DNA from: Mogibacterium sp.
GTDB taxonomy: Bacteria; Bacillota; Clostridia; Peptostreptococcales; Anaerovoracaceae
NCBI GenBank assembly: GCA_017515425.1
Contig: JAFWFU010000011.1
Coordinates: 1-32,823 of the forward strand
Direction of reading: 5' to 3'
DNA: 32,823 nucleotides
The stretch's first letter is position 1, and every line of letters begins with the position of its first letter. A program made the position numbers and the translations under genes. The notes beneath the pieces were generated by a model. The model was given only the letters and a program-made list of their open reading frames with translations, was not told where the DNA came from and ran no database searches. Below are positions 1-32,823 of this stretch, one piece after another.

Positions 1-137
1 GCAAAGTCGCAGCAATAATATATATATATATATTACATTAAGGTAGAAAACTCGCTGGGAACGAGATAATTACATTTAGGTGCTCTGAACGACTACGACC
101 TTGCATGAACTTGTTTTAAAGTCAAAACAATTACTTA
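1..137. other. AT-rich upstream region, no gene seen
   Basis: No open reading frame of note. It holds an alternating TA tract at about positions 18-33 and a small possible hairpin (CTCG, seven-base loop, CGAG) near 51-65. It lies upstream of the sugar transporter promoter and could carry operator sites, but I recognise none. Confidence 0.4.
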
Positions 138-166
138 TTGACTAATTGATATTTTAAGGCTAAAAT
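138..166 (+). promoter_or_regulatory. Sigma-A type promoter of the sugar ABC transporter operon
   Basis: The -35 box is TTGACT (138-143) and the -10 box is TAAAAT (161-166), with a 17-base spacer. Transcription would start near 173, leaving a short leader before the AAGGAGG ribosome site at 192-198 and the ATG at 207. Confidence 0.75.
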
Positions 167-206
167 GCCTATATGTTTGTTTAATCATGTTAAGGAGGAT
201 ATTGTT

Positions 207-1337
207 ATGAAGAAATTTCTTGCATTGATGCTGACGTTGGCACTTATGCTCGGAACTCTCGCGGCATGCGGCGGTGGCAATGGCGGCGAAGAAAGCACGG
301 ACGACAGCAGCTCAGAAGGCGGCGTTCAGGTAGGTATCGTACTTCCTACAAAGGATGAGCCGCGTTGGCTTCAGGATGAGGCTTCGTTCACGACAGCTCT
401 TGAGGGCGCAGGCTTCACATCAGAGGTTATGTTTTCGCAGGGCAGCACAGCTACAGAGCTTTCAAACGTAGAGTCACTCGTAGAGAAGGGCGTAAAGGTT
501 CTCGTTATCTGTGCGCAGGACGGTGCCGCAGCAGGTGCGGCTGTTCAGGCAGCTAAGGATGTCGGTGTTACTGTAGTTTGCTACGACAGACTGATTACCG
601 GAACAGACGCTGTTGACTACTATGTAACATTCGACTCATTCGCAGTAGGTGTTGCTCAGGGTCAGTATCTCATTGACAAGTATGCTGGAAAGACGGATGT
701 TCCGCTCTATCTCTTCTCAGGAGCTAAGACGGATAACAATGCATTCATCTTCTTCTCGGGCGCTTGGTCAGTTCTCAACAAGGCAGTTGCAGACGGACAG
801 TTCAAGGTTCAGAACTGCGACGCTATCGCTGAGTATGCAGGAAAGGCTCTCGACGCTGATGCAGATCACGACGCTCTTTCCAAGGTTCTCGGAACAATCG
901 ACACGAATTGGGACTTCAATACAGCTAAGACTTTGGCAGAGGCTGCTCTCCAGAGCGGTGAGAAGGGCGACGTTGCAATTCTCGCTCCTAACGACGGTAC
1001 AGCCAGAGCTATCGCTGACGCGTTCAGCGCAGACGGCGCAGTTACAGGCTATGCAGTAACAGGCCAGGACGCTGAAATGGCTTCCCTCAAGTATATCCAG
1101 GACGAGAAGCAGAGCATGACAGTATGGAAGAATACTGCAACTCTCGCTCAGACAACATGCGATATGGTAAGTGAGATTCTGGGCGGCGGATCGCCAAAGA
1201 CAGACGCTACTTACAACAACCAGAAGAAGGACGTTCCTTCAATTCAGGCTGAGATCGTAGTAGTCGACAAGGATAAACTCGCTGAGCTCATTGCAAACGG
1301 CGACTTTAGCCAGAGCGACATCGACAACGCTAAATAA
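207..1337 (+). CDS. Sugar ABC transporter substrate-binding lipoprotein (ChvE/XylF-like)
   Basis: This is the periplasmic-binding-protein-like component that captures a monosaccharide outside the membrane and delivers it to the permease encoded downstream. The first 20 residues form a lipoprotein signal peptide ending in a lipobox (LAAC), with the lipid-modified cysteine at residue 21, followed by a Gly/Glu/Ser-rich linker. The mature part begins VQVGIVLPTKDEPRW and fits the Peripla_BP_4 family of pentose/hexose-binding proteins. I chose ATG 207 rather than the in-frame ATG at 165 because AAGGAGG lies just upstream and the signal peptide begins there. The protein is 376 aa, normal for the family. 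It is first in a three-gene operon, followed by an attenuating hairpin that would favour its higher expression. The sugar cannot be read from sequence; ChvE-type multiple monosaccharide binding is the likeliest class. Confidence 0.88.
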   Translation: MKKFLALMLTLALMLGTLAACGGGNGGEESTDDSSSEGGVQVGIVLPTKDEPRWLQDEASFTTALEGAGFTSEVMFSQGSTATELSNVESLVEKGVKVLVICAQDGAAAGAAVQAAKDVGVTVVCYDRLITGTDAVDYYVTFDSFAVGVAQGQYLIDKYAGKTDVPLYLFSGAKTDNNAFIFFSGAWSVLNKAVADGQFKVQNCDAIAEYAGKALDADADHDALSKVLGTIDTNWDFNTAKTLAEAALQSGEKGDVAILAPNDGTARAIADAFSADGAVTGYAVTGQDAEMASLKYIQDEKQSMTVWKNTATLAQTTCDMVSEILGGGSPKTDATYNNQKKDVPSIQAEIVVVDKDKLAELIANGDFSQSDIDNAK

Positions 1338-1356
1338 ACAATATAATTAGCACGCA

Positions 1357-1391
1357 GACCGGTTCCGCGGATTCGTGGAGCCGGTCATTTT
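1357..1391 (+). terminator. Attenuator/terminator hairpin between binding protein and ATPase genes
   Basis: Arms 1357-1366 and 1377-1386 form a 10-bp stem with one G-U pair around a 10-base loop, followed by ATTTT. Placed inside the operon, it probably causes partial termination so that the binding protein is made in excess, a common arrangement in sugar ABC operons (inference). Confidence 0.65.
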
Positions 1392-1415
1392 AAAATTAAG
1401 AAGCAGGAGAAACTC

Positions 1416-2948
1416 ATGGATAATCAATATATTCTTGAAATGAGAAATATTACCAAGGAGTTCCCCGGCGTCAAGGCTCTTGACAATGTAAACTTCAAGG
1501 TTAAAAAAGGAGAGATACATTGTCTTGTGGGAGAGAATGGTGCCGGCAAATCGACCTTGATGAAAGTGTTGTCCGGGGTGTGGAAATACGGAACCTATAC
1601 CGGAGATATAGTATACGAGGGAGAAGTTCAGCAGTTCAACCACATAGCTGACAGCGAGGCTAAGGGTATCGCCATCATCTATCAGGAACTCGCGCTCTTC
1701 CCCGAGCTGCCTATATATGAGAATATTTACTTCGGTCATGAGATCATGAACGGAAAGACCATTGATTGGAACGAGACAATTATCCAATCCCGAGAAATGC
1801 TCAAGAAAGTGCGTCTCGACGTGGACCCGTCCCTTCCAGCCAAGCGTCTGAACACAGGTAACCAACAGCTTGTAGAGATAGCTAAGGCTCTTTCGAAGAA
1901 CTGCAAACTGATAATTTTCGACGAGCCGACTTCCTCGCTGAACGAGGACGACAGCCAAAATCTGCTGAATCTTATGAGAGAGCTCAGAGACAGCGGCATT
2001 ACCTGTATTATGATTTCGCATAAACTGCGTGAGGTAACGGCGATCGCAGATACGATTACCGTGCTTCGTGACGGTTCTACGATATGTTCGCTTGACGCAA
2101 AGACAGACGATATATCCGAGGCTAATATCATCAAAAATATGGTAGGCCGAAGCATGGACAATGTATATCCTAAGCGCCCCGAGCGAAAAATCGGAAATGT
2201 TGCTTTTGAGATAAAAAATTTGACAGTTGAGGATCCGAGAACGGGCAGAGAGATACTGCACGATGTAAATCTGAACGTCAGAAGCGGAGAGATAGTAGGG
2301 CTTCAAGGTCTGATGGGCGCGGGGCGTACAGAGTGCGCGCTCTCCGTATTCGGAAATCCTTACGGCTATAAAATCAAATCGGGTTCGATAGTCATAGACG
2401 GCAAGGAGACGTTCTTCAAGACCCCCCACGACGCTATAAAGCACGGACTCGCATATGTAACAGAGGACAGGAAGGGCAACGGGCTGGTGCTCATCCAGGA
2501 CATCAGATACAATACGACGCTCGCCAACCTCGAGGCACTTGCGAACGGGCTGGTCATAGACGAGAACAAAGAAATCGTGGTGGCGAATAAGTATAAGGAC
2601 GACATCAATATCAAAGCTCCTTCCATTGCACAGAAAGTCAACAACCTCTCGGGAGGTAATCAGCAGAAGGTGCAGATAGCCAAATGGCTCTTTGTGGAGC
2701 CGAAGGTATTGATACTCGACGAGCCGACCAGAGGTATCGACGTAGGCGCTAAATACGAGATCTACTCGCTTATGAATAAGATGGTAGAGGACGGAATGAG
2801 CATTATAATGATTTCGTCGGAGCTGCCTGAGGTACTCGGAATGTCCGACAGGCTCTATGTTATGAGCGAGGGCTATATCACGGGCGAGCTCGATATAGAA
2901 GAAGCCACTGAAGAGAAGGTAATGGCTATGGCCATCAAAGGTAATTAG
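1416..2948 (+). CDS. Sugar ABC transporter ATP-binding protein, two fused ATPase domains (XylG/MmsA/GguA type)
   Basis: Cytoplasmic ATPase that powers monosaccharide import together with the flanking binding protein and permease. Two nucleotide-binding domains lie in tandem over 510 aa, the usual size. The N-terminal half has a canonical Walker A (GENGAGKS, residues 39-46) and Walker B (LIIFDEPTSSL), but a degenerate signature (NTGNQQ). The C-terminal half has a degenerate P-loop (GLMGAGRTE), a good signature (LSGGNQQ) and Walker B (VLILDEPTRGID). This asymmetry is normal for the RbsA/XylG/MglA class. The ATG at 1416 follows GCAGGAG. The stop is 16 bases before the permease start, so the two are translationally close. 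Confidence 0.92.
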   Translation: MDNQYILEMRNITKEFPGVKALDNVNFKVKKGEIHCLVGENGAGKSTLMKVLSGVWKYGTYTGDIVYEGEVQQFNHIADSEAKGIAIIYQELALFPELPIYENIYFGHEIMNGKTIDWNETIIQSREMLKKVRLDVDPSLPAKRLNTGNQQLVEIAKALSKNCKLIIFDEPTSSLNEDDSQNLLNLMRELRDSGITCIMISHKLREVTAIADTITVLRDGSTICSLDAKTDDISEANIIKNMVGRSMDNVYPKRPERKIGNVAFEIKNLTVEDPRTGREILHDVNLNVRSGEIVGLQGLMGAGRTECALSVFGNPYGYKIKSGSIVIDGKETFFKTPHDAIKHGLAYVTEDRKGNGLVLIQDIRYNTTLANLEALANGLVIDENKEIVVANKYKDDINIKAPSIAQKVNNLSGGNQQKVQIAKWLFVEPKVLILDEPTRGIDVGAKYEIYSLMNKMVEDGMSIIMISSELPEVLGMSDRLYVMSEGYITGELDIEEATEEKVMAMAIKGN

Positions 2949-2964
2949 AGAAGGAGATTGTGAG

Positions 2965-4149
2965 ATGGAAAACACGAAAAAATCCATAGGGCAGGAATTG
3001 GCTCAGCTCCTCAAGGACAATATCAAATCCTATATGATGTATATTGCGCTGGTAGTCATCATGCTGGTGTTCCAGATATGGTCCGGCGGTATGTTCTTTA
3101 GAGCATCCAATATATCCAATCTGTTCAATCAGGCTGCTTATGTGGGAATCCTCGCGATAGGCATGACGCTTATCCTGATACTCAAGCATATCGACCTTTC
3201 CGTAGGATATGTGGCAGGCTTTGGGGGAGCCATAGCCGCAATACTCATGCAGACATACGGGGTCAATCAATGGCTCGCCATACTGATTGTACTCGCGGTG
3301 GGCTTTGCGATTGGACTCTATCAGGGTACATTGGTAATGAGAGTCGGCGTACCGGCATTCGTAACGACATTGGCGGGCATGTTCATCTTCAGAGGACTAC
3401 TCTCGCTCTCACTCGCCAAATCAGGTACTATTGTCGTCAGCCAGACGGGCTTTTTGGCACTTTGTAACGGATTCATTCCTGACATTGTAAAGGACAGCGA
3501 CTTTCATATCCTGACGATGCTGATTGGAGTAATAGCAGTTGTAGGAGTGGTTTTCAGTCAGTTCAGAAAACGCAAAAACAGACAGAAATACAATTTCGAA
3601 GTCGTATCGGCTCCGATATTTATAGGCGGGCTCGTCCTCGCCTCCGTGGTAATTCTGACGGTATTCTATGTACTCGCCGAGTATAAGGGGCTGCCGTGGA
3701 GCTCGGTAATCGTAGCAGTCATTCTTGCGATTTACACATTCATGCTGAGCAAGACCAAGCTCGGAAGGTATATCTACGGCATTGGCGGCAACGATCAGGC
3801 GGCAGAGCTCTCCGGAGTAGATGTAAAGAAGGTGACGCAGTTCGCCTTCATGTCCATGTCCACTCTGGCAGCCCTCGCAGGCATCATGTATACCTCGAGG
3901 CTTTCCTCCGCCACGCCGACTGCGGGAGTCGCATTCGAGCTTGACGCTATCGCATCGTCATATATCGGCGGCACTGCGGTATCGGGCGGCGTCGGCAAGG
4001 TTACAAACGCCATTATCGGTACATTCGTAATCATGTCGCTCACAAACGGCATGAACCTGATGTCGGTAGATATTTCTTATCAGTATATTGTAAAGGGTAT
4101 CATATACATTATCGCGGTAGCCTTCGACGTAAGGACGCGCGGGAAATAA
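2965..4149 (+). CDS. Sugar ABC transporter permease (XylH/MmsB/GguB type)
   Basis: Integral membrane permease of the BPD_transp_2 family, 394 aa, with about ten hydrophobic segments. It starts with a short cytoplasmic N-terminus and then a first helix (YIALVVIMLVF). The motif ILKHIDLSVGYVAG matches the conserved region of ribose/xylose permeases. A charged, Arg/Lys-rich hydrophilic loop at about residues 192-208 is typical of the longer XylH/GguB branch as opposed to RbsC. The ATG at 2965 is preceded by AGAAGGAGA. It is the last gene of the importer; a terminator lies about 100 bases downstream within a directly repeated segment. Confidence 0.9.
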   Translation: MENTKKSIGQELAQLLKDNIKSYMMYIALVVIMLVFQIWSGGMFFRASNISNLFNQAAYVGILAIGMTLILILKHIDLSVGYVAGFGGAIAAILMQTYGVNQWLAILIVLAVGFAIGLYQGTLVMRVGVPAFVTTLAGMFIFRGLLSLSLAKSGTIVVSQTGFLALCNGFIPDIVKDSDFHILTMLIGVIAVVGVVFSQFRKRKNRQKYNFEVVSAPIFIGGLVLASVVILTVFYVLAEYKGLPWSSVIVAVILAIYTFMLSKTKLGRYIYGIGGNDQAAELSGVDVKKVTQFAFMSMSTLAALAGIMYTSRLSSATPTAGVAFELDAIASSYIGGTAVSGGVGKVTNAIIGTFVIMSLTNGMNLMSVDISYQYIVKGIIYIIAVAFDVRTRGK

Positions 4150-4158
4150 CATAGCAAG

Positions 4159-4273
4159 CAATTCTAGGAATTTGCAGAAATCAGGAAATAATAATCCCGA
4201 GAAAAATACCGAGATAAAATCACGAGATAAAAACGAGACAAAACAGAAGCACCGTCTGCACAGCGGTGCTTTT
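4159..4273 (+). repeat. Direct repeat copy 1, ending in a terminator
   Basis: About 115 bp, nearly identical to 5024-5148. Shared blocks include CAATTCTAGGAATTTGCAGA and the A-rich stretch containing ATACCGAGATAAAATCACGA. It ends in the same CACCG/CGGTG terminator. The two copies flank the DUF4160/DUF2442 gene pair. A 74-codon open frame starting at 4172 inside this repeat looks fortuitous. Confidence 0.85.
4247..4273 (+). terminator. Rho-independent terminator of the sugar transporter operon
   Basis: The 8-bp perfect stem AAGCACCG (4247-4254) with CGGTGCTT (4264-4271) has a nine-base loop and is followed by a short T run. It sits at the end of direct repeat copy 1. Confidence 0.75.
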
Positions 4274-4436
4274 GAAATCCGTGTTTCTTTTGCCGAAATT
4301 AGTGCTTTTTTTGTTGTAATTAGTGCGTGGATTGTTAGATTTTTACGGATAGGTTCATATATAATTACGGGCAAGAGGAGATCTCCAAATCATTGACCGC
4401 GTTTTAGTTGGGTGATAATATTAAGGAGGTCTTGAG
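4274..4436. other. AT-rich spacer upstream of the DUF4160 gene
   Basis: No gene. It contains two copies of AATTAGTGC (near 4298 and 4318) separated by a T-rich stretch, and a TATAAT hexamer at 4360-4365 that could be the -10 box of the small gene pair. I see no convincing -35 box at standard spacing. Confidence 0.35.
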
Positions 4437-4691
4437 ATGCCTGAAGTAACAAGGTTTTATGGAATAGTAATTAAGATGTTCTTCAAGCCGAAAGAACATG
4501 AGCCGAGCCATATACATGCGCTGTATGGCGAGTATATGGGAGAATTCAACATTCAGACAAAAGAAATGATACAAGGCGATTTGCCGCAGAAAGCAGTTGA
4601 GATGGTTCAGGAGTGGCTGAATTCAAATGCTGATAAACTTCAGAAAATGTGGGATGAACAGCAAATCTATAAGCTTCCGCCACTCCAATAG
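4437..4691 (+). CDS. DUF4160 domain protein (first copy)
   Basis: Small protein of 84 aa recognised as DUF4160 by its N-terminal strand pattern, the conserved HEPSHIHALYGEY segment (residues 21-33; normally x-P-x-H-x-H-A-x-Y-G-E) and a C-terminal helix. The start has a strong AAGGAGG site. It is followed after 19 bases by a DUF2442 gene. Such pairs are common in bacterial genomes and are often suspected to be toxin-antitoxin-like, but I know of no established activity. A second pair at 12297-12862 is clearly paralogous in domain content though divergent in sequence. The pair sits between two long direct repeats, suggesting gain as a cassette. Confidence 0.85.
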   Translation: MPEVTRFYGIVIKMFFKPKEHEPSHIHALYGEYMGEFNIQTKEMIQGDLPQKAVEMVQEWLNSNADKLQKMWDEQQIYKLPPLQ

Positions 4692-4710
4692 TATGAGGAA
4701 AGGGCATAAA

Positions 4711-5013
4711 ATGATAAGACGTATTAAATCGGTGGAAATTCTTCCGGAATATAAGCTGGATATTTTGTTTGATGATGGCAGAAGAGTGATATATGATGTT
4801 GAGGAAGATATATCACAAATCCCATTATATACAGAGCTTAAAACCATTAGGGGATTATTCAGCCGGATTCAATTAGACGAAAGCCGCACATGCTTGTTTT
4901 GGAACGATAAGATTGATTTGCCGAGTGATACCGTTTACGAATACGGAAAAGAGATAGAAGCATCATCGAGTGATTATGTTGCGGAGAATATTGCTGAATA
5001 CGGCGCAATATAG
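4711..5013 (+). CDS. DUF2442 domain protein (first copy)
   Basis: 100 aa. The start at ATG 4711 (MIRRIKSVEILPEYKLDILF) is chosen over an upstream in-frame ATG at 4627 because GAGGAAAGGG lies just before it and the earlier start would overlap the DUF4160 gene. The pattern of N-terminal beta strands with a phi-x-F-x-D-G-R hairpin (LFDDGRRVIYDV) followed by a conserved acidic/Trp region (LFWNDKIDLPSDTVYE) fits DUF2442. That family often partners DUF4160 and resembles the N-terminal domain of the NE0471 structural family. Function is unknown; regulation or antitoxin activity is only a guess. Confidence 0.85.
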   Translation: MIRRIKSVEILPEYKLDILFDDGRRVIYDVEEDISQIPLYTELKTIRGLFSRIQLDESRTCLFWNDKIDLPSDTVYEYGKEIEASSSDYVAENIAEYGAI

Positions 5014-5023
5014 CTGTAACAAT

Positions 5024-5148
5024 CAATTCTAGGAATTTGCAGAAATCAGTAAATAATAATCCCGAAAAAAATACCGAGATAAAATCACGAGATAAAAACG
5101 AGACAAGACATAAGCACCATAAGCACCGTCTGCACGGCGGTGCTTTTT
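5024..5148 (+). repeat. Direct repeat copy 2, ending in a terminator
   Basis: Second copy of the repeat at 4159-4273, starting just after the DUF2442 stop codon. It differs by a few substitutions and by a short extra block (TAAGCACCAT at 5111-5120) that looks like a local duplication of the terminator arm. Confidence 0.85.
5121..5148 (+). terminator. Rho-independent terminator after the DUF4160/DUF2442 pair
   Basis: Stem AAGCACCG (5121-5128) with CGGTGCTT (5138-5145), nine-base loop, T run (5144-5148). It is the same hairpin as at 4247-4273. Confidence 0.75.
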
Positions 5149-5238
5149 ACATTTTGCAATATTTTATTATGTTCTAAATTTAGTTCTTTGTAGCGGCGTA
5201 AAGCCTTCTAAATTGTTGTTAAGAGAGCTTGAATTTAC

Positions 5239-5267
5239 TTGACTTAGAGGCGCTTAGACTTTAATAT
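5239..5267 (+). promoter_or_regulatory. Promoter of the pilus operon
   Basis: The -35 box is TTGACT (5239-5244), the spacer is 17 bases and the -10 box is TAATAT (5262-5267). Transcription would start near 5274. The rest of the gene-free stretch 5149-5336 holds AT-rich sequence upstream of the promoter and the leader hairpin at 5281-5315. Confidence 0.75.
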
Positions 5268-5280
5268 CATTATTAGAATT

Positions 5281-5315
5281 GCACATATTCTAAAGTATAG
5301 CGTGGGGATATGTGC
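5281..5315 (+). other. Hairpin at the 5' end of the pilus operon leader
   Basis: Arms 5281-5290 and 5306-5315 (GCACATATTC with GGATATGTGC) form a 10-bp stem with one G-U pair and a 15-base loop. It would sit within about 10 bases of the predicted transcript start, where such hairpins commonly stabilise mRNA. A regulatory role is possible but unproven. Confidence 0.5.
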
Positions 5316-5336
5316 GAGTAGTGTTGAAAGGTTGAT

Positions 5337-8300
5337 GTGAGGAATATTTTGAGTAAATATCTCAAACAAGCACTGACATTAATATTGGTATTTTTTGTAG
5401 TGCTGTCGAATAGCTCGCCAGCCGCTTTGTCGTATGCTCAAAATGCCGCGAACTCCTCTAAAACGGAGTCAGTCGAAGGGCTGAAATCCGAGGCGAAAGA
5501 GGGCAAGAAGAAAACAGGCGAAGAGGAAAAAGAGACGAACGCAGAGAAAGCGACGGAGAAAAAAGAAGAGACAGCAAAGGACGAAACGAATAGCGATACG
5601 AAGGACGGAACTAAGTCCGAAAAAAATACAGATACCAAAGAAGAGGCAAATTCCGATAAAAACACAGGGGCTAAGGAAGAGACGAATTCCGATAAAACGA
5701 CAGATACAAAGGACAATACAAACACTGAGAACAGAACTGATAATAAAACTGACAGCAAAACTGATACTAAGACAGACGCGAAAGAAGATACAGACAAAAA
5801 GACAGAGACGCCTGATAAGACCAATGACAAAGAGGATAAGAAGGGCGGAGACTATATGGAGCTCAGCGCCGATGTGGATAATGTCGACATCAGCCTCAAG
5901 GCGGAGAAAGGAGCCTTCCCCGATGGCGCAAGTCTTTCAGTTACAAAGGCAAGCGTATTAGAACAGGATAAAGTGGATAGGGCGGTTAGTGCGCAGCGCT
6001 CAGACGAGCGCAACGTCGCCCTCTCGTATACATTTGATATCCGAGTATTTGATAAGGATGGGAAAGAGCTGCAACCCGCAGAGGGCAAGAATGTGGCAGT
6101 ATCATTCAGCACGGATACTGTATCGAATGCAAATCTCGATACGGATATTTATCATGTCAAAAAAGCAGCGGGAGCGACACTGTCGGCAGAAGCACTCGAG
6201 GTTACCACCGAGGGCGAGACTGCCACAGTCGAAACCGACGGCTTCTCTTACTATACTGTAGAGTTTACATATGGAGACAAGCAGTATGTGCTTGATGGCA
6301 AAGGAATCATAAAGCTTTCGCGTTTGTTGGAGTATATAGAAATCACGGGAAATATCGAATCATACGAAGTCAGCAATGATGAGCTCTTTACCATATATAT
6401 GGGTGACGAGAATGATGTAGGCTGGGTTTATGATACGGAAGAACGCAGATTAAGGGAAGAGAATGGCAGACCGGGGAATATGGAAGGCGGAACCGTGCCG
6501 TATATGGTATCACTGCGCCCTTTCCAGACCGAAGAGTGGCTGGAAGTTAGAATTGATGGAATAACATATCGAATCACCGTAACGGATGATATAAATATAG
6601 GCGGTACAAATGTGGGAGACATCGACGGAGTAGAACAGGGTGATATTTTAAGTAATTTTACGGCGAATATGCCCATAGCCACGATTTGGATTGATGAGAG
6701 TAAAATCAATATGTCTACTGCGTCGAGAAATCAAGGCGGATATGCGACGGGAGGCTTAACGCAACATGCTTTAAACACCTACCCTGATGTCTTTTTGTCT
6801 CAGGTTACCAATATCGCAGGCGGGGGGAGTTTAGGAGATAATTTTATCGCCCTGAATCTCTACAAGGCTAGTCTCGGACCAGGTGTAACACTGCCGAGCG
6901 ACGTATCCCCAAGAAATCACCTTGAATATACCGGAGATATAGCGCAGTTTGAATACAAGAATGCTGCCACCGACAAGGATGGAAATTCCCTAGATGTTTA
7001 TATAACATACAGCAATTTGAGGGTCAATTTCCAAAATAATATGACGCAGGCAGAATGGGATGATCTGAAAAACAATACTGCCATAACCCTGTGGTCCGGA
7101 AATATGGCGGACATCAACGGATTGAAGCTCAATGATGATAAAGACGGTACAACGAATGATAATTACGGTGATTATAATAAAAACCAGAGGATAGGAGCCG
7201 TTTGGGAGACGCATATTCAGGTGAAATATCCTAACGACTATTCCGATGTATCGAAAAGAGGGCAGCCTGTTGACGGGACATTCTATTTCCCGATGGTGGA
7301 CATAGATGTTAATAGGGCAGGTTCATTTGTATATATCAATAATTCGGAAGAATACAACAACTTCTCAGAGCAGGTAACGGTGTATGAGAACTCCGTAGAT
7401 CCGTCGAGTGCGATTTATATCCCAGGTGGTGATACGAGCTCAGAGACAAATTACTATACGGATATTGAAAGAGATTATAGTAAGGGGTGGGTGTTTAAGC
7501 CGCGCTCAGACTCACCAGTAGGGGGATCCACCTACGACAAATCTTTCTACACGGGGTTTATGACCTTGGTCAATAATAATAATGGTATGCATATGGAGAA
7601 CCAATTCGCCGGAACCGGAAACGCGTCCGTCGAGACGTATTTTATGGTGGCTCCCAAAAGAGTCAGCTATCAGCTAAAACCGACTTCGATTACTTACGAT
7701 GCTGAAGGTAATCGTATAGGATGTAAGAACACTACCGTAGCTGAAGTGCAGGGAGAAGGAACCGTCGGAGGCAGGGTGCAGACCACTCAGCATGGAAACA
7801 AGAGCGGACTTCTTGCGGACGGAAGCGGAATCCTTAACGAGACCACTATCGCTACTGTGGCAGGTCAGACGATAAAATACACCTTGACGCCCTTGCCGGG
7901 ATATAGGCTGAAGGGCAACATTATAATCAACAGAGGCTCAACAGATTATACAGCAGCCGGCGCATATAGTGTCACGCCGCAGGTGGTAACAGACAGCAAC
8001 GGCAATCCCAGATATTACACTTTTGAGTTTGACAATATTGGAGAGGACAACGCGATACATGCCGAATGGGAGCCGACCAGGATTAAAGTTACCAAAAATG
8101 TCGAAATAAACGGCAGCGAGAAAGACGACACATTTAAGTTCCGCATAAGGGTTTGGAATCCCAATCTGGCAAATGATGAACAGGAAATATATTCCGTAAA
8201 GGCATTTGAAGATAAAAAGTCGGGAAACCGCAGATACACATTTACCCAGGCAACTAGTTTTACGTCTGGAAAAAAGTATATCATGGTGGATGGCGATGGG

Positions 8301-11300
8301 TATGTCATGGAATGGGATTCCGCTAATACTAAATGGGTAAGAAGGAATGATATTGATGTAACGAAGGACATAGTAGATGACAATTATGTTTTGCCTAAAA
8401 GTTGCCTATTTACATTCAGGGGAGCGAGTAATTTTGAAACATCCGAAGGCAAGGGGCTTTTACAGCGTAGGAGCGACGATGCTTTAATTGCCGATACTTA
8501 TAATTCAACCAACTATGATACTTTCAATCCGAGTTCGCAAACCATAAAATATGATGACGCGGCTGAACTATACCGCTACAACGCTAGCGGTCAAAGGATT
8601 CAGCTCTACTTATGTGAGCTGAAAGATACAAGAACTGTTAATAGGGAGTATTATGACTTTGAAACACCTAATAGCAGCCACCCGACCGTCGACATAAGCG
8701 GCTATACGGTAGAGAATCTTGGAAACAACATCTACCGCTTGTCCGCGCCTTCCGGCACGGCGGCGCCGGATTTTTCTGCTCTTACAGGTGCGGGTTGGAC
8801 AGTGCTCGATAGTAAAAGAGAAAAAGTTACTTTCGATCTTGACGCTGCCATGACAACTCCGGCAAACGGATTGACACTTGTACCTGGCACTACAGATACA
8901 TATGAACTCGAATTGGAAACGAATAATTTCACCAAGTGGAAAATCCTAAATGGTATAGTGCCGGTAGGCTGGAGCTATGAGATTACAGAAGTAGGAGAGA
9001 ACGGCGGCACAGAGATGATTGGGACAGACCCAGGATGGGCATTTGTCAGTAAATCATTAAATGCCAGTGAAAAGGCTTTTGACGGAGACGAAGACGTGGA
9101 GTTTGTAAACAAGAGACCAAACCACAACATCAAAGTCGCAAAGAAAACCGTCGACAATAAATCTGGAACCTTCAAATATCGAATTAAAGCATGGAGGGAC
9201 GGAGATACTTCAACTTATGTTGATTTCAGCACTCAGGGTGCTGTGGACAAAGGCAATGGTGTATATGAATTTACCTTGACAGTACCGGGAGATACCGAAA
9301 AGCTATTCAAAAATATTCCGCGCGACTACAAGTATGAAATCCAAGAATTCCTCGAGGACAGATGGGAAGTCGTATCAATTCAAAGAGATACAGATGTGGC
9401 ATACAGAGTGCTGGGCGGAAAGAAATATAAAGTCGTAGTAGAGGATTTGGATCCTAAAGATCATGTTACGGAAGAAAGGGAGATCAATCTTCGCTACAAG
9501 AGAGTAACGGATGGATTAACAGGAGTAGAGACTAAGGAAGTTTTTGCGGTTGATTCGACCGATTCTACACTTCTCGAAGAGTTCTTTGATGTGGAGAACA
9601 GCTCGTTAAACAGCGGTCAAAAGGCGATTAACTGGTCAAAGGTTAATCTCAGTGAGATTACGACAGGAACCAGAGTATCGGTTAATGCAACGTTGACGGG
9701 TAAAGACGGCAAGACATACGAGAGTGGAAATGTGCCTGCAACTAGAACAACAAGTGTAATAAACGGCATCACTTTTGAAGACTTATCTGCGATTACGCCG
9801 ACTATGGAAATAAATGGTCATGCAATTACAACTGCAGGGGGACAAATTAGCGGTGACCATTTTCAGCCTCAGACTTTTAACGGGAATACCTATATGAGAC
9901 TGCGCTGGTCTTCTGATGGGAAGACCAATTCCTTTACCAGCACAGTGCATTCTGTCGATTATAATGATACCATCGTCTTTACATATCCGAATGCTGCGAT
10001 ACTTCCTAACGGAACTAAGAAGGATGTAAAAATTACTCTGACAGGTATCAAGATCAGCGTGGATGACAGTGTCTCGAGTGTGGATGTAAACCTTAAAGGA
10101 GCGATTTTCAGAGCAACCGGCGGTCCTGCGGTGGCAGCCTTCAGTATGCAAAATCCGACGCCGAATCGATACTATGTGAGCGAAAAAGTGACTGTTGAGG
10201 TCGATGGTGCGAGTGCTGATCAAATGTTTGACGTAATTTATGAAGGGAGCACATACAGCGGCAATGGCGCCAATGGTGCTACATTCAACGCTTCTATAAC
10301 AGGTAACGGCACTACGCCAACTGTGAAACCTATCACACTGCAAGGCGCTACATCTAAAAATGAGGAAACCGTCGAATCTGAGGAGTTTAAGATTACTGTG
10401 GGAAGGAAGGTCAATACCCCTAATATCACAGAGGTTACAGGAGAGGACAACACATATACGGTGGAACTTCAGGACGGGCAGGTTTTGACCATTCCGGGTG
10501 GAAAGAAATATAAGGTCTATGAGATAGATGAGCATGGCGGAGAGACGCTTATAAAGGATTCGGCAACTACTTCGCATTTAGTTACCGGTACCGATAAGTA
10601 TTCGGGAACGCTTAATCAGGGAGATGTAATTATTACATATACCAATGAGTATACTATCAGCCTGACAGCAAAGAAGATAGTACATGGCAACCTCGGCTCT
10701 CGTGATAAATACTTTAAACAAACTTTTGTGATTAAGGAAGCACCGCCGTATACGGTGCTCACTCTCGATATGTCTAACGCCACTACGGCGTTTGAATCCG
10801 GAGCGACCATGACGGAAGTGCCGAATTCAGCCAGCGTATATTCGCGTAATATGATACTCACGGGAACGAATAACGGCACGGGTAAAAACGGCAATATTCG
10901 TGACGACGATAACGCCAACCTGACATTTGGCGGTTCCGGTGTTACGGATGTGCAAAAGAAAGCGCTGAAATGGATGAGCGGAGATTATACCTATAAATGG
11001 AGCAATGCAAAGTCAAAATACGAAAAGGAATATAATGTACCGGGCGCATACAGCATAGAAGAAGTGGACGATGTTCCAGCAACAGCGACACATAATAAGC
11101 TAAGCGGACAGCAGATTATCTGTGATGAAAACGGCGAAGCTACGGTAGTGGTTTATCTACAGCATGATGAGAAAGCAGTGTTGAGAGGAATGCCATACGG
11201 CGCGGCTTATACACTGTCTGAGGTCAATGAAGATTACAAGCCGCATGCTGCGATTACCGGTCCCCTGGATACATCTGCTATACCTGTCGTAAACAACGGA

Positions 11301-11570
11301 GACAAAATGACAGATGAGACGCTTAACTCTACTACTAACGACTATGAGGGCGGTAGTCCTATCACATTAGGAGATGGTCACTCCAGCGTAAACGACAAAC
11401 ATTTGCTGAAATCCACAGAGATTACGTTTACAAATAAGAAAACCAGTGCTGTGCCGACTGAGGTGCGCGTACCTATTGTGCTCGGTGGTCTCTTCCTGAT
11501 ATTGGCGTCGCTCGAATGGCTTATATTAAGATTGAGGAAACGCCGCAGAGAAGCTTATTATGAAGGATAA
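5337..11570 (+). CDS. Large Cpa-like surface adhesin / ancillary pilus subunit
   Basis: 2077-aa secreted, wall-associated protein, probably the pilus tip adhesin. It has a signal peptide (residues 1 to about 34); a Thr/Lys/Glu/Asp-rich low-complexity stalk of TKEETNSDK-like units (about 38-173); a beta-rich domain beginning ELSADVDNVDISL (about 175-310); and a long central region I cannot assign. Three CnaB/DUF7601-like domains follow, starting near residues 914 (IKVTKNV), 1263 (IKVAKKTV) and 1773 (LTAKKIVHGN). The C-terminus has a membrane helix and an Arg-rich tail. The last CnaB-like domain resembles the end domain of the backbone pilin. The expected sorting motif reads VPTEV (2039-2043), not VPTG. 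The start is GTG 5337 with GAAAGG upstream; TTG 5349 after GAGG is an alternative. No thioester-domain cysteine motif was seen. It overlaps the next gene by 11 bases. Confidence 0.8.
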   Translation: MRNILSKYLKQALTLILVFFVVLSNSSPAALSYAQNAANSSKTESVEGLKSEAKEGKKKTGEEEKETNAEKATEKKEETAKDETNSDTKDGTKSEKNTDTKEEANSDKNTGAKEETNSDKTTDTKDNTNTENRTDNKTDSKTDTKTDAKEDTDKKTETPDKTNDKEDKKGGDYMELSADVDNVDISLKAEKGAFPDGASLSVTKASVLEQDKVDRAVSAQRSDERNVALSYTFDIRVFDKDGKELQPAEGKNVAVSFSTDTVSNANLDTDIYHVKKAAGATLSAEALEVTTEGETATVETDGFSYYTVEFTYGDKQYVLDGKGIIKLSRLLEYIEITGNIESYEVSNDELFTIYMGDENDVGWVYDTEERRLREENGRPGNMEGGTVPYMVSLRPFQTEEWLEVRIDGITYRITVTDDINIGGTNVGDIDGVEQGDILSNFTANMPIATIWIDESKINMSTASRNQGGYATGGLTQHALNTYPDVFLSQVTNIAGGGSLGDNFIALNLYKASLGPGVTLPSDVSPRNHLEYTGDIAQFEYKNAATDKDGNSLDVYITYSNLRVNFQNNMTQAEWDDLKNNTAITLWSGNMADINGLKLNDDKDGTTNDNYGDYNKNQRIGAVWETHIQVKYPNDYSDVSKRGQPVDGTFYFPMVDIDVNRAGSFVYINNSEEYNNFSEQVTVYENSVDPSSAIYIPGGDTSSETNYYTDIERDYSKGWVFKPRSDSPVGGSTYDKSFYTGFMTLVNNNNGMHMENQFAGTGNASVETYFMVAPKRVSYQLKPTSITYDAEGNRIGCKNTTVAEVQGEGTVGGRVQTTQHGNKSGLLADGSGILNETTIATVAGQTIKYTLTPLPGYRLKGNIIINRGSTDYTAAGAYSVTPQVVTDSNGNPRYYTFEFDNIGEDNAIHAEWEPTRIKVTKNVEINGSEKDDTFKFRIRVWNPNLANDEQEIYSVKAFEDKKSGNRRYTFTQATSFTSGKKYIMVDGDGYVMEWDSANTKWVRRNDIDVTKDIVDDNYVLPKSCLFTFRGASNFETSEGKGLLQRRSDDALIADTYNSTNYDTFNPSSQTIKYDDAAELYRYNASGQRIQLYLCELKDTRTVNREYYDFETPNSSHPTVDISGYTVENLGNNIYRLSAPSGTAAPDFSALTGAGWTVLDSKREKVTFDLDAAMTTPANGLTLVPGTTDTYELELETNNFTKWKILNGIVPVGWSYEITEVGENGGTEMIGTDPGWAFVSKSLNASEKAFDGDEDVEFVNKRPNHNIKVAKKTVDNKSGTFKYRIKAWRDGDTSTYVDFSTQGAVDKGNGVYEFTLTVPGDTEKLFKNIPRDYKYEIQEFLEDRWEVVSIQRDTDVAYRVLGGKKYKVVVEDLDPKDHVTEEREINLRYKRVTDGLTGVETKEVFAVDSTDSTLLEEFFDVENSSLNSGQKAINWSKVNLSEITTGTRVSVNATLTGKDGKTYESGNVPATRTTSVINGITFEDLSAITPTMEINGHAITTAGGQISGDHFQPQTFNGNTYMRLRWSSDGKTNSFTSTVHSVDYNDTIVFTYPNAAILPNGTKKDVKITLTGIKISVDDSVSSVDVNLKGAIFRATGGPAVAAFSMQNPTPNRYYVSEKVTVEVDGASADQMFDVIYEGSTYSGNGANGATFNASITGNGTTPTVKPITLQGATSKNEETVESEEFKITVGRKVNTPNITEVTGEDNTYTVELQDGQVLTIPGGKKYKVYEIDEHGGETLIKDSATTSHLVTGTDKYSGTLNQGDVIITYTNEYTISLTAKKIVHGNLGSRDKYFKQTFVIKEAPPYTVLTLDMSNATTAFESGATMTEVPNSASVYSRNMILTGTNNGTGKNGNIRDDDNANLTFGGSGVTDVQKKALKWMSGDYTYKWSNAKSKYEKEYNVPGAYSIEEVDDVPATATHNKLSGQQIICDENGEATVVVYLQHDEKAVLRGMPYGAAYTLSEVNEDYKPHAAITGPLDTSAIPVVNNGDKMTDETLNSTTNDYEGGSPITLGDGHSSVNDKHLLKSTEITFTNKKTSAVPTEVRVPIVLGGLFLILASLEWLILRLRKRRREAYYEG

Positions 11571-12252
11571 AAAAGCGTTTGGAGATATGCTGCTCGACTC
11601 TCTGGCGGGGATAGGCAGAAAAAAGAAAAAGGGCGGGGCGCCCGAGCCCAGACAGAACCCGGCAGGAGAAACCGGGGAGCAAGGCGAAGGCTCTATCGAA
11701 GATCTGAACATAGCAGCAGGAGATGCAGGGAGTCCGCCGCGGCCTAAGCGTAAGCTGAGCGAGAAGCAGAAGATTGGCATAGAGCTTCGCAGGCTGATAC
11801 AAAAGATATTGATAGTCGCTGCTGTGGTCGTGACTCTGCTGACCTTTGTAGGTGGAGTCCATATCTGGCATGACAACAATATGTTCCCGAATGTAAAGGA
11901 CGGAGATCTAGTCATTACATTCAAGCTCGGTGGCTGTTACAACGGGGATATAGTGCTATACAAGATCGACGGCGAGACGAGAATGGGTCGAGTCGTGGGT
12001 ATACCTGGAGATACGATAGATATTGGAGATGACGGTACCTATACAATTAACGGGACAGTGCCCTACGAGACTATATACTTTGCCACCAAGCCGGCGGCGG
12101 GATCGACAGTAAGATACCCTTATACGGTAAGGGAAGGAGAGGTCTTTATCTTTAACGATATGCGAGATATGACCTATGACTCCCGAGTCTACGGTGGCAT
12201 AGCGGAAACAAAAGGAAAAGTCGTGCTGATAATCCGCCGGCGTGGGTTTTAG
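11560..12252 (+). CDS. sipA: SipA-like catalytically inactive signal peptidase, pilus assembly factor
   Basis: 230-aa membrane protein of the signal peptidase I fold (S26). It has a Lys/Pro/Gly-rich cytoplasmic N-terminus, one membrane helix (about residues 80-101) and an extracellular catalytic-type domain. Family boxes are clear: NNMFPNVKDGD (normally SMxPTLxxGD) and RMGRVVGIPGD (normally xVKRVxGxPGD). The serine nucleophile position is Asn107 and the general-base lysine position is Gly143, so peptidase activity is not expected. S. pyogenes SipA, needed for FCT pilus polymerisation, likewise lacks the Ser-Lys dyad. It lies between the adhesin and the pilin gene, as in FCT loci, and its ATG overlaps the adhesin stop. 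A role as an assembly chaperone is inferred from homology and position. Confidence 0.8.
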   Translation: MKDKKAFGDMLLDSLAGIGRKKKKGGAPEPRQNPAGETGEQGEGSIEDLNIAAGDAGSPPRPKRKLSEKQKIGIELRRLIQKILIVAAVVVTLLTFVGGVHIWHDNNMFPNVKDGDLVITFKLGGCYNGDIVLYKIDGETRMGRVVGIPGDTIDIGDDGTYTINGTVPYETIYFATKPAAGSTVRYPYTVREGEVFIFNDMRDMTYDSRVYGGIAETKGKVVLIIRRRGF

Positions 12253-12296
12253 GAATTTGCAAAGAGGAGCTAATACTTAAAGAAGGGAATGCATAT

Positions 12297-12557
12297 ATGC
12301 CACAAATATCATTATTTGCAGGGATAAGGATTTCGATGTATTACGATGATCATAATCCACCGCATTTTCACGCTGAATATGGCGAGTGTAAAGCTTTAAT
12401 AGATATTCAGGAAGGATGTGTAATCCGCGGGGCATTGCCGGGAAGGCAATTGAAATATGTGCTGGCATGGACTGAGATACATCAAGACGAACTAATGCAG
12501 AATTGGGAGCTGGCACGCGAAAAAATGGCTTTGAATGGCATAGCACCGCTACTATAG
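12297..12557 (+). CDS. DUF4160 domain protein (second copy)
   Basis: 86 aa. The segment HNPPHFHAEYGECKALIDI matches the DUF4160 core (P-x-H-F-H-A-x-Y-x-E). It is paired with a DUF2442 gene 11 bases downstream, as in the pair at 4437-5013, but the two copies are divergent in sequence, so this is not a recent duplication. It interrupts the pilus operon between sipA and the backbone pilin gene. The ribosome site is AAGAAGGGA, 9 or so bases before the ATG. Function is unknown. Confidence 0.83.
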   Translation: MPQISLFAGIRISMYYDDHNPPHFHAEYGECKALIDIQEGCVIRGALPGRQLKYVLAWTEIHQDELMQNWELAREKMALNGIAPLL

Positions 12558-12568
12558 GAGATAAGACT

Positions 12569-12862
12569 ATGGAGTATATTCCGACAGTGATACAGGTCGT
12601 ACCACAAGAAGATTATAAGATATATGTGTATTTTTCGGATGGCTGCGTTCGTTTGGCAGATATTTATCCGCTAATAGAACAAGGTGGGGTGTTTGCACCG
12701 CTAAAGGATAAAGCTCTGTTTCGCGAAAAGCTTACGGTAATGAACCATGCTGTAGCTTGGGATATAAGCGGAAACAGAGACCCCAGGGAATGTATTGACA
12801 TAGACCCATGCAGCGTTTACGAAAAATCAGAAATAGTGAGCGATCCGCTAAAGTGCGCATAG
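12569..12862 (+). CDS. DUF2442 domain protein (second copy)
   Basis: 97 aa, starting at ATG 12569 (MEYIPTVIQVVPQEDYKIYV), with TAGGAG upstream; an in-frame ATG at 12503 would overlap the DUF4160 gene and is unlikely. The hairpin YFSDGCVRLADIYPL and the later VMNHAVAWDISGNRDPRECIDID segment fit the DUF2442 pattern, with a conserved Trp and acidic residues. It probably functions with the preceding DUF4160 protein; activity unknown. Confidence 0.83.
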   Translation: MEYIPTVIQVVPQEDYKIYVYFSDGCVRLADIYPLIEQGGVFAPLKDKALFREKLTVMNHAVAWDISGNRDPRECIDIDPCSVYEKSEIVSDPLKCA

Positions 12863-12877
12863 ATAATTAAGTTCAAA

Positions 12878-12911
12878 ATCCGCTTGCTCTGTGGATAGAG
12901 ACCGGGCGGAT
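12878..12911 (+). other. Structured leader upstream of the backbone pilin gene
   Basis: Arms ATCCGC (12878-12883) and GCGGAT (12906-12911) enclose an inner CTCT/AGAG stem. A second small hairpin (GGGACG with CGTTCC, near 12939-12953) and the inverted repeat TTAAC/GTTAA (near 12955-12969) follow before the AAAAGGAG ribosome site. It does not match the c-di-GMP riboswitch consensus I know. It may stabilise or process the abundant pilin mRNA. Confidence 0.4.
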
Positions 12912-13000
12912 GAGGATATAGAGTGAAAGCTCAAGACAGGGACGACCGTTCCTTAACAATAAGTTAATTCACAAAAGCTAAGAAGAAAAGGAGAAACATC

Positions 13001-15013
13001 ATGAAAAAAATCTTAGTAACACTGATGACTGCCATGCTGATAATGGCGTCATTCGTGCCGGTGTTCGCCGAAAAATACGACGCGAATACGCTGATGCCGA
13101 TCCAAGAGGCGACCGGTACAACCACCCAATTTGACAAGTATCTTGTCATGAACAAGAGCGCGACAGTGCCTTATGCCGACTTTCTGTATACGGTAAGCTC
13201 GGACGGTGCTACGGGAGCCCCTGCGAACGTTGACGAAAATGAGGAGATTTACCCCAAGGTGCTTATTCCTGCCACAACAGATCCTGTACCGGGTAATCCA
13301 TCTACCCCAAGCGAGGATGTAAAGCCGGTGGTCTGGAAGGGTGTTCGTCCTGACAAGGTAAAAGTAATAGTCGGCACGAGCACCAAGACTGGCTCTAACA
13401 AGCTGGAATTCACCCCTGCGGATGCAACGAAATATGGTGCATACAGAGTAAATAAGGGCGATATCGCAAAGTCTAATGAGAAATATGTTAGGAAGTTCTT
13501 CACTTTGGACTTCTCAGACATTCACTTTGCAGAGCCGGGTGTTTATCGTTATTATGTTCAGGAGTCAAACGGAACAGATGCGGACGATTGTCAGTACGGC
13601 GATTTGGGTATTGACTACGACGTAAATGTAGAAGATGATGCTAAGAAGAATTGGCGTACAGTTGATGTGTATGTGGTGGATAACGATGGACGAGACTACA
13701 GCACTGTCACTGGTGACGGCGTCCTTTCCGTATCCGACTACGTCTGGTACGAGGGCAAGCTTGGATCTTCTGATCAGCCGAGACATACGGCTACTTCTGG
13801 TGTATGGTCCATCGCTTGGACACATCCTACCGATTCCAACAAGCAATACGTCTATGAGAGCAATAACGAATGGAAAGAGCAGACTAGAGCGAATGCCACT
13901 GATCCTTGGGTAGATGGGGATATCATCAAAGAATCCGATGTGCCAGGCACCGCCACGAATGCGGATGCGCTGTCCATTGACACTGATGATTATGCGATTG
14001 GTGAAATCACTTTTGCAAATGCTAAAGCTGCCATGAAGGCATATAACGATGCCAACGAAATCAAGCATGAGCCCATTGACAATGGCGCAGAAGCCGAAGC
14101 AAACGCAAAGTCAAGCGAGTTCGTAAACAAATATGGTACATCTGACCTCGAATTCGGTAAGAAGGTAATCGGAAACCAGGGCTCTAGGGATCAATGGTTT
14201 GAATTTAAAGTTACTCTTGTGAGTAAAGACCCTACAAATAAGCCGCTCGAAAACGGAACGTTGTTTGAAGTAAATGTCGGTTCGCATACGACAACAAATC
14301 CGAAGAATGCAGATGATTTCTTTGACCCGACGAAAAACTCTGCAACCTCTTATGAGGCTTCAAATATGAAGACTGCAAATACTGTGGCACAGAATCAGGC
14401 AACTGGCGAAGCTGGTGGCACTGCCACAACAGTGTTTGATGTGGCAGGCAACACCGCCGGCACCAACAAGTTGAAGGTTGCAAGCAATAAGATTGAGTGG
14501 ACGCTCTATATTCAGCATGGACAGTATGTGCAGATTAGAGGAATCCCTTATGGCGTAGATTATACAGTTGAGGAATCGAATACGGCGGGAAACGTAAAGG
14601 GTTATAAGGTAACTGACGGAACAGATATTAAGCCCGGCGTTATTGACAACGAGGACATCACCAACGCTCACATGGATCCTCTGAAGGGTGAGATCGGCAA
14701 GAAGGGAACAAAGACCTATGTCAAGGATACCGAAGGTGATTATTACCTGAATACAACCACCAAAAAATATGAGCAGCTGTATATCAATCCGGCAGACGGC
14801 AAAGCATACACAGAAAGTGCTTATACAAACGAGTGGACAGGCGACAGATTCTTCGAAGATGAGAACGTCTACACAGGTGTTACAAACAAGCGCAGCGGCG
14901 TTATCCCGACGGGTATCATAATGAGCGTTGCTGGTGGATTTGCTATCGTACTGATTGCGATTGCGTTCCTGCTTATGCTTAACCGCAGAAGGAGAGAATA
15001 CGATTACGAATAA
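13001..15013 (+). CDS. fctA: FctA/Spy0128-like backbone pilin
   Basis: 670-aa major pilus subunit, covalently polymerised by a sortase. It has a signal peptide (1-23). The N-terminal domain has the FctA signature: FDKYLVM near 44-50, FTLDFSDIHF with GVYRYYVQESNG (167-191) and WRTVDVYVVDN (218-228). The C-terminal CnaB-like domain begins DLEFGKKVIGN (382-392) and ends GVTNKRSG. It ends in the sorting signal VIPTG (634-638), a membrane helix and RRRR. By alignment from memory with Spy0128, likely self-formed Lys-Asn isopeptide bonds are K46-N376 (with E188) and K387-N629 (with E524 or E525). It is about twice the length of Spy0128, with inserts at roughly 229-370 and 405-490. The start has AAAAGGAG. 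The sortase gene follows. Confidence 0.88.
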   Translation: MKKILVTLMTAMLIMASFVPVFAEKYDANTLMPIQEATGTTTQFDKYLVMNKSATVPYADFLYTVSSDGATGAPANVDENEEIYPKVLIPATTDPVPGNPSTPSEDVKPVVWKGVRPDKVKVIVGTSTKTGSNKLEFTPADATKYGAYRVNKGDIAKSNEKYVRKFFTLDFSDIHFAEPGVYRYYVQESNGTDADDCQYGDLGIDYDVNVEDDAKKNWRTVDVYVVDNDGRDYSTVTGDGVLSVSDYVWYEGKLGSSDQPRHTATSGVWSIAWTHPTDSNKQYVYESNNEWKEQTRANATDPWVDGDIIKESDVPGTATNADALSIDTDDYAIGEITFANAKAAMKAYNDANEIKHEPIDNGAEAEANAKSSEFVNKYGTSDLEFGKKVIGNQGSRDQWFEFKVTLVSKDPTNKPLENGTLFEVNVGSHTTTNPKNADDFFDPTKNSATSYEASNMKTANTVAQNQATGEAGGTATTVFDVAGNTAGTNKLKVASNKIEWTLYIQHGQYVQIRGIPYGVDYTVEESNTAGNVKGYKVTDGTDIKPGVIDNEDITNAHMDPLKGEIGKKGTKTYVKDTEGDYYLNTTTKKYEQLYINPADGKAYTESAYTNEWTGDRFFEDENVYTGVTNKRSGVIPTGIIMSVAGGFAIVLIAIAFLLMLNRRRREYDYE

Positions 15014-15126
15014 TCTAGGTCTGGGAAGTATAAGCGACTGAGATTAAAAGGATTGGGATTAGAATTAGAATATTTCTGACACCAAAACTAAGATTTGACT
15101 GATGAATATATAGGGAAGAGGGCAGA

Positions 15127-15987
15127 ATGAGCAAGACAAGGCGGACTATAAGAATAATAGATCGCAGTATTGACAGAGCCCTCACTGTCCTCTTCCTAAT
15201 CCTTCTTATGATAGGTGTATATTTTATGGCTGATTCATATTGGGTATATAGCTCGTCGGGTCTTGCCAGCATGCCGGGATATACCCCGCAGACTGTAGAG
15301 GAGATGCTTGAGATTGCGCCGGACGCCATAGCGTGGATTACGATAGATGACACAGAGGTCAGCTATCCCGTTATGCAGGGCATAGATAATACCGAGTATC
15401 TCAACAAGAATGCAAACGGTGAATACTCACTTTCGGGAGCGATATTCCTCGACTCCCTAAACAATAGGTATTTTACCGACTATTACAACGTGCTTTACGG
15501 GCATCATATGTCCGGCGGCTATATGTTCGGTGCTATAGACTATTATGTCAAGCCCGAGTATTTTGACAAGCACCGCAAAGGCACATTGCTTGTCATTGAC
15601 GGCAAGAAATACAGTATGGATATTTTCGCCTATGTGCAGACGGACGCTTCCGTGGGGGTCGTGTTCGACGTAACGAGCGGCGGAGATATTATGGGATTCG
15701 TGGCGGCAAATGCCTCGATTTACCGAAATCCATCGGAGGGTAGGGTTGTGGCACTCACAACCTGCAAGAGCCCGCTTACGACGGAGAGGACATGTCTATT
15801 TGCCACGATTAAGGAGAGGGCTGATTCCTTTACGGATGAGGAACTCCAGGAAGAAATGAAGAAAAACCAGCCTCAGGGCGAAGTCAATATCAATCCGAAC
15901 TACGAAGAAGCCATGGACAGATTGGAAAAGAGAAGTCCCGGATTGATTGAAAGGCTTATAAATTGGTTTAAGGAGCATTTTAATTAG
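15127..15987 (+). CDS. Class B sortase, probable pilus polymerase (SrtC/SrtB type)
   Basis: 286-aa membrane-anchored transpeptidase that joins pilin subunits through their sorting motifs. There is one N-terminal helix (about residues 19-42). The catalytic residues are visible: His126 in YGHHMSGGYMFG, Cys213 in VALTTCKS and Arg221 in ERTCLFA. The motif order and TLTTC-type active site indicate class B, which is the class used in the S. pyogenes FCT pilus locus. It lies between the backbone and the minor pilin genes. ATG 15127 follows GGGAAGAGG. A 113-base, purine-rich spacer without hairpins separates it from fctA; its stop codon is one base before the next ATG. Confidence 0.9.
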   Translation: MSKTRRTIRIIDRSIDRALTVLFLILLMIGVYFMADSYWVYSSSGLASMPGYTPQTVEEMLEIAPDAIAWITIDDTEVSYPVMQGIDNTEYLNKNANGEYSLSGAIFLDSLNNRYFTDYYNVLYGHHMSGGYMFGAIDYYVKPEYFDKHRKGTLLVIDGKKYSMDIFAYVQTDASVGVVFDVTSGGDIMGFVAANASIYRNPSEGRVVALTTCKSPLTTERTCLFATIKERADSFTDEELQEEMKKNQPQGEVNINPNYEEAMDRLEKRSPGLIERLINWFKEHFN

Positions 15988-15988
15988 G

Positions 15989-16636
15989 ATGAAGAAAAGC
16001 CTTATCATTTTATTCACAGCAGTAATAATGACGCTCATAGCCGGCATATCCGTATATGCCGAGCAGTCTTCTGCTACGGTGAAAATAGTGATAGAGGGCA
16101 CAGAGGGCGGTACTGTTACAATTCTGAGGGCAGACGGAACGACTGACGCTAACTGCGTTACATCTCTGCATGTGCCGCCGGAGGGTTTGGATTACACCTT
16201 CACTCATGATCTCCCTGATGGTGCGGAGGACTTCATTTACTATGACTATATTATCAAGCAGACTGCCTATAAACAGGACGCGGAAAAGACCTATGATGAG
16301 TCCATATATACTGCGCGTGTGTATATAGGCTATGCTGAGGGCGGCGAGAGGGCATCCTCGATTATGATACTCGACAGGAACGGCGAGGAAGAGAAGCCCG
16401 AGAAAGTAAGCTTTACGAATAAGAAGAAGGAAGATCCTGATGACCCTGATGACCCGGACGATCCTGACGATCCTGACAACCCGCCGGGTACGGATACGGG
16501 AGATTCCACCAATATTCTGCTGTGGATATTGTTTATCGTCATAGATGCGATATTGATAATTCTAATCGGCAGACGAAGGACGAAGGAAAAAGACGAAAGC
16601 CTTTGTGTGCCTGATGATAATATAAGCTCAGAATGA
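15989..16636 (+). CDS. fctB: FctB-like minor/anchor pilin
   Basis: 215-aa secreted protein with a signal peptide (1-24), one Spy0128/FctA-like beta domain (about 28-146, containing YDESIYTARVYIGYAEGG and ending SFTNKK), a DPDDPDD-type repeat tail (149-166), a sorting-type motif GTDTGD (167-172), a membrane helix and an RRR tail. In FCT pili, FctB is a small subunit with a Pro-rich tail that joins the pilus to the wall; the order, size and tail agree. The helix ends in an unusually long hydrophilic extension of about 22 residues. Its stop codon lies inside a perfect palindrome (16627-16654). The start is one base after the sortase stop. Confidence 0.78.
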   Translation: MKKSLIILFTAVIMTLIAGISVYAEQSSATVKIVIEGTEGGTVTILRADGTTDANCVTSLHVPPEGLDYTFTHDLPDGAEDFIYYDYIIKQTAYKQDAEKTYDESIYTARVYIGYAEGGERASSIMILDRNGEEEKPEKVSFTNKKKEDPDDPDDPDDPDDPDNPPGTDTGDSTNILLWILFIVIDAILIILIGRRRTKEKDESLCVPDDNISSE

Positions 16637-16654
16637 CATTACTGTCATTCTGAG
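16627..16654. repeat. Perfect 12-bp palindrome (REP-like or terminator) at the end of the pilus operon
   Basis: CTCAGAATGACA (16627-16638), loop TTAC, TGTCATTCTGAG (16643-16654). There is no adjacent T run, so it is a weak intrinsic terminator, but it could protect the 3' end. The arm TGTCATTCTGAG is the same word found at the start of REP-like palindromes common in many bacteria, so a mobile palindromic unit is possible. It contains the fctB stop codon. Confidence 0.6.
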
Positions 16655-16721
16655 GTGTGATATTGCAGTATCTCTATAATTTCCTTATAGCTATTTTGGT
16701 TTTTTGCTCTTTTAACATTCT

Positions 16722-17849
16722 TTACTCTTTTAATATTATTTTCGCGACTACGGGATTGTGGTCGGAGCAGATAAATCCCAGGTCTTTTGTTTCAAATGAT
16801 TTAATTTCGATATTTCCCGAGACTATAAAGCCATCTATGAGATAGTATTGGAAGCTGTCATGGTCTGCACCTGAATATGCGCGGTCTAAGCTGCGGCAGC
16901 TTGGTACTGCCTCGTCCATCAGAAATTGCCAATTCCCCTCTATAGCGCTTATATCTATCTCACCGGGCTGCCACAGTTCTTCGTTGATTGGATATTTTGC
17001 TCTATCTACAGATGAGAATATCTGGTTGAAATCGCCGCCGGCTATGACATAATTACCTTTATCCGTCTCCGCTTTCAGAAGCTCTGCGAGCATTTTCGTC
17101 TGGGCTGCCTTGCCTGTTCCGTCATCATAGGCTTCGAGGTGGAGATTGAAAACTACGAGCTCTTTGTCACTTCCTTCAATGGGAATATGCGATACAAGGA
17201 GACATCTTTTCAGATTTGACATTCTTATGGGCCAGCTAAATGGAATAGGGAGCTGAATTCTATCAGCAGCCTCTACGCTGTATTTTGAAAAGCTCGCTAT
17301 GCCGGAATCAACCTTGCCGATAGGGGGAATGGGATAGGGTATAAAGGCAACCTTGAAATTGTTGGCAAAGGAAGAACAGCTTTCGGGGAATTCACTTTGC
17401 AGCGTCTGAAACTCATCTATATGGTATGAGCGCGCGGAATCTCTGTCGACCTCCTGGACTAAGAGAATCTCAGGGTCTATATCTTTAATCTGATTGATTA
17501 TACCGGCGAGGTTATAGCTTACGCGCTCTTTGTCCGCCGTATAGACTGAGCTGCCGCCGTCCATAAAGAAATCCGCATTGTCTCCGAGCGCAGCATAGCC
17601 GATATTCCACGACATGATTGAGATTTCATCTCCGACTGAAAGCGCTTTACTCCCTTTTGCGAGTACGGTAGAGGGCTCTCTATCTGCGGGCTTATACTCC
17701 GTGACGGAGAGAAAGCCGATCAGTGCACCAAAGGCGATAATCACTATTAGGATTAGCGAAAAGACGAGTCTGATGAGCCTTCGCAGAATGCCCTTCTTTT
17801 TAGTCGCATTGTTTTCACCGGTTCTATAATGCTTTCCAGATCCAGCCAT
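16722..17849 (-). CDS. Membrane-anchored endonuclease/exonuclease/phosphatase-family protein
   Basis: 375-aa protein starting MAGSGKHYRTG at ATG 17849, with GGAGG at 17856-17860; an upstream in-frame ATG at 17876 is less likely. A Lys/Arg-rich N-terminus and one hydrophobic helix (about residues 28-48) anchor it. The EEP fold follows: ISIMSWNIGYAAL, ILLVQEVDRDS (metal-binding Glu), VFNLHLEAYDDG, VIAGGDFNQIF and the C-terminal SDHNPVVAKI. These are the metal and catalytic positions of the DNase I/sphingomyelinase-like superfamily. The substrate (phosphodiester lipid, nucleic acid or other) cannot be told. It converges with the pilus operon and is read alone. Confidence 0.85.
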   Translation of the reverse strand: MAGSGKHYRTGENNATKKKGILRRLIRLVFSLILIVIIAFGALIGFLSVTEYKPADREPSTVLAKGSKALSVGDEISIMSWNIGYAALGDNADFFMDGGSSVYTADKERVSYNLAGIINQIKDIDPEILLVQEVDRDSARSYHIDEFQTLQSEFPESCSSFANNFKVAFIPYPIPPIGKVDSGIASFSKYSVEAADRIQLPIPFSWPIRMSNLKRCLLVSHIPIEGSDKELVVFNLHLEAYDDGTGKAAQTKMLAELLKAETDKGNYVIAGGDFNQIFSSVDRAKYPINEELWQPGEIDISAIEGNWQFLMDEAVPSCRSLDRAYSGADHDSFQYYLIDGFIVSGNIEIKSFETKDLGFICSDHNPVVAKIILKE

Positions 17850-17934
17850 ATCAAACCTCCAGGCTCTTTTTTTCAAAAGCTTTCGATGTTTACCGCAATT
17901 CTTATATCTCCGTTATCCCAATGCTGTATTTTTC

Positions 17935-17948
17935 AGTTATATATAACT
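17935..17948. promoter_or_regulatory. 14-bp perfect palindrome upstream of the EEP-family gene
   Basis: AGTTATATATAACT at 17935-17948, between the gcv operon terminator and the minus-strand EEP gene. It could be an operator or simply AT-rich promoter DNA; no promoter with good boxes was seen around it. Confidence 0.25.
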
Positions 17949-17994
17949 TAGTTATTCAAATACTACTTTTCGGCAGCTAGGCTGTCAAGCAATT

Positions 17995-18025
17995 AAAGAG
18001 GGAGCAAGCGCCCTGCTCCCTCTTT
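17995..18025 (-). terminator. Terminator of the gcvH-gcvPA-gcvPB operon
   Basis: A 12-bp perfect stem, AAAGAGGGAGCA (17995-18006) with TGCTCCCTCTTT (18014-18025), seven-base loop. Read on the minus strand, the stem ends in TTT and a T-rich tail follows. It lies just after the gcvPB stop codon. Confidence 0.75.
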
Positions 18026-18047
18026 AGCCCTATTCATTTTGGAGGAT

Positions 18048-19466
18048 TTAATCGAAGGTATATCTGAGATGAGGCTCTCTTGCTGCCCTCGTATCATCAA
18101 GTCTCAGCACAGGCGTGGTCTGAGGTGCCTGCTGTACGGACTCAGGCGAATTGAAGATTCTGTCGTATATCTCGCGGAATGCTTCGATAGCCTCGTCCAA
18201 GGTCTCCCTCGTCTCCGTCTCGGTGGGCTCTATCATAAGAGCTTCGTGGACTATCAGAGGGAAGTAGATTGTAGGCGGGTGGATTCCGTAGTCGAGGAGA
18301 GCCTTGGCTACATCTAAAGCCGATACATGTGTCTTTCTGTAGATCGGATCGAGTCCTATTACGAATTCGTGCATACATGTCGTATCGAATGCGATAGGAT
18401 AGATGTCTTTCAGCTTTTCCTGCATATAGTTGGCGTTCAGAACGGCATTCTGCGCCAGGCTCGCCACATCCTTGCCGATAGTCAGCAGATATGTATAAGC
18501 CTTTACGTTTACGAGGAAGTTACCGTAAAATCCCGTCAGGTTACCGATCGACTTCTCGGCTCTCTTGTATTCCTTGCCGTCCTTGCAGGTGAGGCCTGGC
18601 AGGAATGGCATGAGGAAATCCTTGCAGCCGCACGGACCGGAACCAGGACCACCGCCGCCGTGAGGCGTTGAGAAAGTCTTATGCAGATTCATATGGATTA
18701 CGTCGAACCCGATGTCTGCCGGACGGACGATTCCGATTACGGCGTTCAGATTAGCTCCGTCATAATAGCAGAGCCCGCCCGCCTCGTGCACAAGTCTCGT
18801 AATCTCCATGATATTAGGATCGAAGAGACCTACCGTATTCGGGTTGGTCAGCATTAGCCCCGCTGTCTTAGGACCGAGATGAGCCTTGAGATCCTCTATA
18901 TCCACCGTGCCGTTTTCGTTTGACTTAATGGTGATGGATTTATAGCCTGCCATGGTTGCCGACGCAGGGTTAGTGCCGTGTGCAGCGTCAGGAACGAGGA
19001 TTTCGTTACGCTCGGCTTCGCCTCTGTCATGGTGATAAGCCTTAATCAGCAGAAGTCCCGCGAATTCACCATGAGCTCCGGCTGCCGGTTGGAATGTAAC
19101 GGCGTCCATGCCTGTAATCTCACAGAGGAACTGCTCAAGCTCTGTTATGAGCTCGTTAGCACCCTGCACGGTATGCTCGGGCTGAAGTGGGTGGAGCTTG
19201 GCAAATCCCGGAAGATTAGCCATTTTCTCGTTTATTCTGGGGTTGTGCTTCATTGTGCAGGAGCCGAGAGGATAGAATCCGTCGTTTACTCCATGCGCTC
19301 TCTTGGCAAGCGCCGTATAATGTCTGCCCATCTCATTCTCGGAGATTTCCGGCAGGCGCGCTTTTATTTCCTTGGCTTTCACATTAGGCATTTTGACAGG
19401 TACATCGCATTTTGGGAATATGTCTTGCCCTCTGCCCGGAATGCTCTTTTCAAAAATCAATTTCAT
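18048..19466 (-). CDS. gcvPB: Glycine dehydrogenase (decarboxylating) subunit 2
   Basis: Beta subunit of the two-subunit P-protein. It binds PLP and decarboxylates glycine, passing the aminomethyl group to the lipoyl arm of GcvH. 472 aa, full length. The PLP lysine is Lys263 in MNLHKTFSTPHGGGGPGSGPCG. Other family marks are YPLGSCTMKHNPR (65-77) and AAHGTNPASA (161-170). The ribosome site AAAGGAGG lies inside the end of gcvPA, and the genes are one base apart, so they are translationally coupled. Confidence 0.96.
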   Translation of the reverse strand: MKLIFEKSIPGRGQDIFPKCDVPVKMPNVKAKEIKARLPEISENEMGRHYTALAKRAHGVNDGFYPLGSCTMKHNPRINEKMANLPGFAKLHPLQPEHTVQGANELITELEQFLCEITGMDAVTFQPAAGAHGEFAGLLLIKAYHHDRGEAERNEILVPDAAHGTNPASATMAGYKSITIKSNENGTVDIEDLKAHLGPKTAGLMLTNPNTVGLFDPNIMEITRLVHEAGGLCYYDGANLNAVIGIVRPADIGFDVIHMNLHKTFSTPHGGGGPGSGPCGCKDFLMPFLPGLTCKDGKEYKRAEKSIGNLTGFYGNFLVNVKAYTYLLTIGKDVASLAQNAVLNANYMQEKLKDIYPIAFDTTCMHEFVIGLDPIYRKTHVSALDVAKALLDYGIHPPTIYFPLIVHEALMIEPTETETRETLDEAIEAFREIYDRIFNSPESVQQAPQTTPVLRLDDTRAAREPHLRYTFD

Positions 19467-19467
19467 C

Positions 19468-20784
19468 CTAGAACACCTCCTTTGCTGCTGCGATTACTTC
19501 GTCAATATCTTCTTTGCTGTTAAGCTCTGTGCAGCACCAGAGGATATTGCCGTCACAGATTGGAAGTCCGCCGAGGATTCCCCTCTCTTCAAGCGCGGCA
19601 TTGAGCTTTTCCGCGTCAGGGCAGGTGGTGACGAATTCATTCCAGAATTCTCCGCCGTAGACGAGGTTCATACCTATTTTGCCGAGTTCATCAGCCATAT
19701 AGTGAGCCTTGGACGAGCAGAGTGTCGCCACCTCTTCGAAGCCCTTAGGACCGATTGTGGAAAGATAGATACCGGCTCTGAGCGCGCACCATGCCTCGTT
19801 GGAACAGACATTCGAGCTCGCCTTCTCGCGCCTGATATGCTGCTCTCTGGCCTGGATAGTGAGAACGAAACCTCTGTCGCCCTTAGTGTCGACGGTCTCG
19901 CCGATAAGTCTGCCGGGGATCGTTCTCATATTCTCTTCCTTAGTGGAGAGGAAACCGAGATAGGGCCCGCCGAACTCGAGACCAAGTCCGAGTGGCTGCC
20001 CCTCGCCAACTGCTATATCTGCGCCGACTTCGCCCGGGCTTCTGAGAGCGCCGAGTGCGAGCGGGTGGCAGTACATGATGAATTTCGCGTCTGCCTCATG
20101 CGTAGCTTTGCAGAGTTCATCCACATCCTCTACGATTCCGTAGAAATTAGGATATTGCATGAGGAAGCAGGAAGCTTCGGGGTCATCTGCGAGAGCCTTC
20201 CTGAGTGCGTCCGCATCCGTAACTCCGTCTTTATCAGGGATAACAACTACCTTGCTCTCCCTTCCGAATGAATATGTCTTGATTACTTCTAAAATTCTCC
20301 AATCGAGAGCACCGGATACATAGATAGTGCTATGCTTTCTATCCTTGCACATCCAGCAGGCTTCGGCGGCTGCAGAAGCACCGTCGTAAAGGGATGCGTT
20401 TGCAATATCCATGCCCGTGATTTCAGCTATCATGGTCTGGTACTCGAAAATGGATTGGAGAATACCCTGGCTTATCTCAGCCTGATATGGCGTGTACGCC
20501 GTAAGGAATTCTTCCTTGCCTGCTATGGCGTCTACAGCCGATGGTACATAGTGGTTGTACGCGCCGGCGCCGCGGAAAATCGAGCGGAATACGACATTCT
20601 TATTCGCAAGTCCCTGCACCTTGCGGTCAACTTCAATCTCGTTCAGACCTTCGGGAAGGTTCAGTTCGCCTTTGACCTTGGCTTCGTCAGGGATGATTTT
20701 GAACAGATCGTCGAAATCCTTGTATCCGATTTCCTTGAGCATTTTAAGCTGCTCTTCCCGTGTATTAGGAATAAATGTGCCCAA
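19468..20784 (-). CDS. gcvPA: Glycine dehydrogenase (decarboxylating) subunit 1
   Basis: Alpha subunit of the two-subunit P-protein, a PLP-fold protein without the PLP lysine. 438 aa, the usual length. It begins GTFIPNTREEQLKMLKEIGY, with the family segments YTPYQAEISQGILQSIFEYQ and NASLYDGASAAAEA. The start codon is TTG at 20784, supported by AAGGAGGA just upstream; no better ATG exists. A GC-rich hairpin lies between it and gcvH, which may lower its expression relative to GcvH. Confidence 0.96.
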   Translation of the reverse strand: MGTFIPNTREEQLKMLKEIGYKDFDDLFKIIPDEAKVKGELNLPEGLNEIEVDRKVQGLANKNVVFRSIFRGAGAYNHYVPSAVDAIAGKEEFLTAYTPYQAEISQGILQSIFEYQTMIAEITGMDIANASLYDGASAAAEACWMCKDRKHSTIYVSGALDWRILEVIKTYSFGRESKVVVIPDKDGVTDADALRKALADDPEASCFLMQYPNFYGIVEDVDELCKATHEADAKFIMYCHPLALGALRSPGEVGADIAVGEGQPLGLGLEFGGPYLGFLSTKEENMRTIPGRLIGETVDTKGDRGFVLTIQAREQHIRREKASSNVCSNEAWCALRAGIYLSTIGPKGFEEVATLCSSKAHYMADELGKIGMNLVYGGEFWNEFVTTCPDAEKLNAALEERGILGGLPICDGNILWCCTELNSKEDIDEVIAAAKEVF

Positions 20785-20822
20785 ATCAATTCCTCCTTCT
20801 TAACTTCTTAATTGCTTCATTG

Positions 20823-20852
20823 AAAAGGGGCGCCTCGTGAACGCGGCGCCCC
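20823..20852 (-). terminator. GC-rich attenuator/terminator between gcvH and gcvPA
   Basis: On the minus strand, arms GGGGCGCC and GGCGCCCC (8 bp, ten-base loop) are followed by TTTT. Partial termination here would make GcvH, the shuttle protein, more abundant than the P-protein (inference). Confidence 0.65.
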
Positions 20853-20884
20853 GCGTCTGTCAGCTCTTAGCTTCTTCGCAGAGT

Positions 20885-21253
20885 CTATCCTCTGTATTCA
20901 TCATACTCATCTGCCGTGAGCAGCTCAACTGTCTCAGAGACATTTCCGACCTTGACGAACCATGAGCCGTATGGGTCGTTGTTAATCAGTGAGGCGTCAT
21001 CGAGAAGCTCCTCATTAACCTCTAAAACGACACCGGAAACCGGCGAGATTACGTCGGCTACTGCCTTGACGGACTCAACATCGCCGAGAGCCTCACCCGC
21101 AATCACCTCATCATCCACTTCGGGAAGATTGACGAATACGAGGTCTCCGAGCTCGCTCTGCGCATAGTCCGTGATGCCTATATAGACCGCATCTCCTTCA
21201 TAACGAACCCATTCATCGTCTCTGCTGTACTTCAATTCTTTAGGATCAATCAT
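20885..21253 (-). CDS. gcvH: Glycine cleavage system H protein
   Basis: Lipoyl carrier that shuttles the aminomethyl group among P, T and L proteins. 122 aa from ATG 21251-21253 ([15 protein letters not shown]), with AAGGAG at 21263-21268; a longer frame from 21292 lacks a ribosome site. The lipoylated residue is Lys63 in [11 protein letters not shown]. It is first in the minus-strand gcvH-gcvPA-gcvPB operon. No lipoate-protein ligase or L-protein gene is near. Confidence 0.95.
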
Positions 21254-21307
21254 TGTTCTAATCTCCTTACATAATGTGTAAAAAAGTAACATATTGAAGA
21301 TGTCCTA

Positions 21308-21337
21308 ATAATATCACCCAATGCGCTAAATCGTCAA
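21308..21337 (-). promoter_or_regulatory. Promoter of the gcvH-gcvPA-gcvPB operon
   Basis: On the minus strand the -35 box is TTGACG (21332-21337), the spacer is 18 bases and the -10 box is TATTAT (21308-21313). It is divergent from fhs. I looked for a tandem glycine riboswitch in the short leader and saw none. Confidence 0.65.
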
Positions 21338-21408
21338 CGCTCTGAAGGCAGCACCAAAAAAATACAAGCAAGGACAAAGCCTCGCTTTAATACAGACCCT
21401 ATATTTGG

Positions 21409-21414
21409 TATCAT
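21409..21414 (+). promoter_or_regulatory. Possible -10 element of the fhs operon
   Basis: TATCAT at 21409-21414 in the context TTGGTATCATT, the same 11-base context as the folT promoter -10 box at 25745-25750. The matching -35 region is poor. The leader 21415-21512 has GC-rich direct repeats (TATACGGC twice) and ends in AGGAGG. Confidence 0.35.
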
Positions 21415-21512
21415 TATGACGTTGCAATCCTAGATAATGCGGTTGCATGGCTGTATGACTATACGGCTATACGGCTTTGCGGATTGCAGCCGGAGAGGAG
21501 GCTTGATCTAAA

Positions 21513-23189
21513 ATGACATATAAGACAGACATTGAAATTGCACAGGAAAATACACCCAAGAGGATTACCGAGATTGCGGAGGCGCTCGGGATTGATGAGA
21601 AATATATAGAGCAGTACGGGAATTACAAGGCTAAGATTGATTACGACTTTCTAAAGGATAATCAGGACAGACCGGACGGGAAGCTCATATTGGTGACGGC
21701 GATAACCCCGACGCCCGCCGGCGAAGGAAAGACCACGACGTCAGTCGGTCTTTCCGACGGTCTTCGCCGGATAGGGAAAAAGACCGTCGTGGCTCTCAGA
21801 GAGCCTTCGCTCGGCCCTGTATTCGGAATAAAAGGCGGAGCCGCAGGCGGCGGCTATGCGCAGGTCGTCCCCATGGAAGATATAAACCTGCATTTTACGG
21901 GGGATTTTCACGCTATCGGAGCAGCCAACAACCTTTTGGCTGCCATGATTGACAACCATATTCAGCAGGGAAACAGCCTCGGGATTGACCCTAAGCAGAT
22001 TACATGGAAGAGGGCGGTGGATATGAATGACCGCCAGCTCAGAAATATAGTGGACGGACTCGGAGGCAGAGCGCAGGGCGTGCCACGCGAGGACGGATTT
22101 GACATCACGGTGGCGTCCGAGGTCATGGCTGTGCTCTGCCTCGCCTCAGATATTTCGGATTTAAAGAAGAGATGCGGCGATATTATCGCCGGATATACAT
22201 ATGAGGGAAAGCCCGTAACGGCGCGCGACTTAAAGGCTGACGGCGCAATGGCTGCGCTCCTCAAGGACGCGCTCAAGCCCAATCTCGTACAGACTTTGGA
22301 GCATACTCCGGCATTCGTGCATGGAGGTCCCTTTGCCAATATCGCCCATGGCTGCAATTCGGTTACAGCCACGCGTATGGCGCTCAAGCTCGGTGACTAT
22401 ATAGTGACGGAGGCGGGATTTGCCGCAGACCTCGGCGCGGAAAAATTCTTTGATATAAAATGCCGCATGGCAGGGCTTGCACCTGACGCGGTGGTTGTCG
22501 TAGCCACTGTGCGTGCGCTGAAATACCACGGCGGAGTAGCAAAGGAAGATTTGAACGAACAGAACTTAGCTGCCTTGGAAAAGGGGCTTCCCAATCTGCT
22601 CCAGCATGTATCGAATATAAAAGATATATATGGGCTTCCATGTGTAGTTGCCATAAATGCCTTCCCGACAGATACGAAGGAAGAGCTCGACTTAGTTGAG
22701 ACTAAATGCAGGGAGCTCGGGGTCAGAGCCTGCTTATCTGAGGTATGGGCAAAGGGCGGAGAAGGCGGAATTGCCTTGGCTGAGGAAGTAGTCAGACTTT
22801 GCGAAGAGAGCTCTGACTTTAAATTCGCATATGAGGACGAGCTCTCAATAGAGGAAAAGCTGAACGCCATTGCTCAGAAAATCTACCATGCGGATAATGC
22901 GGTCCTGCTGCCTGCCGCTAAAAAGAAAGCGGAGAGGCTTGAGGAACTCGGCTTCGGAGCGCTTCCAATCTGCGTGGCTAAGACGCAGTATTCCTTCTCG
23001 GACGATCCCAAGCTGCTCGGCGCTCCCAAGGGGTTCAGCCTGACGGTGCGCGATATAAAGGTTTCCGCAGGCGCGGGATTTATAGTTGCATTGACGGGAG
23101 AGATTATGACAATGCCGGGTCTGCCGAAGGTGCCTGCGGCGGAAAAGATTGATGTGGACGCAGACGGCAGGATTAGCGGATTGTTTTAG
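21513..23189 (+). CDS. fhs: Formate-tetrahydrofolate ligase
   Basis: Catalyses formate + THF + ATP to 10-formyl-THF, reversibly. 558 aa, full length for the bacterial monofunctional enzyme. The ATP loop is [12 protein letters not shown] (65-76); further signatures are [27 protein letters not shown] and [19 protein letters not shown] lies 13 bases before the ATG. It heads the fhs-folD-fchA-focA run. With a formate channel in the same run, the enzyme may work toward formate and ATP in this organism (inference). Confidence 0.97.
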
Positions 23190-23206
23190 GGGATTGTTCT
23201 GAGGAT

Positions 23207-24064
23207 ATGGCTGAGATTTTAAAGGGTGCGCCTGTAGCAAATTCAATAACGGAAAAACTGACGAGGGAAGTGGCAGAGCTGAAAGTCAAGGGAGTAGTGC
23301 CTGCGCTTGCCATAGTCAGGATAGGAGAGAGCCCTGACGATATTGCTTATGAGCGCGCCGCCATGAAGAGGGCGGAGCAGGTCGGAGTGAATATCGCAAA
23401 TGAGATTTTCCCCGAGGATATTTCAGAGGCTGCTTTCCTTGATGAGCTGAGAAGAATAAACAAAGATGATAATATGCATGGCATTCTGATTATGCAGCCT
23501 CTCCCTAAGCATATAGACGGGTTGGCGGCGCGCGAGATGATAGCTGCCGAGAAAGATGTGGACGGCTGCACACAGGCTTCAATGGCGGGTGTGTTTGCAA
23601 ATACGGGAGTCGGATTCCCGCCCTGCACCGCAGAGGCAGCCATGGAAATGCTGCATTATTATAATGTAGATATTGCGGGGAAGAAGGCGGCTGTGATAGG
23701 AAGGTCTCTTGTCATAGGCAGACCTCTTGGCATGCTGCTCATGCACGAGAATGCCACGGTAGTAAATTGCCATACCGCAACGCCGGATATTCCTCTTATT
23801 ACGAGCAAGGCGGATATACTGATAGCCGCCCTTGGCAGGCTCCACTCGGTTACGCCAGAATACACCAATCCGAATCAGGTGGTAATAGATGTCGGCATAA
23901 ATTGGGACGAAGAGAAGCAGGGCATATCGGGAGATGTGGACTTTAATGCCGTGGAATCTGTGGTAAAAGCAATCACACCCGTGCCTGCCGGCGTTGGCTC
24001 GGTTACGACCTCTGTGCTGATGAAACATGTGGTAGAGGCAGCCTGGAGAAAAGCGAGCCAATAG
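23207..24064 (+). CDS. folD: Methylene-THF dehydrogenase (FolD family), probably lacking cyclohydrolase activity
   Basis: 285-aa FolD-family protein oxidising 5,10-methylene-THF to methenyl-THF with NAD(P). Family motifs are present: HGILIMQPLP, KDVDG, PCTAEA and the dinucleotide-binding VIGRSLVIGRPLGMLL. The catalytic box normally reads YVxxKxK; here it is YERAAMK (48-54), so the first lysine, required for the cyclohydrolase step in FolD enzymes, is Ala52. A separate cyclohydrolase gene, fchA, follows directly, which fits. I recall similar YERGAMKR variants in clostridial FolD proteins, so this is probably a subfamily trait. GAGGAT precedes the ATG; 17 bases after fhs. Confidence 0.93.
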   Translation: MAEILKGAPVANSITEKLTREVAELKVKGVVPALAIVRIGESPDDIAYERAAMKRAEQVGVNIANEIFPEDISEAAFLDELRRINKDDNMHGILIMQPLPKHIDGLAAREMIAAEKDVDGCTQASMAGVFANTGVGFPPCTAEAAMEMLHYYNVDIAGKKAAVIGRSLVIGRPLGMLLMHENATVVNCHTATPDIPLITSKADILIAALGRLHSVTPEYTNPNQVVIDVGINWDEEKQGISGDVDFNAVESVVKAITPVPAGVGSVTTSVLMKHVVEAAWRKASQ

Positions 24065-24082
24065 AAGTGAAAATGCGTCGTC

Positions 24083-24820
24083 TTGAGCTTGGAAATTGAT
24101 AAGATCGATAGAGAAGAAAATAGAGATGAAAACCTTGAGATAATGCGGAGCCCCATTTATTTTGGTATAGATATGGTGGATATGGATATGGCTAATACAA
24201 GTATGGCTGATATAAATATGCTGGATATAGAAGTCAATAGTTTTTTGGATAAGCTAGGCTCTGCGGAGGCTGTTCCGGGTGGCGGCGGAGCCTCAGCGCT
24301 TGCCGGAGCACTCGGCGCTTCGCTCGGAATAATGGTCGGCTCGCTGACTGCCGGCAAAAAGCGATATGCTGATGTTGAGGAAGATATAAAGAGGCTGATG
24401 ACTGAGATGAGAGATATTTCCAATCAGCTTGCAGTCTGTGTCAACAAGGACGCTGAGATGTTCGCTCCTCTCGCAGAGGCATATGGCATTCCCAAGGACG
24501 AGAAGGGAAGAGATGAGACTCTTGAGAAATGCCTGAGAGCTGCGGCGTCCGTGCCATATGAGATTATGGAGCTTTGCTCTAGGGCGATAGTGCTGCTCGA
24601 GGAATTCGCAGTCAAAGGCTCTAAGCTCGTCGTATCGGACGCGGCTGTGGGTGCAGCTCTTTGCAGGGGAGCTCTTTTAGGTGCTGCCGTCAATATAAAG
24701 GTAAATACCAGGCTGATGAAGAATAGGGACTATGCGGAGGCTCTAGACGCGAAGGCGGATGCCATGGTCGCGGAATATGAAGGGCGAGCCGAGGCGGTAT
24801 TTAACGACTACTACAGATAG
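24083..24820 (+). CDS. fchA: Methenyl-THF cyclohydrolase (FchA; formimino-THF cyclodeaminase family)
   Basis: Interconverts methenyl-THF and 10-formyl-THF. The FTCD_C-type domain begins at about residue 48 (LDIEVNSFLDKLGSAEAVPGGGGASALAGALGA) and runs to the end at 245, close to the usual ~205 aa. The N-terminal 45 residues are not part of the family. The frame opens at TTG 24083, but five ATG codons lie close together between 24174 and 24219 (MVDMDMANTSMADINM), one after GGTGG, so the true start is uncertain and may be near 24174. It supplies the activity probably missing from the preceding FolD. Transcribed with fhs and folD. Confidence 0.9.
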   Translation: MSLEIDKIDREENRDENLEIMRSPIYFGIDMVDMDMANTSMADINMLDIEVNSFLDKLGSAEAVPGGGGASALAGALGASLGIMVGSLTAGKKRYADVEEDIKRLMTEMRDISNQLAVCVNKDAEMFAPLAEAYGIPKDEKGRDETLEKCLRAAASVPYEIMELCSRAIVLLEEFAVKGSKLVVSDAAVGAALCRGALLGAAVNIKVNTRLMKNRDYAEALDAKADAMVAEYEGRAEAVFNDYYR

Positions 24821-24842
24821 GGGCAGCTTAGAATAAGGATAG

Positions 24843-24890
24843 TAGATTAGGATAAGAGTAGATTAGGATAAGAGTAAATTAGGATAAGGG
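24843..24890 (+). repeat. Three tandem 16-bp repeats upstream of the formate channel gene
   Basis: TAGATTAGGATAAGAG twice, then TAAATTAGGATAAGGG. Degenerate units (TTAGAATAAGG, AAATTAGGATTAGAAT) flank it on both sides across 24828-24935. It is purine-rich and non-coding, between fchA and the channel gene. Confidence 0.85.
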
Positions 24891-24956
24891 CAGCAGACTA
24901 TGAAAAGGGCAAATTAGGATTAGAATAATTTAGAAGGAAAGGAATATAAAGAAAAA

Positions 24957-25721
24957 ATGGGGATAAATTCACCTTTTGAAATATCGGATATTTGGATAAA
25001 CAACGGAGTTAAGAAAGCTAATTTGCCGATAGGGAAAATGCTGGTGCTCGCGATTATGGCAGGAGTCTTTATAGGACTCGGCGCAGATGTATTCGTGCTG
25101 GCGACTTCCGCCGCAGGAGACGCATTCCAAGCCATGATTGGCAAGCTCATAGGGGCTGCGCTCTTTCCCGTGGGGCTTATGCTGGTAATCCTCTGCGGCG
25201 GGGAACTCTTTACGGGCAACAATCTTCTGACGCTTGCCCTGATGGATAAGAAGATTAGTGCAGGTCATATGCTTAGGAATTGGGGCGTGGTATATATCGG
25301 CAATATGATAGGCTCGGTGGTGTTGGCATTCATGCTCGCAAGGAGCGGGCTCTTCGCTGACGCAGCAGCGGAACGCGCCATAGCCATAGCAGCAGCCAAG
25401 ACATCAATAACATTCATGCCGGCACTTATAAGGGGAATTCTCTGCAATTTTATCGTCGTACTTGCCTGCTGGATGCAGGCTGGCGCGAAGGATATGACGG
25501 GAAAGATATTTGCCATATGGTTTCCCATAATGCTCTTTGTATTTGCGGGGTTTGAACATAGCGTCGCCAATATGACCTATATTCCTCTTGGGATTTTCCT
25601 CGGTGCGGATATAGGCTGGGTTGCGTTCTTTATCGCAAATCTTGTTCCCGTTACCATTGGAAATATAATCGGCGGCGCGGCTTTCGTGCCAATCGCATAT
25701 TATTACGCATATAAGAAATGA
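24957..25721 (+). CDS. focA: Formate/nitrite transporter family channel (FocA-like)
   Basis: 254-aa pentameric-channel-type membrane protein with six hydrophobic segments. Family marks: CGGELFTGNN (80-89), the conserved channel histidine His201 in AGFEHSVANM, and TIGNIIGGAAF (233-243). Context with fhs, folD and fchA points to formate rather than nitrite or hydrosulfide as the substrate, moving formate out or in. The ribosome site is poor (GGAAAGGAATATAAAGAAAA before ATG). The gene ends one base before the -35 box of the folT promoter. Confidence 0.92.
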   Translation: MGINSPFEISDIWINNGVKKANLPIGKMLVLAIMAGVFIGLGADVFVLATSAAGDAFQAMIGKLIGAALFPVGLMLVILCGGELFTGNNLLTLALMDKKISAGHMLRNWGVVYIGNMIGSVVLAFMLARSGLFADAAAERAIAIAAAKTSITFMPALIRGILCNFIVVLACWMQAGAKDMTGKIFAIWFPIMLFVFAGFEHSVANMTYIPLGIFLGADIGWVAFFIANLVPVTIGNIIGGAAFVPIAYYYAYKK

Positions 25722-25750
25722 TTGACGCGGACAATCCGCATTGGTATCAT
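25722..25750 (+). promoter_or_regulatory. Promoter of the folT-folC transcript
   Basis: The -35 box is TTGACG (25722-25727), the spacer is 17 bases and the -10 box is TATCAT (25745-25750). The predicted start is near 25757, about 30 bases before the THF riboswitch. Confidence 0.7.
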
Positions 25751-25787
25751 TTGGGCGATATTATTCAAATATTTATACAGCAAATAT

Positions 25788-25884
25788 GGGCGAAGTAGGG
25801 CGCAGCGCGTCAAGTGCCGCAGGATGGGAAGTTGTCTGCGGACGAAGAGCATAGGCTCGCGGTGCTGCATCCGCATCCGTCGCC
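25788..25884 (+). ncRNA. Tetrahydrofolate (THF) riboswitch controlling folT
   Basis: Aptamer of the THF class found upstream of folate transporter genes. The conserved sequence blocks GCGTCAAGTGCCGC, GGATGGGAAGTTGTC, GACGAAGAGC and GCGGTGCTGCATCCGC occur in order. Helices: P1 GGCGA (25789-25793) with TCGCC (25880-25884); P2 GCAGC (25802-25806) with GCTGC (25864-25868); P3 CCGCAG (25817-25822) with CTGCGG (25836-25841); P4 GAGC/GCTC around 25847-25858. It sits between the promoter and folT. Alignment is from memory. Confidence 0.93.
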
Positions 25885-25944
25885 ACATTGGAAGATTCCT
25901 TCCGTGGCGAAGCCGTTATTGCTTTTAGGCATTTGCCGGGAGGG
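25880..25944 (+). promoter_or_regulatory. Expression platform of the THF riboswitch (candidate ribosome-site sequestration)
   Basis: TCGCCAC (25880-25886) can pair with GTGGCGA (25904-25910), competing with aptamer helix P1, which uses the same TCGCC. The intervening CCTTCC (25898-25903) can pair with the ribosome site GGGAGG (25938-25943). With THF bound, P1 would form and leave CCTTCC free to mask the ribosome site, shutting folT translation. No T run is present, arguing against a terminator. The mechanism is inferred. Confidence 0.55.
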
Positions 25945-25952
25945 TTTTTATT

Positions 25953-26480
25953 ATGAAAAATAAAACAGTAAACAAAGACAGTAAAACGCTCATGCTCGTC
26001 ACGCTGAGCGCGCTTATCGGAATCGAGATAGTGCTTTCGAGATTTCTTTCCATTTCCGCGTGGAATACCAAGATAGGGTTCAGCTTCGTTCCTATCGTCA
26101 TAGCTGCAATGCTCTATGGGCATATAGCCGGAGGCATAGTCGGGGCTCTGGGTGATTTTATCGGAGCGGTGCTTTTCCCTATTGGGGCGTATTTCCCAGG
26201 CTTTACTCTGACGGCGTTTTTCACGGGTATGGTTTTCGGACTTCTGCTTTATAAGGGGCAGAGCATAGCGAGAATTCTGACAGCGGTGCTCATCAATCAA
26301 TGCGTGCTGAGCCTTGGTCTCAACACTCTTTGGATAGCTGTTCTTTACGGCTCTCCATATGGCGCGCTTTTTCTGACACGCATAGTGCAGACGGTGATAC
26401 TCATTGCCGTACAGACGGTTGTTATAGCAGTAATCGCCAGGGCGCTGCCGAGATTTAAAGCGGGGCTGGCGGCGGCTTAA
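25953..26480 (+). CDS. folT: ECF transporter folate-specific S component
   Basis: 175-aa membrane protein with about six hydrophobic segments, the substrate-binding S component of an energy-coupling factor transporter. The opening TLMLVTLSALIGIEIVLSRF and the motif GALGDFIGAVLFPIGAYFPGFTL are typical of FolT-type S components. The THF riboswitch upstream supports folate as the substrate. It needs shared EcfA/EcfT subunits encoded elsewhere. The ribosome site GGGAGGG ends 8 bases before the ATG. The gene is followed by the folate polyglutamylation gene, so uptake and retention of folate are coupled. Confidence 0.93.
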   Translation: MKNKTVNKDSKTLMLVTLSALIGIEIVLSRFLSISAWNTKIGFSFVPIVIAAMLYGHIAGGIVGALGDFIGAVLFPIGAYFPGFTLTAFFTGMVFGLLLYKGQSIARILTAVLINQCVLSLGLNTLWIAVLYGSPYGALFLTRIVQTVILIAVQTVVIAVIARALPRFKAGLAAA

Positions 26481-26532
26481 ATGTAGATAAGCGTATGGAT
26501 TGCGGAGAAGGAATCGGACTGCGGATAATAAT

Positions 26533-27087
26533 ATGAATTATGAACAAACTTTGGACTATATAAATTCGGTGAGGCTTAACCAATGGAAGCTCGGGCTGTC
26601 TCGGACGCGGGAGCTTCTTCATATGCTCGGGGATCCCCAGGACAGTCTGAAATTCGTTCATATCGGCGGCACCAACGGAAAAGGCTCCACATCGGCAATG
26701 ATAGAGTCAGTGCTGAGAAAGGCGGGCTATCGCACGGGGATTTTTCCATCTCCATTTATCGAGGAGTTCAGGGAAAGAATCAGGGTGAGCGGTGGCAAGA
26801 TTTCAGAGGACGACCTCTGTAGGATTACGGAAAGGGTGAAAGCCGCCGCAGACAGAATGGAGGACGAGCCGAGTCATTTTGAAATCGTTACAGCAATAGG
26901 CATGGTCTATTTCAATGAAAGAAACTGCGATATTGTGGTACTCGAGGTAGGGCTCGGGGGAGAATTCGACGCCACGAATATAATCAGAGCGCCTGAGGCG
27001 GCGGTGCTGACAAATATAGGTTTGGATCATACGGACTTTCTCGGGACGACGCTCGCTGAGATAGCGAGGACTAGGCGGGAATCATAA
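26533..27087 (+). CDS. folC: Folylpolyglutamate synthase, N-terminal part (frameshifted gene)
   Basis: First half of a folC-type gene; FolC adds glutamates to folates (and dihydropteroate). From ATG 26533 (MNYEQTLDYINS) it has the Mur-ligase-like ATP site GGTNGKGST (45-53), the signature FPSPFIEEFRERI, and VLEVGLGGEFDATNI with TNIGLDHTDFLG. The normal continuation (EIAxxKAGIIKSG) is lost: after GCG AGG ACT the reading shifts and stops at TAA 27085-27087. Moving to the -1 frame at about 27075 gives AGIIKSGSHVIIYP, the expected sequence, with no gap. So one base is missing, by mutation or sequence error. A TTG at 26500 is an alternative start. No slippery heptamer is evident. Confidence 0.85.
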   Translation: MNYEQTLDYINSVRLNQWKLGLSRTRELLHMLGDPQDSLKFVHIGGTNGKGSTSAMIESVLRKAGYRTGIFPSPFIEEFRERIRVSGGKISEDDLCRITERVKAAADRMEDEPSHFEIVTAIGMVYFNERNCDIVVLEVGLGGEFDATNIIRAPEAAVLTNIGLDHTDFLGTTLAEIARTRRES

Positions 27088-27101
27088 AAAGCGGCTCGCA
27101 T

Positions 27102-28412
27102 GTGATTATATATCCGAATTTGCCAGAAGTCATGGATGTGCTGAGAGAGGTCTGTGAAGATAGGGGTTGCGAGATGAGCATAGCTGACTTCGGGAGAATG
27201 ATTCAGCTTGATACAGATCTCAGCGGACAGACACTTCTTTGGAAAGGGCAAGACCTCATATTCAAATTGCCGTTAATCGGGGACTATCAGATGAGAAATG
27301 CCACGGTCGCACTGACAGCCATAGAAATCCTGCAAGAGAAGGGCTGGGATATATCAGATATGGCTATTATAGAAGGAATGTCAGAAGCTGAATGGCAGGC
27401 GAGATTTGAGCTCCTCTCTTACGACCCTGTGTTTATACTCGACGGCGGGCATAATTCTCAATGCGCCGAGGCTGTGGCAGAGTCCCTCAGAAAATACCTG
27501 CCGAATACCAAGTTGACGCTCGTTATCGGAATGCTTAGAGATAAGGACTACAGTGCGGCATTGGATATTTTGCTGCCTTTTGCGGAGAAATGCTATTGTC
27601 TGACTCCCGAGAGCGAGAGGGCACTTTCTGCGGATAGTCTTGCGGAACTTATCAGAGAAAAGGGTGTATCTGCGGAGAGTTTCGAAACGGCAGAGGAAAT
27701 CCTGACTAAATGCTTTGATGAGGAAGCTCCCGTCTTGGCATTCGGCTCTCTCTATATGGCTGGGGAAATCAGAAAGACGCATAGAAGGCTCAGCAAGAAA
27801 AGAATCAGGGATAAAGCAAAAAGTGCAAGAGAAGCTCTTTCCGAAGAGGAGAGGGATAGCTTCTCGAAAGAGATCTGCAAAAAGATTGCTGAGACCGAAG
27901 AATATAAAAAGGCGAATATCATATTCGCATACAAATATGCAGGCGGAGAGGTCAGAACTGATGAACTCGAAAAAGCGGCTCTCGCAGAAGGAAAGCTAAT
28001 CGCCTATCCTGTTTGCGGAGCGAAGAGCATTTCCAATCATCTTCGCGCCGATAGGGAGAATGATTACAACCTTTTCACCGACGGGAAGGATATGGTGGCT
28101 GTAATTCCTGGAGAGGAACGGGACGCATGGAAGGAGAGCGGCTGCTATGGAATTAGAGAGCCTGCGTTGGAAAAGGGCAAAATGATAGAACCCTCGGGAA
28201 TAGATTTGATTATCGCGCCCTGCACTTCCTTTGATGAAGAACTTAACAGACTAGGCATGGGCGGAGGCTATTACGACGGATATTTGCCTAAATGTGAGAA
28301 CGCTAAGACCTTTGCGGTGGCATTTGAGGTTCAAAAGAGCGATAAGATACCGACTGATGAGCACGACTATGCGGTGAATGCGGTTATCACGGAGAAAACG
28401 GTATATTTATAG
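27102..28412 (+). CDS. FolC C-terminal part fused to 5-formyl-THF cyclo-ligase (MTHFS)
   Basis: Second half of the frameshifted gene; the frame is open from about 27075, and the ATG at 27102 is only the first in frame, without a ribosome site. Residues 1-225 are the FolC C-terminal region (LPLIGDYQMRNATVAL, FILDGGHNSQCAEAV, VIGMLRDKD, AFGSLYMAGEI). From about residue 230 (nucleotide ~27790) a complete 5-formyl-THF cyclo-ligase domain follows: KKRIRDKAKSAREALSEEER, IFAYKYAGGEVRT, IIAPCTSFDEELNRLGMGGG and YYDGYL. It converts 5-formyl-THF to methenyl-THF using ATP. Together the gene (26533-28412) encodes a FolC-MTHFS fusion of about 626 aa, broken at one position. Confidence 0.85.
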   Translation: MIIYPNLPEVMDVLREVCEDRGCEMSIADFGRMIQLDTDLSGQTLLWKGQDLIFKLPLIGDYQMRNATVALTAIEILQEKGWDISDMAIIEGMSEAEWQARFELLSYDPVFILDGGHNSQCAEAVAESLRKYLPNTKLTLVIGMLRDKDYSAALDILLPFAEKCYCLTPESERALSADSLAELIREKGVSAESFETAEEILTKCFDEEAPVLAFGSLYMAGEIRKTHRRLSKKRIRDKAKSAREALSEEERDSFSKEICKKIAETEEYKKANIIFAYKYAGGEVRTDELEKAALAEGKLIAYPVCGAKSISNHLRADRENDYNLFTDGKDMVAVIPGEERDAWKESGCYGIREPALEKGKMIEPSGIDLIIAPCTSFDEELNRLGMGGGYYDGYLPKCENAKTFAVAFEVQKSDKIPTDEHDYAVNAVITEKTVYL

Positions 28413-28528
28413 TGTGTACTCGAAATAATACAATGCAAAATACGCATTCTATTCTACAAAAGACAAACGGTAATCGACAAAACGCACACGAAAAATGAAA
28501 AAGGCGCAAATGCTGAAAAATCAGGCTG

Positions 28529-28556
28529 TTGACAGGATTTATTTCTCGTATAGAAT
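28529..28556 (+). promoter_or_regulatory. Promoter of the structured small-ORF RNA
   Basis: The -35 box is TTGACA, a consensus match (28529-28534), the spacer is 16 bases and the -10 box is TAGAAT (28551-28556). Transcription would begin near 28563, right at the first strand of the outer helix of the RNA. The stretch 28413-28528 before it holds nothing I recognise. Confidence 0.75.
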
Positions 28557-28564
28557 AGTCTACA

Positions 28565-28814
28565 GATAGGTGAGCAGTGGCTCGCGGTTGGCTCAACCGG
28601 AAAAGTTTTTACTACATTCCTACCGTCTAAGGAGGTGGTGGCCATGGTAGAGACTATTCGAAGGGAGGGGCCGGAGATGGTAAGGGTTACAATAACGTTT
28701 AGTCATAAGACTATACGGGTAACAATTAGCATTAGCAAAAGCCGTCAGTCACTAGACTAGACGGCAACCCTAAACCGGTTGAGTCAGATGCTGACGAGCA
28801 TCGCTTCACCTATC
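28565..28814 (+). ncRNA. Structured RNA of about 250 nt enclosing a small ORF, unrecognised
   Basis: Nested long-range helices close the whole element. Outer: GATAGGTGA (28565-28573) with TCACCTATC (28806-28814), 9 bp perfect. Next: 28590-28600 with 28775-28785, 11 bp with one G-U. Inner: CCGTCTA (28623-28629) with TAGACGG (28758-28764), 7 bp. The inner helix brackets a ribosome site and a 38-codon ORF exactly. Local alternatives compete: CGGTTG/CAACCG (28585-28599), GCCGTC/GACGGC (28741-28765) and GATGCT/AGCATC (28788-28802). The predicted transcript start coincides with the outer helix. I do not recognise the class; a mobile palindromic element with 9-bp ends is another reading. It lies upstream of thyA; no intrinsic terminator follows. 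Confidence 0.6.
28644..28760 (+). CDS. Small ORF of 38 codons inside the structured RNA
   Basis: Starts MVETIRREGPEMVRVTITF and ends SKSRQSLD. It is preceded by a very strong ribosome site, AAGGAGG, at 28629-28635. The peptide is basic with alternating polar/hydrophobic strands and an internal repeat (MVRVTITFS and TIRVTISIS), so it could form a beta hairpin. No signal peptide or membrane helix. The stop TAG is part of the helix strand that pairs with bases just before the ribosome site. Whether the ORF is a peptide gene, or its translation only remodels the RNA, cannot be decided here. Confidence 0.5.
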   Translation: MVETIRREGPEMVRVTITFSHKTIRVTISISKSRQSLD

Positions 28815-28926
28815 ACAATTATACGAAAATCTCCAATCAGGTGCAAGCAAATTTCAAATAAAATTGCTAAATAGTAGAAATGCCAGAGAGGTAGGCGCGA
28901 TAAGGTAAATATTACGGAGGAATGAT

Positions 28927-29778
28927 ATGACAAAGGCGGACAGATATTTGGTGGAAGATATTCACAATATTTTGGACAATGGATATAAAGACGAAAATCC
29001 GCGCCCGAGGTATGAGGACGGAGCACCTGCGCATACCATAAGCGTCAATCATATTATGAGGAAATACGATCTCTCCAAAGGGGAATTCCCTATCTGCACT
29101 CTGCGCAGACAGGCGTGGAAAACGGGGATTCGAGAGATATTTACAATCTATCAGAAGTCCACCAATCTGCTGTCAGAGATGAGGGATATGGGTGTTACAT
29201 GGTGGGATCCATGGGATATAGGCGACGGCACTATAGGTCAGAGATATGGGGCGACGGTAAAGCGTTACGACCTTATGAACAATCTGATAGAGGATATAAA
29301 AAGGGATCCTTACGGGCGCCGCAAAATCGTTTCGCTCTGGCAGGAGACGGATCTCCGAGAGACGCCGGGGCTTCCTCCCTGCGCCTTCCTCACCATATGG
29401 AATGTTAGAGGAGACTATCTTGACATGGTGCTCGTCCAGAGGTCGGGAGATATGCTCACAGCCTCAGGCGCTGGCGGCATAAATGAGATACAATATGCGT
29501 CTCTGCTGATGATGGTAGCAAGGGTCTGCAATCTCAAGGAAGGCGTATTCACGCATTTCGTGGCGAATGAACAGATATATGACAGACATTTGGAAAATGC
29601 CGAGGAAATGCTGAGGCGTGCTGCCGAGGCAGAGGCTTTGGAAGAATGCGCGCCAAGCCCAAGGCTCGTATTGAATAAGGAATCCGGCTGTGATTTTATG
29701 GATATTACGCTCGAAGATTTCGAGATGAAAGACTATGAACCAATGCAGCCGCAGCTCAAATTTGAACTCGGAATCTAA
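28927..29778 (+). CDS. thyA: Thymidylate synthase
   Basis: Makes dTMP from dUMP, using methylene-THF as carbon donor and reductant. 283 aa. The catalytic cysteine is Cys152 in LPPCAFLTIW; the dUMP-phosphate-binding segment QRSGD (171-175, Arg172) and the later GGINEIQYASLLMMVARV with HFVANEQIYDRHLEN fit ThyA. The usual His after the Cys-Pro box is Ala, as I recall for a firmicute ThyA branch with PCAFLTLW. GGAGG precedes ATG 28927. The spacer 28815-28926 may carry a leader but no separate promoter is clear, so the upstream RNA promoter may drive it. It draws on the methylene-THF pool made by GcvT/SHMT. Confidence 0.95.
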   Translation: MTKADRYLVEDIHNILDNGYKDENPRPRYEDGAPAHTISVNHIMRKYDLSKGEFPICTLRRQAWKTGIREIFTIYQKSTNLLSEMRDMGVTWWDPWDIGDGTIGQRYGATVKRYDLMNNLIEDIKRDPYGRRKIVSLWQETDLRETPGLPPCAFLTIWNVRGDYLDMVLVQRSGDMLTASGAGGINEIQYASLLMMVARVCNLKEGVFTHFVANEQIYDRHLENAEEMLRRAAEAEALEECAPSPRLVLNKESGCDFMDITLEDFEMKDYEPMQPQLKFELGI

Positions 29779-29851
29779 AAAGCTGGTTATAGCTGCCCGC
29801 TGCCAATCACGACTCTCCTGACGACTTTTAGGATGTTTAGGTCGTTTTTCG

Positions 29852-29881
29852 TTGACCGAATTTAGAGCCGAATGATATACT
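29852..29881 (+). promoter_or_regulatory. Promoter of the gcvT-glyA fusion gene
   Basis: The -35 box is TTGACC (29852-29857), the spacer is 18 bases and the -10 box is TATACT (29876-29881). The ribosome site AAGGAGAAAGGAAG ends a few bases before ATG 29941. Confidence 0.7.
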
Positions 29882-29940
29882 CTATATGCTAGCAAAGCGT
29901 GCATTTTTATCGCATTTTTATAAGGAGAAAGGAAGAAAAA

Positions 29941-31779
29941 ATGGCAGAGCTAAAACGCACACAGCTTTATGACGTACACGTCGCAGAGGGCGGCACTATG
30001 GTCGATTTCGGCGGATGGGAAATGCCTATTCAGTATCCGAGCGGCATTATAGCTGAGCACCTCTACACCAGACATTTCTGCTCCATCTTTGACGTTTCCC
30101 ATATGGGACGACTCATTGTAGAGGGCCCGGAGATGGTAAAATTCCTCCAGCATGTGCTGACAAGCAATGTGGAATCCCTGGTGGTTGGGAAAGCCCAATA
30201 CTGCATGATTCCTGACGAGAACGGCTGCGCTATAGACGATGCGTATCTATATCGTTTTTCTGAGGAGAGGTATCTTCTGATTGTTAATGCTTCCAATACG
30301 GACAAGGACCTCGAACATCTGAATAAAGTAATAAAGGACTTTGACTGTACGATTACAAACATCACTCCTGAATGGGCTTCCGTAGCCGTGCAGGGACCTA
30401 AGAGTAAAGAGCTGCTGATGGTTCTCTCCGGAGGAGAGGCTATAACGGAGCCTGAAAAGAACGCGCTGAACCACCTCGATTTCGAAGGACGTGAAGCCTA
30501 TGTAGCTAAGACAGGATACACGGGTGAGCCAATCGGATACGAGGTTTTTGTTAAGTCTGAGGACGCTGAATGGTTCTGGAACAGAATGAAGGAGCTCGGC
30601 GCTAAGCCTGCGGCTCTCGGTGCCAGAGATACGCTCAGGGTTGAGGCGGGTATGCCGCTATACGGTCACGAGATGAGCGACGGAAACGACCACGACGCTC
30701 CGACTCCTATGCCTATCTTCGCGGTATCTCTTGCGAAATTTGCCGTGAGTTTCTCAGAAAGAAAGGGCGACTATATCGGTCGCGAGGCACTCGCCAAGCA
30801 GAAATCAGCATTTGACAAGATTCAATGCAGAGACTATAGCGAGATTGACGTGCTTCCAAAGAGCATTAAGCCTATCACGCTTCTCGACAGAGGCGTACTG
30901 CGTAAGGATATGGAGGTTTATAAGAACGGGGAGCTCGTCGGCATTACCACCAGCGGTACGATGGTGCCCTATTATAAGGCTGAGGGCGAAGGGCTTGAGA
31001 GCGTGATTACAGAAGAAATTGCAAAGAGATCAATCGGATTGGCGTATATCTCGAGCGATATTCTTCCTGATGATATAGTAGAGGTTGACGTAAGAGGAAA
31101 GAGGCTGAAGGCGGTTATTCCGCAGAAACATCTCGATACCATGGCGCCGCCGTTTGCGCGCCCGATGATTTACGGAACCGAGATCAGTCAAATGGAAATC
31201 AGTGATGAGCCGAGGGCGAAGAAGGCTCTGACCCTCATCAAAAAGGCTGAGGATAATCATCTTTGGAGACAGAAGAAATGCGTCAATCTCATTCCGTCCG
31301 AAAACACGCCGAGTAAGGCTGTGCAAATGCTGTCGGCTTCCGACCCGAGCGCGAGATATGCGGAGCATAAGAAGGTCAAATCATTCTATGACAAGGATAT
31401 TTTCTACTATCAGGCTACGGGCTTTATAGACGAAGTGGAGCAGCTTGCTGTGGATGAGCTCAGAAAATACTTCGGTTGTACGGAAGTTGAGACCAGAGTC
31501 ATAAGCGGACAGATGTCCAATGTCTGTGCGTTCTCAGCTCTCATGGATTGGAAGAACAGACTGAACAGGAAGCAGACTCCGCAGAGGCTCGGATATATCC
31601 TGAACAACCATATTATAAAGGGCGGACACCTCTCTGCTCAGCCTATGGGTGCTCTGCATGACTATGTGGCAGTTGACCCCAAGACGGAGAGAAGCGCCGT
31701 CGTAAACTTCCCTGTTTTGAAGGATAATATCTTCAAGATTGACGTTGAGGAAACGAAGAAGGTAATTGACGAGTACTGA
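29941..31779 (+). CDS. gcvT: Aminomethyltransferase (GcvT) fused to the N-terminal part of serine hydroxymethyltransferase; ends at an in-frame TGA
   Basis: Residues 1 to about 403 are a complete GcvT (T-protein of glycine cleavage): FGGWEMPIQYPSGI, FDVSHMGRL, VQGPKSKELL, TGYTGEPIGYEVF and GARDTLRVEAGMPLYGHEM. From about residue 424 a serine hydroxymethyltransferase begins (NLIPSENTPSKAVQ, DPSARYAEHK, NVCAFSALMDW). TGA at 31777-31779 interrupts it before the PLP lysine; the same frame then continues as SHMT to 32598. The T domain should work as it stands, but this product would lack SHMT activity. The start MAELKRTQ at 29941 is favoured by AAGGAG; an in-frame ATG at 29899 is unlikely. The full fusion would be 885 aa. 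Confidence 0.88.
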   Translation: MAELKRTQLYDVHVAEGGTMVDFGGWEMPIQYPSGIIAEHLYTRHFCSIFDVSHMGRLIVEGPEMVKFLQHVLTSNVESLVVGKAQYCMIPDENGCAIDDAYLYRFSEERYLLIVNASNTDKDLEHLNKVIKDFDCTITNITPEWASVAVQGPKSKELLMVLSGGEAITEPEKNALNHLDFEGREAYVAKTGYTGEPIGYEVFVKSEDAEWFWNRMKELGAKPAALGARDTLRVEAGMPLYGHEMSDGNDHDAPTPMPIFAVSLAKFAVSFSERKGDYIGREALAKQKSAFDKIQCRDYSEIDVLPKSIKPITLLDRGVLRKDMEVYKNGELVGITTSGTMVPYYKAEGEGLESVITEEIAKRSIGLAYISSDILPDDIVEVDVRGKRLKAVIPQKHLDTMAPPFARPMIYGTEISQMEISDEPRAKKALTLIKKAEDNHLWRQKKCVNLIPSENTPSKAVQMLSASDPSARYAEHKKVKSFYDKDIFYYQATGFIDEVEQLAVDELRKYFGCTEVETRVISGQMSNVCAFSALMDWKNRLNRKQTPQRLGYILNNHIIKGGHLSAQPMGALHDYVAVDPKTERSAVVNFPVLKDNIFKIDVEETKKVIDEY

Positions 31780-31806
31780 CCTGAATTCATCATCTTTGGA
31801 AAGTCA

Positions 31807-32598
31807 ATGGTAATCCACAAGGAGCCTGTTGCTGAGATTAGAAAATATGTCGACGATATGGGTCTTGATACGACTATCATGTACGATATGGCTCATGTCC
31901 TCGGTATTGCGGGAGATTATTTCCAGAAACCTTTCGAGGAAGGTGCGGAGATCGTAACCGGTTCCACGCATAAGACATTCTTCGGTTCTCAGAGGGGTAT
32001 CGTAGCAATGAACTACAAAGAGGATGAGCTGAAATACGGGCTCTGGGAGACTGTAGAGAGAAGAGCCTTCCCAGGAAGCGTGTCAAATCACCACCTCGGC
32101 ACACAGCTCGGGCTTCTGATGGCTGCATACGAGATGAACGAGTTCAAGGACGCATATCAGAAGGCGATTATCACAAATGCCAAGAACTTCGCAAAGGCGC
32201 TCAAGGCTGAGGGGCTGAATGTATGTGGAGACCCTGCGAACGACTATACCGAGACACATCAGGTGCTCGTAAGCGTAGGATATGGTGAAGGCCCTGAAAT
32301 TGCCACGAGACTCGAGAATAATAATATCGTAGTCAACTATCAGGCGACTCCTGATGAAGAGGGCTTCACGGCTTCCGGCGCGCTGCGTATGGGAGTCAGC
32401 GAGATGACGAGATTCGGATTCGGAGAGGCTGAGTTCAAGAAGCTGGCTGCTCTGATGGCGGACTGCATTCTGAGAAACAAGGACATTTCGGAGGACGTCA
32501 GCAGGCTCAGAGCCGACTACACCAAGATGCATTATTGCTTCGACGATAAGGAATTCCTCGAGGCACTCGAGAGCTTTGCCGGAAAGATTGGGTTTTAA
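31807..32598 (+). CDS. glyA: Serine hydroxymethyltransferase, C-terminal part of the interrupted fusion
   Basis: It continues the upstream frame after the TGA (PEFIIFGKSM then VIHKEPVAEIRKYVDD). ATG 31807 is just the first in frame; GGAAAG lies three bases before it, too close for a good ribosome site. It contains the SHMT active-site region: YDMAHVLG (26-33) and GSTHKTFFGSQRG, with the PLP lysine at residue 56 of this fragment, then NHHLGT and the C-terminal domain through FAGKIGF. It interconverts serine and glycine with THF if joined to the N-terminal part. Alone, it lacks the THF- and dimer-forming N-terminal region. Joining requires only read-through or correction of one codon. Confidence 0.85.
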   Translation: MVIHKEPVAEIRKYVDDMGLDTTIMYDMAHVLGIAGDYFQKPFEEGAEIVTGSTHKTFFGSQRGIVAMNYKEDELKYGLWETVERRAFPGSVSNHHLGTQLGLLMAAYEMNEFKDAYQKAIITNAKNFAKALKAEGLNVCGDPANDYTETHQVLVSVGYGEGPEIATRLENNNIVVNYQATPDEEGFTASGALRMGVSEMTRFGFGEAEFKKLAALMADCILRNKDISEDVSRLRADYTKMHYCFDDKEFLEALESFAGKIGF

Positions 32599-32648
32599 GC
32601 AGCATTTGAAAGCAACCCTTGGCATGGGTATGCATAAGGATAACAGCG

Positions 32649-32684
32649 GAATCGGGGCGGCAAGACAGCCCCGATTCTTTTCTT
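32649..32684 (+). terminator. Terminator of the gcvT-glyA gene
   Basis: GAATCGGGGC (32649-32658) pairs with GCCCCGATTC (32668-32677), a 10-bp perfect stem with a nine-base loop, followed by TTTTCTT. Confidence 0.88.
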
Positions 32685-32706
32685 GTAGCTTCAGCGTGAC
32701 AAAAAC

Positions 32707-32823
32707 CACCGGCTCTGCCGGTGAGAGTGGAAAGCTTTAGCTTCAAGAAGAAAACCTCCAATGCTACTATTGATGTGGCTACCAACCGCATCTTGTAACA
32801 AAGGAGGATTCAAACATGAGTAA
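32707..32823 (+). mobile_element. Left end of an IS200-like insertion sequence
   Basis: A subterminal hairpin CACCGGC-TCT-GCCGGTG (32707-32723), then a leader with GATGTGG (32772-32778) pairing CCGCATC (32786-32792). CCTCC (32755-32759) can mask the ribosome site GGAGG (32803-32807). This arrangement (end hairpin, sequestered ribosome site, short ORF starting MS) matches IS200/IS605-family elements of Clostridia as I recall them. The element runs off the window. Confidence 0.65.
32816..32823 (+). CDS. tnpA: Start of a probable IS200-type transposase (partial, runs off the window)
   Basis: ATG at 32816 follows AAAGGAGGATTCAAAC; only two codons and part of a third are present (Met-Ser). Identity is inferred solely from the structured leader and end hairpin upstream. 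Confidence 0.45.

Follow-up and report, generated by a model that had tools for sequence, protein, structure and literature searches.

What is the short, strongly folded stretch of DNA that separates the folC-fthC gene from thyA in a Mogibacterium sp. genome? It occupies positions 28529..28814 of the window (the whole stretch of 32,823 nucleotides that was analysed), and a sequence-only reading had seen in it a structured RNA with its own promoter, for which it offered three suggestions: a regulatory leader-peptide RNA, a type I toxin-like module or a mobile palindromic element. We find that the element belongs to an unnamed family of very small units, each of two genes, in gut and rumen bacteria, and the sequences point to it being, quite probably, a chromosomal module of the type I toxin-antitoxin kind that represents a new family, with a layout as in txpA/RatA. 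That reading draws on two promoters, a conserved peptide, an antisense gene with its terminator, covariation and one-way loss, all supported at the level of sequence, and we regard it as the best account because it accounts jointly for the layout, for the antisense gene, for the selective constraint on the peptide and for the one-way loss. The toxin-like module thus fits best of the three suggestions, with covarying homologues and a conserved ORF behind it, but the single-gene view had missed a key part of the unit, the antisense gene on the opposite strand. Feature positions are collected in Table 1.

Table 1. Features of the element in the window copy, with the evidence for each.
Feature	Position	Strand	Evidence
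Peptide-mRNA promoter, TTGACA-16-TAGAAT	28529..28556	+	11/12 consensus positions
Predicted peptide mRNA, start near 28564, 3' end inferred	28565..28850	+	fold z -7.7 over 28560-28820
Outer helix, 5' arm	28565..28573	+	compensatory changes in window copy
Outer helix, 3' arm	28806..28814	+	perfect 9-bp pairing with 28565-28573
ORF1 ribosome site, AGGAGG	28630..28635	+	in 27/28 copies with peptide ORF
ORF1, in this copy in frame with the peptide (hence the 38-codon reading)	28644..28760	+	frame not conserved
Conserved peptide gene, 27 codons + stop, MVRVTITFSHKTIRVTISISKSRQSLD	28677..28760	+	pN/pS 0.36; 27-row alignment; profile 52 bits
Antisense RNA (probable antitoxin), ~80 nt, 5' end near 28814	28735..28814	-	R1 match E 2.7e-17; compensatory changes in two hairpins (22 copies)
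Antisense terminator hairpin, short T run here	28741..28765	-	sequence; alignment; U tract of 4 in window copy
Antisense promoter, TTGCAC-17-TATAAT	28818..28846	-	-10 28818-28823, -35 28841-28846

The consensus-like promoter named in the sequence-only reading was borne out, and a plus-strand promoter matching at least 9 of 12 positions recurs in 26 of the 28 copies that retain the 5' part. We infer the 3' end of the mRNA, because a strict sense terminator occurs in 5 of 28 copies and is absent from the window copy. In those five copies (L039, downstream of the match on G000:C35, and four others) the mRNA terminator hairpin, with a GCAA loop, overlaps the antisense -35 region on the opposite strand, and one short sequence serves both genes. 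The plus strand folds at -107.5 kcal/mol compared with -68.5 +/- 5.1 for 200 shuffles (z -7.7), and the minus strand at z -4.6. All three helices that had been proposed, the perfect outer one and two long-range helices nested within it, could be located, the middle one at 28589-28600/28775-28786 and the innermost, of 7 bp, at 28623-28629/28758-28764, where it runs as described from the base preceding the ribosome site to the stop codon. Homologues do exist and show the compensatory changes expected of a structured RNA: in 14 copies, 96.1% of cells pair in a consensus fold of 70 pairs, 19 of which have changed on both sides, and the covariation score of 0.248 compares with 0.150 +/- 0.008 in shuffled alignments (reached by 0 of 500) and with at most 0.079 in slid registers, none of which reached it. 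Three outer pairs and part of a fourth are altered on both sides in the window copy, and since the antisense RNA holds only the 3' strands of the two outer helices, this compensation argues for pairing within the mRNA itself. Across genera the outer arms give a cognate mean of 8.39 of 9 pairs versus 7.36-7.64 for non-cognate combinations, and pair fully in 11 of 28 cognate and 120 of 444 non-cognate combinations, a weak test because most arms are alike. The inner helix reaches at least 5 bp in 21 of 27 relatives, being weaker there, and its cognate mean of 5.26 (3.61 when shuffled) lies near the 4.79 of non-cognate combinations, so that covariation of this helix is unsupported.

The further proposal that translation of the ORF could switch the fold found no support, and neither did exposure of the ribosome sites by the antisense RNA. 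Averaged over 27 copies, the predicted unpaired probability in the full mRNA, the antisense-covered mRNA and the 3'-cut mRNA was 0.29, 0.31 and 0.31 for the first ribosome site, 0.44, 0.36 and 0.36 for the second, and 0.10, 0.11 and 0.12 for the peptide start. These values indicate no opening of the start region, the second ribosome site closing slightly at most. Pairing with the antisense RNA alone is not predicted to shut the ribosome sites.

As to the protein-coding part, the enclosed ORF had been described as 38 codons long, and such a frame does exist in the window copy; the conserved unit, however, is the 27-codon ORF at 28677, which in 14 aligned genus copies is the stretch that stays constant as protein and which has its own purine-rich ribosome site. 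The Ka/Ks comparison proposed for the ORF indicates purifying selection, with changes mostly synonymous and pN/pS over codons 2-20 well below the 1.06 and 1.22 of the other two frames (14 relatives' copies, the window copy excluded, the remnant G014_1 dropped and G146_1 trimmed to its ATG). The upstream frame, ORF1, varies in its relation to these codons, being in frame in 6 of 28 copies, overlapping in another frame in 16, ending just upstream in 5 and absent in 1; the distant copy G338 has no upstream frame. Family-wide, the peptide ORF is intact in 27 of 50 places, with ATG as start in 26 and TTG in one, and G008_1 has ATT at the peptide start position. The peptides are 25-28 residues long and cationic (net charge +4 to +7). 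They contain two repeats of the R-V-T-I-T type, and most have a tail of the form K-K-A-A; outside the genus the repeats and a K-A-A tail are retained, as in MRITISVPRWGLRVTISIKKAAKAKN, and the tail of the window copy deviates.

For want of a hydrophobic helix, none of the 27 peptides has the usual look of a type I toxin, which is not a universal one: their best 17-residue hydropathy is 0.39-1.19 versus 2.08-2.38 in three Hol_Tox peptides from the same bacterial family, and RalR and SymE are described as cytosolic exceptions to the hydrophobic helical type (PMC8309996). In 26 of the 27 peptides the moment is larger at 170 than at 100 degrees, and beta periodicity was significant against shuffles in four of seven tested, the window copy (p 0.078) not among them; judging by this pattern, the peptide is probably an amphipathic beta hairpin. 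No Pfam or NCBIfam model matched any of the 27 members at E up to 1, including PF16935, the Hol_Tox profile that covers TxpA. PADLOC gave no match for the same members at E up to 10, PHROGs none for the window peptide and one stretch of a relative's, and no solved structure matched the window peptide.

The opposite strand carries the second gene. In the genus copies its promoter lies just outside the 3' arm, with the -10 hexamer ending 3 nt before the arm, and it scores at least 9 of 12 in 14 of the 15 complete genus copies (the exception is G033), as do 6.1% of shuffled flanks. Three pairs of the antisense RNA's 5' hairpin and one of its terminator hairpin have changed on both sides among 22 copies, and the transcript is predicted to end at a run of T that overlies the final codons of the peptide gene. 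At the sequence level the element would thereby show one mark of a type I system, an antisense gene that has a promoter and a terminator of its own and overlaps the mRNA of the toxin, and the short antisense RNA probably keeps the peptide silent.

We then asked how far the unit has spread. A first search matched 16 of 99 genomes (own included), all from the same genus, and the covariance model R1 found 33 places in 21 of 47 genus genomes and 50 places in 30 of 349 genomes of the bacterial family, from 5 of 92 genera (own genome counted in both). Seven of 297 genomes of the order matched R1, all belonging to the same bacterial family and one of them (G125) weakly, at 27 bits. In the class, R2 in 391 genomes and the peptide profile A5 in 291 matched only the own genome, a result that says little about rare carriers because the other known carriers were evidently undrawn or unmatched. 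R2 was built from 46 of the 50 places (G030_3, G000_C1, G026_2 and G018_2 were left out) and amounts roughly to a sequence profile, since RNAalifold recovered only the terminator stem from the 46 sequences, so that family-wide covariation of the antisense hairpin is unsupported. Viral contigs (two patterns), plasmids (two queries) and phages (one query) yielded no matches. The 16 stretches from one pattern scan were metagenome assemblies of an uncultured Clostridiales bacterium or of Mogibacterium sp., a genus placed in Anaerovoracaceae by NCBI, and came from goat and sheep gut and from the RUG sets, which we take to be rumen sets. Genomes may carry several copies, tandem ones included: contig C35 of the own genome bears another complete copy and also a partial one. 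Two complete copies lie 460 bases apart on one contig of G020 (L007 and L023, C139), and a complete copy shares a contig with an antisense-only copy in G017, in G008 and on C35 (L022 and L053, G000:C35). That the RNA is undescribed, as the sequence-only reading had supposed, agrees with the search of 28500-28870 against Rfam, which gave no match at E up to 5, and of five loci, drawn from the family and from Hol_Tox, none reached a gathering score. Absence from every family library tried (Pfam, NCBIfam, PADLOC, PHROGs and Rfam) suggests that the family is probably unannotated in its carrier genomes. We found no paper on a type I toxin in Mogibacterium in the open-access literature and no recognised description of the family in that on type I toxin-antitoxin systems.

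The two genes are not lost alike. Within the 47 genus genomes, 18 of the 33 antisense genes lack an intact peptide half, and a search with the peptide half returned 15 long matches and 3 remnants, every one of which adjoins an antisense gene found with R1; no peptide half without an antisense gene was found in these genomes by blastn, which is less sensitive than the RNA model. In 16 of the 18 antisense-only copies (two being unjudgeable), the point from which the sequence resembles complete copies lies anywhere from 1 nt inside to 49 nt before the antisense terminator. The antisense promoter persists, 14 of the 18 scoring at least 9 and 15 at least 8 (6.1% and 23.2% when shuffled). Eleven pairs were compared for identity. 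Six, at different or partly different sites, were usable and gave 0.78-0.98 over the RNA, 0.71-0.87 over the promoter region and 0.34-0.44 over the 100 nt beside the terminator; the other five, at one shared site, were distorted by deletions, and the low values among their RNA identities (0.31, 0.91, 0.76, 0.77 and 0.26) were judged alignment artefacts. At this shared site G004, G026 and G033 are complete, G014 lacks the peptide gene with antisense gene and promoter kept, and G018 has lost both the peptide gene and the antisense promoter. The antisense gene can therefore decay too once the peptide is gone, as the toxin-antitoxin reading allows, and several antisense-only copies may derive from shared losses. 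Read from the sequences, one-way loss of this kind is the footprint of a toxin and its antitoxin.

It is this footprint that weighs against a peptide harmless to its producer, namely a signalling, antimicrobial or regulatory peptide whose dose is kept low by the antisense RNA. Its cationic and amphipathic character would suit such a role, as would its unlikeness to the membrane-helix type I toxins described in PMC8309996. Yet lone antisense genes in 18 of 33 places, with no lone peptide half, would go unexplained, and inspection of the 25-28 residues showed no export signal, so that we consider this alternative unlikely.

The genomic surroundings bear on the two remaining suggestions. Other copies adjoin different genes. 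Ten further close thyA loci were compared: the folC-fthC gene also precedes thyA in G043, where no element separates the two, a folC-like gene faces the opposite way in G029, and eight show no match to the upstream gene. G043 thus supplies the empty site that had been sought in relatives, and the comparison suggests that the element is gained or lost as a unit and that its place before thyA is incidental, as had been suspected. Dispersed copies with different neighbours, several in one genome, and the unoccupied interval in G043 would also suit a small element, mobile or repetitive, that carries a peptide gene and is bounded by the outer arms as terminal inverted repeats. Both promoters are conserved and lie outside the arms, though, the arms vary between copies and yet still pair in the window copy, antisense-only copies have lost one arm, and no target duplication was seen at the one site compared (G043); whole units may have spread, but we consider a mobile palindromic element very improbable. 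A leader RNA controlling thyA or the folate genes, as its position between folC-fthC and thyA here might suggest, is scarcely credible given the varied neighbours, the gene order kept in G043 without the element and an antisense gene left unexplained.

Elsewhere in the window, the sole Rfam match is a THF riboswitch (RF01831, 87.9 bits, 25789-25884, plus strand), which precedes a membrane-protein ORF (25953-26480) and the folate genes. Two coding stretches are each split over two ORFs, 26500-27087/27102-28412 and 29899-31779/31807-32598; going by their translations, we take 26500-28412 to be folC-like and 29899-32598 to be glyA-like, with gcvT-like and glyA-like parts in one frame. These splits are either assembly frame breaks or real breaks.

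For the toxin-antitoxin module we propose a mechanism whose transcription, toxicity, membrane target, RNase III step, coupling and beta fold are all predictions. A sigma-70-type promoter would give an mRNA of about 290 nt, closed by pairing between its two ends, in which the start codon of the peptide and the ribosome sites would sit in local hairpins. It would encode the cationic peptide of 25-28 residues, probably an amphipathic beta hairpin, harming the cell most likely at the membrane. From the convergent promoter an antisense RNA of about 80 nt would cover the end of the ORF and the 3' arm and pair with the mRNA, which would most likely be removed as an RNase III substrate, as RatA acts on txpA; we favour such decay over ribosome-site switching because the 3' end has little bearing on the predicted openness of the start region. 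The variable ORF1, usually running over the peptide start, may in addition gate the peptide through coupled translation, in the manner of mok and hok. Over 28735-28860 the copy in the window seems partly decayed, with a peptide tail altered by two compensating shifts, an antisense T run of four and no clear mRNA terminator. Its outer arms have changed together despite these signs.

On the best reading of the sequences, the new part of the module would be its peptide class, cationic with a two-strand beta pattern and no membrane helix; membrane-acting type I toxins are all helical according to one review (PMC8309996). A beta-patterned cationic family, if true, would broaden what antisense-silenced toxins can be. 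More tentatively, as a possibility that we put a little short of probable, this may be the first type I toxin family to act as a cationic beta-hairpin rather than as a membrane helix or nuclease, with an mRNA doubly locked by paired ends and an upstream gating frame, and with lone antisense genes retained as protective relics once the toxin had been deleted. Since close relatives differ in having complete or antisense-only copies, they offer a natural test of the idea that antitoxin RNAs persist as immunity once the toxin is lost.

Among known systems, the layout is closest to that of txpA/RatA and, likewise, bsrG/SR4 of Bacillus subtilis. As in the layout proposed for the element, their toxin mRNA and antisense RNA are transcribed towards each other and pair through their 3' ends, the ribosome site is strong and a genome can carry several copies; the antisense RNA is described as speeding mRNA decay via RNase III (PMC6562991). 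The overlap of about 80 nt in the element compares with 100-140 bp given in that review, and the element differs from both in its unrelated peptide (no Pfam match in 27 members) without hydrophobic helix and in the frame-variable ORF1. The aapA/IsoA system of Helicobacter pylori resembles it in 5'/3' long-distance pairing, local hairpins over the ribosome site, a cis antisense RNA and several copies (PMC6733600), but in the element the predicted openness of the start region is no higher after the 3' cut, and the peptide is unrelated as far as tested. With hok/mok/Sok the element shares an upstream frame and a strong ribosome site, this frame either overlapping the toxin start or being fused in frame with the toxin in 22 of 28 copies, and doing neither in the other 6. 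Hok mRNA, too, folds back to pair its ends; the element's antisense RNA lies at the mRNA 3' end, unlike Sok, which lies at the leader and marks a hok/Sok system, and the toxin is unrelated to Hok. Closer at hand, the same genome has two Hol_Tox-type loci, L104 (G000:C38:54258-54329) over the Pfam cut-off and L116 (G000:C41:15296-15367) below it. They differ from the element in their hydrophobic peptides of about 26 residues, and no sequence kinship was found: AGGAGGTGAT, common to the element and these loci, is presumably the complement of the 16S rRNA 3' end, and leader kinship is unsupported, the pattern search matching 0 of 148 genomes with a pattern so strict that it missed the own-genome copies too. 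As in the element, their ends can pair, their ribosome site is strong and a hairpin lies at the stop codon, and we count loci of such similar layout in the same genome in favour of the toxin-antitoxin reading.
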